Source: Nitrososphaerota archaeon (GTDB taxonomy: Archaea; Thermoproteota; Nitrososphaeria; Conexivisphaerales; DTJL01). Taken from it: a stretch of DNA of 64,000 nt. Position 1 is the first letter of the stretch. Each line of letters starts with the position of its first letter. Positions 1 through 64,000 of the stretch are shown here, one piece after another. The notes below the pieces were generated by a model. It ran no database searches. It saw only the letters and a list, made by a program, of their open reading frames with translations, and was not told the DNA's origin. The translations under genes were made by a program, and so were the position numbers. The stretch lies in the NCBI GenBank assembly GCA_021324115.1, contig JAJPJS010000018.1, positions 1 through 64,000 on the forward strand. Reading direction: 5' to 3'.

Positions 1-67
1 AGATATAGTTACGCTTGTCAGGGAGAATGAACCTCCTCGTAGACAAAGGAGGACAAAGAGGGGAAGA

Positions 68-745
68 AAGAAAGTCCATTCCTGGCAGAAGCTAATCTGC
101 ATCTGCCAGCCCGTGGTTTACACCTTCAGGGACATGCAGAACGAAGTACCTTCATTGAACCTACCATGGAATGAACCGTATCCGGATCACCTAACTCGAC
201 AATACACAGGGCTTATCAGGAGATAACTAAAGAAAGAATGCTTTTATGGATACGATGCTGGAAAGAGTTGGCTCCCTCGGCATGAAGGAGGCTGAATGGG
301 AAAAGGGCGTACTCGCCGGGGACAGCGCTGGCGTCGAAACTGACAGATACGAAACTGTGGTGAGGACAAACTAGAGGAGGAGAAGGATATTCGAGGAAGT
401 GAGGTAGAAGGCTTTTCTATCTGAAATACCATATAAAAGCCATACTGGATCATCTGATAATACTGCTGAAGGTAGGCTTGATTAGCTGCAGGGCTGCAGA
501 TTGCACAATACTAAGAAGCATGTCGAAGTCTATATCTCTCCTCCTTTCCAGGCTCTGTCTTCGATGCAGACAGGGGCTTCGATGCTGAATATATCTTCAA
601 GAAAGTCTATTCCTTGAAGATGTTCCCTGACATAAAGCAGAGAGTGACCAAAGGGGGAGCTCGGGAGAAGTGGGCACTGGAAAGAGATTGCACTACAGAA
701 GGAAAGCATCGAAGATGTACAACTTTGAGTCTTACGAACATTAAT
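68..745 (+). pseudogene. Decayed DDE-type transposase (insertion-sequence relic)
   Basis: No intact reading frame exists, but transposase-like peptides appear in order in shifting frames: PWNEPYPDHL (164-193), AGDSAGVETDRYETVVR then a stop (315-374), FYLKYHIKAILDHLIILLK (415-471), DRGFDAEYIFKKVYSLKMF (569-625) followed by PDIKQRV, and YRRKASKMYNFESYEH (about 694-741). Going from one block to the next needs at least four frame changes plus in-frame stops. The blocks recall archaeal DDE transposases, in which a D-S-T-G-V-E-T-D segment and a late K-Q-R / R-R-K-A segment flank the catalytic acids. The family is assigned from memory of such motifs. No terminal inverted repeats were identified, and the left end may lie outside the window. 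Confidence 0.65.
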
Positions 746-860
746 TGGTGATTTGGGCTCGCGTAGGCGTACAGATACCTCGTCTGGTAATTCTTTGTAG
801 GATTCCAGAGTCAGCGATACCCTATGAGACAGGGGAAGTGGGTCTGATATCAAGCGATGG

Positions 861-935
861 CGGGCCCGGTGGGATTTGAACCCATGACCCCCGCCTTAGA
901 GGGGCGGTGCTCTGTCCATACTGAGCTACGGGCCC
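861..935 (-). tRNA. tRNA-Arg (anticodon TCT)
   Basis: Read on the minus strand, a cloverleaf folds with acceptor GGGCCCG/CGGGCCC, D stem GCTC/GAGC, anticodon stem CCGCC/GGCGG and loop CCTCTAA, which gives anticodon TCT. The T loop is TTCAAAT. No CCA is encoded. Two oddities: position 33 is C instead of the nearly universal T, and the outermost T-stem pair reads A-C. A TATA-like TTCTTTAAG lies upstream on the minus strand, around 955-965. The gene abuts the transposase relic. Confidence 0.88.
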
Positions 936-1074
936 AATCCAAACAGTGAAGGGACAGTCTTAAAGAATCTTAAGATGTATTCCTAGTCGCCGGACGCAGT
1001 GTATAACTGGATAATTGTGAGTTCAGCCTAGCTAACTCTTTCTAGCTCGTTGCTATAAATGATTTATTGAATGA

Positions 1075-1080
1075 TTTATA
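1075..1080 (+). promoter_or_regulatory. TATA box for the ECF-type gene
   Basis: TTTATA is centred about 28 bp before the ATG at 1106, the usual archaeal TATA-to-start distance, so the transcript probably begins at or next to that ATG without a leader. Confidence 0.5.
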
Positions 1081-1105
1081 AGTGTGCAGAACCAGTATAA
1101 AAATC

Positions 1106-1729
1106 ATGACGGAGACCGAACAACATGGAAATTCCAACCTATCCAACCAGGGGAAAAGGACCCTTTCCCTTGCAGTAGTAGTTGTCTTCAGCGCACTCAT
1201 CGCAATTGGGACGATAGTTTCCATCAGAATGCCAAAACCACTTTATGAGATTACCTGGGCCCCGGCTGTCTACCTAGCCCTCGGCTACCTGACTGACAAG
1301 AAAACATCGTTTTCGGCCACTGCACTGGGTTCTTTCATAGGTGAACTGGTGAACATAACGTTCTACGGTGGCGGCTCGATAATATATCCGTTCGGAATGA
1401 TCTGGGCCAGGGGGCCAGAAGCTATCATTGTTGGCTTTTCACGAGGTAAGCGGAGGAGATGGATCGTTGTGTCGATGGTTCTGGCGACCGTATATGAAAC
1501 CATGGCGTTTTATGTTTCGGACGGCCTGTTCTACGCTTTTGGCCTTTTCGGATACGGCTCACCCTCCGGACTTTTACCTGGATTCGAACTCGCCTCTTCT
1601 GACCTGCTAACAATGGTAGACCTGATCTTCATCCCGATATCTCTTGCAGTGATCGAGGTTGGGAAGCCCTACTTCGCCAGGATGGGCTTTCTGGACTTCA
1701 AGAAGGAAGTAGCAACAAAAGCCGTATAA
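1106..1729 (+). CDS. ECF-type transporter substrate-binding (S) component-like membrane protein
   Basis: A 207-residue hydrophobic protein with about five or six membrane segments. A short polar N-terminus is followed by ALIAIGTIVSIRMPKPLYEI and the alternating helix-loop pattern typical of ECF vitamin-uptake S components. An in-frame GTG exists at 1082, but the TATA box sits at 1075-1080, so the ATG at 1106 fits a leaderless start better. No energising ATPase or T component lies nearby, as is common where S components share a general module. The substrate cannot be read from sequence; a thiamine precursor is possible given thiL nearby, but that is only context. A phosphohexomutase follows after 9 bp and is probably cotranscribed. 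Confidence 0.65.
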   Translation: MTETEQHGNSNLSNQGKRTLSLAVVVVFSALIAIGTIVSIRMPKPLYEITWAPAVYLALGYLTDKKTSFSATALGSFIGELVNITFYGGGSIIYPFGMIWARGPEAIIVGFSRGKRRRWIVVSMVLATVYETMAFYVSDGLFYAFGLFGYGSPSGLLPGFELASSDLLTMVDLIFIPISLAVIEVGKPYFARMGFLDFKKEVATKAV

Positions 1730-1738
1730 AGCGTATCC

Positions 1739-3112
1739 GTGAAGCACCTGCCAAAATTGGGTCATCTATTCGGTACGAACGGAATAAGGGGCATACCGGG
1801 AAAGGACCTTTCGCCAGATGTTGTCTCATCTGTAGCCAGGGCCGTCGCAGCTAAACTGGGCCATCCCATCGTGGTTGGGATGGACGGCAGACTTTCCAGC
1901 CCAGCACTTAAAGAATTGGTCGTATCGTCCCTTCTGGAATCCGGCTCTGACGTTGTTGACGTCGGAATGCTCCCTACGCCTGCGCTTCAGTACTACATCT
2001 CCCGGGGCAGGTTTGGGGGTGGAATAATGATTACCGCTTCACACAACCCTCCGGAGTTCAACGGTCTGAAGGTGATGGGAGGGAACGGTGTTGAGGTGCC
2101 AAGGAGCGTTGAAAAGGAAATCGAAAAGCTGGTCGAGTCGAAAAAGCCAAGGAAACCGGTCGACAGACCCGGCGAGCTGAGAGAAGATCGGACGGGTGTG
2201 GAAAAGTATGTGGCAGGTGTGAAATCTCAGGTCGATGTGCGCTCGATCAAGATGAAGCATTTCAGAATAGTGGTGGACGCCGGAAATGGTATGCAGGCAC
2301 TCGCCGTCCCCCAGTTACTGAAGGAGCTAGGCGCCACTGTGAAATGCATCAACTGCGAAGTAAACGGGGCGTTTCCGGGGAGGGGGCCCGAGCCAACCGC
2401 CGAAAAGCTGGTCAACCTTTCAAACCAGGTGGCCCGCGGAGGCTACGACCTGGGTGTGGCTTTCGACGGTGACGGGGACAGGTCCGTATTCTGTGACGAA
2501 AGGGGAATGATACTGACCGGGGACAGATCTGGAAGCTTTCTGGCTGAATTTCTTTTGAGGGTCAAGGGGAAGAACAAGGTGGTCACAACCATCGCCACCT
2601 CTTCTCTGGCGGATTGGGCTGTCGAACCAACAGGCTCTGAGCTCATTCGAACAAGGGTGGGGAGCGTGGACGTTACGGACACTATGATAAAGGAAAAGGC
2701 GCTGGTGGGGTTTGAAGAGAATGGTGGTTTCTTCTACCTACCACATCAGCCGGTCAGGGATGGCGCCATGACGCTCGGACTCGTACTCTGGGCACTTTCT
2801 TACTATGGAACAGCCTTTTCGAGGTGCATTTCACGTCTTCCGAGGCTGTACCAGAGGAAGGGAAAGACTCAGGCTCCGAATGAAATAAAATACAAGGTGG
2901 TCGAAGAGGTGGCCAAGAGCGCGGACGGAGCGGTGGATACTACTGATGGCGCGAAGGTTACCCAGCAGGATGGTTCCTGGGTTCTGGTCAGGGCGAGCGG
3001 AACTGAACCTTTGATAAGGGTGTTTTCCGAATCCAGAGTCGAGTCTGAGGCAGAGGAATTATACAAAAAATACATGCTTCTTGTAGAGCAGATTATAAGA
3101 AAACAAAGGTAG
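1739..3112 (+). CDS. Phosphohexomutase (phosphoglucosamine mutase/phosphomannomutase family)
   Basis: A 457-residue alpha-D-phosphohexomutase that shifts phosphate between C1 and C6 (or C1 and C2-type positions) of hexose phosphates. All four family signatures are present: phosphoserine loop TASHNP at residues 99-104, metal-binding DGDGD at 243-247, sugar-recognition loop GFEENGG around 324-330, and phosphate-binding RASGTEP at 418-424. FEENGG plus FGTNGIRG at the N-terminus resembles archaeal GlmM/ManB-like enzymes, but substrate preference (GlcN-6-P, Man-6-P, Glc-6-P) cannot be settled by eye. The start is GTG. This is one of three paralogues in the window and the one with the most canonical active site. 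Confidence 0.88.
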   Translation: MKHLPKLGHLFGTNGIRGIPGKDLSPDVVSSVARAVAAKLGHPIVVGMDGRLSSPALKELVVSSLLESGSDVVDVGMLPTPALQYYISRGRFGGGIMITASHNPPEFNGLKVMGGNGVEVPRSVEKEIEKLVESKKPRKPVDRPGELREDRTGVEKYVAGVKSQVDVRSIKMKHFRIVVDAGNGMQALAVPQLLKELGATVKCINCEVNGAFPGRGPEPTAEKLVNLSNQVARGGYDLGVAFDGDGDRSVFCDERGMILTGDRSGSFLAEFLLRVKGKNKVVTTIATSSLADWAVEPTGSELIRTRVGSVDVTDTMIKEKALVGFEENGGFFYLPHQPVRDGAMTLGLVLWALSYYGTAFSRCISRLPRLYQRKGKTQAPNEIKYKVVEEVAKSADGAVDTTDGAKVTQQDGSWVLVRASGTEPLIRVFSESRVESEAEELYKKYMLLVEQIIRKQR

Positions 3113-3118
3113 GCCCAA

Positions 3119-3295
3119 TCAGTTTATACCAAGTTCAGGAAACTTCGCCTTGGCTACACCCAGTTCGCCTTGCAGGGTTCTTATCCGGTTTGCATACTCG
3201 GTCATCTTCGCCTTGTCTCCCTGAACCTTGGCGATCTTGTAAGCCTTCCATGCCTTCTTCAAAGCTCCCCACGTTTGACCTTTAGTGTAAGACAT
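3119..3295 (-). CDS. Small basic protein of unknown function (58 aa)
   Basis: A 58-residue frame running ATG to TGA begins MSYTKGQTWGALKKAWKAYK and ends in PELGIN. It is rich in Lys and Ala, predicted mostly helical, with no Cys and no membrane segment. A purine-rich stretch (GGAATTGAAGG) precedes the ATG and a TATA-like TTTTATC lies about 40 bp upstream. Its stop sits 6 bp from the end of the convergent hexomutase gene. I do not recognise the family. The clean frame, start signals and coding-like composition make a real gene likely; nucleic-acid binding would be a guess from charge alone. Confidence 0.6.
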   Translation of the reverse strand: MSYTKGQTWGALKKAWKAYKIAKVQGDKAKMTEYANRIRTLQGELGVAKAKFPELGIN

Positions 3296-3381
3296 CCTTC
3301 AATTCCCTCTAATCCACATCATATGAGAGCGTAGATAAAAGTCTTTCGTGTTTCATGTATTGACATGTTGTTAAACAATGT

Positions 3382-4356
3382 CTATGGCATGCGTCTTGGG
3401 GCAAAATGCACCCAGCCCGCTGGCCTTATCCTTCTGATTTGGCCCTCGTAGACGAGTCTTACACCTCCGCCCTGGACCACTCTGCCCAGCCTGTACAGCC
3501 TGCCCCCCGACTGCTTTGCGATCTCGGATATCTTTTCCTCGTTCTTCGGAGGGACGGTGAATACTGTCGCGTATTCTTCCCCTCCGAACATTACTGCATC
3601 GAAAACGGATTCCCTATCAAGCCCGCTTTCGGCGATTTCCTTATCCACAGGAAGATTGTCCAGTTCCATTCCCACACCACTCTGGAATGCAATCTCGTTC
3701 AGGGTCGCCGAGAGACCATCGCTGCTGTCCATTGATGCTGAAACAAGGCCGGATGATACCACGCTTCTGCTTAGCCAGATGTTTGGCTTCGGCTCAAGAA
3801 CCGAATCTATGCACTGTCTCTTGATTGTGCTGGGTATGGATAATCCTTCAACCAGATGTTTTAGACCCAGACCCGTGTACCCGAAGGGGCCCGTGGAAAA
3901 TACGATATCGTCGGGGCGTGCGCCATTCCTGGTAACGTAAATATCTCCGGCCCTGCCAAGCATCACGCAGTCTATGACCAGGTCCTTCGCTTCGTTTATG
4001 TCCCCTGAGATCAGTCTCAGTCTGTATTCCCTTCCCGCCTGTCTGAATCCAGCTATGAGGCTCTCGATGGGTTTCCGATTCGCCAGCCTCCTTGGAATGC
4101 CGAGTGAAACAGAGAACGCAAACGCCTTCGCTCCCTTGGATGAGACGTCGGACAGACAGGCTATGACGGACTTTCTTGCAGCCTGTGAAAGTGTCATCCC
4201 GGGAGGCATGTCCGTCTCGGCCACAAACATGTCGACCTTTACCACCAGACGTCCTTTCTCATTCAGGTATGCAACATCATCAAACATTCCGGGGTCCTTG
4301 TCCGGGTTTGCCTGAAAAGACCTCCTGAACAGGTCTATGATTTCATTCTCGTTCAT
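3382..4356 (-). CDS. thiL: Thiamine-monophosphate kinase-like protein (ThiL/AIR synthase fold)
   Basis: A 324-residue member of the PurM/ThiL superfamily. ThiL phosphorylates thiamine monophosphate to the diphosphate cofactor with ATP. Seen: an early acidic FDDVAYL in place of the usual GDDAA, an aspartate in VKVDMFVAETDMP, the nucleotide-loop DVSSKGA, ISGDINEA, SMDSSDGL, and late FGGEEYAT. These match ThiL order and spacing. The ATG overlaps the stop of the upstream hexomutase by 4 bp, so the two are translationally coupled. The first metal-loop residues deviate from the family, so a related selenide- or AIR-type kinase is a lesser alternative. Confidence 0.8.
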   Translation of the reverse strand: MNENEIIDLFRRSFQANPDKDPGMFDDVAYLNEKGRLVVKVDMFVAETDMPPGMTLSQAARKSVIACLSDVSSKGAKAFAFSVSLGIPRRLANRKPIESLIAGFRQAGREYRLRLISGDINEAKDLVIDCVMLGRAGDIYVTRNGARPDDIVFSTGPFGYTGLGLKHLVEGLSIPSTIKRQCIDSVLEPKPNIWLSRSVVSSGLVSASMDSSDGLSATLNEIAFQSGVGMELDNLPVDKEIAESGLDRESVFDAVMFGGEEYATVFTVPPKNEEKISEIAKQSGGRLYRLGRVVQGGGVRLVYEGQIRRIRPAGWVHFAPRRMP

Positions 4357-5657
4357 TTACCGGAACTCCCCGTAATCTTCACGATTTGTTCCTTCACTCG
4401 GTTCGCCAGATGAAGAGCGGCCTGTTCAGACCCAGATTCAACAGAAATACGCAATACGTCTTCTGTTCGGGAGGCTCTGAGAAGAACCCAGCCATCGTCT
4501 GTCCTGAACTTCACCCCATCGATCGTTGTGGCGTCTGGATGTTCTTTGAGGAAACTTTTCAGAATGCCCGGTATCCTCCTTCTTTCCACTTCAATCTTGG
4601 TTCTCATCTGGTGATGCGTACTGAACGGACCGGGGTCAAGCCTGCCTGTGCTGGCTATTTCCTTAAGAATTCGGGCTGCTGCAAGCAATCCGTCTCTGCA
4701 CAGGCTGAATGACGGCTCGATGACTCCAGCACTGCTGCCCTCACCTCCCAAAACGCAGTCGTTCTCAAGAATCGTTTTGACCACATTCGCTTCGCCGACC
4801 GGAGTAAGAAACACCTTTGCTCCAGCCTGCTCAGCCGTGCGCACAACCGCATCAGAGGTGTCCACGCTTATTGCAATCCCCACGCTTCCTTTCCGCTGTT
4901 TCACGGCTACAAACAGGGCATAATCCGGAGGCATCTTTCTTCCTTGACTATCCACGACCTGAAGCCGGTCCCCGTCGCAGTCAAATGCAAAGCCCACATC
5001 GCATCCTTCAGAAACAACTATGCGTCTGAGCTGCACAAGCTCGTCCTGTGTGGGGTCTATTATTCGGGTGAACACCCCCGGACTGCTGTTCAGGGCCAGA
5101 ACCTCGGCTCCCGCATCACGAAACAGTGAGGGAACGTGATAGCATGCGCTCCCCCCTCCGAGGTCCAGAGCAACCTTCAGGCCATGCGCATCTCCCTTTC
5201 CCATTACCCCAAGAATTTCATCGAAGTAGTGGCTGGCATCCGCCGATCTGGGTTGTCCGAAGATTGTGGTGTGACATTCTGACGAAAGAATCTCGTTTAG
5301 CTCATTTTCAAAAACCCCCCTCCCATCCCGAACCAGCTTTAACCCATTCCACTCCTTAGGATTGTGAGAAGCGGTCACCATTATACCGCCGCGCAAACCC
5401 TCCCGACTGACAAAGCGAAACAGTTCGGGCGTGGTTGTCGAGCCTATCCACACAGGATTGCTTCCACCATGCATGAGCCCCGATAAAACAGCCTTGGCAA
5501 TTACGAGGGAGGAAGTACGGGTATCCATACCCACCGCAACATCTGACGGACCCAGCCAGTTAGCATACCTGCAGGCTACCCTGAATGCATAGTCTGTCGT
5601 AATTCCTTGGCCATATAGACCACGGAGTCCAGAAATTGTCTCCATGAGAAGTACCAT
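4353..5657 (-). CDS. Phosphohexomutase paralogue 2
   Basis: A 434-residue phosphoglucomutase/phosphomannomutase-family protein. It carries the phosphoserine loop TASHNP (in GGIMVTASHNPKEWNGLK), a metal loop FDCDGDR in which one glycine of DGDGD is Cys, a GEGSSAG sugar loop and terminal RASRTED in place of RxSGTEP. The open frame extends upstream to 5783 but would run through tRNA-Thr, so the start is placed at the ATG at 5657, just before METISGLRG; 5645 is an alternative. A TATA-like ACTTATG lies near 5700. The substituted phosphate-binding loop (SRTED) suggests altered substrate or reduced activity. It is coupled to thiL by a 4-bp overlap. Confidence 0.8.
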   Translation of the reverse strand: MVLLMETISGLRGLYGQGITTDYAFRVACRYANWLGPSDVAVGMDTRTSSLVIAKAVLSGLMHGGSNPVWIGSTTTPELFRFVSREGLRGGIMVTASHNPKEWNGLKLVRDGRGVFENELNEILSSECHTTIFGQPRSADASHYFDEILGVMGKGDAHGLKVALDLGGGSACYHVPSLFRDAGAEVLALNSSPGVFTRIIDPTQDELVQLRRIVVSEGCDVGFAFDCDGDRLQVVDSQGRKMPPDYALFVAVKQRKGSVGIAISVDTSDAVVRTAEQAGAKVFLTPVGEANVVKTILENDCVLGGEGSSAGVIEPSFSLCRDGLLAAARILKEIASTGRLDPGPFSTHHQMRTKIEVERRRIPGILKSFLKEHPDATTIDGVKFRTDDGWVLLRASRTEDVLRISVESGSEQAALHLANRVKEQIVKITGSSGK

Positions 5658-5754
5658 TGTGGGCCGCTCCTGAGAAAACTCTGCCCGACATGACATAAGT
5701 CTTTCTGAATGGAGTGAAAGGCCGAGATACGATATTCCTGAAAGGTTGAATTTG

Positions 5755-5829
5755 AGCCGGCGAAGGGCTTTGATCCCTTGCACTCACGCTTACGAGGCGT
5801 GCGCTCTGACCAGGCTGAGCTACGCCGGC
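5755..5829 (-). tRNA. tRNA-Thr (anticodon CGT)
   Basis: The minus-strand cloverleaf has acceptor GCCGGCG/CGCCGGC, D stem GCTC/GAGC, anticodon stem CACGC/GCGTG with loop CTCGTAA (anticodon CGT) and T stem AAGGG/CCCTT. The T loop reads ATCAAAG, so position 54 is A where T is almost invariant. No CCA is encoded. A TATA-like GCTTAAATG sits about 39 bp upstream. Confidence 0.88.
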
Positions 5830-6005
5830 ACAGGAAAACGAGTCGAATTGTATCCGGTCGCTTGCCATTTAAGCCCTGAGCGCCAAAGTAGTTAATTGTT
5901 TTGCTGTGGTTTTCATGATGGGACTTGAGGATTTTGGGGGACTCTACGAAGTATAGCCTCTGTCCGGTACAGCTTATATAATCTCAAAATTCATCGTGAG
6001 AACGG

Positions 6006-6090
6006 GCGGGGGTCGCCCAGCCTGGTCAAAGGCGTAGGCCTGAGGCGCCTATCCCGTAGGGGTTCGTGGGTTCGAATCCCACCCCCCGCA
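6006..6090 (+). tRNA. tRNA-Leu (anticodon GAG)
   Basis: Class II tRNA with acceptor GCGGGGG/CCCCCGC, anticodon stem TAGGC/GCCTA and loop CTGAGGC (anticodon GAG), long variable arm TCCCGTAGGGGTTC, T stem GTGGG/CCCAC and loop TTCGAAT. The following bases 6091-6093 are CCA, so this tRNA may encode its CCA end, unlike the other tRNAs here. TATA-like CTTATATAAT lies about 30 bp upstream. Accessory genes start directly downstream. Confidence 0.93.
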
Positions 6091-6312
6091 CCACACAAAC
6101 TGGCCGAGTCACGGTTCCCAATGAGTTCCGAGCCCGATTACGACCCTGCTTGGAAGGAAGTTTGAAACCGGATTGGGGAAACCAGAAACTGCAGCACCAC
6201 CTTTGTGACAGAGCAATCTTTGTTTCACCGAACACCAAGGAACAGCAACGACCCATGCGCACCTGCAATGTGGGAAATTACCAAATTCTTAAATCCCACT
6301 CGTAATCTGTAA

Positions 6313-6666
6313 ATGGTGGGAAAATCGGAAATGGCGGTGATCGTAACAGAGAGAAGATTGGATTCAAAGAGGAGAGTGACGATTCCCGATACGACTACCC
6401 TCAAGGCAGGAAGCAAAGTTGTGGTGGTGGCTTCGACGGATTCGGCGATTGTAGCTCCAGATAGAGAGATCGCGGAAAGTATCTTTAAACTGCTGCAGGA
6501 GGTTGAATCAAAGAAGAAGCAAAGGGCGCTAGATGAATGGGAGAGGCTATTAACCAAGGCTCACCTTTCCGACGTATCTTCAACGGAAATACATCAGGCT
6601 GTAACCAGGGAAATCAAAAGGAGGGTCGGCCATATACATGTCAGCGAAGTCACCAATAATCGTTGA
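6313..6666 (+). CDS. AbrB/MazE-fold antitoxin (VapB-like)
   Basis: A 117-residue protein whose first half has the swapped-hairpin AbrB pattern (RRLDSKRRVTIPDTT, then AGSKVVVVAS and AIVAPDRE). The second half is charged and helical, as expected for the toxin-wrapping part. In VapBC pairs this protein binds its own promoter and neutralises the PIN nuclease encoded next. Its frame overlaps the toxin frame by 29 bp, a strong coupling signal. The TATA-like TTCTTAAAT at 6286-6294 is centred about 23 bp before the ATG, so the message is probably leaderless; an internal ATG at 6331 is an alternative start. Confidence 0.72.
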   Translation: MVGKSEMAVIVTERRLDSKRRVTIPDTTTLKAGSKVVVVASTDSAIVAPDREIAESIFKLLQEVESKKKQRALDEWERLLTKAHLSDVSSTEIHQAVTREIKRRVGHIHVSEVTNNR

Positions 6667-7066
6667 TACTTCCGCGTTCTTTGCAGGCACCAGGAAGCTA
6701 CGCACAATCATCGAGAAAGGGGAGCGTCTCTTAACCATCGACCTGATTGTTTTTGAATTCACGAAGGTGTTGGAGGATGAGATTCGGCGCTCTGTTGGAT
6801 CAGGAAATACGAAGAGGGCGGAGATGCTAAGAGGATTGAGGGATAGGTTTCCAAAGCTACTCTCAGACCTGGAAATTAATGTGACATCGCCCGAGTTTTC
6901 CTCCACAGACGTGAATCGTCTGTACTCTATGATCTCAAAGGGATTAGACTCCGGCGATGCGATGATATGGATTAAGATGCAGAAGGCTGGTTGCGACACT
7001 ATTCTCACGGATAATGTGTCGGACTGGAGAGAACTGGGAGCTAAAGTAGTAACCTTTGATCAGTAA
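6638..7066 (+). CDS. PIN-domain ribonuclease toxin (VapC-like)
   Basis: A 142-residue PIN-domain protein. The expected acidic metal-binding set is visible: D10 in IIVDTSAFF, E40 in VFEFTKVLE, D107 in GDAMIW and D125 in LTDNVSDW. VapC toxins cleave tRNA or rRNA when freed from the antitoxin. The only ATG that preserves the N-terminal beta strand is at 6638, inside the antitoxin gene. The pair lies just after tRNA-Leu and before degraded genes, consistent with an accessory, horizontally mobile locus. The RNA target is unknown. Confidence 0.82.
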   Translation: MSAKSPIIVDTSAFFAGTRKLRTIIEKGERLLTIDLIVFEFTKVLEDEIRRSVGSGNTKRAEMLRGLRDRFPKLLSDLEINVTSPEFSSTDVNRLYSMISKGLDSGDAMIWIKMQKAGCDTILTDNVSDWRELGAKVVTFDQ

Positions 7067-7165
7067 CGTCTCAAATCATCGTTTTTTGCAACTCGTATCA
7101 AATTTACGAGGACAAAGAGTGTGCAAGTTCCTTACGGAACCTTGAGAAGGAAGACATGGTCCGAA

Positions 7166-7450
7166 TTACGCCATTGGAGACGGACTTGCGTGTAGTTTTC
7201 CGGCAGTTGACCTGAACCTTTTGAAGGTGACAGAACTCATTTTTGTCACATCTGCGCTGACAATGACCATTGATCCCCTATCAGGCATGGCTAATGGCGC
7301 AATCACCTTAAGCAAAGTTGACTTCTCGCATAAGTCCGCAGTGCAGAAGCTTCTCGCATCATCAATCTCGATGTCCATTCCTTCGATCGCCTTGATGGCG
7401 TCATATCTCATGTGTTTGAATCGTGTCCGGAAGTCATAAACGTAATCCAA
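7166..7450 (-). pseudogene. Remnant of an ABC-transporter ATP-binding protein
   Basis: The 94-codon frame reads like the first third of an ABC ATPase after decay. FKHMRYDAIKAIEGMDIEID matches the start of the nucleotide-binding domain. ADLCEKSTLLKVIAPL stands where a Walker A GxxGxGKSTLLxxIxGL should be (K43 kept, glycines lost). MPDRGSMVIVSADVTKMSS matches the following P-x-x-G-x-(I/V)-x-x-x-(G)-x-D-(V/I)-T segment. It stops before the Q-loop, signature and Walker B motifs. No permease is nearby. It is best read as a dead, truncated gene. Confidence 0.55.
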
Positions 7451-7517
7451 CCGAAAATTGGGTCAAAATGACATTCTCCAAACCTTGAAAAGAGCCTTGC
7501 ATATGCTAGCGTTATGG

Positions 7518-8201
7518 TTATTTTACATCAATTTGTCCTTTGATTTTATCTCTTATCTGTGTGACACTAGTGCCATTCCTTTCCAGTTTTGTATCTATAA
7601 GGCTTCTAAACAGTGTCAAAGCACCAGGCTTCTTTCTGATGGTTTCAGTGAGCTTTGCGAACAGAGTACTGTAATTATCCATCAACAGTGGTATAAATAA
7701 ATTGCCAGCTGCGGATCTTCCGAATAAAACAGCAATGAATGCAGCCATTCCGAAGGTAGAGTTGAACCCATCACTAAACCTTGCATACCACCCCTCAAAT
7801 TCTTCTTTATTGAAATTATTTGCCTCAAATTCTTCGAGTTCCCGGAGAACCTTTTTGCTCATTTCCTTGCTACTATCGATAAAGGCAAAAAGTGACTCCG
7901 AGCGCCGCGAGAGAGAAATGGGTGTTGATTTGCCAGCCCGGTCGCCCTGCTTCTTGGTCACGTAGCCCAGCCTCACGAGTTTCTCAATCCGTACCGCAAC
8001 CGTGCTCCTTGAGACAGAGTCTCGAACTTTCTCAACAAGCAAGTTGAAACCAAGACCCTGAGGACCTGCATTTCGTAATGCAACCAGAATTTGCCTGTCT
8101 TTATCGTCCAAAGGCTCGTCAGGGAATGCCAAAATTTGGCTGATTTCCGACGTGCTCATGCCGTTATACTTGCGACCTGGATTCATAAGTATTGTGGTCA
8201 T
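7518..8201 (-). CDS. Winged-helix transcriptional regulator
   Basis: A 227-residue protein. Residues about 30-100 form a winged helix (DDKDRQILVALRNAG, then SRSTVAVRIEKLVRLGYVTK as the recognition region, and KSTPISLSRR as the wing). The remaining half is helical with no recognised ligand domain and may serve dimerisation or sensing. It resembles MarR/PadR-type archaeal regulators only in the DNA-binding part. The start is uncertain: ATG at 8201, 8186 or 8159. The promoter contains a doubled GGTATAG (see the separate entry). Target genes are unknown; it stands alone among accessory genes. Confidence 0.65.
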   Translation of the reverse strand: MTTILMNPGRKYNGMSTSEISQILAFPDEPLDDKDRQILVALRNAGPQGLGFNLLVEKVRDSVSRSTVAVRIEKLVRLGYVTKKQGDRAGKSTPISLSRRSESLFAFIDSSKEMSKKVLRELEEFEANNFNKEEFEGWYARFSDGFNSTFGMAAFIAVLFGRSAAGNLFIPLLMDNYSTLFAKLTETIRKKPGALTLFRSLIDTKLERNGTSVTQIRDKIKGQIDVK

Positions 8202-8202
8202 A

Positions 8203-8220
8203 TCTCTATACCACTATACC
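8203..8220 (-). promoter_or_regulatory. Tandem GGTATAG motif upstream of the winged-helix gene
   Basis: On the minus strand the bases read GGTATAGTGGTATAGAGA, two copies of GGTATAG spaced 8 bp apart, 2-19 bp upstream of the longest possible start. One copy could be the TATA element if translation begins at 8186 (about 30 bp away); the repeat could also be an autoregulatory site. Confidence 0.3.
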
Positions 8221-8436
8221 ATCTGCTATGATGTGATACGTGGATGCGAAGGGACCTCTTGTTACTAACATAATCAATTCGGATCGCCCCCCAAGCTGGA
8301 GCGCAGGACTGGCGGGATTGAGTGATCGCTGACAAGGCTTTTAATGGAAAGGCCTGGAAAGTGTGTTCTGATGATTTTGCACCCTGATGCCGTATTGAAT
8401 CGATGATTTCGGCCTTTGATACCAGTTTTACGAACC

Positions 8437-10125
8437 TTACTTGAAATTCTTCAGTACGTCCTTCAAACTTTGACTGTTAAGCACGGCCTTTGATGTCAGC
8501 CATCCTCTTCTCGCAACAAGAACACCATATTTCGTGAATTCCAGTTGGTCGGGCGAATGGGCATCGGAATCGACAGCCAAGGTGACGCCCTCCTCCCATG
8601 CTCTTCTGGCCCAGACCTCATCAAGGTCCAGTCTGTCCGGCTGGCCATCTATTTCCAGTATTTTGCCATTATCCTTTGCCGCCTTTATCAGCTTTGGTAT
8701 ATCCAGCTGATGCCCCTCGCGCCTTCCAATCAGCCTGTTGGTCGGGTGGAACAGTATGTCCACAGATGGATTCGAGATGGCCTCCAGTGCGCGTCTGGTC
8801 AGCTTGTCTGGAGACTGCCTGTAGCCCTGATGAATCGAAGCACCCACGTAGTCGAACTCCTCGAGGAACTTCCGCTCAAAATCAAGCGAACCGTCACCCC
8901 TAACCTCCAGCTCTATGCCCTTCAATATCCTGAAGGGCGCCAGTTCATCGTTCAGCATTTCTATTTCCTTCCACTGATTCCTGAATCTGTCTTCGGAGAG
9001 ACCGTTCGCCACCCTCATGGAATATGAATGGTCCGTAAGTCCCAGGTATTCATAACCCAACCGGCGGGCTGCTTCGGCCATGGTTCTGATGTCGGCCTCT
9101 CCGTCACTCCAGGTGCTGTGAACCTGAAGGTCGCCTCTGATATCTTTCATTTCCAGCAGCTTGGGAATGTTGTTGGACTGTGCTGCCTCCACCTCCCCCC
9201 TGTTTTCCCTGAGTTCGGGGGGAATGTAGCTCAGGCCCAGGGCGGAGAACACTTCTTCTTCGCTCCTTCCGGCCAGGCGATTCCCTGAAGAATCGAAGAG
9301 TCCATATTCGTTCAGCTTCATTTTCTTTTCAATGGCGAGGTTCCTCAGGGCTATGTTGTGGTCCTTCGAACCCGTGAAATACATCATCGCGGCCCCAAGA
9401 TGTGATGGTTCCACTACCCTGAGGTCGACCTGTGTACCAATGGAGAGCCTGACACTCGTTCTCTTCGGGCCATGCTCAATGACAGTATCAACGCCTGGAA
9501 ACCTGACCAGGACATCCCCGGAACCAGAGGTCGTGCTGAGAAAGTCCAGGTCACCGACGGTGCTCTTTCCCCTTCTGAGACTCCCAGCCGTAATGACTTC
9601 GATGTTGTTATGCTCCATGTATCTTGTGATCTCGTCCGCTATGGCTTCTGCTTCCGGCAGAAGCATTCTCTTTTCTGCGTACTTGGCTTTTCTGACCTCC
9701 TCAAGGAGGCGTGTGCTCGCCTGCTTGCCCAATTCGTCGGTCAGCTTTCCCGCTTCCAGGTCCCTTTCGAGTTCTTCCACGCTTTTCACACCATACTGTT
9801 TCGCAAGCTTGTATGCGGTTCTCGGGCCGACCCCCGGTACATTCATAAGCTCCAGTGCGCCTTCGGGAACTCTTGCCTTCAGCTTGTCAATGAAGGTGGC
9901 GTTCCCCGTCCTGAGATATTCATCGATCTTCTTTGCTATCCCTTCACCAATGTTTGGCAGGTCCAGCAGCCTGTTTTCGCGCCAGACGTTTTCTATATCC
10001 TCGGACAGGTCTCTTACAGTGGTTGCCGCCTTTCTGTAAGCGATGGCCTTGAACCTGTCCTCGCCTGCAGCTTCAGAAAGCAGGCTCATCTGCATGAGCA
10101 GGTCGGCGACTTCGTTGTTTTTCAT
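8437..10125 (-). CDS. polX: DNA polymerase/3'-5' exonuclease PolX (family X polymerase with PHP domain)
   Basis: 562 residues, normal PolX length. Domains in order: an 8-kDa-like helical domain with helix-hairpin-helix (LPNIGEGIAKKI, about 56-67), a second HhH (MNVPGVGPRTAYKLAK, 94-109), the palm with catalytic aspartates D192 and D194 (GSLRRGKSTVGDLDFL) and D234 (TQVDLRVV), then a C-terminal PHP domain (DLQVHSTWSDG 332-342, TDHS 365-368, FHP 459-461, DSDAHS 519-524). PolX fills short gaps in base-excision repair, and the PHP domain supplies metal-dependent 3'-5' exonuclease or AP-endonuclease activity. The first PHP His is Gln (DLQVH). It follows the acyl-CoA ligase gene by 64 bp on the same strand. 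Confidence 0.93.
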   Translation of the reverse strand: MKNNEVADLLMQMSLLSEAAGEDRFKAIAYRKAATTVRDLSEDIENVWRENRLLDLPNIGEGIAKKIDEYLRTGNATFIDKLKARVPEGALELMNVPGVGPRTAYKLAKQYGVKSVEELERDLEAGKLTDELGKQASTRLLEEVRKAKYAEKRMLLPEAEAIADEITRYMEHNNIEVITAGSLRRGKSTVGDLDFLSTTSGSGDVLVRFPGVDTVIEHGPKRTSVRLSIGTQVDLRVVEPSHLGAAMMYFTGSKDHNIALRNLAIEKKMKLNEYGLFDSSGNRLAGRSEEEVFSALGLSYIPPELRENRGEVEAAQSNNIPKLLEMKDIRGDLQVHSTWSDGEADIRTMAEAARRLGYEYLGLTDHSYSMRVANGLSEDRFRNQWKEIEMLNDELAPFRILKGIELEVRGDGSLDFERKFLEEFDYVGASIHQGYRQSPDKLTRRALEAISNPSVDILFHPTNRLIGRREGHQLDIPKLIKAAKDNGKILEIDGQPDRLDLDEVWARRAWEEGVTLAVDSDAHSPDQLEFTKYGVLVARRGWLTSKAVLNSQSLKDVLKNFK

Positions 10126-10189
10126 TTATTATAGTTACAACGGAAACGGCCGGTCAAAAAGTTATCTTCGTTTGCTTATCCACCGGATT

Positions 10190-11767
10190 TCAGTTGTGGA
10201 ATTCCCTCAGGGTGCGCCTGAGAAGTTTGCCGCTGAGCGTTTTGGGAATTTCATCAACGAACTCGAGCCGGCGCGGAATCTTGTAGGGAGCCAGCCTCTT
10301 TCTGCAGTGTTCAATAAGCTCATGCCTTAATGATTCGGACTGCAGGAAACCAGGTTTCAATGAAACGAATGCCGTGACCGCTTCGCCCCGGTAACTGTCA
10401 GGCATTCCAACGACGGCCGCCTCCGCCACGGCAGGATGCTCAAAGAGCACCTCTTCCACCTCTCTCGGCCAGATCTTGAATCCGGAAGAGTTTATGATAT
10501 CCTTCTTTCTGTCGATTATGAATACCCAGCCTTTTGACAGCCTGGCCAGGTCCCCGGTAAGCAGCCAGTGTCCAAGAAATGATTTGGCGGTGGCCTCTGG
10601 CTTGTTATGGTATGTGTCAACCACCTGCGGGCCGATTACGCAAAGCTCCCCTGCCTCCCCTTCAGGAACCTCCGACCCATTTTCGTAAATCACCTTCAAC
10701 ATTGTGTTATAAACAGGCCTTCCTGAGCTTACTATCCCCGTATCTGAGTCTACGGGCAGGGGGCCGGTGTATGGATAGGGCCACAGGGTGGCGGGGGAAC
10801 TGGTTTCTGTCATGCCCCACGCCACGTAAATCCAGTCGCCTGTCAACTTCTTCCAGTCCTCCTCGAGCTTTCTTGGAACCGCCATACCCCCGGAAGACCA
10901 AAGTCGCATAGACGAAAGATCGTATTTCGTAGCTTCATCTGTGTTCAGCATCGAAAGGTATGCGGTTGCGGCAAGCATCGTAATTGAGGTCTTCTCATGC
11001 TCGACGGTTTCAAGTGCAAGAACAGGATCGAACCTTCCGGTGAATGAAACAGAAGCACCCGAAAGAATGATCGAAGCAAGATGAAACACGAGACCTGTGA
11101 CGTGGAAGAAAGGGGCCAGGCCAAGTGAAATATCTTTCGGAGTGTAACGAAACCATCTCCTGTAAATGGAAGCGCCGGCGCGAACGTTTCTGTGCCGGAG
11201 CACGGCTCCCTTTGGATCCCCTGTCGTGCCGGAGGTATAAACAAGGAGTGCAGGGTCGTCCGGTTTTGGTGTGCCGGGTTCCGGCCTCTCCGAAGTGGGA
11301 TTGAGGGAAAGGGCCTCTTCGCCGTCCCGGAACCCCCATTTGTCTGCATATTTGCCTGGAACGTTGCCGTAGGTAAATGCACTGGTTGAAATGACATCTA
11401 CTCCTCCGCCGATTCTGTCCACAGCCTCCCTTACCATCGGCTTGGATTCACACTGAACCACAACTGAACTGGCCTCTGAGTCCTTGATGATATAAGAAAG
11501 CTCCCGAGGCGTGTAAGAGGGGTTGGCTGGAAGCACGGTCAGACCAAGCTTCCAGGCGGCATACTCAACTATGGGGAACTGGGGGATGTTCTGTGTGCAC
11601 AGTAAGAGGGTTTCCCCCTTCCGCATGAATTCAGAGAGCTGTAAAGCCACGGAATTCGAGATCAGGTCGAGTTCTGTGTATGTGGCTTTCCAGCCGAAGT
11701 ATCTTAATGCCACCCTGTCACCATGCGTCTTCACAGAGCTTTCGAAATCATGAAGAAGCGTATTCAC
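10190..11767 (-). CDS. AMP-forming acyl-CoA synthetase
   Basis: A 525-residue ANL-superfamily enzyme that activates a carboxylic acid to its acyl-CoA via an acyl-adenylate. Seen: P-loop-like YTSGTTGDPKGAV (about 178-190), the A5 motif YVAWGMTETSS, the TGDLA motif, hinge IIDRKKDIINSSGFKIWPRE and the C-terminal lysine region PKTLSGKLLRR. These fit medium- or long-chain fatty acyl ligases better than acetyl-CoA synthetase. The start codon overlaps the SDR gene stop by 4 bp, so the SDR and ligase form one operon. The substrate is not determinable by eye; the neighbours suggest a chain shortened to propionyl- or acetyl-CoA. Confidence 0.88.
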   Translation of the reverse strand: MNTLLHDFESSVKTHGDRVALRYFGWKATYTELDLISNSVALQLSEFMRKGETLLLCTQNIPQFPIVEYAAWKLGLTVLPANPSYTPRELSYIIKDSEASSVVVQCESKPMVREAVDRIGGGVDVISTSAFTYGNVPGKYADKWGFRDGEEALSLNPTSERPEPGTPKPDDPALLVYTSGTTGDPKGAVLRHRNVRAGASIYRRWFRYTPKDISLGLAPFFHVTGLVFHLASIILSGASVSFTGRFDPVLALETVEHEKTSITMLAATAYLSMLNTDEATKYDLSSMRLWSSGGMAVPRKLEEDWKKLTGDWIYVAWGMTETSSPATLWPYPYTGPLPVDSDTGIVSSGRPVYNTMLKVIYENGSEVPEGEAGELCVIGPQVVDTYHNKPEATAKSFLGHWLLTGDLARLSKGWVFIIDRKKDIINSSGFKIWPREVEEVLFEHPAVAEAAVVGMPDSYRGEAVTAFVSLKPGFLQSESLRHELIEHCRKRLAPYKIPRRLEFVDEIPKTLSGKLLRRTLREFHN

Positions 11768-12507
11768 AGCACGAAACCACCGGACACGTTGATTACCTCT
11801 CCGGTTATGTAGGACGCTTCGTCTGAGGCCAGGAAGGAGACCAGGGCTGCGACCTCCTCAGGTCTTCCCACCCTTTTCATGGCTATTCTATCCGTAAGCT
11901 TTAACCTGATCTCTTCCGGCACGGCCCTGGTCATTGGTGTGTCTATGAAACCGGGACAGATGGCGTTCACGGTGATATTATACCTTGCCAGCTCCCGTGA
12001 AAGGGTCTTGCTGAATCCAACCACGCCGGCCTTCGCCGCGGCGTAATTGGCCTGGCCTACGTTTCCGAGCCAGCTCATGGATGAAATATTGATGACCCTG
12101 CCCATCTTCCTCTCCACCATGCCGGGGACCACCTGCTTGCACATGTTGAACATGCTGTAAAGGTCCACCTTTATCACAAGGTCCCAATGTTCCGGCGTCA
12201 TCTTCAGGAAGAGGGCGTCCCGGTTGATCCCGGCGTTGTTCACAAGCACGTCCGCAAAGGCGTGCCCAGAGTCTTTCAAAGCTTCTGAGTAGAACCTGGC
12301 GCATGAATCAAACTCTTTGACGTCGACGATGCCCGGCACCACCTTTCGCCCCGTCAGGCTGGAGATGTCGGAGGCAACTTTGGAAATTTCCTGACTTATG
12401 TCTCCAACGATCAGGTCCGAGCCATCTTCTGCGAGTTTGGTGGCGATGGCCCTTCCGATTCCGCTTGCCGCACCGGTGATCACTGACAGCTTACCGCCAA
12501 GCTTCAT
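11764..12507 (-). CDS. Short-chain dehydrogenase/reductase (FabG-like, 3-hydroxyacyl/3-oxoacyl type)
   Basis: A 247-residue classical SDR: Rossmann motif TGAASGIGRA at the N-terminus, DVxE-type segment IVDVKEF, NNAG (in VLVNNAGINRD), catalytic Ser in INISSMS, YAAAK (Tyr and Lys in NYAAAKAGVVGF) and PGFIDTPM after the active site. The overall match is to FabG or acetoacetyl-CoA reductases, so it probably interconverts a 3-hydroxyacyl and a 3-oxoacyl thioester with NAD(P). It lies between the DUF35 gene (44-bp gap) and the acyl-CoA ligase (4-bp overlap). Confidence 0.88.
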   Translation of the reverse strand: MKLGGKLSVITGAASGIGRAIATKLAEDGSDLIVGDISQEISKVASDISSLTGRKVVPGIVDVKEFDSCARFYSEALKDSGHAFADVLVNNAGINRDALFLKMTPEHWDLVIKVDLYSMFNMCKQVVPGMVERKMGRVINISSMSWLGNVGQANYAAAKAGVVGFSKTLSRELARYNITVNAICPGFIDTPMTRAVPEEIRLKLTDRIAMKRVGRPEEVAALVSFLASDEASYITGEVINVSGGFVL

Positions 12508-12551
12508 CTGTATCAGGCTTCCTTACTGGCTGGGCATATTCCACACTATAA

Positions 12552-12932
12552 TCATTGCGGGTCGGGTGAATCCTTGATCATTCTGAAAAAGGGCATTTTT
12601 CCTCGATTTGTCTCCCTCATGAAAACCTCAACGTGCGAGCCAACAGATGGCTCTGAATTCTCGATGTTGGTATAGAGGCGGAAACCCTCATCGAGTTCGA
12701 CTATCGCATATACGGCATCCGGCACACCCTTTCTGTGCACCTTGGTGTAGGAGAAAACAGTGCCCCTTCCACTGCTCTCACAAAGGGTCAGGCTGACGGA
12801 ACCACATCGGGGGCACCCATCCCTCGGGTAGTAAAACACGTTTGAGCAGTCATCACACCTGATGAAGCAGAGCACACCCCGGTCGAAGTGGCTTCTGTAG
12901 TACTCCATTATCCCGTTCAGGGTCAGTTTCAT
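12552..12932 (-). CDS. DUF35 zinc-ribbon/OB-fold acyl-CoA-associated protein
   Basis: A 126-residue protein with an N-terminal helix, a four-cysteine zinc ribbon (FIRCDDCSNVFYYPRDGCPRC) and an OB-fold tail beginning GRGTVFSYTKVHRKG. DUF35 proteins bind thiolase-superfamily partners and hold the CoA or substrate in a shared tunnel, as in archaeal acetoacetyl-CoA thiolase/HMG-CoA synthase and in steroid aldolase complexes. Its ATG overlaps the end of the thiolase-like gene by 4 bp, confirming the pairing. The cysteines needed for the ribbon are intact. Confidence 0.88.
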   Translation of the reverse strand: MKLTLNGIMEYYRSHFDRGVLCFIRCDDCSNVFYYPRDGCPRCGSVSLTLCESSGRGTVFSYTKVHRKGVPDAVYAIVELDEGFRLYTNIENSEPSVGSHVEVFMRETNRGKMPFFRMIKDSPDPQ

Positions 12933-14107
12933 CTTGGCTCCCCTATGACAAGTGTGACCGAATGGCTTCTGTTCCAGCCTCCAATTCCGTTCACGTATGC
13001 AACCTTTGCGCCCTGCACCTGCCGACCCGATGCTTCCCCGCTGAGCTGCTCGATCGCCTCTTCCAGGATCACGCCCCCGGACATGTAGGCCGGCTGCCCC
13101 ATGTTGAGGCTGCCACCCCCCGTGTTGAGGGGGATGTCTCCGGACGGGGAGAAATCGGATTCTTCGACCAGCTTTCCTGCCCCACCCTTCTTGGTGAGGC
13201 CTATATCCTCAAGCTGCAGCATCACTGTTATTGTGAAAGAATCGTAAAGCTGGAAGCAATCGACCTTGGATAGCTCGAAATTCGCCCTTTTCGAGCTTTC
13301 GGAGGCTGGTGTGGTCACGATGTCGGGAAGCTCCGGAGGTAGCTCATGCCAGTGGGCCTCCCCGTAGGCGAGAACATCGATGTCCATGTTCCTCGGGGAG
13401 TTCCTGGAGACCAGAAAGGTGTGAAAGCCGTCAACAGGATAAACAGCCTCCAGCATGTGGAGCGGGTCGCAGACCATGGGGGAAGAGAGGACGGCCTCCT
13501 CGGTGAGGGGGTCTCTGTAAAGGGCGGATTCGTTGTTCAGTGCGTTTTTCCTTTGCTTAACCGCGAGCAGTGCTCTCTGCCTATCTTCTGTCCCGAAAAG
13601 GAAGGAGTGCCTCTGCGCAACCAAGGCGTAGTCCGAAACCGGGTTCAGGTCGACGTAATTTCTCAGAAGGCTGTCAAATGGTGTTAGTGTAACGCCGGGG
13701 TCAACGCCGTCAAAGCCGTCAACCGTAACGCCTCTCGACCTCACTTCGGACCCCTTGCCTCCCAGAACGCAAAGGACATTATCCGCTTCGCCAGCCGCGA
13801 CCGCCTTTGTCGCCCTGTAGATCATTGAAAGTGCGGATGCCCCTCCAAAATCCAGACATTCGACGAATCTAGCCCTGATGCCCAGGTACTGTCTGAGTTG
13901 ATTCGTGAAGAAATGGAGGTAGGTCTTTCCATCGAAGACTCCGGGGAGGTAGGTGGTGATGAGCCCATCTATCCGGTCGAATTTTACACCAGAGTCCTCA
14001 ACGCATGACCTTACGGTTTCGCCCAAGAGCTCCATGGCGCTGCCTTCGAACTTCTTGTGGATTCTGAGCGAGTGTCCCGAAATCAATTGTCTGTCAAAGG
14101 AGTGCAT
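12929..14107 (-). CDS. Thiolase-superfamily protein lacking catalytic Cys/His (lipid-transfer/aldolase-like partner of DUF35)
   Basis: A 392-residue protein with the thiolase fold pattern, including ECLDFGGASA (84-93), QLYDSFTITVM (287-297), NTGGGSLNMGQPAYMSGG (329-346) and VNGIGGW (373-379). In active thiolases these positions hold the nucleophilic Cys (ACASG), the His of GHP and the second Cys (CxGGG). Here they are Gly/Ala, Gln339 and Asn/Ile, so Claisen chemistry by the classical route is unlikely. Similar cysteine-less members paired with DUF35 act as retro-aldolases (Ltp2-type). That activity is inferred. TTG at 14110 precedes the chosen ATG. Confidence 0.78.
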   Translation of the reverse strand: MHSFDRQLISGHSLRIHKKFEGSAMELLGETVRSCVEDSGVKFDRIDGLITTYLPGVFDGKTYLHFFTNQLRQYLGIRARFVECLDFGGASALSMIYRATKAVAAGEADNVLCVLGGKGSEVRSRGVTVDGFDGVDPGVTLTPFDSLLRNYVDLNPVSDYALVAQRHSFLFGTEDRQRALLAVKQRKNALNNESALYRDPLTEEAVLSSPMVCDPLHMLEAVYPVDGFHTFLVSRNSPRNMDIDVLAYGEAHWHELPPELPDIVTTPASESSKRANFELSKVDCFQLYDSFTITVMLQLEDIGLTKKGGAGKLVEESDFSPSGDIPLNTGGGSLNMGQPAYMSGGVILEEAIEQLSGEASGRQVQGAKVAYVNGIGGWNRSHSVTLVIGEPR

Positions 14108-14233
14108 CAACCTGTATATTTAGTATGACCTTTCCATAGACTTCCGATCGAATAAGGTTCAGTAATGTCAACGTTTGCAACGGTCAGGTTGGAGTCCGGT
14201 TAAAGGGGTGGCCAATAGAAGATATCGTATAGA

Positions 14234-15670
14234 TCAACCCATGTATGTTCGTATGGAAACTGTTTCCAGGTATTCGTTCAGGCCTTCGAAGCCAAGTTCC
14301 CTTCCAAGCCCACTGTCCTTCACTCCACCAAATGGAGCCTCGGGTGTGCTGAAGGGCCGGTAGTTCACAAACAGCATTCCTGCCTTCATCTCGTTTTCAG
14401 CCCTTCTTCTTTCGCCTTCGTCCTTTGTCCAGATGGATGCTCCCAATCCATATCGTGTCATGTTGGCCTTTTCGATAGCTTCGCCCAGGTCCTCCACCTC
14501 TACGACGGGAAGGGCCGGCCCGAAGCACTCCTCGTTCAGAATCCTCGCGTCGTCATTCACATCTGTAAGAAGGGTGGGCTGATAGAAGAATCCTTTCTTT
14601 ATGTTCACGGGACGGGAACCTCCTGCCAGTACCTTCGCCTTTCTCGCCTTTGCGTCCTCCACCATCGATTCTACGATCCTGAGCTGCTCGGCACTGTTCA
14701 GAGGACCCATCGTGCTCGACCTGTCTAGGCCAGGTCCAAGCCTGACCTCGGCTATCAGCTGACTCAATCTTGCCGTCAGTTTTTCACCAACACTCTTCTC
14801 GACGAAGACCCGTTTGACCGCGTTGCAGGCCTGACCAGTGTTTCTGAAGCGGCCAGTGAAAAGTGCTGATGCCGCACTCTCAATGTCGGCACTCCCCATG
14901 ACGATGGCCGGGTCCGAGCCGCCGAGCTCCAGTGTGACCTTCTTGATGGAATTCGAAGCGAGCTGGAGTATTCTCTTACCGGTTTCTGTTGAGCCCGTGA
15001 ATGCAACCTTCGCCACCTTTCTGTTCGTGACGAGCTCTTCGCCTATGGTGCCACCCGGGCCGGTCACCAGATTTATGACCCCTTTTGGAACCCCGGCCTT
15101 TGCAAGCAGGCGCACCATCATTATTTCTGTAAGAGGGGTGGTGCTCGCAGGCTTCACCACCACACAGTTTCCGGCGATGAGTGCGGGGGCCACCTTCCAC
15201 GCAAAAAGTGAAATCGGAAAGTTGAATGGTACGATTGAAGCGCAGACACCAATGGGCTTTCTGGCGACCTTCAACTCCAGGGGGTCCTTACCGTATCGGG
15301 TGTATGTTATGGAGCCGAAGATCTTTCCGCCGAAGCCCGCGTAGTACTCAAATGTGTTTTCCAGGCTTCTGATTTCAGAAACAGATTCGCTCAGTACCTT
15401 TCCATGTTCCCTGGTGAGCAGGACTGAAAGCGAGTCCTCCTGGTTCCTCACCAGCTCAACAAAGCGGGCGAGTATCCTCCCCCTTTCGCGTGAATCGTAG
15501 GGGTCCGACCATTTTCCCCTTTCAAATGCATCTTCGGCTGCGTCTATGGCCCGCCTTGCGTCATCCCTCGTGCCCTTCGGCACGCTGTCGACCGGTTCTT
15601 CGGTCGCAGGGTCAAGCACAGGCATCTGCTCGCCCGAAGGAGATTCAACCTCTTCACCATCTATCCACAT
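14234..15670 (-). CDS. NAD(P)-dependent aldehyde dehydrogenase
   Basis: A 478-residue ALDH-superfamily enzyme oxidising an aldehyde to the acid. Catalytic residues, numbered from a TTG two codons upstream, are N152 (VPFNFP), E250 (TLELGGSDP) and C284 (TGQACNA). The cofactor motif FTGSTETGKR and the terminal PFGGVKDSGLGRE are intact. It resembles succinate-semialdehyde or the archaeal glyceraldehyde dehydrogenases; the methylmalonate-semialdehyde signature is absent. Next to a putative aldolase, an attractive role is removal of the released aldehyde, but a sugar-acid role is equally allowed. A TATA-like CATATTAAC lies near 15720 on the minus strand. Confidence 0.9.
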   Translation of the reverse strand: MWIDGEEVESPSGEQMPVLDPATEEPVDSVPKGTRDDARRAIDAAEDAFERGKWSDPYDSRERGRILARFVELVRNQEDSLSVLLTREHGKVLSESVSEIRSLENTFEYYAGFGGKIFGSITYTRYGKDPLELKVARKPIGVCASIVPFNFPISLFAWKVAPALIAGNCVVVKPASTTPLTEIMMVRLLAKAGVPKGVINLVTGPGGTIGEELVTNRKVAKVAFTGSTETGKRILQLASNSIKKVTLELGGSDPAIVMGSADIESAASALFTGRFRNTGQACNAVKRVFVEKSVGEKLTARLSQLIAEVRLGPGLDRSSTMGPLNSAEQLRIVESMVEDAKARKAKVLAGGSRPVNIKKGFFYQPTLLTDVNDDARILNEECFGPALPVVEVEDLGEAIEKANMTRYGLGASIWTKDEGERRRAENEMKAGMLFVNYRPFSTPEAPFGGVKDSGLGRELGFEGLNEYLETVSIRTYMG

Positions 15671-15821
15671 CTTCAAGCGTACAAGCCACCGTTTCGAACT
15701 TCGAATTGCGTCAGCCTGTTAATATGCGTTGTTTGCCTTCTGTGCTTCATACCCTTCAGCATATTGGGAAACAATATTTTCTCAGGGGCACTTAAATCCG
15801 GCTGTGGTCATAGTTGATGCG

Positions 15822-16379
15822 ATGCGTGCCTACAGACTTCTGGGGGTGGCCTCGGCCCTTCTTCCCTATCTTTTCATACTGGTTTCCATAGCAGAATCTC
15901 CATGGTTCAACATCTACAATAATGCGCTGAGCGACCTCGGCAACTATCAGAATGCTCCAGTTGCGTACGTATACAATTCGGGTTTGATGGTGGGAGGAGT
16001 TTTGATAATACTGTTTTCATGTCTCGTCTGTTATTACAACAGAAAGAGGAGCTTCTACACCTGGGCCGCCCTGCTGGGGGCCGCAGGGGTGTTTCTGGCC
16101 TTGATTGGGGTGTTTCCCGAAAATGCGGGAGCAATACACGGGGAATTATCCGTGGGTTTCTTTGCTTTGATAGCCATCTCTCTGCTTGTATTCAGTTACC
16201 TTTCATGGCCGGTTGGTTCGCCAGGTACGGGTGCGCTGGCCCTGGTCCTTGGAATAGCCTCTGTAATAGTATGGACGGTGCAATGGCCGTGGCACGGCGT
16301 TGCCATTCAGGAGTCTGTAACTTCGGCCTTTGCTGCGATCTGGCTTCTTTCCGTCTCTTTGCACACCCTCAAAGACTGA
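15822..16379 (+). CDS. DUF998-like membrane protein
   Basis: A 185-residue protein with about six membrane helices. The first segment (LLPYLFILVSIAESPWF) is followed by the loop NIYNNALSDLGNYQ, typical of DUF998 proteins, where a polar S-D-L-G motif sits between helices one and two. Function in the family is unknown. The longer frame from 15729 is discarded because TATA-like CTTAAAT at 15791-15797 is centred 28 bp before the ATG at 15822, fitting a leaderless message. It lies between the divergent ALDH gene and the carboxylase operon. Confidence 0.65.
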   Translation: MRAYRLLGVASALLPYLFILVSIAESPWFNIYNNALSDLGNYQNAPVAYVYNSGLMVGGVLIILFSCLVCYYNRKRSFYTWAALLGAAGVFLALIGVFPENAGAIHGELSVGFFALIAISLLVFSYLSWPVGSPGTGALALVLGIASVIVWTVQWPWHGVAIQESVTSAFAAIWLLSVSLHTLKD

Positions 16380-16391
16380 GGCCGACAAAGG

Positions 16392-16398
16392 TTTAATT
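16392..16398 (+). promoter_or_regulatory. TATA box of the acyl-CoA carboxylase operon
   Basis: TTTAATT is centred about 32 bp before the GTG at 16427, giving a very short or no leader. It immediately follows the end of the DUF998-like gene. Confidence 0.4.
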
Positions 16399-16426
16399 CA
16401 TAATCATCAACGACACGGTCAGGCGG

Positions 16427-17986
16427 GTGAAGAGGTTGCCTTCAGAGGACAGGCTGAAGAAGCTCGAGGAGATGGAGAGACTCGCGGAGCTTGGTGGCGG
16501 CAGGGAGAGGATAGAAGCGCAGCACAAAAAGGGCAAGCTCACCGCAAGGGAAAGGATAGCCAAGCTTGTGGATTCGGGGACCTTCATCGAACTGGATAAA
16601 TTTGTGACTCACAGGGCCCTAAATTATGAAATGGACAAGGTAAAACCTCTCGGAGACGGGGTGGTTACGGGCTACGCGAAGATAAACGGAAGGCTCGTGT
16701 ATATCTTTTCCCATGATTTCACGGTGTTTGGCGGATCCCTTGGAGAGGCCTTTGGAAGAAAGATCAACAAGATAATGGACCTTGCACTGAAAAATGGTGC
16801 GCCCATAATAGGCCTTTGCGATTCCGGCGGGGCAAGGATTCAGGAGGGGGTGGTGGCACTTGCGGCATACAGCGAGATATTCTTCAGGAATACTCTGGTA
16901 TCCGGCGTCGTCCCCCAGATAAGCGCCATACTTGGACCAAATGCAGGGGGGGCCGTCTACTCGCCTGCCCTGACAGATTTTGTTGTGATGACAAAGAAGA
17001 TCAGCAACATGTTCATCACGGGTCCTGATGTGGTGAAGGCAGCCCTGGGTCAGGAGGTGGGCTTTGAAGAGCTCGGTGGCGCAGAGGTAAACGCTACGAA
17101 AAGTGGTGTGGCGCACTTTCTTGCTGATGATGAGCCACAGGCTTTTACGATCATACGGAAACTTCTTACTTTTCTCCCTCAAAACAATGCGGAATCTCCA
17201 CCAAGACTGGCAACGGGTGACCCTCCAGACAGAGTCGAACCCTCCCTCAGAAAACTGATACCGGACAACCCGCAGGTGCCGTACGATATGAAAGAGCTGA
17301 TCAGAGCTGTTGTGGATAACCGGGATTACTTCGAGGTCCATGAACTGTGGGCGCAGAACATCACTGTTGGGCTTGCAAGACTCGACGGATATTCTGTTGG
17401 AATAGTTGCCAACCAGCCCACCCACCTAACGGGCGCGCTGGACATCGATTCTTCGGACAAGGCTGCAAGATTCGTCAGATTCTGTGACTGCTTTAACATA
17501 CCGGTCGTGACATTCGTCGATGTGCCAGGTTACATGCCGGGTATCGAACAGGAGCATGGTGGTATAATCAGGCATGGAGCGAAGCTGCTTTACGCATACT
17601 GCGAAGCCACCGTACCGAAGATCACAGTGATAGTAAGGAAGGCCTACGGTGGTGCATACTGTGCTATGGGCTCAAAGTTCAGCAGGTCCGACATCAACTA
17701 CGCCTGGCCTTCGGCGGAAATTGCTGTGATGGGACCAGAAGGTGCCGTGAATATAATATTCAGGGATAAAATTTCGGCTGCGAAGGACAGGAACAAGGAA
17801 AGGGAACGGTTGATCAGGGAATACAGGGAAAAGTTCGCGAATCCCTACGAAGCGGCCGCGAGGGGAATAATCGACGAAGTCATTGACCCGGCGCTGACAA
17901 GGCCCCGGCTCATTTCTGCGCTTCAGTCGCTGACGAACAAGAGCGAATACCGGCCTCCAAGAAAGCATGGGAACATACCCCTGTAG
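16427..17986 (+). CDS. pccB: Acyl-CoA carboxylase, carboxyltransferase (beta) subunit
   Basis: A 519-residue carboxyltransferase that moves the carboxyl group from carboxybiotin to acyl-CoA (propionyl-, acetyl- or both). The N-terminal half has CoA-site segments GLCDSGGARIQEGV and GPNAGGAVYSPAL. The C-terminal half has VDVPGYMPGIEQEHGGIIRH, KITVIVRKAYGGAYCAMGSK and WPSAEIAVMGPEGAVNIIF. The length is normal for PccB/AccB-type subunits. GTG start. Archaeal enzymes of this type are often bifunctional, so propionyl-CoA versus acetyl-CoA cannot be fixed here; the neighbouring degradative genes favour propionyl-CoA assimilation to methylmalonyl-CoA. Confidence 0.93.
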   Translation: MKRLPSEDRLKKLEEMERLAELGGGRERIEAQHKKGKLTARERIAKLVDSGTFIELDKFVTHRALNYEMDKVKPLGDGVVTGYAKINGRLVYIFSHDFTVFGGSLGEAFGRKINKIMDLALKNGAPIIGLCDSGGARIQEGVVALAAYSEIFFRNTLVSGVVPQISAILGPNAGGAVYSPALTDFVVMTKKISNMFITGPDVVKAALGQEVGFEELGGAEVNATKSGVAHFLADDEPQAFTIIRKLLTFLPQNNAESPPRLATGDPPDRVEPSLRKLIPDNPQVPYDMKELIRAVVDNRDYFEVHELWAQNITVGLARLDGYSVGIVANQPTHLTGALDIDSSDKAARFVRFCDCFNIPVVTFVDVPGYMPGIEQEHGGIIRHGAKLLYAYCEATVPKITVIVRKAYGGAYCAMGSKFSRSDINYAWPSAEIAVMGPEGAVNIIFRDKISAAKDRNKERERLIREYREKFANPYEAAARGIIDEVIDPALTRPRLISALQSLTNKSEYRPPRKHGNIPL

Positions 17987-17995
17987 TGAATAATC

Positions 17996-19519
17996 ATGTT
18001 CAGAAAGGTGCTCGTAGCCAACAGAGGGGAAATAGCGGTCAGAGTGATCAGGGCTCTGAAGTATTTGAGCGTTGGCAGTGTTGCGGTGTACTCCGATGCA
18101 GATGCGGGCGCCATGCATGTTGGACTGGCGGACGAAGCGGTCAGGATAGGGCCGCCTCCCCCCGCGGAGAGCTATCTTAACCACGAATCCATTATAATGG
18201 CGGCGAAAAAGAAAGGTGCCGAAGCCATTCATCCCGGCTATGGTTTTCTTTCTGAAAATGCCGACTTCGTCAAGGCCTGCGAAGAAAACGGCATAGTTTT
18301 CATCGGACCGCGCTCTTCCACCCTGCTTCTCACAGGAAACAAATCGAAATGCAGGCAGAAGGCGGCGTCCGTGGGTGTCCCGACAACCCCTGGGTCACGT
18401 GGGGAGATAGGTGATATCAAAGAAGCAATCGACTTGGCGGAGAAGGTCGGATATCCAGTCATGCTCAAGTCCGCCTTTGGTGGTGGCGGTCTCGGGATAA
18501 GGGAGGCAAACAACGCGGGAGAACTTGAAGAGCTGTGGAGCCGCGCAATGAGTGAAGCAAGAAATGCTTTCGGAAGGGGGTCACTGTACATCGAGAAGCT
18601 GGTGAGGCCTGCCAGGCATATAGAAATCCAGATCCTCTCCGATGGGCATGGAAACTTCGTGCACCTGGGCGAAAGGGAGTGCAGCATACAGAGGAGACAT
18701 CAGAAACTGATTGAGATCACACCGAGCCCGGTGGTCGACGAGGAAACCAGGGCCAGGATAGGGGAGTACGCATTGAAGGTTGCCAAAGCGGTTGGGTACG
18801 TTAATGCAGGGACCGTAGAATTCCTGAGGGATTCCGATGGAAAATTCTACTTCATGGAGGTGAATTCCAGGCTCCAGGTGGAGCATCCGATAACGGAAGA
18901 AGTAACAGGAATAGACCTGGTTGCCGAACAGGTCAGGATCGCTTCCGGTGAGTACCTTTCATTTACACAGTCAGAGATAGTTCATGAAGGTGCCGCAATA
19001 GAGTGCAGAATAACGGCGGAGGACCCGTTGAATGATTTTGCCCCCGACTCTGGACTGGTGAAGGACCTCAGACTACCCGGTGGCAGAGGGGTGAGGGTCG
19101 ATACGGCACTCTTCGAAGGGTACAGGGTTCCCGAATACTATGACTCTCTTATAGCAAAGGTCGTGGCCAAGGGAAGGGACCTCGAAGACGCAAGGAGGCG
19201 CATGCTCGTAGCGCTGGATGGATTCAGCATAGCCGGCATCAAGACCACCATTCCCTTCCACATTTCGGTGCTGAACTCAAATGCGTTTTCGAATTGGAGG
19301 CTGAGCACGGGCTTCATCGAAGAAAACGATGTGATAGGAAACCTGCGGCGAATGGAAGAAAAAAGGAAGATTGAAACTTTGCAGCTCGGAGCTGCCGTAG
19401 CATCGTATCTGTTTTTGAAAGGAGTCCACAGAGAACTAAGGCTGGAGGAGGAGAGCTCAAAGCAGGCGAGGCGTAGAACAGTTCATTGGGAAGGAGGAAG
19501 GTTCTTTGACGGCTATTGA
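17996..19519 (+). CDS. pccA: Acyl-CoA carboxylase, biotin carboxylase subunit
   Basis: A 507-residue ATP-grasp enzyme that carboxylates biotin with bicarbonate and ATP. Seen: N-terminal FRKVLVANRGEIAVRVIRAL, HPGYGFLSENADF, glycine-rich ATP loop SAFGGGGLGI, ERECSIQRRHQKLIE, and catalytic EVNSRLQVEHPITEEVTGID. There is no biotinyl domain, so this is the split arrangement with a separate carrier protein. It starts 9 bp after the beta-subunit stop and overlaps the carrier gene by 14 bp. Confidence 0.95.
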   Translation: MFRKVLVANRGEIAVRVIRALKYLSVGSVAVYSDADAGAMHVGLADEAVRIGPPPPAESYLNHESIIMAAKKKGAEAIHPGYGFLSENADFVKACEENGIVFIGPRSSTLLLTGNKSKCRQKAASVGVPTTPGSRGEIGDIKEAIDLAEKVGYPVMLKSAFGGGGLGIREANNAGELEELWSRAMSEARNAFGRGSLYIEKLVRPARHIEIQILSDGHGNFVHLGERECSIQRRHQKLIEITPSPVVDEETRARIGEYALKVAKAVGYVNAGTVEFLRDSDGKFYFMEVNSRLQVEHPITEEVTGIDLVAEQVRIASGEYLSFTQSEIVHEGAAIECRITAEDPLNDFAPDSGLVKDLRLPGGRGVRVDTALFEGYRVPEYYDSLIAKVVAKGRDLEDARRRMLVALDGFSIAGIKTTIPFHISVLNSNAFSNWRLSTGFIEENDVIGNLRRMEEKRKIETLQLGAAVASYLFLKGVHRELRLEEESSKQARRRTVHWEGGRFFDGY

Positions 19520-19994
19520 CCTCACCTGCGAAGGGCGGAACTTAAGGGTGCTGGTTGAAGATTCTGAGAATGAGCTGAGCCTGGATGTTAATGGAAGAAG
19601 GTACAACGTGGTTTTGGAAGGGAGGCAGGGAAATGAGCTTCAGTTCAGCGTAAACGGGAAGAAATTGTTGGTCGAGTATCATGATGAAGGAATGAACAGA
19701 GTGACACTGGGGCTGTCCGGTTCAAGACTTGAATATTATAGAGGAATCGGTGTGGTTCATGCTGGCACGTCACCGTCTCCTGGCTCGGTAATCAAGTCCC
19801 CCCTGCCAGGACGGATAATTGATGTAAAAGTTTCGCCGGGCCAGCAGGTAAAGCCCGGGGATCCTCTGGTCGTGATGGAATCGATGAAGATGGAAACGAC
19901 AATAAGGGCGGACAGGGATGCAATCATATCCTCCCTTCATGCGACGAAAGGTGAGTTCATCAAGAAGGGACAGCCTCTTCTAACCTATGAATAG
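19506..19994 (+). CDS. Biotin carboxyl carrier protein
   Basis: A 162-residue carrier that shuttles carboxybiotin between the two catalytic subunits. The C-terminal 70 residues form a biotinyl/lipoyl domain with the biotin-accepting Lys128 in VVMESMKMETTI. The N-terminal half is a beta-rich acyl-carboxylase association region as in archaeal split PccA tails. The TTG start overlaps the end of the biotin carboxylase gene by 14 bp, so all three subunits are cotranscribed. A biotin ligase is not in the window. Confidence 0.92.
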   Translation: MTAIDLTCEGRNLRVLVEDSENELSLDVNGRRYNVVLEGRQGNELQFSVNGKKLLVEYHDEGMNRVTLGLSGSRLEYYRGIGVVHAGTSPSPGSVIKSPLPGRIIDVKVSPGQQVKPGDPLVVMESMKMETTIRADRDAIISSLHATKGEFIKKGQPLLTYE

Positions 19995-20002
19995 GCACGA
20001 GT

Positions 20003-21016
20003 TCATGGTTTGAGTAGCACCCTTCCGAGGGAGCCTCTGTTCCTCATTATATCATGCCCCTCCCCAGCCCTCTCCAGTGGCAGCACCGCATGGATAACAG
20101 GATGGATTTTGTGCTGTGCCGTCATTTCTAGCGCTTCCTGGACCTCTTTTCTTGTCGAGCTGACACTTCCGAATATCGCGTTTTCCCTCAGTATTATCAG
20201 TCCCAGAGACATCTCTGTAGGCTTCGGATTGACATTGCCCACAACAACCATCCTTCCACCCCAGGCCAGGCTTCTCAGTGACTCTGACAGGGTGGGAGTG
20301 CCGACAGATTCCAGCACAACGTCCGCACCCCTGCCTGACGTTAACTTTTTGACCTCGGCAGAAAGGGAAGTTGAGTTTTCGATCACTTCATCCGCTCCCG
20401 AATCCCTGATTCCGGTGGACTTCCAGTGCGAGGTGGTGGATGCTATGACCCTGCATCCCAGCGCCTTTGCTATCTGTACTGCATGAACACCCACCCCGCC
20501 TCCGGCGCCTGTGACAAGCACAGTTTCTCCCTCCTTGAGCGAAGCACGCCTGTACGCGTGAAGCAGCATGCCTGTTACACATGCCGATATTGCGGCTCCT
20601 TCGGGTGAGACACCGACCGGTACCTTCACAAGAGACCTCTGGCTGACCCTTACGAATTCAGCGTAAGAACCATCAATATCCTCACCGAATGTTTTCTTTC
20701 TTCTGCAGAGGTTCTCCCTTCCGGCAAGGCAGTCTTCACATTCTCCACATGGCTCATAGATCAGGGAAACCACTCTGTCGCCGACCCGGAAGTCGGTCAC
20801 ATTCTCCCCCACCTTTTCGACTGTTCCGGCTATTTCATGGCCCAGCGTAATGGGATATTTTGTATTTGGGAAAAAACCATCCACCGTGAGCAGATCCCTG
20901 TAGCATATTCCCGTCATTTCAAGCTTCAGAAGAAGCTGATCACTCTTGAGGTCACTCGGAGTGGGAACTTCGTGCAGTTCCGGCCTTCCACCCTTCTCCA
21001 GTCTAACAGCCTTCAA
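20003..21016 (-). CDS. Zinc-dependent alcohol dehydrogenase (medium-chain MDR family)
   Basis: A 337-residue alcohol/aldehyde oxidoreductase. The catalytic zinc ligands are visible: Cys in TGICYRDLL, then GHEIAG. The structural zinc loop has four cysteines in CGECEDCLAGRENLCRR. The Rossmann motif is VTGAGGGVGVHAVQIAK. TTG start. The gene converges on the carboxylase operon with an 8-bp gap. Substrate unknown; it could make the aldehyde used by the ALDH nearby, or act in fermentation. Confidence 0.88.
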   Translation of the reverse strand: MKAVRLEKGGRPELHEVPTPSDLKSDQLLLKLEMTGICYRDLLTVDGFFPNTKYPITLGHEIAGTVEKVGENVTDFRVGDRVVSLIYEPCGECEDCLAGRENLCRRKKTFGEDIDGSYAEFVRVSQRSLVKVPVGVSPEGAAISACVTGMLLHAYRRASLKEGETVLVTGAGGGVGVHAVQIAKALGCRVIASTTSHWKSTGIRDSGADEVIENSTSLSAEVKKLTSGRGADVVLESVGTPTLSESLRSLAWGGRMVVVGNVNPKPTEMSLGLIILRENAIFGSVSSTRKEVQEALEMTAQHKIHPVIHAVLPLERAGEGHDIMRNRGSLGRVLLKP

Positions 21017-21074
21017 TTTCGATATTCGCCAGTACCGCTTCCCGCACCCATTGATAAATCAATTCCGATTTGCT

Positions 21075-23933
21075 TTATGTGAGTATGATGACCGGCTTGG
21101 CTGGGAGGGGGGTTCTGCCCTTCTTTCCTTCGCCCGCCTCCTCTTCGTAGGATATTTTGATGCTCTTCAAACCGGTTTCCTTCGCTATGAAGTCAGACGC
21201 CGAAGTCAGTACCTCAGCCTCATCAACCTGAGCTTCCATGATTCTTGAGATTCTTTCGATACCAGTCTCCCTGCAGTGCCTTAGCGCTGCCTGAACCAGC
21301 TTCGAATATGAAGCGCGATCGGTGTCAGCCTGGCTCGCGACCAGCTCTCCTATCACCTCCCCCTCCTTTTTCCCGGATGAGAGGAGGCGAACCGTTTCCT
21401 TAAGCGCCTCTCTGGCCCTTCTATCTGCGACCACGATCAGGGCTGAAGTCACCGGCTTCTTCACAACACCTAGGATCCCCTTGATATCTCTGACAACACC
21501 GTCAACCAGCTCCTCCGCCGCCTCGGCCTGAATGTCAATTGATTCCTTTCTGATTTCGGGCCAGTTTGAAAGGGATATCAATCCCTTACCACCGAGACGC
21601 TCGTTCACCTCCTCGGCCACGAATGGAACGAATGGGGAAAGCAGCCTGATCCATTCTTCGAAGAACCTGGTAAGCGTGCTTCTGTTCGGGGTGGTCCTGC
21701 GAAGATACCACCTGACGTCATTCCACGGGGCAAAAAATGCATTGTAGAAGGCCGTTCTGGTTCTGAGCTCTTCAAGGGCCTCCGTCACCGCAATTATCCT
21801 TCTCTGGAGCTGGGAAAAGAGCCACCTGTCCAGCATGTCGCCTTCCCGCTCTTTGGAATTTGAGAGTGTCTTCTGGACGAAGGAGGGAAGGGAGGATATC
21901 TTGTCCCTCATATCCGCGGCATTCTTCGACCTCCAGTCAGGGTCGTCCAGTGCTTCCGCGCTGGCGAGGAGGGTCGCGCGGGACGCATCGGCTCCATACT
22001 CGTTGATCAAATCCTTGGCAGAAACGAAGTTGCCATGGGATTTGGACATGCGTGCACCTTCAAGCTGTACCATGCCGTTAACACCCACGGCCCGAGGCCA
22101 GTGCGACTCCTCGAAGAGGGCAACATGCTGCATTATGAAAAAGGTGAGATGGTTTGATACGAGGTCCTTACCCGAATTCCTGAGGTCCACAGGGTACCAG
22201 TAGAGAAATTCGTTTCTCAGCGATTCAAGTATCTCTGGACCCATGCCGGATTCTTCCGCGACGGAACTGAGGCTGCCCTTTCCCATGAAAATATACGTCA
22301 GGGCAGAGTCGGTGAGCTGTTCAGGCTTTATCTGATATCTTCTCAGCTGGGTCACAATCGTGTAGAAGGCCATGTAGACGGTGGAATCGCTGAGGGTTTC
22401 AACGAGCCACTCCTCGTCCCAGGGAAGCCTTGTCCCCAGCCCCGTCTTTCTGGCACAAGGGTACGCCTTTAGCCAGTGCACCGTCTGGATGAACTGCTGC
22501 CTTGACTCTTCGGGCAGTATTCTAGCCCTTCTTATGGCTTCGACAGACCGGCTCTTCCAGACTTCATCTCCGTAGGTCAGGAACCACTGGCCCTCCAGGA
22601 CCTTGACGATGCAGCTCGTGTTGCACCTGCAGATGACGGGCTCGGGCAGGTCGTAAAAGGACAGAGCGTAACCGGCGGCCTTGAGGTCCTGTATGACCGC
22701 AGCCTTGGCCTCAGATACGGGCATTCCGGAGTATTTGCCAGAGTTCTCCAGCATGATTCCTGAATGGAACTCCCGGTTGTAAAGGTCCTTTGTGGCGGCT
22801 TCTGCCTTCGTATCAAGCTGGTCCTTCACACCCGCCTTATCGACGACCTGAGCTGCGGGTATTTCTTCGAACCCCGCCAGTTTTATGACAGGTATGGGGG
22901 ATATTCCCACAGCAATCTGGCCGAAGCCTGAGGGGAGTCTTTTGTCACCTGAAGCCAGGTCTCTCAGCGCAAGAAGGTCATATGGGGCATGAGCAGGTAC
23001 GCTGTAAACAATGCCCGTGACACTTCCCGTGTCGACAAAAAGTGCGGGGAGAACGGGAACCCTTCTTCCTGTGAAGGGAGCGATGCATATCCTCCCAAGA
23101 AGTTCGCTGCCTTTCACCTCCGAAAGGACCTCAACCTTCATCAGCTGCTCCGCAAGTTTGCCAGGTGTTTCCGAGCTAACCACCCACACCTGACCGTCGA
23201 CCCTGATTCGCACATATTTTCCATCCGGCTTAACCCAGATGTTGGTGATGCCGAATATCGTCTCGGCTCTGAGGGTACCCGCCACAAGGTATTCGTCCGT
23301 CCCATCGAGCCTGAATTTGATTAGTGTGTACTCTTCGGGTGCGACACCCTCACCTTCAAGCCGGTCATGGTCCTGCGTGGGACTCTTGTCCTTGGGACAC
23401 CATACGACAGGGTGGGTCCCCTTGACAACGTATCCGAGTTCACGGAGCCTGTTGTACTGCCATCTCACGAACCTGTCGAACAGTGGTTCGTAGCTGCTCG
23501 TGTGAAACTCCCTTCTCCAGTCTATGGAAAGCCCCATCGACTTGACCACCTGTCTGTTTTCTGCGGTGTAATACGTGGCCATGTAGACAGGGTCGACGAA
23601 TTTGGAAAGCTCCTTTTCTGGAACCCTGTCCATTTCCAGAAAGATCCTTCTCTGAACCGGATCCCCTTCTTTCAGCCTCTGAGCCGCGGCCACGACTGGC
23701 TGCCCTGTCCAGTGCCACGCCCATGGATACAGCACGTTGAACCCCTGCATCCGCTTGAACCTTGCGAATGTGTCGATGCGGCAGGCTGAAAATATATGGC
23801 CTGCCGTCAGTGGACCGTTCATGTAGGGAAAGGGGAAGGTGACAAACACCTTCCTGCGTTTCGGGTCCGGTTCTGCTTCAAAAGCCCTGGCTTCCTCCCA
23901 TCTCTTCATCCACTTTGAAGCATACTCCTCCAA
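21075..23933 (-). CDS. leuS: Leucyl-tRNA synthetase (archaeal type)
   Basis: 952 residues, the length of archaeal LeuRS. The class I HIGH-type motif is PYMNGPLTAGH (37-47) and the KMSKS-type motif is RMSKS (628-632). The editing CP1 domain lies between (for example GTLRAETIFGITNIWVKPDG at 219-238, with the T-rich editing pocket), and a zinc-like pair appears in VICRCNTSC (433-441). The C-terminal region shows the archaeal/eukaryotic arrangement. It is upstream of and on the same strand as the alcohol dehydrogenase gene, which has its own TATA-like box. Confidence 0.97.
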   Translation of the reverse strand: MEEYASKWMKRWEEARAFEAEPDPKRRKVFVTFPFPYMNGPLTAGHIFSACRIDTFARFKRMQGFNVLYPWAWHWTGQPVVAAAQRLKEGDPVQRRIFLEMDRVPEKELSKFVDPVYMATYYTAENRQVVKSMGLSIDWRREFHTSSYEPLFDRFVRWQYNRLRELGYVVKGTHPVVWCPKDKSPTQDHDRLEGEGVAPEEYTLIKFRLDGTDEYLVAGTLRAETIFGITNIWVKPDGKYVRIRVDGQVWVVSSETPGKLAEQLMKVEVLSEVKGSELLGRICIAPFTGRRVPVLPALFVDTGSVTGIVYSVPAHAPYDLLALRDLASGDKRLPSGFGQIAVGISPIPVIKLAGFEEIPAAQVVDKAGVKDQLDTKAEAATKDLYNREFHSGIMLENSGKYSGMPVSEAKAAVIQDLKAAGYALSFYDLPEPVICRCNTSCIVKVLEGQWFLTYGDEVWKSRSVEAIRRARILPEESRQQFIQTVHWLKAYPCARKTGLGTRLPWDEEWLVETLSDSTVYMAFYTIVTQLRRYQIKPEQLTDSALTYIFMGKGSLSSVAEESGMGPEILESLRNEFLYWYPVDLRNSGKDLVSNHLTFFIMQHVALFEESHWPRAVGVNGMVQLEGARMSKSHGNFVSAKDLINEYGADASRATLLASAEALDDPDWRSKNAADMRDKISSLPSFVQKTLSNSKEREGDMLDRWLFSQLQRRIIAVTEALEELRTRTAFYNAFFAPWNDVRWYLRRTTPNRSTLTRFFEEWIRLLSPFVPFVAEEVNERLGGKGLISLSNWPEIRKESIDIQAEAAEELVDGVVRDIKGILGVVKKPVTSALIVVADRRAREALKETVRLLSSGKKEGEVIGELVASQADTDRASYSKLVQAALRHCRETGIERISRIMEAQVDEAEVLTSASDFIAKETGLKSIKISYEEEAGEGKKGRTPLPAKPVIILT

Positions 23934-23987
23934 CGAATCACCGGTTTTAGTCTAGAGACCCTGACTTCGCACAGATTATAAACGTGA

Positions 23988-26717
23988 CTAGGGGGAAGCT
24001 GCCTTCAGCACTGACTTGAGCTGTTTTAACACCAGGTCCTTCAGGGTATCGATGTTGTCAGGGGCATCCCCCCCGCCCTGCCCAAGCCTGCTGGAACCGC
24101 CTCCGGAGCCTTTCAGATAACCTGTCACGGACTTGACCAGCTCCGAAGCCATTATACCCCTACTGATGGCTGCCTCCCCGGCAAACACGATCACCCTGCA
24201 CCGGCCGTTTGTGGTAACCACACCCACGTACACAGTTTCAGGCCTCACTCGCACAATCGAATCGCCTACAGCTATGTGAGCCTGTTCGTCAAGGTATTCA
24301 TTTGACATGAACATCAACCTCAGCCCGTCCAGCAGCTCCGAATTGGAATCAAGAGACGATACCAATTCCTCACCGAACCTCTTTGAAAGGTTCTTGTACA
24401 TCTTCCGTAAAGTGTCAAGGGAAACCTTTGTTCCGCTGACCACCCTGACCAGGTTTTCGGGCTGGGTGGCAAATTCTGAAGCTAGTCTGTTCACCGTCTG
24501 GTCCCTTTCTTCCACGAATGCGAGTGCGGTTTCTCCTGCCACGAACTCCAGCCTGTCTATGCCATCCTGAACCCTCTCCGCCTTTACTATCTTTATGAGA
24601 CCGATGTCGCCCGTTCTCTTGCAGTGTGTACCCCCACATGCTTCAACGTCGAAATCACCTATCCGCTGGACCCTGAGCAGTTTGGTGGGGACGATGCCCC
24701 CCTGGTAGAGCGTAAAGCCGTACCTTCTTTCGGCTTCAGACCTGGGCAGGAGTTCGAGGGTGACAGGTATGTTCTGCCTGACCACTTCATTTGCCAATCT
24801 CTCGATCTTCGTGACCTCCTCCTGTGTGAGGGGCGAGTGATGTGTTATGTCCAGCCTCGCGCCCGAAACATCCTTGAATGCCGAGTGCTGCCAGACCCAG
24901 GGGCCAAGAATCTTTTTCGCTGCACCGTTAACAATATGTGTCGCCGTGTGATGCCGCATGATTATGGAACGCCTTCTTTCATCGACGTGACAGGTCACGC
25001 TGGAGCGTTCCCTTGGTGCTTCCCCTTCAATTCTATGAAGCACCACGTTTCCATACTTGACCGCTTCGATCACCTTTGCGCCATTCATTGTACCATGATC
25101 AGGCTCCTGTCCGCCAGAGCGTGCAAAAAATGCGGTCTGGTCCAGTGCCACCCATCTGGAGTCGAACACACGAAGGACGGTTGCGGAGAAATCGAAGAGG
25201 TTCTGGTCTTCGTAGTAGAGGAGCCTGGTTTCAGGGATATCCGACACATCGAACTTCAGATTCTCCTGGGTGCGCCTCTCGACCATGTGACGGGCGGTCA
25301 CCTTCTTGTAGAAATCCGTCGGTATGTTGATTTCAAGCCCGCTTTCTTTCAGCAGCTCGGGTGTTATTCCTTCGGAATCGTACAGTTTTATCAGGTCCTC
25401 CTCAGAAGGAACGCCCTTCCGCTTGAGCTGTTCGACCAGTGATATGGCCCTTGACTTGCTCGAGGCATACCTCCTTTCTTCGACCTCGAGCACGGTGATG
25501 ACTGACTCCACAGATTCGAGAAGTTCAGGATACATCTCCCTGAGGTTCTCGGCATGAAGCCGCATCAGGTCGGCCACGTTTATCTTCCAGCCGAATTCAT
25601 CAAGAATGGCCTTGGCCCGCCTGTACACCACCCTGAGGTTGTAACCACCTGCAACGTTGCTCGGAAGTGCCCCATCCGTGATCGCAAAAAGCAGGGTTCT
25701 TGTATGGTCAAGAACGGCAAACATGCCCTCCAGTGGTGCTATCTGGCTGGTTACGAACGAATCTGGCATGCCGAGTTTGGAAGCGATTTCATACTTTATC
25801 TTTGAGGCATCCTGAGTCTCAGGAATATCGAGCCTTCCTGCGAGCGTGTAATAACGTGAGAGGGCGTCGACGTCTGGGTCCACGCCGGATTTCTTTAATA
25901 TTTCTTCATACACAGGCCCGAAGGTGGACTGGTAGCTCGACGGAAAACCGTTTGTAAGCCAGGCCCATCTCTCTAAGCCAGCCCCCATATCCACCACCGG
26001 GTTTGGCATGGTCCTGTAGTCATCTGGTGAGCCCTCGAACTCGGTGAAGACGGCATTGCCCATCTCAAGTCCGCGGACATAGTATTCGAGGGAGTAGCCG
26101 AAGGCGCCGTACCCGAGCCAGACGTCTTCGACGAAGGTGATTTCATCCTTGGGTATCCCCATTTCTTTTGTAAGAAGTTCGAAATCGAGTTCTATGGCCT
26201 TATCCTTCCAGTATCCATCACCATTGCTCAGTGCCTGCTGGCCCATCATGCAGAATGATGTATAGTGTCTTCCAGTGACACCTACGTTTTCGACATCATT
26301 GAACCTCAGTACCATCTGGGGTACGATGAGGGGATTGGCTGGAAAGTCGAAAATCACCTTACCCCCTTCGACCCTCTGAAAATCAATTATAGAAGCCACG
26401 GTGAAATACAGGTCAGGACGCCAGCGTGATACAACCGGGTATCTCTTTATGGAGGCATGATTGTTTCTGACAAAGAAGTCTTCGACGATCTTCCAGGTCT
26501 CAGTGTAACCGACCCTTTTCTTTGTAGGAGGGTTTCCGATGAAGCTGTAACCTGTGCAGCTCGGGCATAGTTTGGCATCGCCTGAAATTGTCCAGAAGAA
26601 GGTGCCACATTCAGAGCACTGCCTTCTTTCGAATCCAAGCTTTTCAAAAAGGGCCACCCTGTAGTATCTGTCGGGGTCTTTCGAAAATATCTGCTTGAGG
26701 TTTTCCTTCGATGGCAA
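23988..26717 (-). CDS. alaS: Alanyl-tRNA synthetase (archaeal type)
   Basis: 909 residues. An N-terminal archaeal zinc element (C34, C37, C51, C54) precedes the class II aminoacylation core (RWRPDLYFTVASI, VVDMGAGLERWAW). The editing domain carries the metal set H590, H594 (HTATH) and C694, H698 (CGGTH). The C-terminal part has glycine-rich GSGGGSSRLGQGGGDAPDN, the usual C-Ala linker and tail. It charges tRNA-Ala and clears Ser/Gly mischarging. It is read divergently from the NikR-like regulator across a 224-bp AT-rich gap. Confidence 0.97.
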   Translation of the reverse strand: MPSKENLKQIFSKDPDRYYRVALFEKLGFERRQCSECGTFFWTISGDAKLCPSCTGYSFIGNPPTKKRVGYTETWKIVEDFFVRNNHASIKRYPVVSRWRPDLYFTVASIIDFQRVEGGKVIFDFPANPLIVPQMVLRFNDVENVGVTGRHYTSFCMMGQQALSNGDGYWKDKAIELDFELLTKEMGIPKDEITFVEDVWLGYGAFGYSLEYYVRGLEMGNAVFTEFEGSPDDYRTMPNPVVDMGAGLERWAWLTNGFPSSYQSTFGPVYEEILKKSGVDPDVDALSRYYTLAGRLDIPETQDASKIKYEIASKLGMPDSFVTSQIAPLEGMFAVLDHTRTLLFAITDGALPSNVAGGYNLRVVYRRAKAILDEFGWKINVADLMRLHAENLREMYPELLESVESVITVLEVEERRYASSKSRAISLVEQLKRKGVPSEEDLIKLYDSEGITPELLKESGLEINIPTDFYKKVTARHMVERRTQENLKFDVSDIPETRLLYYEDQNLFDFSATVLRVFDSRWVALDQTAFFARSGGQEPDHGTMNGAKVIEAVKYGNVVLHRIEGEAPRERSSVTCHVDERRRSIIMRHHTATHIVNGAAKKILGPWVWQHSAFKDVSGARLDITHHSPLTQEEVTKIERLANEVVRQNIPVTLELLPRSEAERRYGFTLYQGGIVPTKLLRVQRIGDFDVEACGGTHCKRTGDIGLIKIVKAERVQDGIDRLEFVAGETALAFVEERDQTVNRLASEFATQPENLVRVVSGTKVSLDTLRKMYKNLSKRFGEELVSSLDSNSELLDGLRLMFMSNEYLDEQAHIAVGDSIVRVRPETVYVGVVTTNGRCRVIVFAGEAAISRGIMASELVKSVTGYLKGSGGGSSRLGQGGGDAPDNIDTLKDLVLKQLKSVLKAASP

Positions 26718-26870
26718 CGGACGGGTAACCCGCTTGGTTTTCCGGCGTACGGCTTAAAAGCTTTGAGACGAACATACATCTGGGAAGATTTGGGGACCCT
26801 GATAAGACCGGTCACAAAATTATTAAAATGAAATATATTTGTTCCTGGATATAGATGCAATACATACTGT

Positions 26871-26884
26871 ATCATACGTGTGAT
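26871..26884. promoter_or_regulatory. Imperfect palindrome between alaS and the NikR-like gene
   Basis: ATCATACGTGTGAT differs from perfect two-fold symmetry at one base pair. It is flanked by ATACAT (26860-26865) and GTGTAT (26885-26890), which are nearly inverted copies of each other. It lies 58 bp before the regulator start, so it could be an autoregulatory operator. It does not match the enterobacterial NikR site spacing. Confidence 0.35.
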
Positions 26885-26941
26885 GTGTATCTCTTAATAA
26901 CATCAGAATGGAATATATATCAGATTTAAGACAGATGTACC

Positions 26942-27325
26942 GTGCCAGTAGTAAGCCTTTCCTTTCCCGATCAGATGGTGAAGGAGATGGACCAGATCCA
27001 GCAATCGCTCGGATTCACCGGCAGGTCCGAGCTTGTGAGGTCGGGGATTCGCCTTCTTCTGCAGGATTTGAGGGAGAAGACCCAGCTGACCGGAGCAATC
27101 ACTGCAGTTGTGGTCGTGACACATAACGAAGAGAACGAAGAGGCGGTAACCAAGATCAAGCACAAGTTCAGCCCGATCGTAAAGACACACATTCACAACA
27201 AGATGAACAAGACAAACTGTGTGGAACTTTTCCTTCTTGAAGGCGATGCTGCGGATATAACATCGATGACAAGAGAATTTCAGAGGGAGGATGTTATCAA
27301 GAGCGTCAAGCTGGTAACGCTGTGA
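26942..27325 (+). CDS. CopG/NikR-like metal-responsive regulator
   Basis: A 127-residue protein. The N-terminal ribbon-helix-helix (VVSLSFPDQMVKEMD, then GFTGRSELVRSGIRLLL) binds DNA as a dimer. The C-terminal ACT-like domain resembles the NikR nickel domain. Candidate ligands are H74, H83, H85 and C93, with E95 after it. The HxH-to-Cys distance is 8 residues instead of the 6 of E. coli NikR; a gapless alignment keeps H76, H87 and C95 equivalents but turns H89 into Lys. Metal specificity is therefore uncertain. TATA-like AATATATAT (26912-26920) is centred 26 bp before the GTG, so it is probably leaderless. No nickel transporter or enzyme gene lies adjacent. Confidence 0.75.
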   Translation: MPVVSLSFPDQMVKEMDQIQQSLGFTGRSELVRSGIRLLLQDLREKTQLTGAITAVVVVTHNEENEEAVTKIKHKFSPIVKTHIHNKMNKTNCVELFLLEGDAADITSMTREFQREDVIKSVKLVTL

Positions 27326-27387
27326 AGGATACGCTCTGGAAACTCTGACCGCCATAAACATGCGACATATTTTTTAATGGGAGACAC

Positions 27388-27789
27388 ATGCAACCATCCG
27401 TGGCGCAATTGATGAAAATGTTCCCTGGTCGTTTCATGAGAGAAATAGGTGCACGTTCACGTGAGGTTTATGAGTTTATCGGACCTGCAGTCGATATGTA
27501 TGAAGATGGCTCTGAACTTGTCGTTGTGGTGGACCTCCCTGGTTTTGAAAAGGAGTCCATAAGAACGCGCTTTGGAGATTCCTACCTGGCCGTATCGGCG
27601 AGACGAGAGACGGAAGAACATGATGGAGTCACGTACTGGGAGCAGCGGCCGCTGAGACTTAGCAGGAGGATACCCCTGCCGGTGAAGGTAAAGCGCGATG
27701 AGGATACAGAAATCAAGGCAACATACAAGGATGGCGTGCTCACCATAAGGCTTCCGATAGAGTCTGCCACGAACATCGTCGTCGAATGA
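27388..27789 (+). CDS. Small heat-shock protein (Hsp20/alpha-crystallin)
   Basis: A 133-residue holdase-type chaperone. The alpha-crystallin domain spans roughly residues 33-125, with VDLPGFEKESI at the start and YKDGVLTIRLP as the family A-x-x-x-G-V-L strand. The N-terminal arm is short, and a canonical C-terminal I-x-I is not obvious (NIVVE ends the protein). A TATA-like CATAAA is centred about 32 bp before the ATG. It converges with the UbiB-like gene only 4 bp away. Confidence 0.88.
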   Translation: MQPSVAQLMKMFPGRFMREIGARSREVYEFIGPAVDMYEDGSELVVVVDLPGFEKESIRTRFGDSYLAVSARRETEEHDGVTYWEQRPLRLSRRIPLPVKVKRDEDTEIKATYKDGVLTIRLPIESATNIVVE

Positions 27790-27793
27790 TAAT

Positions 27794-29380
27794 CTATATT
27801 CTGCTTGATATATATGATGCAGCAAAGGCGAGCAGGGATAAGATAAGTTCCATCTTCCCATAGTACGTGTTCAAACCGTACAGAGAATATGCGAAGAGAA
27901 AGATTCCCGAGCCGGCAAGCAGGCCCGCAACGAACAGCCTCGAACCCCTTGAGCCATGATTGGGGGGCGGTTGACTGTATCTGTTGTTTTCGAGAAATTC
28001 TTTCAGCAAGGGGGCAAGTTCCACGGAAGCCTGCACCGCTTCACCCAGCTTCTTTATCGCATTTCTCAGGTCTTCCCTGTACACTTCATCGGTCAGCCCC
28101 TCCTGCTCCAGCAAACCTGCCAGCACCCCCAGAATCCGGAAATTCGGGTCGAGGGTGAGGCCTATCCCCTCAAGTATGGATGACATGCGCATGTATAAAA
28201 CAAGATTTTTGGGAAGCTTGAAAGGGAACTGATAGATGGTTCTGTTGGCAACCTCCAGCAGAGCCCTCACCTCTGTTTCCTCGACCTTCTTCCCTCTCAT
28301 GTCGGCGATTGCCATGTCCAGCCCCTTCTGTATCACGTATCTGTTTGCGGTTGGCTCAAGTATGCCCAGATCTAGCATGGCGTCGATCGCGCGGGAGGAA
28401 TCGCCCTGGGCGATTGAGGTGTAAAGCCTGATCAGCTTTATTCTTGTCTCGTCATCAAGTGTCCCAGCCATGCCAAAATCGTACAGGATTATCTTCCCGT
28501 CGTTCGTGACCGATATGTTGCCGGGGTGGGGGTCTGCATGAAAAATATCCTGACTGAGCACCATTCTCAGGAAGACACGGGTTATCTTCCTCGCCAGTCT
28601 CTTCCTGTCCAGCCCGAGTTCTTCGATTTTCTTTACATCCGTTATTTTGACCCCCGGCAGGTACTGCATCACCAGAATCTTCGAAGTGGATATGTCGGGG
28701 AAGATATTCGGAACAAGAATGCCCCTTTCATCCTTCAGGTTTCTTCGTATCCTGCTCAGATGTTCTGCCTCCAGCTTGTAGTCCATCTCTTCGATGATGG
28801 TTTCGGAAAACTGGTTTACAATCGATTCGGCCGTGAATCTCAAAGCTGGGTCTATGAAGCGACCAACCAGTGGTACCAATCTCTTGAGCACCCCTATGTC
28901 GAGGCGAACCAGGTCGTTCACTCCAGGTCTCATCACCTTCACGACCACCTCCTGGCCCTTGTACTGTGCGCGATAAACGACTCCCAGGCTTGCCCCAGAA
29001 ATCGCATGCTCGTCGAACCTGTCGAATACTTTTTCGATGGGGCCTACCTCGGACTGGATACTCTGCTTCACCTGTGTAAAAGGAGGAGCAGGGACATCAT
29101 CCTGCAGCTTGGCGAATTCATCGATATAGGGTTGGGGGAGTACATCCGGCCTTGCTGAAAGCAGCTGACCAAGCTTGATGAAAGTCGGGCCCAGCTCGAT
29201 GAATGAGCGAGCAGCCCTCTCTCCGTTTCTTCTGTATCTTTCATAGTTGATGATTCTGCCCTCGGACTTTATGATTTCTTTCCTGTCTCGCCTGTATCTG
29301 AGAACAGGAATCGCAAGTTTCAGCACGACCCGAACAAGACGGATATCTTCTTTGCTGAGTATCCTCGCCATAGTTGACAC
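27794..29380 (-). CDS. ABC1/UbiB-family atypical protein kinase-like ATPase, membrane-anchored
   Basis: A 528-residue UbiB/ABC1 protein. Seen: the family KxGQ motif (FIKLGQLLSARPDVLP), glycine/alanine nucleotide loop GASLGVVYRAQ, lysine strand VVVKVMRPG, catalytic FHADPHPGNI and metal-binding LYDFGMAG. Two membrane helices end the chain (LFVAGLLAGSGIFLFAYSLY and ILSLLAFAASYI), as in bacterial UbiB. The family supports isoprenoid-quinone or lipid biosynthesis through ATPase activity. In archaea its role is unknown, possibly menaquinone or membrane-lipid homeostasis. Confidence 0.9.
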   Translation of the reverse strand: MSTMARILSKEDIRLVRVVLKLAIPVLRYRRDRKEIIKSEGRIINYERYRRNGERAARSFIELGPTFIKLGQLLSARPDVLPQPYIDEFAKLQDDVPAPPFTQVKQSIQSEVGPIEKVFDRFDEHAISGASLGVVYRAQYKGQEVVVKVMRPGVNDLVRLDIGVLKRLVPLVGRFIDPALRFTAESIVNQFSETIIEEMDYKLEAEHLSRIRRNLKDERGILVPNIFPDISTSKILVMQYLPGVKITDVKKIEELGLDRKRLARKITRVFLRMVLSQDIFHADPHPGNISVTNDGKIILYDFGMAGTLDDETRIKLIRLYTSIAQGDSSRAIDAMLDLGILEPTANRYVIQKGLDMAIADMRGKKVEETEVRALLEVANRTIYQFPFKLPKNLVLYMRMSSILEGIGLTLDPNFRILGVLAGLLEQEGLTDEVYREDLRNAIKKLGEAVQASVELAPLLKEFLENNRYSQPPPNHGSRGSRLFVAGLLAGSGIFLFAYSLYGLNTYYGKMELILSLLAFAASYISSRI

Positions 29381-29392
29381 CAGTGATTATCG

Positions 29393-29788
29393 TCAGGATC
29401 GTGCTCGCCTGGACCGTTTCAGGATGCTCCTAGGAGCGAATAAAGCGGTGAGGAGTTTCGACAGGCTTCCAAGACCTTCAAGAAAAAGAAGCCAGAATAC
29501 CAGGCTTGGCAGGAAATCGATGAAGAGATGACCCACTGGATCTATCCGTGGGTCTTTCCTGTCGATATGAATTTCATATGCGCATGGATATTCCCTGATA
29601 TGTGCGCCGGATGTATGCCGGTACTGCCTGGACGAGAGACGAGGGTTGCCAAGCCACGTTTGTTGATATCCCTCAGGCAGGGAAAGGACGAGATCTTTTC
29701 TGACCCACAACGATTCTGAATCCACGAGCCGCGAGCCATACCGGTACAATTTATCCTTTCCACAGGACTTCGTGGCAGGAGCAGCCAC
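29393..29788 (-). CDS. Hypothetical protein with one C-terminal hydrophobic segment
   Basis: A 131-residue frame opening with GTG, 12 bp upstream of the UbiB-like gene and on the same strand. It has a soluble part (for example REYPCAYEIHIDRKDPRIDP) and a hydrophobic stretch FIDFLPSLVFWLLFLEG near the C-terminus. I do not recognise the family. Protein-like composition and tight spacing suggest a real cotranscribed gene, but the start is unproven and a competing plus-strand frame exists. Confidence 0.45.
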   Translation of the reverse strand: MAAPATKSCGKDKLYRYGSRLVDSESLWVRKDLVLSLPEGYQQTWLGNPRLSSRQYRHTSGAHIREYPCAYEIHIDRKDPRIDPVGHLFIDFLPSLVFWLLFLEGLGSLSKLLTALFAPRSILKRSRRARS

Positions 29789-29916
29789 CTTTCAGGATTC
29801 TTGGCTGCGCTGATGCCGGCCATTCAGGAGGTGAATAACCTGAAACTTTCGATGTTATGAAAAGATAGAAGACGGAACGAAATCGCTTAAATGCGCAATG
29901 CCGGACGCATGCGCCA

Positions 29917-30378
29917 TTGAACAGGACAAAATACATAGCCACGGCATCGGTTATGGCCGCTCTTTACCTGGTTCTCGTTCTCGCCTTTGCGGGCATCTCC
30001 TACGGGCAGATTCAATTCAGAGTCGCAAATATACTGATCGGGGTTGTTCCACTGCTAGGAATGCCCGCCGTGGTGGGGATAACCGTGGGTGTGTTTGCCT
30101 CCAACGTAATTTCGCCCCTCGGGCCGCTTGACCTGCTTTCGGCGATTCCTTCATTCGTTGGCCTGGCTTTGATATACAAACTCAGGAACAGGAGCGTGCT
30201 TCTGGGGCTCTCAATCTACACACTCCTGGTTTCACTATGGGTGAGCTTCCTGATATTCAGAACCTATGAAGTACCTTGGGTTCCAACCTTTGCGTATGTT
30301 TTTGTTGGCGTATTCCTTGCCACGGTGGTTGGTGGCTATGCCGTGTACAGGGCCGCAGGAAAGGTGATGGCCAAGTGA
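29917..30378 (+). CDS. queT: QueT-family membrane protein (queuosine/archaeosine precursor uptake)
   Basis: A 153-residue polytopic protein with about five helices, matching QueT-type ECF S components (GISYGQIQFRVANIL, then LLGMPAVVGITVGVFASNV and LGPLDLLSAIPS). These take up preQ0/preQ1-like 7-deazaguanines. Its stop overlaps the queC start, which supports the assignment. TATA-like CTTAAAT (29886-29892) is centred 28 bp before the TTG at 29917, making a leaderless TTG start plausible. No ECF ATPases are adjacent. Confidence 0.78.
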   Translation: MNRTKYIATASVMAALYLVLVLAFAGISYGQIQFRVANILIGVVPLLGMPAVVGITVGVFASNVISPLGPLDLLSAIPSFVGLALIYKLRNRSVLLGLSIYTLLVSLWVSFLIFRTYEVPWVPTFAYVFVGVFLATVVGGYAVYRAAGKVMAK

Positions 30379-31055
30379 AGGCAGTGGCCGTGGTATCAGG
30401 AGGGCCAGACAGCATGGGGTACGCCGCGGTGTGGAAGTCGCGAGGCTTCGCCATACACCCCATTGTATTTGATTATGGCCAGAAGGGGAAGAAGGAGGTG
30501 GAAATACTGGGCCGGTTGTGCCCGAAACTTGGTTTCGAAAAGGAGGTGAGGGTAGACCTGTCATCATTGAGCAGGCTTTGGCCCAATACACAGCTTACCG
30601 ACCCATCGATTCGGGTTGAAAGTGAATATGCCAGGAATGTTGTCGTTCCTCTCAGGAATGGTGTGTTCCTCATGGTTGCGGCAGCCTATGCAGATTCGCT
30701 CGGAGCGGACCATCTGCTTTACGGAGCGCATCTGAGCGATTCAGCGAGGCGAGGAACAGGTGGAGAGCCACTTTACCCGGACTGCACCCCAGAGTTCGCT
30801 TCAGCACTTGAAGATGCCGTGAACAAGGGAAGATTTTCAGGAACGCCCATAAAAATACACAGCCCTGCGATCGAAGGGCTGACAAAGGACCGGCTGTTGA
30901 GAATGGCCTACGATGTCATGGGGGACCTGATATTCGAAACATGGTCCTGCTACCTGTCTGGGGATGTGCATTGTGGTGCGTGTGAATCCTGCAGCAACAG
31001 GAGGAAGGCATTCGCTGCGGCAGGCATCGAAGATAAAACCAGATATGAACATTGA
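30375..31055 (+). CDS. queC: 7-cyano-7-deazaguanine synthase QueC
   Basis: A 226-residue enzyme that converts 7-carboxy-7-deazaguanine to preQ0 with ATP and ammonia, feeding archaeosine in tRNA. The PP-loop is VVSGGPDSMG at the N-terminus. The C-terminal zinc site is formed by the cysteines of WSCYLSGDVHCGACESCSNR. The open frame extends to 30276, but the GTG at 30375 overlaps the QueT stop and gives the correct N-terminus. The usual signature SGGxDS has Pro in place of Leu or Met. Confidence 0.92.
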   Translation: MKAVAVVSGGPDSMGYAAVWKSRGFAIHPIVFDYGQKGKKEVEILGRLCPKLGFEKEVRVDLSSLSRLWPNTQLTDPSIRVESEYARNVVVPLRNGVFLMVAAAYADSLGADHLLYGAHLSDSARRGTGGEPLYPDCTPEFASALEDAVNKGRFSGTPIKIHSPAIEGLTKDRLLRMAYDVMGDLIFETWSCYLSGDVHCGACESCSNRRKAFAAAGIEDKTRYEH

Positions 31056-32054
31056 TCAGTTGCCGTAAACTTCATGGATTTTCTGTATGATCGTCTGTCT
31101 TGCCCTTTCTCTGTCCCCTGTAGTTTCTATCCGGAATCCCAGGTTAAACCCAGCAGCAAATTCGTGGCCGCCCCCACCGAGAAGCTGCGCTATCGTCCGA
31201 CAGCTTACCCTTTCGTCATTCCTTCTGACGCTGCCGGAACCGTCCTCCGTGAAGCCGATACAACCACTCAACTCTTTGTTCTGAAGCACGTCATTGCATA
31301 TCGATGAACCGGAGAACAGCTTCGGATACTGGAATACCGCAAACTGCATGCCGCCCGCCGAGACCGTTTCTATGCCGGACAGCACCTTCCTTCTCTCGGA
31401 ATCCTTCAGCTGCACGTATTTCTCGACCTGCTCCAGCTGATACTTTTCGAGCAGCCTCTCCGGTTCTGCTTCTGCCCGGGGGAAGGCAAGATGGAGTGCC
31501 AGATGTATCAGGTTCGGATGGAAGAAGCTTTCCGCGTCCAGATAGTTGTAATAGTCTATCAGTGTAACAAGCCGATTTGTAACCGGATATCTGTTTTCCA
31601 TGAGGTCAGAGTCCCTACCGAGCGCAGAGATCAGTTTTGCGTGCGGGTCATCCAAACCGTTCATGGAGTACATTCTGTCGTACACTATCATGGAGCCGGT
31701 TGTTGTGCTTGGTCTCAGGTCAAGAACGTCCACCACTTCGCTCAGCTCCTTGATGATTTCAGGCTTCGTTGGGTGATGGTCCATCCAGGTGATCCGGTTT
31801 CCCCTGGATCTTATTCTTTTGAGACGTTCGATCACCTCTCCGATGAATTTCTGGTCGGTTGCGAGGTCCGAAATGTACATCTCGAACCCTGAGGCTTCAA
31901 GAAGCCTGTCGTCAATCATCGAAGGACCGTCTCCATAGTCCTTCAGTGTCAGGAAAAAGGGGGCCGGCCTGTGTTTGGTGAAGTATCTGACCATAAGGGC
32001 AGCAGATGATATTCCATCCAGATCCTTCCTGTGTGATGTTATTACGGAGTTCAC
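31056..32054 (-). CDS. DHH-family phosphoesterase
   Basis: A 332-residue DHH/DHHA1-type protein related to RecJ/NrnA exonucleases or nano-RNases. The N-terminal motif I is SHRKDLDGISSAA, and the namesake motif is MDHHPTK. GGGGHEFAAGFNLGF near the C-terminus matches the DHHA1 substrate-binding G-G-G-H. The first motif has HRKDLDG where D-x-D usually occurs. The TATA-like TTTTAATCC on the minus strand is centred about 28 bp before the GTG start. It converges with queC, stop against stop. Confidence 0.82.
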   Translation of the reverse strand: MNSVITSHRKDLDGISSAALMVRYFTKHRPAPFFLTLKDYGDGPSMIDDRLLEASGFEMYISDLATDQKFIGEVIERLKRIRSRGNRITWMDHHPTKPEIIKELSEVVDVLDLRPSTTTGSMIVYDRMYSMNGLDDPHAKLISALGRDSDLMENRYPVTNRLVTLIDYYNYLDAESFFHPNLIHLALHLAFPRAEAEPERLLEKYQLEQVEKYVQLKDSERRKVLSGIETVSAGGMQFAVFQYPKLFSGSSICNDVLQNKELSGCIGFTEDGSGSVRRNDERVSCRTIAQLLGGGGHEFAAGFNLGFRIETTGDRERARQTIIQKIHEVYGN

Positions 32055-32088
32055 GCGGCCACGTAGAATGGAGGGATTAAAAGATGTT

Positions 32089-32943
32089 TTATGCTCTTGC
32101 GGCCGTTTCGAGGAGCTTCATTTCTTCAGGTGTCAACGACCAGCCTGCCCCTCCTGCATCCTCCTCTGCTCTCTCTCTGCTGGATATCCTTGGGATCGGA
32201 AATAACGCGGGACTCTTCTCCTTTATCCAGTTCAGAGATATCTGACTGTACGTCTTACCGCCATGCCTCTTTGATATCGAGTCCATGGCTTCCCTTACCT
32301 TGCGAGGTGGATTGGCAAGTGCGCCATTTGAAAGTGGTCTGTAGGCTATGACAGCCAGTCCTAGACGCTCTGAGTATGGAAGCAGGTCTGCTTCAATGTC
32401 ACGCACCAGCAGGTTGTACTCGACCTGATCTGAAATCAGCTCCTGCTTTGACAGTGAATCGACCGACTCTTGCACCTGGGTCACAGTGAAGTTGCTCACA
32501 CCTATGTACCTTATCTTCCCTTCATTGACCAGTCTTTCCATGCCCCTCATCGTTTCCCTTATCGGCACTCGCCTGCTGGGCCAGTGAATCTGATACAGAT
32601 CGATATATTTCGTCTTCAATCGTTCCAGGCTTCGATCTGCGGCACGGAGCAGGTCTTCGTAACCGGCGCGGCTGGGCCACACCTTGGTGGCTATGAAAAA
32701 GTCATCTCTTTTGAAATTCTGCATGGCTTCGGCAACGATTGGTTCGGTGAGATACACCTCGGCTGTATCGATGAAATTGAGGCCGAGTTCGAGCCCCCTC
32801 TTCAGTCCTTCAACTACGGTTTTACTTCCAGGCATCGTTTTCCCGGGAAACGTATCAGGGGATGTTTCCATTGTGTCATAGTAGGTTCCCATCCCGATTA
32901 CGGATATATGCTCTCTCGTCCAGCCGAAACTCCTTTTCTCCAC
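32089..32943 (-). CDS. Aldo-keto reductase
   Basis: A 284-residue NAD(P)H-dependent AKR. The barrel signatures include SVIGMGTYYD, NFIDTAEVY (catalytic Asp and Tyr), FIATKVWPS (Lys), IDLYQIHWPS (His) and GVSNFTV. The frame extends to 33045, but that would cross the divergent membrane-protein start; the GTG at 32943 gives the standard AKR N-terminus, and TATA-like CAATAATTT lies 27 bp upstream. Substrate unknown. Confidence 0.87.
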   Translation of the reverse strand: MEKRSFGWTREHISVIGMGTYYDTMETSPDTFPGKTMPGSKTVVEGLKRGLELGLNFIDTAEVYLTEPIVAEAMQNFKRDDFFIATKVWPSRAGYEDLLRAADRSLERLKTKYIDLYQIHWPSRRVPIRETMRGMERLVNEGKIRYIGVSNFTVTQVQESVDSLSKQELISDQVEYNLLVRDIEADLLPYSERLGLAVIAYRPLSNGALANPPRKVREAMDSISKRHGGKTYSQISLNWIKEKSPALFPIPRISSRERAEEDAGGAGWSLTPEEMKLLETAARA

Positions 32944-33023
32944 CAACAACCACCCTAAGATGGCGAAATTATTGAATTGTTCGTCGCATTCCACAAAAGT
33001 ATTTTTATCTTGAGAAGTACATT

Positions 33024-33770
33024 GTGCACGTGAGCTCGCTGACATTCACGTTGAGGACGAGGGCACTGGTCGCCCTTGTCCTTGTGGGCTCGGTCGTGTC
33101 TTTTGGCACGTTCGGCTATGCCATAATAGAAAAGCAGTCACTGCTGCAATCCTTCTACTTCATGAGCATGATATTCACGGCTCAGGGTCCGCCCTCGGAG
33201 CCAAAAACCACGGCGGGATTAGTTTTTGCTGCGTTGATGGCATACGTATCGATAGGTGTCCTGGTTTCTTCGATAGGCTTCCTCTTTGGCCCCTTCCTGG
33301 TTCAGGCGATCAAAGACGTGGTGAGAAAGGCGGAGGAAAAGTTCGAGCTGAAGAATCATGTGATCGTATGCGGATTCAACGAGATGTCAAGGCTTATACT
33401 GGAATCTCTCAAGGAAAGAGGGATACCACACGTCCTGATAGACCAAGACCAGTCCCTTGTGGAAAAGATGATACTTAATGGCGTGCCTGCAGTGTTTGGC
33501 GATGCCACATCAACTTCGACACTGAAGAATGCCGAGATCGGACATGCATGCTCCCTTGTCGCATGTTACCCGGACGACTCAAAGAATGCCTTCACCATTC
33601 TTACTGCAAAACAGCTGAAGCCGGATATCTTCTGCATCAGCAGGGTCACTCAGGAGGAAAATGTGGAAAAGCTGAAGATGGTGAAGTCCGACAGCATAGT
33701 GTCCCCGACTCTGGTTGGTGCGAAGATGATGCTCGAGGAACTCGCAGATCAGTACAAGGATAAAGGATGA
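33024..33770 (+). CDS. Two-helix pore-like membrane protein with TrkA-N (RCK) domain and aberrant filter
   Basis: A 248-residue protein built like an MthK-type potassium channel: TM1 (about 14-35), pore helix (40-51), TM2 (62-88), then a Rossmann RCK domain starting NHVIVCGFNEMSR (111-123). At the selectivity filter, where potassium channels have TVGYGD, the sequence is TAQGPPSEP (52-60). It should not be assumed to conduct potassium. The RCK half is intact, including DATS and a late VSPTLVGAKMM. TATA-like TTTTTATC is centred 25 bp before the GTG at 33030, the likelier start; 33024 is also in frame. PriL follows after 6 bp. Confidence 0.8.
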   Translation: MHVSSLTFTLRTRALVALVLVGSVVSFGTFGYAIIEKQSLLQSFYFMSMIFTAQGPPSEPKTTAGLVFAALMAYVSIGVLVSSIGFLFGPFLVQAIKDVVRKAEEKFELKNHVIVCGFNEMSRLILESLKERGIPHVLIDQDQSLVEKMILNGVPAVFGDATSTSTLKNAEIGHACSLVACYPDDSKNAFTILTAKQLKPDIFCISRVTQEENVEKLKMVKSDSIVSPTLVGAKMMLEELADQYKDKG

Positions 33771-33776
33771 ACACAC

Positions 33777-34772
33777 TTGTCGACCGCGTCTTTCAGCACG
33801 TATGAACTGGCCAGATACCCTTTCATTCCATCCGCGGAAGGATACCTGAAGGAGGTTGGATTTACACTTGAGGATGCGGCAACCCCCTCTATACTTGGTA
33901 GAGCAAAAGAGAGGGTGCTGGCAGCCATTGAGAGGCGTAAGATAAGCCTGAATCTCTCTGATATAGACAGGGAAATAATCAGCTTTTACGTATCTTTGCT
34001 GATTGTAAGGGCAACCGGTAGCGGGTGGCTTGCCAGGATTTACGCCAAGGCGGAGGGGGACAGGTCAAGCGAAGCCTTCAAGGACGAAAAGGATGCGGCT
34101 GTTTGCCGGATCGTCAATCAACTATTCGAAATGAACCTGCAGCAGGTTGACAAGCTTCCCTGGCAGATGAATACGAATTACATGAAGATCGCATTCGTAG
34201 CTCCTTTGCCTGTTTATCTGAAGGTTAGCTCCAAACTCGAACAGATCGATAACCCAAATCTGGCGTTAATCGAGAATGTCGTTGACCGGGGTAAGATCTA
34301 TTTGACTCGTGAAAGAGTTCTTGAGCTCGTGGAGGGACAATTTTCCGCTTTGATACTTGGGAGGATCAGAAGTCTGAAGACTCCCCCGTCACTTCCGAAG
34401 GACATGAAGAGTATTGTTGACGAAATCTCCGCAAGGATTCCGAAACCCAGGAGGCCCGACATCTCCAAATTCCAGTACATCGAAAAACTTCTCAAGGTCA
34501 ATGTTCAGGATGGCAGGCACAGGATACTCTGGCTCATCCTTCCGCCATATCTGGTTAATGTCAAACATCTCTCCGATGACGAGGCGATGGATGCGATCAA
34601 GGCGTACATGGAACGGGTTGGCTGGAAGGAAAGCAGGGCTGACAGAATAATAAGGTACAACATAAAGAGGGCCAGAAGGATCGGACTCATGCCACCCACG
34701 CTGGAAAGACTAGAACAGACCTCGCCCGGTCTATACAAAATCATAGTTGAAAGTATCAGCGGCGTGTCATAG
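33777..34772 (+). CDS. priL: DNA primase large subunit PriL, lacking iron-sulfur cysteines
   Basis: A 331-residue archaeal PriL, the non-catalytic primase subunit that supports initiation and primer counting with PriS. The N-terminus (YELARYPFIPSAEGYLK) and the helical body, ending with RHRILWLILPPYLV and RIIRYNIKRARRIGLMPP, match the family. Archaeal and eukaryotic PriL normally hold a 4Fe-4S cluster through four C-terminal cysteines. Here the whole protein has a single Cys (C110, in the N-terminal half), so no cluster can be bound. TTG start. The 3' end overlaps the convergent mutase gene by 17 bp. PriS is not in the window. Confidence 0.87.
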   Translation: MSTASFSTYELARYPFIPSAEGYLKEVGFTLEDAATPSILGRAKERVLAAIERRKISLNLSDIDREIISFYVSLLIVRATGSGWLARIYAKAEGDRSSEAFKDEKDAAVCRIVNQLFEMNLQQVDKLPWQMNTNYMKIAFVAPLPVYLKVSSKLEQIDNPNLALIENVVDRGKIYLTRERVLELVEGQFSALILGRIRSLKTPPSLPKDMKSIVDEISARIPKPRRPDISKFQYIEKLLKVNVQDGRHRILWLILPPYLVNVKHLSDDEAMDAIKAYMERVGWKESRADRIIRYNIKRARRIGLMPPTLERLEQTSPGLYKIIVESISGVS

Positions 34773-36159
34773 AGAACTCTTTCAGTGATGTTCGAAGAAT
34801 CTTCATGCCAGCGGCCGAAAGTTCTTTTGCCCTTTTCCTGCTGGATGACTCTGCATAACACCTGAAGTAGGATTCCGTACCTGATGGACGCAGGAGGACC
34901 CAGGATTCATCCTCGAACACCACTTTTACTCCATCCTCCGTTGATATTCTGGCGTTTGGGAATTCGAGTCTGGACTTTCTGATTACGATTTGCATCACGG
35001 ATTGTTTTTTTACGTCGCCACATCGAACCATTTTCTTCTCCATGTAGTATTTTGGAAGTTCGGAAACGAGCAGCTTCAACGAACCAGAGCCAGAGGATAG
35101 CAATTCACACATTCTTGATGCAGAGTAGACAGAATCACCATAGAGTAATGTCTCTGGCCAAATGTACTTTCCGGTTTCTTCCAGTCCGAACACGGCATTT
35201 CTGACCTTCCTGATGGAGGAAACGATTGCCGGGGGACCCACCTTGGTAACTACAAGAGGAGCATTCCTTTTCCGGCACACAAATCTGATCAGGTTGGACG
35301 AATTCAACGGCGCGACTACGCTTCCGAACCTTTGCTGCAGGGTATGGTCTGCCAAAAGAGCTCCTGATACGTCCCCCAGAAGGACCCTTCCAGAGTCGTC
35401 CACAAATATGGCCCTGTCACCATCTCCATCTGTACCCACTCCAAAGTCAGCCCTTCTCTTTCTGACAGTCTCCGCAAGTTTTCCGAGAGTTTCCCTCCGT
35501 GGATATGGGGAGCGGTTCGGAAATGTTCCGTCCGGTCTGTCATTTATGGCAATGACCCTGGCCCCCGCAAGACCCAGCACCTTTGATGCCATGAGACTCA
35601 TGGACCCATTGCCGGCGTCGAAGGCTATTGTGTAACCCTTCACCTTATCACCAACATGATGCAAGATTCTTTCAATGTAAATGGCAGCGGCATCCACGGA
35701 TTCGCTGGTGGCCCTGTTTGTCTGTATTGAGTAGAGTCGCTTGAAGTAAATTTTTTCCAGAGAAAGTTCCATGTCGATATCAGATTCGCCGCCGTCGGAC
35801 TTGAAGAAGAGCAGGCCTGTAACCCCGGGCACCGTGTGACTGCCCGTCACCATCACCGCGGAGTCCGCCTTCAATTCAACCTCGGCATGGAGAAGCATCG
35901 GCGTGGCCACCCTGCTCGCGAGAAGCGCATTGATGCCCGAATCCAGTATCCCCTCGACAACCTGTTTGTACAGAGGTTCTGATTGTGGCCTCAGGTCGCA
36001 GCCGACCAGCACCCTTCCGCGGTTTCCAAGATAGGTTCCCAGAGACAGACCCATTCTGTAGGCAAGGTCCGGTGTAATGCCGCGACCGAGTCTTCCCCGA
36101 ATACCTGAGGTGCCAAAAAGTTTCAGGTCGGTAGAGGAGGATCTGTCCAACCTGCTCAC
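34756..36159 (-). CDS. Phosphohexomutase paralogue 3, divergent active-site loop
   Basis: A 467-residue alpha-D-phosphohexomutase. The N-terminus has LFGTSGIRG, the metal loop is GTDGDGDRAIF and the phosphate loop RPSGTESYFR, all standard. The phosphoserine loop, TASHNP in the family, reads TGSHTV (105-110); Ser107 and His108 are kept. The sugar loop is FGLEETGKYIWPE in place of a GEESGH/FEENGG form. An enzyme acting on an unusual sugar phosphate, perhaps for surface-glycan synthesis, is the simplest reading. The gene for arginine decarboxylase lies upstream on the same strand (27-bp gap). Confidence 0.82.
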   Translation of the reverse strand: MSRLDRSSSTDLKLFGTSGIRGRLGRGITPDLAYRMGLSLGTYLGNRGRVLVGCDLRPQSEPLYKQVVEGILDSGINALLASRVATPMLLHAEVELKADSAVMVTGSHTVPGVTGLLFFKSDGGESDIDMELSLEKIYFKRLYSIQTNRATSESVDAAAIYIERILHHVGDKVKGYTIAFDAGNGSMSLMASKVLGLAGARVIAINDRPDGTFPNRSPYPRRETLGKLAETVRKRRADFGVGTDGDGDRAIFVDDSGRVLLGDVSGALLADHTLQQRFGSVVAPLNSSNLIRFVCRKRNAPLVVTKVGPPAIVSSIRKVRNAVFGLEETGKYIWPETLLYGDSVYSASRMCELLSSGSGSLKLLVSELPKYYMEKKMVRCGDVKKQSVMQIVIRKSRLEFPNARISTEDGVKVVFEDESWVLLRPSGTESYFRCYAESSSRKRAKELSAAGMKILRTSLKEFSMTRR

Positions 36160-36186
36160 GCGAATGGGGTGCCTTTCTCCAGATGA

Positions 36187-36735
36187 TCAGGGAAGCAGTA
36201 CGGCAGCCGCCACCACCGAAGACCAGTAGCCATGTTTGTTTCCCTCGGCAGACTGGGTTATGTTCATTGTCTTGTAGAATTTGCCTGATATCTTCCACTC
36301 CTGTGTTTGTGCATTCCAGCTCTTGTCCGGGTCAAAATCCAGTCCTAATGTTGATGCCAGCATGTATGCACTAACATCCTCTGCGTGTTCTCCGAGCTTC
36401 TCGTCGGTAACGCCATACGCATGGAGTTCAGAGAGGTATCCATGAAGTGATGGATCCTTCGGGATCGCCACGCCTATTGAAGCAGCTATCAGCCTGTTCG
36501 GCTCGTCTGTATCGAGCCTGCTCAGCACTACATGAATTATCTGTCCAGGCTTGATCAGCTGGATACCCTTCTTCCTGGGAATTATTTTGGCCCTTGGCGG
36601 CAGAATGCTGGACACCGGGACAAGGTTGCAGTGCGCGATTCCAGCATCGCGGAGAGCCAGCTCGAAGCTAGCAAGCTTATCCTTGTGCACACCGACACCT
36701 TTCGTAAGAAATACCTGACCTGGCACGTATGACAA
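36187..36735 (-). CDS. pdaD: Pyruvoyl-dependent arginine decarboxylase
   Basis: A 182-residue proenzyme converting arginine to agmatine, needed for archaeal polyamines and for agmatidine in tRNA-Ile. It self-cleaves between two serines to form a pyruvoyl group; the site is in LVPVSSILPP. Flanking family blocks are GVGVHKDKLASFELAL, AASIGVAIPKD and LGEHAEDVSAYMLA. The open frame extends to 36948, but the extra N-terminus has no family match, so the in-frame TTG at 36735, before SYVPGQVFLTKG, was chosen. TATA-like ACTTTAAGTAAG lies about 37 bp upstream. Start confidence is lower than function confidence. Confidence 0.88.
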   Translation of the reverse strand: MSYVPGQVFLTKGVGVHKDKLASFELALRDAGIAHCNLVPVSSILPPRAKIIPRKKGIQLIKPGQIIHVVLSRLDTDEPNRLIAASIGVAIPKDPSLHGYLSELHAYGVTDEKLGEHAEDVSAYMLASTLGLDFDPDKSWNAQTQEWKISGKFYKTMNITQSAEGNKHGYWSSVVAAAVLLP

Positions 36736-36966
36736 TTTGATTTGACACCAAGATGTTAGGACAGACTTACTTAAAGTTAGTTTAAGCAGAAAATGATTGA
36801 GTCGAGCCCGGGACAAACCAACCGCCAAGCTGCTGACCTGAATCTGATTCACATGATTTGAATTTATGTTTCCTGCTCGGATCCGGAATAGGCTTGGTGA
36901 TGTAATCGATTTCTGATATAGCGTGTTTTTGCCAGCAACCGAAGGCAATACAGTGGTTTTGAGTCA

Positions 36967-38766
36967 TCAGACCTTTCTGATTCTTAGGTATCCGAGAGCG
37001 ATGACTGCCACAAGCGCGCTGAGTCCCATGACTCCGTAGAATCCCTCCACGACTCCTGATGTTTCGGGAGTGCTACTGCTGCTCAGGTAAAAGTGTGCCA
37101 GAGATGGGTCAAACCATATCCCATAACCCAAGTACACTGCTGAAGAATTCACCGACACCAAGACGTTGAACCTGCAGGATGGGATCGAATAGATATGGTT
37201 ACCATACGAAGCCGTTATATTTCCGAATGGCACATATTCTATCGTTCCCAAGTAGACGGTTCCATTCTCCACCGTGACGTTTCCCAGTATTATGGTACCG
37301 ATTTGCCCGGAATAAATCGAGTACAGATAGTAACCTCCGATATAATAGGCCTTACCAGTGAATGAAGGAGGGATGAAGTTTTGGGTCAAGTGGAAAAGGG
37401 TTAACGAAGCAGACGTATTTTTGAGGTTCCCCGGTAACTCTGGAACAAGAATCAGCCCATGTTGAACAGTTACCTTGATCGGAGTGCAAATGTACCCGGC
37501 CAGATTCGTAGCGTCTGGAACATTGAGAATGTAACCAGGGCTGGTGTAAGTATCGTTGCTGGAATCAAGTAGTCTGAAGTAAAAGTTGTAGTTTCCTGGT
37601 TTCAGTACGCCCAGGGAAGAATTCAGTGAGAACAGGGTGCTTACATTCGGGTAAGAGACGTTGAGTGCCCCCGATGAAAGGATCGTGCTGTCGGCATAAA
37701 TCTCATATCGATACGGAGGTAATCCACCCCACAGGTTCCCCACAATCGTAGCCGTGACATTGAATGTTTGAGACTCGGGGAGACCGGGTATCTTCGGTAA
37801 AATGTATTCGAAAGACTGTGGCAGGTTCTGCAATTGTGTATACAGTTTCAGAGACCCAGTGATTATGTGCGAATTGTCTGCCCTCACGCTCAGCGGGCCG
37901 AGAGTCAGTCGAGCATAGCTAGAATCCGATAAGGCGATCAGGCCGGTTTCATTGTTGTAAACAGGACCAAGACTCTGATAATTGTATTCATCGGCCCAAA
38001 GTGTAGCCTTCGTGATCGGGGTACCCAGCCAGTAATCGATCTGGCCTTCGGCGAGGTCGGTAATGCTTGAATTACTACGGTACCATTCCGTCATCACCCC
38101 GCTGAAATATCCCCTCTGGTTTGATTGGGTTTCGAGGCCCACGAATTTGGTAGCCCCATTCGAACTGTGTACAGCTCTCTGGTACATACCGGTGGTTAGG
38201 TCATGAGCCGCCAGATAGATGGAAGTTCCGTTTATCGTCATAGAAAGTTCTATGACATCACCATTACTTACATCGCCAAGAGATGGAAAGAAGTTTGTGG
38301 CGTTCCATGCACCCTGCTGATCAACCAGTTCGCCTGATGGTGAGAATACGGAATCAGTGAAGCTGAAACCTGGGATCGGCAAATTACGGTACTGGTTTGG
38401 CCAGTCATACACTATCCCGACCTGGTACCACCAGCCGTTATCGGTAAGTCCGTTCAGAAGGTAAGCGGGACCAAATCCGTTCTGATCGGTTATTTCTGTG
38501 GCTATGGTGTATGCTGTCAGGTTGGTGGTATTTTCATCGAATGTAACACCGGCCTGCTCGACATAGTTGAGGGCTTGAGTAATACCTTCGCCTGCGGCGT
38601 ATTTTGTGTACTGAACCGTGCCAGTTCGTGTGGAAACGGCTGGAAATATAGACAAGGTAAGAAGTATTAACAGTACTATAAACATCGGTCGCGTCAATGG
38701 CCTATGCACCCCATCAGAGACGGTGCTGCAAGCAAGCGAGTACCAACTGTTTTGATCGTTTGACAT
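36967..38766 (-). CDS. Surface-exposed glycoprotein with N-terminal signal anchor and C-terminal membrane helix
   Basis: A 599-residue secreted protein. A hydrophobic segment (MFIVLLILLTLSIFPAV, about 28-44) leads into a long beta-rich extracellular region. A helix (VMGLSALVAVIALGYL) followed by RIRKV ends the chain, placing most of it outside. About 16 N-x-S/T sequons are visible (for example NTT, NAT, NGTS, NSSIT, NVTAT, NVSY, NDT, NITAS), suggesting heavy N-glycosylation as in S-layer proteins. No catalytic domain is recognised. TATA-like AATATAAG lies only about 12 bp before the first ATG, so initiation at M28 (38685), which would give a standard signal peptide, should be considered. Confidence 0.72.
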   Translation of the reverse strand: MSNDQNSWYSLACSTVSDGVHRPLTRPMFIVLLILLTLSIFPAVSTRTGTVQYTKYAAGEGITQALNYVEQAGVTFDENTTNLTAYTIATEITDQNGFGPAYLLNGLTDNGWWYQVGIVYDWPNQYRNLPIPGFSFTDSVFSPSGELVDQQGAWNATNFFPSLGDVSNGDVIELSMTINGTSIYLAAHDLTTGMYQRAVHSSNGATKFVGLETQSNQRGYFSGVMTEWYRSNSSITDLAEGQIDYWLGTPITKATLWADEYNYQSLGPVYNNETGLIALSDSSYARLTLGPLSVRADNSHIITGSLKLYTQLQNLPQSFEYILPKIPGLPESQTFNVTATIVGNLWGGLPPYRYEIYADSTILSSGALNVSYPNVSTLFSLNSSLGVLKPGNYNFYFRLLDSSNDTYTSPGYILNVPDATNLAGYICTPIKVTVQHGLILVPELPGNLKNTSASLTLFHLTQNFIPPSFTGKAYYIGGYYLYSIYSGQIGTIILGNVTVENGTVYLGTIEYVPFGNITASYGNHIYSIPSCRFNVLVSVNSSAVYLGYGIWFDPSLAHFYLSSSSTPETSGVVEGFYGVMGLSALVAVIALGYLRIRKV

Positions 38767-39123
38767 TTGTTTTACTTATATTTTTCCAGATTAGCTGTAT
38801 GAAGTTAAATTGAATTAATGTGTAATTTTGGCTTGTATGCCACAGCATCACTCTATTTATTCAGGTAACCTTCCTCAACTAGAACGGCAGACAAAACAGA
38901 AGTTCTTTTGATCAAGGAAGAGATTGACTCTTCATATTGATGACGAGGGGCATGATCCGGAGAAGTGTGAAGATAGAAGGGTAAGAGGATAAATCATGAA
39001 GCTAGACTTCGTTTGAGATTGATCTCGAATTTTTACCTAGCAAGTTCAATTCCCAGAGTCGATGATTTATTGTAGCTGGGCGGGTATCCAAACCCTCCCC
39101 AAGAATCGGCGGACAATCGTGTA
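38767..39123. other. Intergenic region with promoter of the surface protein gene
   Basis: 357 bp between two minus-strand genes. The left end carries the TATA-like element of the surface glycoprotein gene (38774-38783). The rest is AT-rich with only short broken frames. No RNA gene or repeat was recognised. Confidence 0.5.
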
Positions 39124-40089
39124 TCAGTTCTCTAATGGATCTCCAACACGCTTCAGTACACTCAGTGCTCTCAATGTGATCATTTTGCTCGGTTCCCCTG
39201 CGAGTTCGAGGGAGAAAGGTTTGAATCTATGCTTGTATTTCGGAAACCATTCGGGAAACTTGCCATCGTTAAGGTAGTCCGGATGAACTGCGTCCAGGTT
39301 CCACCTGCCATCAGGACGTCGCTTCTGCCTGAGCAGTTCCAATGCTGGCTTGAGTCGAGCATCATCGCCCCTGCCCAGGGCTGTAATGAAATCAAGGCCG
39401 ACGAGCAGGTCGTAGTAATAGTGATAAGGGAAATGAAGCCTGTACCACGGGTCGTACTTCCTGCCCTGCTTCAGCATTCCTCGCTCCAGGTAAAATTCAC
39501 AACCCCTGTCCACGGCGGCCTTTATGCTCCTGGTCCACTTTTGTCGCGGGTATGATGCGAATGCGCTCATCCCCTCCCATCCATCGATTACGCCGTTCTT
39601 CGCGAAATAAAAGCAGTGCCAGCCACCGTTCGGTTTCTGGTTCTCTACCAGCCAGCCCAGTGCCTTCCTTACAAGTGAGTCATCCTCGTACCCAAATTTG
39701 ATCAGGGCCCTTGTGGTATTCCCGACGAGGCAGAGTTCGCTATGTTTCGAGTTCCCTTCGTCGAAGCCCCCGTCTGGCCTGGCATACCTGTCTCTCCACA
39801 TTTCCGCAGACTCAGCTATCCATGGCAACTCTCTTGTCACGCCCAAGTCAGATAAAATCAGAAGCATCCAGTTTGTTGATACGTACTTTGGCCGGTACAG
39901 ACTATCACCATGAACCCAGAATCCACCCTCCATACGTGACTCCTGAATCTGTCTGACCCAGCCCCGAATTGGCACCGCATCCTTGGCTTTGGTCAAATCT
40001 TTTCCTTTAAAGCCAAGCAGGTCTCTCATAGCAAGATAGCGCACAGCTGGTTGACTTTCCTCCATCAGCCACTCCATTACGCTTTTCAT
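39124..40089 (-). CDS. Alpha/alpha-toroid (prenyltransferase/squalene-oxidase repeat) protein
   Basis: A 321-residue protein made of helical-hairpin repeats with the aromatic-glycine turns typical of terpenoid-cyclase toroids: ESRMEGGFWVHG, ARPDGGFDEG, NQKPNGGWHCFYF and RRPDGRWNLD. It lacks a DxDD cyclisation motif, so hopene- or squalene-cyclase activity is unlikely. Similar archaeal proteins are carried as hypothetical or prenyltransferase-like. Soluble, no signal peptide. It is a monocistronic gene between two long non-coding stretches. Confidence 0.72.
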   Translation of the reverse strand: MKSVMEWLMEESQPAVRYLAMRDLLGFKGKDLTKAKDAVPIRGWVRQIQESRMEGGFWVHGDSLYRPKYVSTNWMLLILSDLGVTRELPWIAESAEMWRDRYARPDGGFDEGNSKHSELCLVGNTTRALIKFGYEDDSLVRKALGWLVENQKPNGGWHCFYFAKNGVIDGWEGMSAFASYPRQKWTRSIKAAVDRGCEFYLERGMLKQGRKYDPWYRLHFPYHYYYDLLVGLDFITALGRGDDARLKPALELLRQKRRPDGRWNLDAVHPDYLNDGKFPEWFPKYKHRFKPFSLELAGEPSKMITLRALSVLKRVGDPLEN

Positions 40090-40672
40090 TCTATATGTTG
40101 AAGAGTACCGGTAACCCTTTAAAGCTTGTCATGACCCGATGGACCCAGCAACTGGTACTAACTGAATGGATCAGACGAGAGAGAGAAATCTGCCGAACCT
40201 AATCTTTCACCAATCTGCGCCAAGTTTAGACAAGGATATATCTTCCTAGCTTCGTAGCGGACAGTTTTATTCCTCCTGCCCAATCGTAGGAAGTCATTGT
40301 TATATCCCTCTGACAATTATTGACGTGTCTTTTTCATCCACCATCCGGGATGCTCTTGTTTTGAGTATGGATTCTATGCCTCGAAATAGTATGCATATGC
40401 AGGGATATGATCCACCATTATCGGAATATGCCGTATGCTTACCGTATATTCTCACAGAACTATTGATGAACAACGAGCCAAGCCACCAGAATGTTCTCAC
40501 ATAGTGATAGAGTAAGAAGGATATCAATTCGCAGGATGGTTGGGTTGATATTTATTTCCACGTTTCACATTCATGATGAGGGTAGATTTTTCTTCTATTT
40601 GCTGGACCTGCAAGTCATAAATGTACATTGCAGTATAGCTCTGCAAGATATTGAGTATAGCAAATTTGTCGG
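40090..40672. other. Long intergenic region without a supported gene
   Basis: 583 bp between the toroid gene and tRNA-Phe. Only short frames without family resemblance are present on either strand. TATA-like stretches occur (for example GATATATC near 40236) but do not lead to a convincing start. No RNA fold was recognised. Confidence 0.45.
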
Positions 40673-40760
40673 TGCCGCGGGCAGGATTTGAGCCTGCGAC
40701 ACATCGGTCTTCAGCCGATTGCTAGAGGGAAACCTCTCTCCCAGGCTGAGCTACCGCGGC
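40673..40760 (-). tRNA. tRNA-Phe (anticodon GAA) with a D-arm intron
   Basis: The minus-strand sequence folds with acceptor GCCGCGG/CCGCGGC, anticodon stem ATCGG/CCGAT with loop CTGAAGA (anticodon GAA), and T stem GCAGG/CCTGC. The unspliced gene is 88 nt; 14 extra bases interrupt the 3' side of the D stem. Removing them restores GCTC/GAGC and a 74-nt tRNA. No CCA is encoded. TATA-like AAATATAGG lies about 27 bp upstream, inside the end of the argE-like gene. Confidence 0.9.
40722..40735 (-). other. 14-nt non-canonical tRNA intron
   Basis: In tRNA orientation the insert is AGGTTTCCCTCTAG; the cut can slide by up to two bases. With the flanking AG it forms a hairpin AGAGG-TTTC-CCTCT, consistent with a compact bulge-helix-bulge substrate for the archaeal splicing endonuclease. 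It lies in the D stem, away from the usual 37/38 position. Confidence 0.7.
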
Positions 40761-40777
40761 AGCGTGAAGTGGACCCA

Positions 40778-41899
40778 TTACTGGCCTATATTTTCTTTTC
40801 CGGTCCGGACGTTACTCAATTCTTCCGGTAGACGGGTCAGCACTTCTATCGCTCTCAAATAATCTGTAATGTCTATCGACTCTTCGTCAGAGTGCTCATC
40901 TGACGTGCTGCCTGGTCCGTACGTGATCGACTCGATCCCAAACCTGACTGCGTGGTTCATGTCGCCAGAACCCGTCTTTTTCACGCATGTGGCCGGGACT
41001 CGGGTTGAGTGGAATATCGCCCTCCTCATCGCCCTTACCAGCCGGGCGGAGGTTTCCACGATGACGCCACCGGACGCCTCAACAACATTCATTCTGAACG
41101 AGGCCGTTCCCGCGCATTCTTTCGCAAGCTCCTCAAGTTCTTCTATGAACTTGTTCTGGTCAAGCCCGGGCGGATACCTGAGGTCAAGGGTTAGAGCAGC
41201 CCTCGGAGGCGCTACATTGCCTGCGACTCCACTCACCAGTCTTGTTACGGTAGCGGACACTGTATCGAACTTCCTTATGCCGGCCGAGTCTTTCCACAGA
41301 CCCTCCACACTCTTTGAGAAATCCACTGCACATTGAAGGGCACTCCGACCCACCCAGGGTTTGCTCGCATGGAAGCTCGGGGCGGTGAATTCGATATTTA
41401 CCTCCAGCCTCCCTCTGTACCCGATCACGATGTTGTTGAAGCCCGAAGGTTCTCCGAACACTGCATACTTCTGATTTATTCCATCTTCAAGAGCCCTGCG
41501 TATGCCTGTTGAGCCTGTTTCCTCGCCGACAACGGCCAGGATCGCCACCCCGTTATCCGTATTCCTTTTGGCCAGAAGGCTGGCAGAGTAGAGCATCGCC
41601 GCGAGGGGTCCCTTTGCATCGGATGACCCTCTACCGAATATCTTGTTTCCCACCCTCCTTACAGGAATCCTGCCTGGAACCGTGTCCATGTGCCCGCAGT
41701 ACAGAAGTACAGGTTCGGTGCGACCGGTACTGGCCCTGACGTTGCCGACGGAGTCGGTTCTGGGTGAATCGAACCCTTTCTTCATAAGCCACTCCATTAT
41801 GAATTCTGAAACTTCCAGTTCAGAACCTGATTCGGAAGGAATGGAAACTAGGCGCATCAGAAGGTCGATTGCTTGCTGCCTTTCCTCCTCTGTCAGCAT
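40778..41899 (-). CDS. argE/lysK: [LysW]-ornithine/lysine hydrolase (M20 peptidase)
   Basis: A 373-residue zinc-dependent M20 deacylase that releases ornithine (or lysine) from the LysW carrier at the end of the pathway. Metal and catalytic motifs: LLYCGHMDTVPG, GRGSSDAKGPLA, VGEETGSTG and GEPSGFNN; YGPGSTSDEHSDEESI at the C-terminus holds the last His ligand. It is the final gene of the arginine operon, starting 3 bp after the aminotransferase gene ends. Confidence 0.9.
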   Translation of the reverse strand: MLTEEERQQAIDLLMRLVSIPSESGSELEVSEFIMEWLMKKGFDSPRTDSVGNVRASTGRTEPVLLYCGHMDTVPGRIPVRRVGNKIFGRGSSDAKGPLAAMLYSASLLAKRNTDNGVAILAVVGEETGSTGIRRALEDGINQKYAVFGEPSGFNNIVIGYRGRLEVNIEFTAPSFHASKPWVGRSALQCAVDFSKSVEGLWKDSAGIRKFDTVSATVTRLVSGVAGNVAPPRAALTLDLRYPPGLDQNKFIEELEELAKECAGTASFRMNVVEASGGVIVETSARLVRAMRRAIFHSTRVPATCVKKTGSGDMNHAVRFGIESITYGPGSTSDEHSDEESIDITDYLRAIEVLTRLPEELSNVRTGKENIGQ

Positions 41900-41902
41900 G
41901 TC

Positions 41903-43096
41903 TCAGATCGACAGTGACTCCTTTTGCACCTTCTCCAATGTCCGGCCCAGGATGGCCAGAGCGTTATCGATGTGGTGTTCGTCTATAATGAGAGGAGGGA
42001 GCATCCGAATGTTGTTTCTCCCGGCGTAGAGGGTGAGCAGACCGTCTGCAAGGGCTTCTTCGAGCACCCTGTTGAACCTTATTCTCAACTCTAGGGCTGC
42101 CATAAGCCCGATCACTCTGCTTTCCTTCACAATCCTGAAGGAGCCAAGGTCCTTCAACCCAGCAGAGAACTTCCTGCCCAGTTCTGATGCTCGCTCGTAC
42201 AGTTTCTTCTTTTCAACGACAGAAAGGACCGCGGTGGCCGCTGCACAGGCCAAGGGGTTGCCCCCGAATGTTGTTGAATGGTCTCCGAGGGTTATGTTGG
42301 ATGCGATCTTTTCATTCACAAGCGTGACCCCAAACGGAATCCCTCCGGCTATCCCCTTTGCGACTGTCATCATGTCCGGGTTCATTCCAAAGTGTTCGTG
42401 AGCCCACATCCTGCCGGTCCTGCCGAGACCTGACTGTATTTCGTCCACAACGAGCAGAGCCCCGGATTCCCTGCTTAGCCTTGCTACACTGGACATAAAT
42501 TCTGCTGATGGAATCCTTATTCCAGCCTCTCCCTGGACCGGTTCGACGAAAACGGCGGCGGCTTCTGACCAGGGTAGAGTTTCTAGTCCCTCTGTGCTGT
42601 TGTATTCAGCAAAGGTTACCGGTCCGACCAGGGGCTCAAAGGGTTGCCTGTACCTCTCGGTCCCCGTGATAGAAAGTGCGCCAAACGTCTTTCCATGGTA
42701 GCCGCCGTTGAAGGCTATGAACCCCTTTCTTCCGGTGGCTTTCCTGGCAAACTTCATCGCGGCTTCGATGGCCTCCGCCCCGCTGTTGCAGAGAAAGAAG
42801 GATTTCAGACCGGAGGGGGCTACTCTTGAAAGAGTCTCCACGAATTCCGTCCTTGCTTCACTGTAGACGGAGGCGTGGCAGGAAATCAGTCTTTCCGCCT
42901 GAGATTTTATTGCTTCAACAACATCGGGATGACAGTGTCCCAGTATGGCAACGCCGTATGCAGCCATGAAGTCAAGGTAGCGCCTTCCCGAAGTATCGTA
43001 AATGTAAGGACCATACCCCTTTGACGCTACAAGGTTCAGCTTGTGGTATGTGGGCAGGATGTACCTGTCCTCGGCCGATTCAATTTTCTCAGACAC
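41903..43096 (-). CDS. argD/lysJ: [LysW]-glutamate/aminoadipate semialdehyde aminotransferase
   Basis: A 397-residue class III PLP aminotransferase that adds the amino group to carrier-bound semialdehyde, giving LysW-ornithine (or lysine). Seen: GAEAIEAAMKFARKATGR, VDEIQSGLGRTGRMWAHEH and the PLP lysine in MTVAKGIAGG. TTFGGNPLACAAATAVL is also present. The start overlaps the kinase gene by 8 bp. It is typical of the ArgD/LysJ branch, which is often bifunctional. Confidence 0.92.
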   Translation of the reverse strand: MSEKIESAEDRYILPTYHKLNLVASKGYGPYIYDTSGRRYLDFMAAYGVAILGHCHPDVVEAIKSQAERLISCHASVYSEARTEFVETLSRVAPSGLKSFFLCNSGAEAIEAAMKFARKATGRKGFIAFNGGYHGKTFGALSITGTERYRQPFEPLVGPVTFAEYNSTEGLETLPWSEAAAVFVEPVQGEAGIRIPSAEFMSSVARLSRESGALLVVDEIQSGLGRTGRMWAHEHFGMNPDMMTVAKGIAGGIPFGVTLVNEKIASNITLGDHSTTFGGNPLACAAATAVLSVVEKKKLYERASELGRKFSAGLKDLGSFRIVKESRVIGLMAALELRIRFNRVLEEALADGLLTLYAGRNNIRMLPPLIIDEHHIDNALAILGRTLEKVQKESLSI

Positions 43097-43898
43097 CTGT
43101 TATCACCGTTCCGGTTGCGCCTTTGAGTGCCTTTGTGATGGGCTCTGATGTGTTGCCCGGGGCTATGATACACTTTGAAACACCCGCTTCCACGGCCTCT
43201 ATCGCACCTATGACCTTCTTGTCCATGCCAGTACCGATCTTGGGAAGCACGCTTCTTGCTTCGGCAACCGTCAGCCTGTCCACCAGCTTACCATCAAGAT
43301 ATAATCCTTCCACGTTGGTCAGGAAGATGAGGGTATCGGACGGGATTGCCGATGACACAGTGGAGGCCGCTCTGTCCCCATCGATGTTCAGCATCTCGGA
43401 GTCCTCACCAATGGCGACCGGCGACACGACCGGTGTCAGACCCATCGAAAGTATACTCTTCAGGATTTTAGTATCAACATGTTTGGGTTTGCCCGTGAAT
43501 CCTCCATCTATTGCCACCTTCCTGCCTCTCTCATCGATGATCAGAAGTCTTCTTTTTCTCTCGGCTCTTATGAATCCACCATCGATGCCAGATAGGCTGA
43601 AAGCCTGAATGCCAAGTCTGGAAAGGCCGGTCACAATCTTGCCAGCGATCAGGCCCGACATCACCATGGAGTAGATCTCCGCGGTTTCCTGGTCCGTGTA
43701 TCTGCTCCTCACGCCGGAGGGGGAGGTGATGAATTTCTGCCTCTTTCCCAGCCTCTCCGCATACTCCGTAACCGTTTGACCGCCACCATGAACCAAAACG
43801 ATCTGGTCAAGCTTCAGTGCGGCGGGCACGTCGGACAGAACGTTGTCCAGCTTTCCCTCGACTACGAGGCTTCCACCGACCTTTACCACGGTTACCAT
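43089..43898 (-). CDS. argB/lysZ: [LysW]-glutamate/aminoadipate kinase
   Basis: A 269-residue amino-acid-kinase-family enzyme that phosphorylates the carrier-bound glutamate or aminoadipate. Seen: N-terminal VKVGGSLV, the substrate loop LVHGGGQTV, GLSRLGIQAFSLSGIDG, and the ATP-binding end VVSPVAIGEDSEMLNIDGDRAAS. It belongs to the LysZ-type subgroup that uses LysW rather than N-acetyl groups, judged by its operon. Close spacing on both sides. Confidence 0.92.
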   Translation of the reverse strand: MVTVVKVGGSLVVEGKLDNVLSDVPAALKLDQIVLVHGGGQTVTEYAERLGKRQKFITSPSGVRSRYTDQETAEIYSMVMSGLIAGKIVTGLSRLGIQAFSLSGIDGGFIRAERKRRLLIIDERGRKVAIDGGFTGKPKHVDTKILKSILSMGLTPVVSPVAIGEDSEMLNIDGDRAASTVSSAIPSDTLIFLTNVEGLYLDGKLVDRLTVAEARSVLPKIGTGMDKKVIGAIEAVEAGVSKCIIAPGNTSEPITKALKGATGTVITGV

Positions 43899-43907
43899 TT
43901 CCTTTAC

Positions 43908-44963
43908 TCACACAGGATGAAGTGGAGGAGACTTCAACCCTTCGGTCTCGTCAAAACCAAGCATTATGTTCATGCACTGCACGGCATTTCCCGCGGCTCC
44001 CTTAACAAGGTTGTCCAATGCCCCAATAGCTATCACCCTCTTTGCTTCGGGGTCGGTATCGAACCCCACATCGGCAAAATTCGAGCCGACCGTGAACTTC
44101 GGGTCGGGGTACTTGTTCGCACCGTGTAAATCCCTCACCAACCTGACAAATGGTTCATCCGCATAGAAAGACCTGTACGCTTTCCAGATATCCTTCAACG
44201 AAGGGATGTTTGATGACATGACATGTGATGTTGTTTCTATTCCCCTGACCATGTTCACGCTGTGGGCACTCATGCTGACATCCACCTTCGAATTCCTGAT
44301 GTTTGAAAGCTCCTGTATGATTTCAGCTGTGTGCCTGTGACCGGCCGGTTTGTATATCCTGACAACGCCATATCTTTCCGAAAAGTGGGTTGCAAGAGAT
44401 GGCTTCCCGCCAGAGCCGCTCGAGCCCACCTTCGCATCCACTATGATCGGTCCCGTTCCTGCGATTCCCTCCCTCACCAGAGGAACCAGGCTCAGAATGG
44501 CCGAAGTTGCCATGCAGCCCGGCACCGCGACCCTTCTTGATTTCTTTATTTCGGCCCTGTGAAGCTCGGGTAATCCGTATACAAACTCCTTCAGAAGATC
44601 GGGGGATGGGTGTTGATAGTTGTACCATCTGATGTAGGCGTCCTTGTCCTTCAGACGAAAGTCGGCCCCAAGGTCGATAAGCACCGTGTTTGTCTTGATC
44701 ATTTCCGGAATCAGTTTAGAACTTTGACCGTGCGGTAGTGAAAGGAACGTTACGTCCGATGACTGTGCGAGCCGGACCGGGTCCTCCCCGGTGAATGTCA
44801 TGTCCACTATGCCCCTCAGGTTGGGATGAACCGAGTGCACATACTTGCCAGCATGTGACCTGGAATATGTTGCCTGTAGCTTTGCCGATGGGTGGAGTGT
44901 GATCAGTCTGGTGAGCTCCCCTCCCACGTATCCTGATCCACCTATTACGCTGACGTTCAGCAT
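43908..44963 (-). CDS. argC/lysY: [LysW]-glutamyl/aminoadipyl phosphate reductase
   Basis: A 351-residue NADPH-dependent reductase. The N-terminal Rossmann motif is VIGGSGYVGGELTRL, the catalytic Cys is in VAVPGCMATSAI and the His in KPAGHRHTAEI. It reduces the acyl phosphate made by the kinase to the semialdehyde. It starts 1 bp after the ligase gene stops. ArgC-like length. Confidence 0.92.
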   Translation of the reverse strand: MLNVSVIGGSGYVGGELTRLITLHPSAKLQATYSRSHAGKYVHSVHPNLRGIVDMTFTGEDPVRLAQSSDVTFLSLPHGQSSKLIPEMIKTNTVLIDLGADFRLKDKDAYIRWYNYQHPSPDLLKEFVYGLPELHRAEIKKSRRVAVPGCMATSAILSLVPLVREGIAGTGPIIVDAKVGSSGSGGKPSLATHFSERYGVVRIYKPAGHRHTAEIIQELSNIRNSKVDVSMSAHSVNMVRGIETTSHVMSSNIPSLKDIWKAYRSFYADEPFVRLVRDLHGANKYPDPKFTVGSNFADVGFDTDPEAKRVIAIGALDNLVKGAAGNAVQCMNIMLGFDETEGLKSPPLHPV

Positions 44964-44964
44964 T

Positions 44965-45822
44965 CTATCTTTTCACCAGCGATGCCGCGTACTGGACAAT
45001 CTTATTCGGTATGTTGGTATCGGATACAGAAGCCGCACCCCTGAACTCAACCGTTCCGTTTACCTCATGAACAACCAGTCCGTCGGGCCCTTCCATGGCG
45101 TCCACGCCCAGGACTCCTCCGCCCACCGCATGCGCCGCCCTGATTATTGTCTCCATTTCGCCGCCGCTCAGCTTCGCTGTTTCTGCTCTGCCTCCGCGGG
45201 CAACATTTGTTCTCCAGTCCCCGCCTGGCTGATACCTGTAGATTGACGCGACTATCTCATCCCCGGCCACGATTACCCTGAGGTCTCTTTCGGGTCTCTT
45301 TATGAACTCCTGGACGTAGTACACCTGGTTCATGGAATCACCCGCAGCCTCCCTTGCCTCAATCTGGGACATCGCCTCTTCCCTGTCTCTCACCCTTGTC
45401 ACGAGCCGGCCCCAGGAGCCAACGACTGGCTTGATCACAGCAGGGTATCCAAGGGCATCGAGGGCATTCAGGGTCTGCTCGGGAGAGAAGGTGACGAGTG
45501 TGCGCGGTGTGGGCACCTTGGCCTTGGCAAGCGCTAAAGAAGTGAGCATCTTGTCCCCGCAGAGTGAGGATACTTTGTAGCTGTTGACAGTTTTCACACC
45601 CACGTTTTCGAATGCCGCCGCCACATGGAGTCCCCTTACGTGGCTGACGCACCTCTGCAGCACCACCGACGCCGTTTCCTTGAGTTTACGCTGCCCTTCG
45701 GTAAGGTCCACAGTGAGTTCGCCCAGGTACACCATCACTGGATTGTAACCTGACTTCTGGGCCGCGTTGAACAGCTCCTTCTCTTCATACCTCAGCCTGT
45801 CGTAGGCAATGCCGAGCCGCAC
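44965..45822 (-). CDS. argX/lysX: LysW-glutamate/aminoadipate ligase (ATP-grasp)
   Basis: A 285-residue ATP-grasp ligase that joins the amino acid to the C-terminal Glu of LysW. Seen: MRLGIAYDRLRYEEKEL, PAVIKPVVGSWGRLV, YYVQEFIKRPERDLRV and HEVNGTVEFRG at the metal site. In this family a few residues near that last motif decide glutamate versus aminoadipate; the argG-argH context favours glutamate, hence arginine, but lysine synthesis cannot be excluded. GTG start 10 bp after lysW. Confidence 0.9.
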   Translation of the reverse strand: MRLGIAYDRLRYEEKELFNAAQKSGYNPVMVYLGELTVDLTEGQRKLKETASVVLQRCVSHVRGLHVAAAFENVGVKTVNSYKVSSLCGDKMLTSLALAKAKVPTPRTLVTFSPEQTLNALDALGYPAVIKPVVGSWGRLVTRVRDREEAMSQIEAREAAGDSMNQVYYVQEFIKRPERDLRVIVAGDEIVASIYRYQPGGDWRTNVARGGRAETAKLSGGEMETIIRAAHAVGGGVLGVDAMEGPDGLVVHEVNGTVEFRGAASVSDTNIPNKIVQYAASLVKR

Positions 45823-45832
45823 GTGTTACTGC

Positions 45833-46006
45833 TCACTCTCCCCAGTCTTCGCCCACCTTTTCTGCGGATTTCAGCTCGATGGTGCCCTGACTGCCTATCA
45901 CCGCTTCGTATTCGGAGCCGCAATCCTTGCAGGAGACTATTTCGCCAGATATCGCATCTGAGGGAACAGCCACCTCACCACCGCACTGTTGACACTCTAC
46001 CAGCAC
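45833..46006 (-). CDS. lysW: LysW amino-group carrier protein
   Basis: A 57-residue acidic protein. Four cysteines (C5, C8, C26, C29) form a zinc ribbon, and it ends with the diagnostic EDWGE, whose terminal Glu receives the pathway amino acid. A strong ribosome-binding sequence GGAGGTGA precedes the GTG start by 8 bp, unusual among the mostly leaderless genes here and fitting an internal cistron. The GTG shares one base with the argH stop (TAGTG). Confidence 0.95.
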   Translation of the reverse strand: MLVECQQCGGEVAVPSDAISGEIVSCKDCGSEYEAVIGSQGTIELKSAEKVGEDWGE

Positions 46007-47472
46007 TACTTTCTCACCTCCTTTATGATATTGTTAGATTCTTTGGCAAGAACAGAAGAGGCCCTGTCGATGGAAAGGGCCCTCTGCCTGGCCCACCCGG
46101 CAGCATCCTTCATTTCCTTACGCATATGATTCATCATCAGCTTCACATGCAACGGGTTTGGAGACCCCAGCGACTTCTTGCTTCTGACAGAAGTTGACGG
46201 GTCGTATGATGAAGGTAATTTGCTCAAATCCAATCTGACACCCTGGTTTTTCGCCTCCTTGACAAGCATCTTCTTGATATCTTCGAACGTGTATATCGAG
46301 GGGAGGTTCGAGGCTACGGCTCCGACTATATGATGGGCCTTTCGAAAAGGGATATTATGTTTAAGGGTAAGGTACTCTGCCAGCTCTGCGGCCACGGAAA
46401 AACCGGAAGCCGCTCCCCTTTCCAGTCTATCCTTTCGGTATTTTGTCTTCCGAACCACCTTGCTCATCAATTTTAGTGATTTTATCAGGTCGCTCGATGC
46501 CATCCATACGTAAGAATTCATCTCCTGGAGGTCCAGGTTGTAGGATTGTGGTAGACCCTTCACGATCGTGGCAGCATAAGTGAAAAGGCCCAGAATCGTC
46601 CCGGCCTTGGCCCTTATTATTTCAAGGACCACGGCATTTTTCTTCTGAGGCATTATACTGCTTGTAGAAGACAGGTCGTCGGGTTGGTCCACGTACGACG
46701 CTTCCTGCGAGCTGTAGAATATTAGGTCCTCCGCCATCCTGCTCAGGTCAAGCTGTGTGAGCAGGGCCCCCGACAGAAACTCAAGAATAAAGTCTCTTGA
46801 ACTGACAGCATCCATGCTGTTCTCGATTATGCCATCAAACCCGAGGAGTCGCGCGACACCATCCCTGTCGACAGGAACGGTTGTGCCGGAGAAAGCAGCC
46901 GAGCCCATGGGAGATAGATTGACCCTTTTGTAACAGTCTGCGAGCCTCTGCACATCACGAAGTAGTGCGCCAGCGTAATTCAACAGATGATGTGCGACTG
47001 TGGTTGGCTGCGCCACCTGCAGGTGAGTGTAGCCGGGCATCCTTACCTCCGTATTTTCGGCAGCAACATCGATAAGGGATTCAACAAGTTCGAGTATCGC
47101 ATCAACCACCTTCAGCAGTTCGCTCCTGGTCACGATTCTCAGGGCGGTGCAAACCTGATCGTTCCTGCTCTTTCCTAGGTTCAGAAACCCACCCGCCTCA
47201 CCCGCTTTCTTGGAGACATACTGCTCAACATTCATGTGGACGTCTTCGAGAGAGGTATCGAATTCGAGGTCCGTTGGGGCCGACCTAAGAGAGGACAGGA
47301 TGCTGGCCGCGTCCTTGGGGTCGACCACCCCGTTCTTGGCCAGGGAAACCAGGTGTGCGGCGTTGATGGCTATCACGGCCTCGAGCAGTGGCCTGTCCCG
47401 GTCCACCGACGCGGTGAAGGCTGCTGCCTCGCTGTCCATCCGCCCCAGTCTTTTGCCCCTGAGCAGACTCAA
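46006..47472 (-). CDS. argH: Argininosuccinate lyase
   Basis: A 488-residue fumarase-superfamily lyase that splits argininosuccinate to arginine and fumarate. Seen: SRNDQVCTALRIVTR, GYTHLQVAQPTT and the signature SSIMPQKKNAVVLE. The frame extends to 47532, but the start is placed at TTG 47472, whose bases overlap the argG stop (TTGA) and which gives the family N-terminus. The TTG start is inferred from operon overlap. Confidence 0.93.
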   Translation of the reverse strand: MSLLRGKRLGRMDSEAAAFTASVDRDRPLLEAVIAINAAHLVSLAKNGVVDPKDAASILSSLRSAPTDLEFDTSLEDVHMNVEQYVSKKAGEAGGFLNLGKSRNDQVCTALRIVTRSELLKVVDAILELVESLIDVAAENTEVRMPGYTHLQVAQPTTVAHHLLNYAGALLRDVQRLADCYKRVNLSPMGSAAFSGTTVPVDRDGVARLLGFDGIIENSMDAVSSRDFILEFLSGALLTQLDLSRMAEDLIFYSSQEASYVDQPDDLSSTSSIMPQKKNAVVLEIIRAKAGTILGLFTYAATIVKGLPQSYNLDLQEMNSYVWMASSDLIKSLKLMSKVVRKTKYRKDRLERGAASGFSVAAELAEYLTLKHNIPFRKAHHIVGAVASNLPSIYTFEDIKKMLVKEAKNQGVRLDLSKLPSSYDPSTSVRSKKSLGSPNPLHVKLMMNHMRKEMKDAAGWARQRALSIDRASSVLAKESNNIIKEVRK

Positions 47473-48671
47473 CTTGCCGTCACTTTTTGCAGTTTGTTTC
47501 GCATTGCAGATACTCGGGATTGCAGACCCCATATCTCTATGAATCCCTCAGCCAGCTTCTGATTGTACGTGCTCTCCGACGAATATGTGGCAAGCTTCGT
47601 ATCATAAATGCTGTACGGGGACGTACGTCCAACAACCCTCAAGCCTCCCTTGTACAGCTTTACGGTTACGGTTCCGGTTACCCTGTTTTGAGTGGACTGG
47701 ACGAAGGCTTCAAGGTCATTCCTGAGCGGGTCAACCCACAGGCCTGTGTAAACAAGCTCCGACCAGGCTGAATCTACTGTACGCTTGAAATTCAGTTCGT
47801 GCCTTGTAAGAACGAGCTTTTCGAGCTCCCTGTGGGCCTCGAGGATCACGGTCGCGGCAGGACACTCGTACACCTCCCTTGACTTTATGCCAACAAGCCT
47901 GTCTTCGATATGATCTATGATGCCAACTCCGTTGGTCCCTGCAATGCTGTTCAGTTTTACAATGAGTGTCATGGGGTCGAGTTCGACGCCGTCCAGGGAG
48001 ACCGGCAGTCCGTCCTCGAACGCCAGCTTCAGGTAGGTTGGCCTGTCAGGGGCATCCTCCGGTCTCACCACCCATTCAAATGCGTCCGCGGGGGGTTCGA
48101 CCGTGGGGTCCTCAAGAACGCCGCTTTCGATGCTGCGTCCCCAGAGGTTTTGGTCCGTGCTGTAAATGCTCTTTTTCGGAGAAACAGGGACCCCCTTTTC
48201 CCTGGCGTAAACCATCTCCTGGTCCCTTGTGAGGCCCCATTCCCTCACGGGAGCTATTATCTTCAGTGCCGGGTTAAGGGCCCTTACCGTAACATCCAGC
48301 CTGACCTGGTCGTTCCCTTTTCCGGTGCAACCGTGTGCGACAGCCTGCGCTCCCTCCTTTTCAGCCACCTCGACCAGTTTTGAAGCTATCAGCGGCCTGC
48401 CCAGCGCCGTGCTCAGGGGGTACTTCCCTTCGTAAAGTCCATTTGCCCTTATGGAGGGGAAAACATACCCTCTGACGAACGCTTCACGCACGTCAAGCCC
48501 GTAGTGCTTTACCGACCCGAGCATGAGAGATTTTTCTTCGGCCGCCTTCAGGTCCTCCTCCTGCCCCAGGTCGAGTGTCAGAGTTACCACTTCGGCCTGG
48601 TATTTTTCCTGCAGCCATTTTATTGCAACCGATGTATCGAGCCCACCGGAATATGCGAGCACCACCTTCAT
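47469..48671 (-). CDS. argG: Argininosuccinate synthase
   Basis: A 400-residue enzyme joining citrulline and aspartate with ATP. The N-terminal PP-loop is VVLAYSGGLDTSVAIKWL; further blocks are GCTGKGNDQVR and IYSTDQNLWGRSIE. The open frame begins at 48770, but the ATG at 48671 directly precedes the conserved N-terminus and lies about 40 bp from the TATA element shared with the divergent ACT-domain gene. It is the first gene of the arginine operon, so regulation of the whole pathway probably acts here. Confidence 0.95.
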   Translation of the reverse strand: MKVVLAYSGGLDTSVAIKWLQEKYQAEVVTLTLDLGQEEDLKAAEEKSLMLGSVKHYGLDVREAFVRGYVFPSIRANGLYEGKYPLSTALGRPLIASKLVEVAEKEGAQAVAHGCTGKGNDQVRLDVTVRALNPALKIIAPVREWGLTRDQEMVYAREKGVPVSPKKSIYSTDQNLWGRSIESGVLEDPTVEPPADAFEWVVRPEDAPDRPTYLKLAFEDGLPVSLDGVELDPMTLIVKLNSIAGTNGVGIIDHIEDRLVGIKSREVYECPAATVILEAHRELEKLVLTRHELNFKRTVDSAWSELVYTGLWVDPLRNDLEAFVQSTQNRVTGTVTVKLYKGGLRVVGRTSPYSIYDTKLATYSSESTYNQKLAEGFIEIWGLQSRVSAMRNKLQKVTAS

Positions 48672-48706
48672 GGATGTCAATATTTGTTCGGCCCGGATAT
48701 GGAAGG

Positions 48707-48716
48707 TTTTTATATC
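48707..48716. promoter_or_regulatory. Shared bidirectional TATA element between argG and the ACT-domain gene
   Basis: TTTTTATATC on the plus strand (GATATAAAAA on the minus) is the only strong TATA-like sequence between the two divergent starts. It is about 28 bp from the ATG at 48740 (leaderless) and about 40 bp from the argG ATG at 48671 (leader of about 14 nt). Confidence 0.55.
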
Positions 48717-48739
48717 TTTTGGCCTTTTGTAGCCCATAA

Positions 48740-49459
48740 ATGAGCAACATGACCAAAACTGGTCAGGCACGCTCGGTGGCCAAACTTGTCAGGGAGATAG
48801 TGCAGGTGGATGTAACGCTTCAGGATGCCATATTCAGGGATGTGGTTAATCTCTCCGCTGCGGCGAGAGAGATAAGTCCGCTGGTCGAAGAGAGGCTCCA
48901 TGGACCTGTTGACATTGACGGCGTTGTGTCGGCCCTGAAAAGGCTGAGGAGGTCCGGAGAGCCACTGAGCGACAGCATCAAGGCGATAATGGCTGAGAGC
49001 AGCGTCTCCGTTAGAACAGACGTGGCCAAGCTGGTGATCGACAGAAGCAGGCAGGCGCTAGACCTTGTGCTCAAGGTGATTTCTAATTTCCCTGATGCGT
49101 TCATACATCTCAGTGAAGGAACCTCCGCCATTACTCTCATAATCGATGAGAAGTATATCGATAAGATACTTTCGAAGCTCAGGGGGCTTCAGTTTCTCGA
49201 AAAGAAAACATCGCTTGCCCTCATAGTGATGCATAGCCCCCGGTCAATCATCGACACTCCGGGGTGTGTCTTCACGATCTACAGCAGGCTATCAAGGAGT
49301 GGTGTCAACATCGAAGATACTACAAGCAGTTTCACCGATACGATCATACTTGTCAAGCTTCAGGATTCGGGCAGGGCATTTGAATCCCTGGCAGACCTGA
49401 TCCGGGTGTGCAGAGAAGTGACCAGACGGAAGAAGATTGCGGCAGGGTCCTCTGTTTAG
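48740..49459 (+). CDS. ACT-domain protein with putative N-terminal HTH (candidate arginine-pathway regulator)
   Basis: A 239-residue protein. The N-terminal 70 residues contain a possible helix-turn-helix (IFRDVVNLSAAAREISPLVE). The C-terminal third is an ACT fold, with IIDTPGCVFTIYSRLSRSGV followed by EDTTSSFTDTIILVK, like amino-acid-binding regulatory domains of aspartokinase. No catalytic domain is present. It is read divergently from argG and shares its TATA element, so amino-acid-responsive control of the arginine operon is a good hypothesis. Similar archaeal ACT proteins are mostly uncharacterised. Confidence 0.65.
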   Translation: MSNMTKTGQARSVAKLVREIVQVDVTLQDAIFRDVVNLSAAAREISPLVEERLHGPVDIDGVVSALKRLRRSGEPLSDSIKAIMAESSVSVRTDVAKLVIDRSRQALDLVLKVISNFPDAFIHLSEGTSAITLIIDEKYIDKILSKLRGLQFLEKKTSLALIVMHSPRSIIDTPGCVFTIYSRLSRSGVNIEDTTSSFTDTIILVKLQDSGRAFESLADLIRVCREVTRRKKIAAGSSV

Positions 49460-49694
49460 GCTTTGTGCCCGTATGGAATCTCATGACATGAACTGGGTTC
49501 AAGATCTTTTGAGGATCAATGGACCATTTCGACGAAGATATCCTTGTGAAGGGTGAATATGTCCACCGGTAACGAGTGTATGAGATGCAGTATGATTCTC
49601 ATGGAAAGAAGTGTTGCCAAAGTTGACGATGCCATTGCTTGCCGTAGGCTAGATTTCGTGCGCAAAATCTTATTGTATGCTGTTCTGCGGCCGT

Positions 49695-50945
49695 GTGGCG
49701 CTGGTGCCGGAAGGGAATGGTGTGACATCCGCGGAGCAGGGTGAGAGGAGCGGCGTGGGCAACAGAGCACTGGTAGCTGCGGTGCTGGCTCACTTTACAA
49801 ATGATGGCAATTCGATAGTCTTTTCGGTATTGATTGCTTATTACATCAAACTGAATATCTCCCTTGCGTTTCTGGGCTCGGCACTGGCATTCTCCAACCT
49901 GGTATCCGGCTTCCTGTCCGAAAGAATAGGATTCTTCGCGGACAGATCGGGGCGCAGGGGGGCGATGATGGCATTTGGGATTGCATTGATGGGTGTCGCG
50001 CAGCTGGTTTTCTCGGCTTCCTTTTTCCTGAGTCATGATGCTATGGCTCTGCTCGTCCCGGGTGTCCTGATACTCGGCATCGGGCTCTCGTTTTACCACC
50101 CACTGGGAAGTTCGATAATTGCATTCGCCACCAAGGGAAGGTCATTTTCAAAGCAGATGGGAATCAACGGCAGCTTCGGCAGCATGGGGAGGGCTGTCTT
50201 TCCGAGCATAGTGGTCGGGCTGCTGACCTTTCTTGGTGAGACCATGGGGACTTTCACGTTTGGTCTGATACTCATACTGGTGGGAGTGGTGATCTATGTG
50301 TTATCCAGGTCGTTTGACAGCCTGATGGTGCAGGAAGGCAGGAAACCCACCTCCGAGAAGTTGTCACTCAAGCCGTACAGGAGGTTCATACTGGTGATGA
50401 CGTCCCTCTTCATGATGAATGCTGTGTTTTCATCGAGCATCACCAACTACATACTTCCATTCTATGACAGCGTCTACAATTCAAAAAGCCTGGCAGCCCT
50501 GATAGCCGGCATCATATTCCTGACCCCTGTCATAGGACAGCCCGTACAGGGACTTGTGGTGGGTAGAATAGGGGGTCGCAGAGCACTTTACATTACCATA
50601 ACCAGCTCGGTTGTTGTCTTTTCGGTCTTTCTGTTCTCTCATAATATAGTGGCCCAGGTGTCGAGTCTGGCAGCTTTGGCATTCTTCGTATTCACCGGGT
50701 TCCCGGTGGTGATAGGGTATTCTTCGGTGGTAACTCCCAAGGAGTATATCACAAGGGTGAATGCGATCATCTGGGGGCTTGGCAGCACCGTCGGTTCCTC
50801 GATCGGGGCCGCCCTTGGAGGTACTTTGATACAGTTCTACGGCTACCATACGGCCTTTTCCATTGGCTGGCTTTTCGGGATGGTCGCCATCGCAATGCTT
50901 CCTCTGCTGCCGAGAAAGATTGAAGGCTCCTCCGTGAAGCTCTAG
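49695..50945 (+). CDS. Major facilitator superfamily transporter
   Basis: A 416-residue protein with about 12 membrane helices in two halves. The MFS motif A-like loop between helices 2 and 3 is GFFADRSGRRGAMM, and a similar loop occurs in the second half (GRIGGRRALY). The FHPxG segment (YHPLGSSIIAF) recalls the FSR/oligosaccharide-efflux branch of MFS. TATA-like CTTATTG is centred 24 bp before the GTG at 49695, preferred over the frame start at 49677. Substrate unknown. Confidence 0.85.
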   Translation: MALVPEGNGVTSAEQGERSGVGNRALVAAVLAHFTNDGNSIVFSVLIAYYIKLNISLAFLGSALAFSNLVSGFLSERIGFFADRSGRRGAMMAFGIALMGVAQLVFSASFFLSHDAMALLVPGVLILGIGLSFYHPLGSSIIAFATKGRSFSKQMGINGSFGSMGRAVFPSIVVGLLTFLGETMGTFTFGLILILVGVVIYVLSRSFDSLMVQEGRKPTSEKLSLKPYRRFILVMTSLFMMNAVFSSSITNYILPFYDSVYNSKSLAALIAGIIFLTPVIGQPVQGLVVGRIGGRRALYITITSSVVVFSVFLFSHNIVAQVSSLAALAFFVFTGFPVVIGYSSVVTPKEYITRVNAIIWGLGSTVGSSIGAALGGTLIQFYGYHTAFSIGWLFGMVAIAMLPLLPRKIEGSSVKL

Positions 50946-50999
50946 ACCAGAGCCTTTTAGAGAAGGTCTGGTTAAATCTCGCGAGGCTGACCGTCGAAC

Positions 51000-52562
51000 A
51001 TGAACACGGACAGAAGAATTTCATATGATGCCGCCCTTTCCAAATCGTACTGGGCATGGAGATCAAACCCTGCACTGTCTGTTCCCACGATGATGGCCAG
51101 CTCGCTCGGGATAATTGCAGAAGTAATACTAGGCATATTTGGCATAGCTTACTTATCTTCGAATGAAGGGAACAGCCTGCTTACAAGACTGATTCAGGAC
51201 CTCATGTCGGGGAATCTCGGAAGACTGTCTGATGCAAGAAGCGTTGTGATGTCCAGTGGGTTTTACATCCCACTCCTTACTTTTATGATTCCTGCCATGA
51301 TTATGACGCTGGTGGCGGAGGTTCTCGCCTCAGGATTCGTTTATTCAGCGGAGTTCGGCTCTTACCAGAGGGCGCTCGAAGGAAACCGTGTCGATATTCC
51401 AAGCGTCATGGTTGAATTCAGGAAAAGGTGGAGGCCCATGGCCTCGACATACTTCCTTTCCTACTTCATCACGTTTGCGCCGATTCTATGCTTTGGGTTG
51501 GCTGCGCTCGGCATGACACTGGCCGGCGTTTCTAGCGTACTGTTTTCATCGGTTCTTCTGCTTTTCGGGGTCCTGGGAACCGCAGCCGTAGCAGCGCTCC
51601 TGATTTACACGCCAGTGGTTGTGTGTGCAGAGGACCTCCGGGGATGGAGGGCGGTTTCAAAAAGTGCATCCGCAGTCATCAGCCACCCGGGCCCTTCTCT
51701 GGCGTATTCAGTAGTCTATTTGTTGCTTACGAGCGCCGTATCCGGAGTCGCCAGTCTGGTACCGGGGCTAAATCTTCCTCTGGCCTCGCTGGCCTCCGTG
51801 GGGATACTGATTATCGTCACGCCTGTTCTGCACCTTTCAAAGTCGTCGCTCTTCAGGCAGATAAGTGGTGGTGAACAGATAGACCAAGTCTGGCCAACCC
51901 CGCTCCAAAATGACCTTGGCTGGTCCCTCGCACGCATGCTCTTGAGTAAGCTCAGGACCGGCTTGGGGCAGCTGGTTTCATACACTACGGACAGACGTAA
52001 TTTTTCCTATCACATCGTTGCTAGTGCAGCCCTTGTCACCGGTTTGATTGGGGGAATCACCTTGGGCAGGGGAGGAGTCGACCAGTTAATCTTCAGCCTT
52101 GGATACTCGCCAGGACAGATAAATCCTGTCGTGACCGGCAGCCTTCCTCTGACACTCGGAGTGTACATATTCCTGCACAACTGGCAGGTCAGCCTCGCCA
52201 CTGCACTTTCAGGGGTGTGGATGTCTGTGATCCCTGTTGGAACGCTGTTTCTGAATGGGGTGATTATTGGTGTAGTCTACACCCTTGTTCCAAACACACT
52301 GATGCTGGCAGCCGCCCTTCTGCCTCATGGAGTAATCGAGGTGCCTTCATTCATTATAGCGGGCTCTGCCGGGTTGAAGCTGGGCATTACCTACTTCAGA
52401 GCCCTCAGGAGCCAGGAAGCAGGGCAGGGTCAGGATATGCTGGGCAGGGTTGCCACGCAGACCGTGTACGTAGTGGTTGGGCTCGCGCTACTGTTTCTGA
52501 TAGCTGGTTTGATAGAAGGCAACGTAACACCCTGGCTGATGAGGTTGGCTGGCTGGAGTTGA
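51000..52562 (+). CDS. Polytopic membrane protein with C-terminal SpoIIM domain
   Basis: A 520-residue protein with about 10-12 helices. The C-terminal 190 residues match stage II sporulation protein M (SpoIIM), with FLHNWQVSLATALSGV, FLNGVIIGVVY and LLPHGVIEVPSFIIAG. The N-terminal 300 residues form a separate multi-helix domain resembling uncharacterised glycerophosphodiesterase-type or DUF4013-like membrane domains. In archaea SpoIIM proteins are widespread but of unknown role and are obviously unrelated to sporulation. ATG 54 bp after the MFS gene; possibly cotranscribed. Confidence 0.78.
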   Translation: MNTDRRISYDAALSKSYWAWRSNPALSVPTMMASSLGIIAEVILGIFGIAYLSSNEGNSLLTRLIQDLMSGNLGRLSDARSVVMSSGFYIPLLTFMIPAMIMTLVAEVLASGFVYSAEFGSYQRALEGNRVDIPSVMVEFRKRWRPMASTYFLSYFITFAPILCFGLAALGMTLAGVSSVLFSSVLLLFGVLGTAAVAALLIYTPVVVCAEDLRGWRAVSKSASAVISHPGPSLAYSVVYLLLTSAVSGVASLVPGLNLPLASLASVGILIIVTPVLHLSKSSLFRQISGGEQIDQVWPTPLQNDLGWSLARMLLSKLRTGLGQLVSYTTDRRNFSYHIVASAALVTGLIGGITLGRGGVDQLIFSLGYSPGQINPVVTGSLPLTLGVYIFLHNWQVSLATALSGVWMSVIPVGTLFLNGVIIGVVYTLVPNTLMLAAALLPHGVIEVPSFIIAGSAGLKLGITYFRALRSQEAGQGQDMLGRVATQTVYVVVGLALLFLIAGLIEGNVTPWLMRLAGWS

Positions 52563-52795
52563 TGAGAACTTCAGTTCAATGCACCGCGTCAAAAAGAAGG
52601 GATTGGAGACACCCGATCCACAGGTGAGGATACACAACATGAAGAAATTCGCTGTTGTCTTGTCTAAATTTTGAATTGATGGTTAGAATTTCCATATCCA
52701 TATGATCAAAATCTCTGGGCTTTTGGTTGTGGGTTTCTGATGCTGAACATCATGGGTAATCATTTATGAAGGATGCATAACCTCGCACACGGGGT

Positions 52796-54067
52796 ATGAA
52801 TGGCATACAGGACGAACTAGAAACAGAGCTGAAAAGTCATACGGTCTTCGCCGGCAACCTTAGACCGAATTACAGCGGGGTTGGCCTTTCCAACCTTCCA
52901 GCTACGATAGCAAGTCATTTGGGATGCAGAATCCCCGGAGCGTCGACTCTGAGCAGAAAGGTCGATGATTTTGATGCGGATTATTCCACCGTGATTCTGC
53001 TGCTTGTTGACGGTATGGGATGGAATCTGATCAAATCGTTGGCAAAGGGTAACAGGTATCTAGCCGACCTTTCCAATAAATTCCCACCTTCACCCATGAC
53101 CACCGTGTTTCCATCAACCACATCCACAGCTATCACCACGCTGAGCACTGGAAGGTCGCCTTCTGAACACGGAATCGTTGGCTACACCATGTTTGTGAAG
53201 GAGCTTGGAACCATAGTCAATATGCTTGACTTCAAGGCAGTGAATTCGCCTAAAGATGAAACTATTTTTGAAAAGGGGATTCAGCCAGAAGAGTTTCTCG
53301 GTATTCCGACCTTTTATCAGCTTCTTTCAAGGGAGGGTATCCAGTCTTTTGTTCTGACCAAAAACTACATTCTGGGCTCGGGGCTTTCAAAAATCACCCA
53401 TGCTGGCGCACATCAAAACGGCTATGTCGATGTGGGTGACATGTTCGTCTTACTGAGGAAGCTGCTTGAATCCAACCGAGGCCTGAGAAAATATGTGTTC
53501 GTGTACTGGCCATCCGTGGATACTGCATCACACGCCTTCGGTCCCTGGAGCGAGGAAACGGCGGCCGAGATGCGGAGTCTATTTTTCTCTCTTCAGGAAG
53601 AATTTCTGGGAAAGCTTCCAGGACAGTTGCGTAAGGATACAGTCCTTCTGATCACAGCCGACCACGGGCAATCTCAAATAGTTGATGGTGGAGCGTTCGA
53701 TGCATCAACCGATAAAGAATTCATGGACATGCTCATCATGCCTCCAACAGGGGACTCCAGAACCGCCTTTCTGCACGTAAAGGAGGGTCGCAAGGGGAAT
53801 GTTGAAGAGCACCTGAAGAAGAAGTTTGGCAGGTCGTACAGCTGTATGGATATTGATAATGCCATTGATCTGGACCTACTGGGTCCTGGGACGAGAAAAA
53901 AGGGACTGGTCGACAGGCTGGGCGACCTCATGATCCTAACGGAGCCAGGGAGGTCCATATTCTATCCTTTCAAGCCGAACAGTGTGTACAACCAGAGGGG
54001 AGCGCATTCTGGTCTTACTGAGGATGAATTGATCATTCCACTATTCAAGATTCCATTGTCAACATAA
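52796..54067 (+). CDS. Alkaline-phosphatase-superfamily phosphodiesterase/nucleotide pyrophosphatase
   Basis: A 423-residue metal-dependent phospho- or phosphodiesterase. Metal and nucleophile motifs: LLVDGMGW (D72), FPSTTSTAITTLSTG (nucleophilic Thr about 108), PSVDTASHAFGP (D, H), LLITADHGQ (D, H) and GAHSGLTEDELIIPL (final His). It resembles archaeal type I phosphodiesterases. No signal peptide or membrane helix, so it acts in the cytoplasm. TATA-like TTTATG is about 30 bp before the ATG. A UbiX-like gene follows after 26 bp. Confidence 0.85.
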   Translation: MNGIQDELETELKSHTVFAGNLRPNYSGVGLSNLPATIASHLGCRIPGASTLSRKVDDFDADYSTVILLLVDGMGWNLIKSLAKGNRYLADLSNKFPPSPMTTVFPSTTSTAITTLSTGRSPSEHGIVGYTMFVKELGTIVNMLDFKAVNSPKDETIFEKGIQPEEFLGIPTFYQLLSREGIQSFVLTKNYILGSGLSKITHAGAHQNGYVDVGDMFVLLRKLLESNRGLRKYVFVYWPSVDTASHAFGPWSEETAAEMRSLFFSLQEEFLGKLPGQLRKDTVLLITADHGQSQIVDGGAFDASTDKEFMDMLIMPPTGDSRTAFLHVKEGRKGNVEEHLKKKFGRSYSCMDIDNAIDLDLLGPGTRKKGLVDRLGDLMILTEPGRSIFYPFKPNSVYNQRGAHSGLTEDELIIPLFKIPLST

Positions 54068-54093
54068 ATAGCAGTGGCTTTGGAATTTCAGGC

Positions 54094-54660
54094 GTGCGAC
54101 TTATCGTCGGCATATCAGGCGGAAGCGGCGTCATCTATGGAATAAGACTGCTTCAGGTACTGAAGAAGCTCAATGTGGAGAGCCATCTCATCATCACAAC
54201 GGCGGGTCGTGAGACAATAAGGTTAGAGACATCATTCAAACTCTCTGAAGTCGAAGCGCTGGCGACCGAAAATTACAGAATTGGAGATATAGCATCCAAA
54301 CTTTCAAGCGGTTCCTTCAGGACAGATGGAATGGTTATCATACCGGCCAGCATGAAGACTGTAGGCGGAATCGCCTCAGGTTACGCGGATAATCTGCTGC
54401 TTCGAGCCGCCGAGGTGACGCTCAAGGAGCGGAGGCCATTGGTCCTGGTACCTAGAGAAACACCCCTGAATCTGATCCACCTGGAAAATATGGTGAAGGT
54501 CACACAGGCAGGCGCAGTAGTCCTTCCTGCGATGCCGGCCTTCTATCAAAAGCCGAAGTCAGTAGACGATCTGGTCGACCATATCGTCGGTAAGGTTCTC
54601 GACATTCTTGGTGTGGAGCATGACCTCTACCGCAGGTGGACAGGTGTGAGGTCGGAGTGA
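54094..54660 (+). CDS. ubiX: UbiX-like flavin prenyltransferase
   Basis: A 188-residue flavoprotein that makes prenylated FMN for UbiD-type decarboxylases. Motifs: N-terminal GISGGSGVIYGIRLL, PASMKTVGGIASGYADNLL, LVLVPRETPLNLIH and the terminal PAMPAFYQKPKS. The length is normal. TATA-like TAAATA is centred 27 bp before the GTG, suggesting a separate leaderless message. No UbiD partner is in the window; the prFMN user must be elsewhere. Confidence 0.92.
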   Translation: MRLIVGISGGSGVIYGIRLLQVLKKLNVESHLIITTAGRETIRLETSFKLSEVEALATENYRIGDIASKLSSGSFRTDGMVIIPASMKTVGGIASGYADNLLLRAAEVTLKERRPLVLVPRETPLNLIHLENMVKVTQAGAVVLPAMPAFYQKPKSVDDLVDHIVGKVLDILGVEHDLYRRWTGVRSE

Positions 54661-54712
54661 CCCGGGACTGATCGGAATTTCTCATGTCATTCTATAATTG
54701 CTTATTCGTAGG

Positions 54713-54726
54713 TCAATACGTATTGA
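54713..54726. promoter_or_regulatory. Perfect 14-bp palindrome upstream of the coiled-coil gene
   Basis: TCAATACGTATTGA is a perfect inverted repeat directly abutting AT-rich TATAATAT (54727-54734), which could be the TATA element. An overlapping operator for a dimeric repressor would explain it. It lies 52 bp before the ATG at 54778. Confidence 0.5.
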
Positions 54727-54777
54727 TATAATATGTTAAGACTGTGAGTGTTGTGATTCATGCCGTGTGTTTGAAAA

Positions 54778-55539
54778 ATGAGCAGAGCTGAAGAAATAAC
54801 CTCGGAAGTTAGGCGTCTTGTTATGACCTGCAGGGCCCTTGAGGCTCAGCTGAAGCAGTCCGTTCCAAGAAAGGAATACGAGGAGGCCTTGGCAAAGAAG
54901 CAGGCCGAGATCGATAACCTCACGGTTCAGCTGACCGAAACCAGAAAGGAGCTCGACAGGGTTGTATCAACAGGCACGTGGGCCCAGGACGTACGTTCAT
55001 CTCTTGATTCTCAGAGGTCTGCAATAGATGATCAGACGGGGCGCATCCAGCGTCTCTCTGACAGGATCGAGCAGGGCACCGTGCCGAATGAGTACTATAC
55101 AAGAAGCCTAGAACGAATCAAGGAGCTGGAAGCCTCTATACAGGAGCTCAGGTCCACAACCGTCCCGAGGCCCCAGTATGAGGAGCTGCAGGAAAGGCTC
55201 AATCACATGGTACCGGCAGAACAGCTCACAAGTGCCCAGCAAAGAATCCAGGAACTCGAAGCCTCACTTACAAATTATGTTCCGAGAAAGATTCTTGATG
55301 AGTTGAAGTCAGAAATTACTTCGCTAGTCAGGGAAGCGCTTGCAACCGTCGTTCTTGAAACGACCGCGAAGGTGCAGTCGAATGAAGAAGGTACGGATTC
55401 ACCTGTGAAGGAAGAGGCGGTCAAAATCGTGGAACAGATCGAGCAGCCGGAGAAGCCGGCAGAGGCCGCCGTTACTCCCGCCGTGGTGGCTGTCGAAGCG
55501 GTGCCTGCAGCTCAGGTTCAGGAACAGGGAAACCCGTAG
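54778..55539 (+). CDS. Coiled-coil protein with recurring V-P-x-x-x-Y modules
   Basis: A 253-residue soluble protein, almost entirely predicted coiled coil up to residue 190, then an acidic Pro/Ala/Val-rich tail. A short unit recurs: VPRKEYEEAL (29-38), VPNEYYTRSLERIKELEASI (102-121), VPRPQYEELQERL (129-141), VPAEQLTSAQQRIQELEASL (145-164) and VPRKILDEL (168-176). Each pairs a Val-Pro break with a heptad helix containing (R/E)-I-x-E-L-E. No enzymatic domain. Function unknown; a scaffold, filament or chromosome-associated role is speculation. A hairpin follows the stop. Confidence 0.7.
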   Translation: MSRAEEITSEVRRLVMTCRALEAQLKQSVPRKEYEEALAKKQAEIDNLTVQLTETRKELDRVVSTGTWAQDVRSSLDSQRSAIDDQTGRIQRLSDRIEQGTVPNEYYTRSLERIKELEASIQELRSTTVPRPQYEELQERLNHMVPAEQLTSAQQRIQELEASLTNYVPRKILDELKSEITSLVREALATVVLETTAKVQSNEEGTDSPVKEEAVKIVEQIEQPEKPAEAAVTPAVVAVEAVPAAQVQEQGNP

Positions 55540-55547
55540 GATACTGC

Positions 55548-55583
55548 CCAGAAGACGCAGTTTCTTATTTGCGTCTCTTCTGG
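55548..55583 (+). terminator. Stem-loop after the coiled-coil gene
   Basis: CCAGAAGACGCA pairs with TGCGTC-TC-TTCTGG: 12 base pairs, a 2-nt bulge and a 10-nt T-rich loop, beginning 9 bp after the stop codon. It is a plausible 3'-end structure; a T-run sits further on, near 55690. Confidence 0.5.
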
Positions 55584-55719
55584 CCGCTGAAAGAAGCTGT
55601 GCGCGGATAATAACCTGCAGTGACAATGTGCTGAGGTATCTCCCGGCTCGGGCACGGCGTCAGGCAAACCAAATACTCGGAAGTGAGTATGATTTTTTTG
55701 TTCCAGTCAGAACATGGCT

Positions 55720-56481
55720 TTACCTCGCAAACTGAAAAATGACCAAAATGGGTGAATCCTTACTCACCATCTGGGATACCCTCTCCTTCCATTTTGTGCC
55801 CCTTGAGGCCAGCACGACTATCCCTTCAGGATCGCAACCCGCATTTCTGATCAGACTGATCAGCGCGGACATTGTGCGCCCTGTGGTTGCGACGTCGTCG
55901 ACCACCAACACCCTGTCTCCTCTTTTTATCCAGGTCACGGGCAGGTAGAGGGTCAATACTTCGGCTGGGTTCGAGGATGGAAGTTCAGACTCATAATACG
56001 CTCCCTTACCAGACGCCTTCGACTGTGTTGCAAAGATCAGGTCCGCGCCAAGCCGAAGCGCTATGGCCGTCGCCAGGGGAATCCCAGAGGATGCAGCGGT
56101 TATGACCTTGTCGATCTTTCTACCTGCAAATTCCGAGTAGACCTCTCCTGCGATCCACCGGAGCGCACTCGGATTGCCGAGTACCTCATGCATGTCCAGA
56201 TATCCTCCCTCCCTGAACACCATCTTCTGGGCGACAAGGTCCCTGAATTCCATTACGCCTGTCAGTCGTTCCTGAATCAACCTTGATTGTGCCCTTGAGG
56301 GTCTAACAGAACCCGTAACATATCTGCACAGAAGGGTGGAGTGAATTCCAGTCCTTTTTTCCATCTCCGAGTAGGTCATTACCCCCTTCAGCACCCGGAG
56401 TCTATCTACCACCGAATCCACAACTGAAATCTGAGTATCTTGCTTTGGGTTCAACGTGTCAACACACACCTGCTGGTGCAT
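55720..56481 (-). CDS. HTH-phosphoribosyltransferase transcriptional regulator (GfcR/PurR-like)
   Basis: A 253-residue two-domain protein. Residues about 20-80 hold an XRE-type helix-turn-helix (MTYSEMEKRTGIHSTLLCRY). The rest is a PRTase fold with the PRPP motif VLVVDDVATTGRTMSAL. Haloarchaeal GfcR has this architecture and controls sugar catabolism. Catalytic use is uncertain; a ligand-sensing role is likely. It is divergent from the APC permease gene, the obvious candidate target, and shares a TATA-like element with it. Confidence 0.78.
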   Translation of the reverse strand: MHQQVCVDTLNPKQDTQISVVDSVVDRLRVLKGVMTYSEMEKRTGIHSTLLCRYVTGSVRPSRAQSRLIQERLTGVMEFRDLVAQKMVFREGGYLDMHEVLGNPSALRWIAGEVYSEFAGRKIDKVITAASSGIPLATAIALRLGADLIFATQSKASGKGAYYESELPSSNPAEVLTLYLPVTWIKRGDRVLVVDDVATTGRTMSALISLIRNAGCDPEGIVVLASRGTKWKERVSQMVSKDSPILVIFQFAR

Positions 56482-56520
56482 TTACACAAGTATGTAAATT
56501 TTACCTGCCGCTCTGGTAAT

Positions 56521-56530
56521 GGATTTATAG
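56521..56530. promoter_or_regulatory. Shared TATA element between the HTH-PRTase gene and the APC permease gene
   Basis: GGATTTATAG on the plus strand is centred 26 bp before the ATG at 56552 (leaderless). Its complement CTATAAATCC could serve the minus-strand gene, giving a leader of about 20 nt before 56481. Confidence 0.45.
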
Positions 56531-56551
56531 CAGGTACGCAAGACTACCACT

Positions 56552-58108
56552 ATGACAGAACAGAAGAGCGGGGTCTTCGTCCGGGAATCCACAGGATTGG
56601 TTAAGAATGTCTCTTTCCTTGATGCCGTCTCGCTAAACATCAGCAGTATGTCGGGTGGGGCGGCGCTGGCTACCATCGCATTCACGATGCTGCTGGTGCC
56701 TACGGCTCTCGGCTCGGTTTCCGGTGTGAACCTGGTTTACGGCTCGATAATCGCCTTCCTGATAACCATTCCACAGATGATCGTGTATACAATTCTTACA
56801 AGGCGAATGCCGAGGACCGGAGGGGATTATGTTTGGACCTCCCGGGCATTCGGTGGATTCATCGGAAGCACGGTATCGTTCATGGGCTATACCGTGGAGA
56901 CGATGGCGTTTCTTGCACTGATCGTCATAGCCACCGTTCTGGCGGTGGGGTCGGTCGGAGTTTCTCTCGGTTATCAATCGTTCCTGCCCCTGGCGCTCCC
57001 GGGTAACGTGGCTGGATCAAATCCTCTGGAGCAGTTCATTCTCGGGTCGTCTGTCTTTGGTCTTCTGATCGCTCTGAATATTTTCAGGCCCAGACTGGGG
57101 TACAAGCTCGTTTCATTTACGGTAATACTGGGTATAGCGAGCCTGGTGGTGGCCAATCTTGTACTTCTTCTGGCCGGAAACACCGGGGTGGCTGGTTTCA
57201 TAAATTCCCTCGGAATACAGGGTACGACATACCAGTCTGTGGCCCAGTCCTACACGGGACCGCTTTTCAGCCTCCCTGGAACTCTGTTCATGATGCCCTT
57301 CTTCGCGATGTTCTGCTACCCCTGGTTTGTTGCGGCTCCTGCAGTAGCGAGCGAAATCAAAGGAAGGGGTGCGATGAAGTGGAATGTTCCGATTTCAGCG
57401 TTTGTTTCCTTGACGATTGTAACAATTTCCTTCGCGGTGCTTTACTATGTGGCAGGCTACAGATTCATCACAGCGGCACTTTCGAATCCGACACTTGTAA
57501 ATGACTATTCGTTCAACTTCTGGACACTGGCCATGGGTGTTTCTGGGAACCAGTTCATAGCCGCGTTCATAGGCATTGGGTGGATCCTTTGGAATATCGG
57601 AATACTTGCATATGGCATAATAGGCATCTCCAGGTACATCTTCGCGCAGTCGTTCGACAGATTCCTGCCGGAAAAGCTTTCGTACGTCAGTCATAGATTC
57701 GGTTCGCCTGTATTGGCACACCTTGTGGACCTGGTGGTGACGGTGATTCTTGTGGGTTTGGCATCCTTCTTCTACGGAACACTGACTTCGCTTTATGGTG
57801 CCATAATGGCTTCAATGGTATACTTCGTATTCGTCGGGGTTTCAGCAGCCATCTGGGCGAGGAGGAACGAGAAAGGTATCACGAAGCCCCTGCTCTCCGT
57901 TTCAGGCCTCCTGAGCGCAGGAGTCTTTGTGTACCTGACCTATGAATTCCTGGCCTACGGGAGTGTGTGGGGTGCGAACCCACTCGCGTATGGATACATA
58001 GCTGCTTCGATCATTCTCGGAGCTGTGCTTTACCAGTATTCCAGGATATCGCACGCCAGGAGGGGAATAGACATCAGCCTGGCATTCAAAGAAATACCAC
58101 CGGAGTAG
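56552..58108 (+). CDS. APC-superfamily amino acid/amine permease
   Basis: A 518-residue protein with about 12 membrane helices. The N-terminus (ATGLVKN-like STGLVKNVSFLDAVSLNISS) is followed by TRRMPRTGGDYVWTSRAFGG, the conserved APC helix-2/3 signature. It is predicted to import an amino acid or amine by proton symport. The Rieske oxygenase gene starts 12 bp after its stop, so import and oxidation of the same compound are likely coupled. Confidence 0.87.
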   Translation: MTEQKSGVFVRESTGLVKNVSFLDAVSLNISSMSGGAALATIAFTMLLVPTALGSVSGVNLVYGSIIAFLITIPQMIVYTILTRRMPRTGGDYVWTSRAFGGFIGSTVSFMGYTVETMAFLALIVIATVLAVGSVGVSLGYQSFLPLALPGNVAGSNPLEQFILGSSVFGLLIALNIFRPRLGYKLVSFTVILGIASLVVANLVLLLAGNTGVAGFINSLGIQGTTYQSVAQSYTGPLFSLPGTLFMMPFFAMFCYPWFVAAPAVASEIKGRGAMKWNVPISAFVSLTIVTISFAVLYYVAGYRFITAALSNPTLVNDYSFNFWTLAMGVSGNQFIAAFIGIGWILWNIGILAYGIIGISRYIFAQSFDRFLPEKLSYVSHRFGSPVLAHLVDLVVTVILVGLASFFYGTLTSLYGAIMASMVYFVFVGVSAAIWARRNEKGITKPLLSVSGLLSAGVFVYLTYEFLAYGSVWGANPLAYGYIAASIILGAVLYQYSRISHARRGIDISLAFKEIPPE

Positions 58109-58120
58109 GCGGCGAACACC

Positions 58121-59116
58121 GTGTCTGCCAAACAGTTCGTAGAGCAGCCAAAGCATGACTCTGTAGCCTCAGGTTACTTCCAGGTTGCAGCTCTTTCTTC
58201 GTCCGTGATTGAGGGAATCCTGTATCCGGTTAGGATTCTGGGTGAAGACATGGTACTCTGGAGGTCGAATGGGAAGGTACATGCGTGGCGCGACCTCTGC
58301 ATACATAGAGGCGCAAGGCTGTCTCTCGGTACAGTCGGGGAAGGCGTCGTTACTTGCGCCTACCATGGCTGGACGTATGGGGAAGACGGCTCATGCGTGT
58401 CCATACCAGCACACCCTGACCAGCGACCACCATCCAGGGCCAGAGTGCATTCTTATTCGGTCGTGGAGAAGTATGGGTTCGTCTGGGTCTGTCCTGGAAG
58501 GCCTGTTTATGGTGTTCCCTCGTTTCCGGAGTGGTCTTTGGAGGAGTACAGGAAGATCCATTGTGGGCCGTACCATGTAAAAGCGAGTGCTCCAAGACTG
58601 ATCGAAAATTTCCTTGACGTAGCTCATCTGCCCTTCGTGCACGAAGGGCTCTTGGGTGACAGAAAGCATGCGAGCATAGGAGACTATCAAGTATTAACCA
58701 ACGAAGATGGTATCACGGCTAAAAACATCATCATATGGCAGCCAGACCCCGACGGAACAGGTGTAGGTTCACACGTCACTTATACGTACAGGGTATTCAC
58801 ACCATTTACATCCTATTTCGTGAAGGATTCGACTAACAAAGGTTTCTCGATATACTGCAGCGTGACACCCGTGGATACAACGAGCAGCGTAATGTGGATG
58901 ATCATAGCCATGAACTACTCCCCTGAGGTGCCCTCAAGCCAGATAAGGGCTTTCGAAGACAGGGTCGTGTCTCAGGATATTAGGGTTGTCGAGTCGCAAA
59001 GACCTGAGCTTCTTCCCTTGGACCTTCAGGCGGAACTGCACCTTCGTTCAGACAAGACCGCTATCGCATACAGACGCTGGCTCAAAGAAATCGGCTTGGC
59101 GTTCGGCACTGAATGA
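58121..59116 (+). CDS. Rieske-type non-heme iron oxygenase, catalytic (alpha) subunit
   Basis: A 331-residue oxygenase of the vanillate-demethylase/ring-hydroxylating class. The Rieske 2Fe-2S ligands are C60, H62 (DLCIHRGARLSLG) and C79, H82 (CAYHGWTYGEDG). The mononuclear iron site is in ENFLDVAHLPFVHEG (D166, H169, H174 region). Short single-subunit length fits demethylase-type members. No ferredoxin-reductase gene is adjacent, so electrons must come from elsewhere. The APC permease directly upstream suggests a small nitrogenous or aromatic substrate. Such oxygenases are uncommon in archaea, so acquisition from bacteria is plausible. Confidence 0.9.
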   Translation: MSAKQFVEQPKHDSVASGYFQVAALSSSVIEGILYPVRILGEDMVLWRSNGKVHAWRDLCIHRGARLSLGTVGEGVVTCAYHGWTYGEDGSCVSIPAHPDQRPPSRARVHSYSVVEKYGFVWVCPGRPVYGVPSFPEWSLEEYRKIHCGPYHVKASAPRLIENFLDVAHLPFVHEGLLGDRKHASIGDYQVLTNEDGITAKNIIIWQPDPDGTGVGSHVTYTYRVFTPFTSYFVKDSTNKGFSIYCSVTPVDTTSSVMWMIIAMNYSPEVPSSQIRAFEDRVVSQDIRVVESQRPELLPLDLQAELHLRSDKTAIAYRRWLKEIGLAFGTE

Positions 59117-59230
59117 ACGAACGCAGAGTGTCTGATCATAACTTGGGAGAACACGACCTTTTCGTTTTTCGCATTCTGTCGAGATAGTTCGAGTCTGTTT
59201 GAATGTTTATAATTCTTTGAATCCGTTATT

Positions 59231-59602
59231 GTGGCGTTGAGTTCTAGTTCGGACGCCGAGATTGTTGAACGTATTCTTAATTTTGATGCCAGAATAAGAT
59301 ACTGTGCGGTCGTGGATCCTGACGGACAGGTGCTGGAAGGTGGAATGAGGGAAGGTCTCTCCCCCCTTGAACCAGCCAACCAGACCAAGGTGATACTGAC
59401 AAGGAGTACCCTTATCATGAAGATGTTCGAGGCTTCGGAGGAATTCTTTGGTGCCGTCAAAGCCGCCATGGTACTTCATGAATCCATTGTGCTGGCCGTT
59501 CTCGCACTTTCGCAGTCGAAGTTTTTGGTTATCTCCTGCGACCCCAGTTTCTTCGTAAACCTGACCCAGCTTTCAGAAGTTGCCAAATCAGGAAGTCCTT
59601 GA
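59231..59602 (+). CDS. DUF6659-like small protein
   Basis: A 123-residue soluble protein with an alternating alpha/beta pattern. The segment IRYCAVVDPDGQVLEGGMRE and the following KVILTRSTLIMKMFE recall DUF6659 proteins known mainly from Thaumarchaeota and relatives; this is recognised from memory only. TATA-like TTTATAAT (59206-59213) is centred about 22 bp before the GTG, so a leaderless start is plausible. Function unknown; a roadblock-like fold has been suggested for similar short proteins. Confidence 0.55.
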   Translation: MALSSSSDAEIVERILNFDARIRYCAVVDPDGQVLEGGMREGLSPLEPANQTKVILTRSTLIMKMFEASEEFFGAVKAAMVLHESIVLAVLALSQSKFLVISCDPSFFVNLTQLSEVAKSGSP

Positions 59603-59640
59603 TTTGGTTAAAGGCTCTTATCTTGCTTCTCGACAATCTG

Positions 59641-59781
59641 TTACTTAAGTCCCTCAAACAATTCGAGGAACTTCCTCTTTCCTGCTGTCAGATATCGTGC
59701 CTGTCCGGCGCTTCTGAGATGAGCCTGATACTTGGAGCCCAACCTTCTGCCTTGATCTCCTGCTAGACGGGACTCTTTCAT
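59641..59781 (-). CDS. Possible 46-residue basic protein
   Basis: A short frame starting MKESRLAGDQGRRLGSKYQA and ending LFEGLK, with a net positive charge and GAAGGGTGG 3 bp before the ATG. There is no family match and no strong TATA box. It is listed because it lies in an otherwise empty stretch and composition looks protein-like; chance is a real alternative. Confidence 0.3.
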   Translation of the reverse strand: MKESRLAGDQGRRLGSKYQAHLRSAGQARYLTAGKRKFLELFEGLK

Positions 59782-60648
59782 GTTCCACCCTTCGTACTAT
59801 ACGGATTTGTCGAGCGGTCTACAAACGTGATCTATATTGAGTCTCGGACTCCTTTCTGCACTGCCGGGTTCCCCAACTTCTTTTGAACCTCTTGAATTTC
59901 GATTATATCTGGTTGCCGACAGGTAATCTAATGCGACGCCTGCCAACACATCGTATGCACATATCCTTCCATACAATGTCCGACTATTAACGAATGCCCC
60001 AGTAAAGTTCGGATGAAAGCATAACAGAGTCCTTAAGATTGTTTCTTTGAATCTCAAGAAGTACCGACGCGGCCCAGTAGTGATAAATAGAGGGGCCGAA
60101 TTAAGGCTCAAGAGGTTAATCAGAAGGTGCGGGGCGCGGAAGATGTGCATTGCCAATATCGACTCAAGAATTTAGTCCTTCAAGATGCGCAGACTCTTCG
60201 GAGAGTTAAGCCAAGACCAGAATGTCGGATGGGAGGGGTCGGTGATGCATGGGGTCTCCTATTTTCGGATTCTGTCCTGTCAATCCTTAAGCAGAATACG
60301 TCGGGAATAGTGAGATGAAGAAGTGTCGAATTGTCGCAACCCGTTCGACGTGTTCGGTGTTGAACGAGCACTGTTTCTCAGGACGCGCATCGTGGACAGG
60401 GAGGAAGGGCGAACGAACTAATGTTGAATCTGCAAAATGCTTTCTTCCATTTCAATTCCATAAGGCGTACGAATCACTTGATGTGTGCCGGACTTCGTTC
60501 AATCCAAGGTTTAATCTCATTCTTCCATGCCTCCTTGCCGAACAATGAAAAGCTCAATCTTCTGAAGCATTTTGACCTGGGTTCGTTAGGTCCCTTACAG
60601 ATTTCACCCGGACTTCAGAACGAGTCTGATTACGACCGAAGGCCCACC
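59782..60648. other. Long intergenic region before the cyclase gene
   Basis: Apart from the possible small gene at its left edge, about 870 bp contain no convincing frame. A 119-codon minus-strand frame (59797-60156) and the plus-strand extension of the cyclase frame (60421-60648) lack family resemblance. Base composition resembles decayed coding sequence, but no parent gene was recognised. Confidence 0.4.
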
Positions 60649-62616
60649 ATGACTCATGATCCTTCTTCGATAGACGCAGAATCCAGAAGGGCAAATGAAA
60701 GAAGACTCGCAGCAATCATGTTCAGCGATATCGTAGGATATACGGCCATGACTCGGAGCAACGAGGAGCTGGCACTTGAGCTACTTGAGGAACACAGGGG
60801 ATTGCTGGCACCGATCTTTCAAAAGCACCGCGGTCGTGTGGTAAAGACTATAGGTGATGCTTACTTGGTCGAGTTCACCAGTGCTCTAGATGCTTTGGAT
60901 TGCGCTGTGGAGATTCAACAGTCGCTAACCCGTAGAAACTCCGATGTCACACCAGTCAGAAAGCTGGACGTCAGGGTGGGAATACATCTGGGGGAGGTGA
61001 CGATAAAGGGGGGAGACGTTTATGGAGATACTGTAAACGTAGCTTCAAGAATCGAAAAACTCGCCGACCCGGCCGGTGTCGCAATATCTGCCGCAGTGTA
61101 TGAACAGGTAAAGGGCAAGACCGGCCATCGGATCGAGGAAATGGGACGGTTCACCCTGAAGAATGTCGAAGGCATGTCTCTCATTTACAAGGTTGACCCC
61201 GTTAAGGCTGAGAACCGACCATCAAGGGATGAACATCGCAAAGGTAGGATTGCAGTGCTTCCACTTCTCAACATAAGCGGCTCAAAATCGGATGATTTCC
61301 TGGCAGACGGCTTGACTGAGGAGTTGATATCGTGCCTCTCCACCCTATCTGGTCTTAAGGTGATTGCGAGGACGACCACGATGAAGTACAAAGGAACAAA
61401 GAAGGGCGTCGTTGAACTTGGTTCGGAGCTTGGTGTCGGCGCTATACTAGAAGGGAGCATCCGTCGTGCCGGAAACAAGTTGAGAGTTACCGTGCAACTC
61501 GTCGATACCGAGAACGAGGAAAACCTCTGGGCAGAGAATTTTAACAGAGAGCTGGATGACGTCTTGGCCATTCAGCAGGAAATAGGGACAAAAGTAGTAG
61601 AATCACTTAAGCATGTTCTCGGCAAGGGTACAGAGCGCCTTGAGCGGTGGAAGGTGACCAAGAACGGTGAAGCATACATACTTTACCTGGAAGGCCGGTA
61701 TCATCTGGCAAAACACACCCAGGCCGAAGTGATTAAGGCGCTGGAGCTGTTTCGCAAAGCAACCGAAATCGACCCGGATTTCGCTTCTGCATACGCAATG
61801 ATGGCACAGTGCCATCTTTTTCTCGGATTCTTCGGTTTCATAACACCGCAGGAAGGATTCGACAGGGCAAAACCTCTTCTTTCAAAGGCTCTGGAACTGG
61901 ACAAGGACCAGTACGTTGCCCATATGCTCATGGGCCGCTACCTGATAGATCGGGAGTGGAACTGGGTGGGGGCTGAAGCAGAGTTCAGACGTGCCATTGA
62001 GTTGAATCCCAACAGCGCAGAAGCCCATTACAGATACGCTCTGCTGCTGCACAATCTGGGCAAGCATGATGAGGCCATCGAGGAAGCCAAGGTCGCCGAG
62101 GAGCTGGATCCCCTATCTGTCTCTGTGACCCAGGTTTATGGGACGATCCTGTATTATGCTCTGCGCTACGGAGAAGCAATTCTGACCTTCCAGCGTGCGA
62201 TTGAGATCGACCCTGGTGCCGCCCTGGCCCACAACAACATAGGATTGGCTTATTTTCAAACGGGTGATGCAGACAGAGGGCTGGCTGAAGTGAAGAAGGC
62301 GATTGAATTGGACCCTGACAACGAAATGTTCAAAGTTGATCTTTGCTATATTTACACAAAGCTTGGCAAGACCGCCGAGGCTGCATCACTAGTTGAAGAA
62401 GCGGAGAAGAGGTCACATCATGGCCATGTCTCTCCAGTGGCATTCGCCGGCATGTGCGCCTGCCTTGGGAAAGAAGACGAAGCGATGCAATGGCTTGAAA
62501 AAGCATTTGCTCTGCATTCGCCTTATCTCTCTTCGCTCAAAACAGAAAGGTGGTTCGACCCGCTGAGGAAAAGAGAGGAGTTCACCGGGCTTCTGAAGAG
62601 GATTCATTTGGCCTAA
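60649..62616 (+). CDS. Class III adenylate/guanylate cyclase with TolB-N-like domain and TPR repeats
   Basis: A 655-residue protein. The cyclase domain (about 17-170) has all key residues: metal D27 (MFSDIVGYT) and D70, base-selecting K66 (VVKTIGDAY), and transition-state N130 and R134 (GDTVNVASRIE). A TolB-N/FlgO-like domain follows (IAVLPLLNIS to about 330), then six or so TPRs (for example AIELNPNSAEAHYRYALLL, AIEIDPGAALAHNNIGLAY). The architecture is common in alphaproteobacteria and unusual in archaea. The ATG at 60649 was chosen over the frame start at 60421 because the extra 76 residues look non-coding. No clear TATA was found. Confidence 0.87.
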   Translation: MTHDPSSIDAESRRANERRLAAIMFSDIVGYTAMTRSNEELALELLEEHRGLLAPIFQKHRGRVVKTIGDAYLVEFTSALDALDCAVEIQQSLTRRNSDVTPVRKLDVRVGIHLGEVTIKGGDVYGDTVNVASRIEKLADPAGVAISAAVYEQVKGKTGHRIEEMGRFTLKNVEGMSLIYKVDPVKAENRPSRDEHRKGRIAVLPLLNISGSKSDDFLADGLTEELISCLSTLSGLKVIARTTTMKYKGTKKGVVELGSELGVGAILEGSIRRAGNKLRVTVQLVDTENEENLWAENFNRELDDVLAIQQEIGTKVVESLKHVLGKGTERLERWKVTKNGEAYILYLEGRYHLAKHTQAEVIKALELFRKATEIDPDFASAYAMMAQCHLFLGFFGFITPQEGFDRAKPLLSKALELDKDQYVAHMLMGRYLIDREWNWVGAEAEFRRAIELNPNSAEAHYRYALLLHNLGKHDEAIEEAKVAEELDPLSVSVTQVYGTILYYALRYGEAILTFQRAIEIDPGAALAHNNIGLAYFQTGDADRGLAEVKKAIELDPDNEMFKVDLCYIYTKLGKTAEAASLVEEAEKRSHHGHVSPVAFAGMCACLGKEDEAMQWLEKAFALHSPYLSSLKTERWFDPLRKREEFTGLLKRIHLA

Positions 62617-62621
62617 GAGTT

Positions 62622-63377
62622 TCATCTCGTGATCTTGAATTTCCAAAAGTCGTGAGCAAGCTTTGCATCGAGAAGGTATTCGTATGGAATCGTAAAGTAT
62701 CCGTTGATTCCCCACTCTCTCCCCCATGAGTTCCTGACTATGAACCAGCCGTTCAAATCATCATAACCGGCACAAAGCACCGCATGCAGGCCGATCGGTC
62801 TTTCATTCTTCTTTGGCATCTTCAGATGTCCAGACCTTCTGACGGTTGCGCTTTGGAAGCTGGCAAATACCTTTATCCCAAACACAAACGGGAATCCCGT
62901 GGCCAAACATGACTTGAGTTCGGCCAAATTATGCTTCATCCTTTCATACTCCACGGCCCTATAATGTCTGGCTGACCGGTAACACCTTTCTGGGGGCTTC
63001 TTGGCGAACTTTGTTTCCCGGTAGGGCCAAAGAGCTTCGGGACAATCTCCCTGCCTGATTATGGATTTGATTCCGTCTCTGATTCCAGCACCTGCATCCT
63101 TCGATACCTTCCCCTCGATGGCCCGTTCGTTGTAATAAATGAAAAGCCGTGAAGGTGTGAATACAGGTTTCACTCCCTGTACGATTTCGTCATACTCCAT
63201 CGCCCCCGCTATTGCGTTTGCGGTACAGCTGTTCAAATTGAGCTGATCGTATACCGGCGGCATGTTGGGTCGCAGGTCAACATTCTTGGGCAGCGATTTA
63301 ATTATATGCGAAGAAGGCGTGTAAATATGGTCTCTGCGGTCTGGTTCGTCCGGTACCCAACCAAAACCAAAACCCAT
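62622..63377 (-). CDS. Papain-like (C1 family) cysteine peptidase
   Basis: A 251-residue C1A-type protease domain. The catalytic Cys lies in QLNLNSCTANAIAGAMEYD, the His in IGLHAVLCAGYDD and the Asn in FIVRNSWGREWG; the oxyanion Gln is just before the Cys. There is no pro-region and no signal peptide (MGFGFGWVPDEPDRRDH starts the chain), so it probably acts inside the cell. A TATA-like CTTATAG is centred 26 bp before the ATG. It ends 5 bp from the convergent cyclase gene. Archaeal C1 proteases are sparse, often patchily distributed. Confidence 0.85.
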   Translation of the reverse strand: MGFGFGWVPDEPDRRDHIYTPSSHIIKSLPKNVDLRPNMPPVYDQLNLNSCTANAIAGAMEYDEIVQGVKPVFTPSRLFIYYNERAIEGKVSKDAGAGIRDGIKSIIRQGDCPEALWPYRETKFAKKPPERCYRSARHYRAVEYERMKHNLAELKSCLATGFPFVFGIKVFASFQSATVRRSGHLKMPKKNERPIGLHAVLCAGYDDLNGWFIVRNSWGREWGINGYFTIPYEYLLDAKLAHDFWKFKITR

Positions 63378-63829
63378 GCTAACACATCATTCAAGTCCGC
63401 TATAAGACTTGGGGTAACGGATGCAATGAACCATCGCTGCCATGAATTCTTTTAACTTATACCTATCCACTCACTTTTCCCTCACACCGCGGTTTCAAAC
63501 GGGGAAGGAATTCGAACCAAAGACGGTGTGCGGCGAGCGAGATTTCGACCCTGAATCATGAGAGAAGCACCTTTGCAAGTGCTTCGGCACCGCTTGAGCA
63601 GCGTCAGCGAAGAGGTTTCTAAGCATGCGAGTTACACCCCAATATAGCGTAGGGATCAATAACGCGATCTTACTGGACTCGAAACAGGTCGGACTAAATT
63701 TCCAGTAATGAAACAGGTTGGTAATATTTTTGAAGTTGAGGTAAAGCAGTCTATCACAGATTAGATACAACATGCACATTCAACACAATTTCGATTCTAA
63801 TTCCAGATACCCATTCTAGGCATGCTTTC
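63378..63829. other. Intergenic region with a short hairpin
   Basis: No supported gene. A 7-bp hairpin GAAGCAC/GTGCTTC with an 8-nt loop lies at 63564-63585, inside a 94-codon minus-strand frame that matches no known family. The peptidase promoter occupies the left end (TATA at 63401-63406). Confidence 0.4.
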
Positions 63830-64000
63830 ATGCGCGTGTGCTTTTATAATAACAATCAACATGCACAGGTCAGCAAAGAAGTCAAGACGTTGGCTCTCCT
63901 GTCAATCATTTCGAGGCGAGGATACAACAGAGCAGATACCACGAAAAGGTTAGGACTCACGGAAAAGCAGATTTCAAGATATGTGCATGAGCTTCTCGCT
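63830..64000 (+). CDS. Partial helix-turn-helix regulator (truncated by window end)
   Basis: An open frame from the ATG at 63830 runs to the last base, encoding 57 residues without a stop. The second half reads LALLSIISRRGYNRADTTKRLG and ends KQISRYVHELLA, a winged-helix/MarR-type pattern. The start is uncertain: GTG at 63836 or TTG at 63890 are alternatives, and TATA-like TTTTATAAT at 63842-63850 would favour a later start. The rest of the gene is outside the window. Confidence 0.5.
   Translation, partial: MRVCFYNNNQHAQVSKEVKTLALLSIISRRGYNRADTTKRLGLTEKQISRYVHELLA

Follow-up and report, generated by a model that had tools for sequence, protein, structure and literature searches.

The window analysed here, a 64,000-nucleotide stretch of DNA from a Nitrososphaerota archaeon, encodes a protein in which a two-helix pore domain carrying a Gly-Pro (GP) filter loop is fused to the N-lobe of an RCK domain. 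By analogy with known channels, we put the probability at about one half that this protein, a member of an unnamed clade of GP-filter proteins, forms a homotetrameric cation channel of low selectivity whose gating depends on ligand binding to the RCK N-lobe. The open reading frame (ORF) occupies positions 33,024 to 33,770 on the forward strand, has a GTG start and specifies 248 amino acids, its domain assignment being based on Pfam, phmmer and AlphaFold analysis. A candidate archaeal TATA box, TATTTTTATC, read directly off the sequence at 33,000 to 33,009 (+), lies approximately 15-25 nt 5′ of the GTG codon, which suggests a leaderless transcript.

Domain layout and filter loop

A phmmer search of solved structures aligned residues 10-245 of the window protein with residues 16-248 of MthK (PDB 1LNQ, 6OLY; E 6e-22), and MthK was also ranked first when the AlphaFold model was submitted to Foldseek, making it the best full-length match in both sequence and fold. 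The model (mean pLDDT 84.7, pTM 0.55) was computed for a monomer from an alignment of 10 sequences, the other rows of which came from loci found in our genome searches. Its secondary structure, together with the Foldseek match to MthK, gives the topology of a pore-loop protein: TM1 (residues 10-36; 33,051 to 33,131), a pore helix (residues 40-51; 33,141 to 33,176), a re-entrant filter loop (residues 52-62; 33,177 to 33,209) and TM2 (residues 63-105; 33,210 to 33,338), which includes the FGP motif of the family at residues 88-90. As in MthK, the pore is followed directly by the RCK domain, here a Rossmann-like N-lobe spanning residues 112-247 (33,357 to 33,764; all on the forward strand) that is supported by Pfam, AlphaFold and Foldseek. 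Pfam places TrkA_N on residues 113-228 (E 9.7e-28), and Ion_trans_2 remained below threshold (11.3 bits against a cut-off of 22.5). The top NCBIfam model was that of Escherichia coli Kch (PRK10537; residues 13-243), but its score of 110.8 bits does not approach the 425 bits required for that family; Kch differs in its filter and has six transmembrane helices (PMC4565861).

The filter loop, TAQGPPSEPKT, differs from that of MthK, which has TVGYG. Residues 51-62 read FTAQGPPSEPKT, so that the filter itself is TAQGPPSEP, with two prolines and no GYG, and neither form of the K+ channel signature (TVGYG or TVGFG) is present. G55 and P56 occur in all family members inspected, according to the loop table and alignments. 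In larger alignments the conserved Gly of the GP loop corresponds to the first Gly of GYG, with Pro at the position of Tyr, and TVGYGD probably exceeds the GP filter by one residue. When three sequences, MthK among them, were aligned, a different register resulted, and the residue-by-residue equivalence of the two loops, which differs between alignments, is therefore uncertain.

An orthologue, L004, is present in a genome (G001) of another genus within the same family (f1), in the same neighbourhood as the window gene, with six neighbouring genes in common. The two proteins are 63-65% identical, and L004 retains TAQGPPS despite synonymous changes in five of the seven codons, which rules out the possibility that a sequencing error conceals a GYGD filter. 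Synonymous sites are saturated between the two genes (pS 0.85), and pN is 0.25 overall and 0.19 in the pore loop; judged by these values, the pair is under purifying selection. The alternative that the motif is peculiar to the window sequence, and variable, was likewise rejected, since the loop recurs in homologues and is conserved across a wider clade, mostly in proteins without an RCK domain.

The original prediction of a channel-like protein with an RCK domain and no K+ filter is thus upheld by the filter sequence, the TrkA_N match and the MthK-like fold. Its further statement that the layout of MthK is intact holds for TM1, the pore helix, TM2 and the RCK N-lobe, but not for the C-lobe or the Ca2+-site residues of MthK. 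The RCK C-lobe (TrkA_C) is missing, the protein stopping at residue 248, approximately equivalent to residue 251 of the 336 in MthK. Residues D184, E210 and E212, which we take to form the main Ca2+ site of MthK, are replaced by C181, R207 and T209 in the window protein, and likewise in L004, so gating through this site is unlikely. Nucleotide-binding RCK/KTN domains are recognised by GxGxxG after the first strand and an acidic residue ending the second. Read from the sequence, the glycine motif of the window RCK is degenerate (C-G-F-N-E-M-S); since D140 ends the second strand, binding of a nucleotide or NAD(H) is nevertheless possible. RCK domains are variable at the C-terminus, and those of Kch may form no octameric ring (PMC4565861); lack of the C-terminal sub-domain therefore does not necessarily make an RCK defective.

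Distribution and descent of Gly-Pro loop proteins

Approximately 30 pore proteins from archaea carry the signature T-[A/G/T]-[Q/E]-G-P, and its counterpart in a branch that is more distant and mostly bacterial is [G/A/S]-G-[M/E]-G-P. Gly-Pro is present in all 42 distinct loops tabulated (31 archaeal, 30 of them with T-[A/G/T]-[Q/E]-G-P, and 11 of the GMGP type), in a table that was gathered with a pattern requiring GP; among the family hits read by eye the only other filters were the TVGYG-type loops of L072, L073 and L107, all of which lie outside the clade. TAQGPP-type filters are therefore conserved among homologues, and the warning that the protein would be mis-annotated as a potassium channel was justified, the K+ filter being replaced and the replacement conserved.

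Standalone two-helix relatives were detected in 14 of the 21 genomes of a family from another class of the same phylum (f66) and, within the class of the window organism, in 21 further genomes from families f11, f91 and f92, with loops that include TAEGPA, TTQGPA, TAQGPP, TAEGPP, TGQGPP and TGEGPS. Class and phylum searches covered samples of genomes, and across the phylum the family is rare (4 of 398 evenly drawn genomes at E ≤ 1e-14). GGMGPV-type loops occur in archaea of family f12 (two genomes; L106, L174), on Thioclava and Gloeothece plasmids and in 12 of 193 genomes sampled from the class to which a Verrucomicrobia contig belongs, where a few of the matches are fragments. The archaeal and GMGP-type profiles match one another with 98.3% probability (E 1.2e-14), and the archaeal profile matches most bacterial GP proteins at E values of 1e-7 to 2e-13. 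A search of plasmids with an archaeal two-helix pore as query gave no match, and the window protein returned Kch-type proteins, matches that were probably driven mainly by its RCK part; the viral contigs searched also yielded none. All relatives seen outside the family of the window organism are short two-helix proteins without an RCK domain, and those with annotated records, such as WP_075777347.1 of Thioclava and WP_013334446.1 of Gloeothece, which share the pore domain and Gly-Pro loop of the window protein, are designated 'hypothetical protein'. RCK-bearing GP proteins were seen in two genomes only, as the window protein and L004. We found no description of the GP filter in the open-access literature. 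On a Thioclava plasmid (L128, 2878-4184) the GP-loop gene may be part of an operon, as it shares a few bases with the beginning of a gene whose product has a mechanosensitive ion channel domain.

Position 54 is Q or E throughout the archaeal branch and M (E once) in the GMGP branch, a split that suggests branch-specific tuning. The pore might have a different permeant, which could be a divalent cation, ammonium, a methylated amine, a proton or a small neutral solute, with selection by a ring of Q or E at this position together with the prolines, and dimethylammonium is known to pass CNG-type filters (PMC6091977). We consider this improbable, since neither the sequence nor the neighbourhood ties the proteins to such permeants and the neighbours vary by lineage.

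We dropped the filter columns from an alignment of 60 pore domains; in the resulting tree (88 columns, with weak inner forks) a branch with support of 98/94 separates all 34 GP proteins from the canonical TVGYG/TVGFG channels, as well as from a TIGLY-type group. Judged from this tree, the GP-filter proteins are one clade by common descent of the pore. In the RCK tree, the domains of the window protein and L004 group with those of L005, L036, L107 and L033, which are TVGYG/TIGYG-type channels (93/91). The window pore thus has its affinities with RCK-free GP proteins and the window RCK with TVGYG/TIGYG channels, and the domain was either gained by fusion or is ancestral and was lost by the relatives. 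Elsewhere, RCK domains typically belong to K+ channels and transporters, and the closest RCK relatives here lie on TVGYG channels. On these grounds the window protein might still be a K+ channel, selective through another geometry of the TAQGP loop. This we regard as very improbable: the signature Tyr-Gly is replaced in every member of the clade and, if the larger alignments hold, the threonine that forms the S4 site is A, G or rarely T.

Genomic neighbourhood and candidate partners

Comparison of neighbourhoods across families identified no conserved operon partner outside close species. In the f66 genomes, an apparent second pore gene adjacent to the GP gene was rejected, as a neighbouring small protein, which looks like a VOC/glyoxalase-type protein, had been joined via an out-of-frame ORF. 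In the window, the gene 6 nt after the channel gene (33,777 to 34,772, +) encodes a protein whose C-terminal part matches Pfam PriX (Primase X), with no other primase family detected by Pfam at E 1e-5, and it keeps its place in G001. Upstream, an aldo/keto reductase ORF (32,089 to 33,045, −) extends, as listed, into the 5′ end of the channel ORF; the actual start of the reductase probably lies further downstream, because the relative in G001 is called at 287 residues compared with 318 in the window. Further upstream, ORFs for a QueT transporter and QueC (29,917 to 31,055, +) overlap one another in different frames; this arrangement suggests that uptake and synthesis of queuosine/archaeosine precursors are linked in one unit.

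The genome of the window organism encodes two further RCK channel-like proteins. L003 (contig C2, 1237-2265, −) is a canonical two-helix RCK channel with a TVGYGD filter and is a candidate for an ordinary K+ channel of this organism. L002 (contig C26, 1219-2454, −) has a non-canonical filter, TTIGLYVPNGG, and its relatives in several archaeal families (with TIGLYAP, TIGIYAP and TLGFYGP filters) form a well-supported group of their own in both the pore and RCK trees.

Both are possible partners if the window protein is a non-conducting sensor or regulatory subunit, in which the Gly-Pro loop seals the pore and function depends on assembly with another channel or transporter; the absence of the GYG signature and the stiffening of the loop by two prolines are in keeping with such a role. 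However, no canonical Ion_trans_2 channel was found in 15 of the 16 good-quality genomes that encode GP proteins: Ion_trans_2 gave no match at E ≤ 0.001 in 11, four of the five matches were the GP proteins themselves, and the sole canonical channel was L003 of the window genome. An obligate K+ channel partner for the clade is therefore unlikely. Moreover, no partner gene recurs beside the GP gene across families, and conservation of the loop throughout the family exceeds the need of a mere spacer. The suggestion of a regulatory subunit has consequently lost ground, and we rate a non-conducting role of this kind as unlikely.

Predicted conduction and gating

With the family profile, the best matches to solved structures were NaK chimeras with a CNG-type filter (4zbm, 3.1e-9; 6fiz, 4.9e-9), which have the same two-helix pore as the window protein. 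Wild-type NaK (2ahy) was also matched, so the preference may in part reflect general likeness outside the filter. The CNG-type filter (TVGETPP) resembles TAQGPP in the lack of Tyr-Gly and in the prolines that follow the filter, but the residues differ and T-[IV]-G-E-T-P-P is not present in the window protein. CNG channels, moreover, have six transmembrane helices in a voltage-sensor architecture and a cyclic-nucleotide-binding domain, whereas the window protein has two helices and no cyclic-nucleotide-binding Pfam domain was found in it.

The K+ sites of TVGYG are formed by the carbonyls of the Tyr-Gly segment and by the threonine hydroxyl. In a conducting GP protein, four subunits would probably assemble as a homotetramer, with the TA(Q/E)GP loop lining the outer pore; as the K+ sites of TVGYG would be lost, a pore of reduced length or greater width, with poor discrimination, is to be expected. 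CNG filters are wide and allow partly hydrated Na+ and K+ to pass (PMC12375067), and their NaK2CNG mimic, which carries the CNG residues ETPP, has been studied for dimethylammonium permeation (PMC6091977). By analogy, a pore lined by the GP loop would be expected to admit partly hydrated cations with little discrimination among them. The RCK N-lobe would bind a cytosolic ligand, our best guess being a nucleotide or NAD(H) rather than Ca2+ at the main MthK site, and the ligand-bound domain would exert a pull on TM2 by which the gate is opened or closed. Alternatively, Q in place of E, together with the two prolines, might block the pore instead of allowing conduction.

More tentatively, and with rather less confidence than we attach to a poorly selective channel in the window organism, the clade as a whole may represent widespread, unrecognised minimal two-helix channels of archaea and bacteria with a permeant other than K+, to which one archaeal lineage added RCK control. 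The GP filter flags both a group of 'hypothetical proteins' and 'potassium channels' that are likely to be mis-named. If these proteins conduct, they would provide a natural experiment on the pore-loop fold without Tyr-Gly, in RCK-free and RCK-fused forms, and would test both the evolution of selectivity and the capacity of an RCK domain to gate a non-K+ pore.
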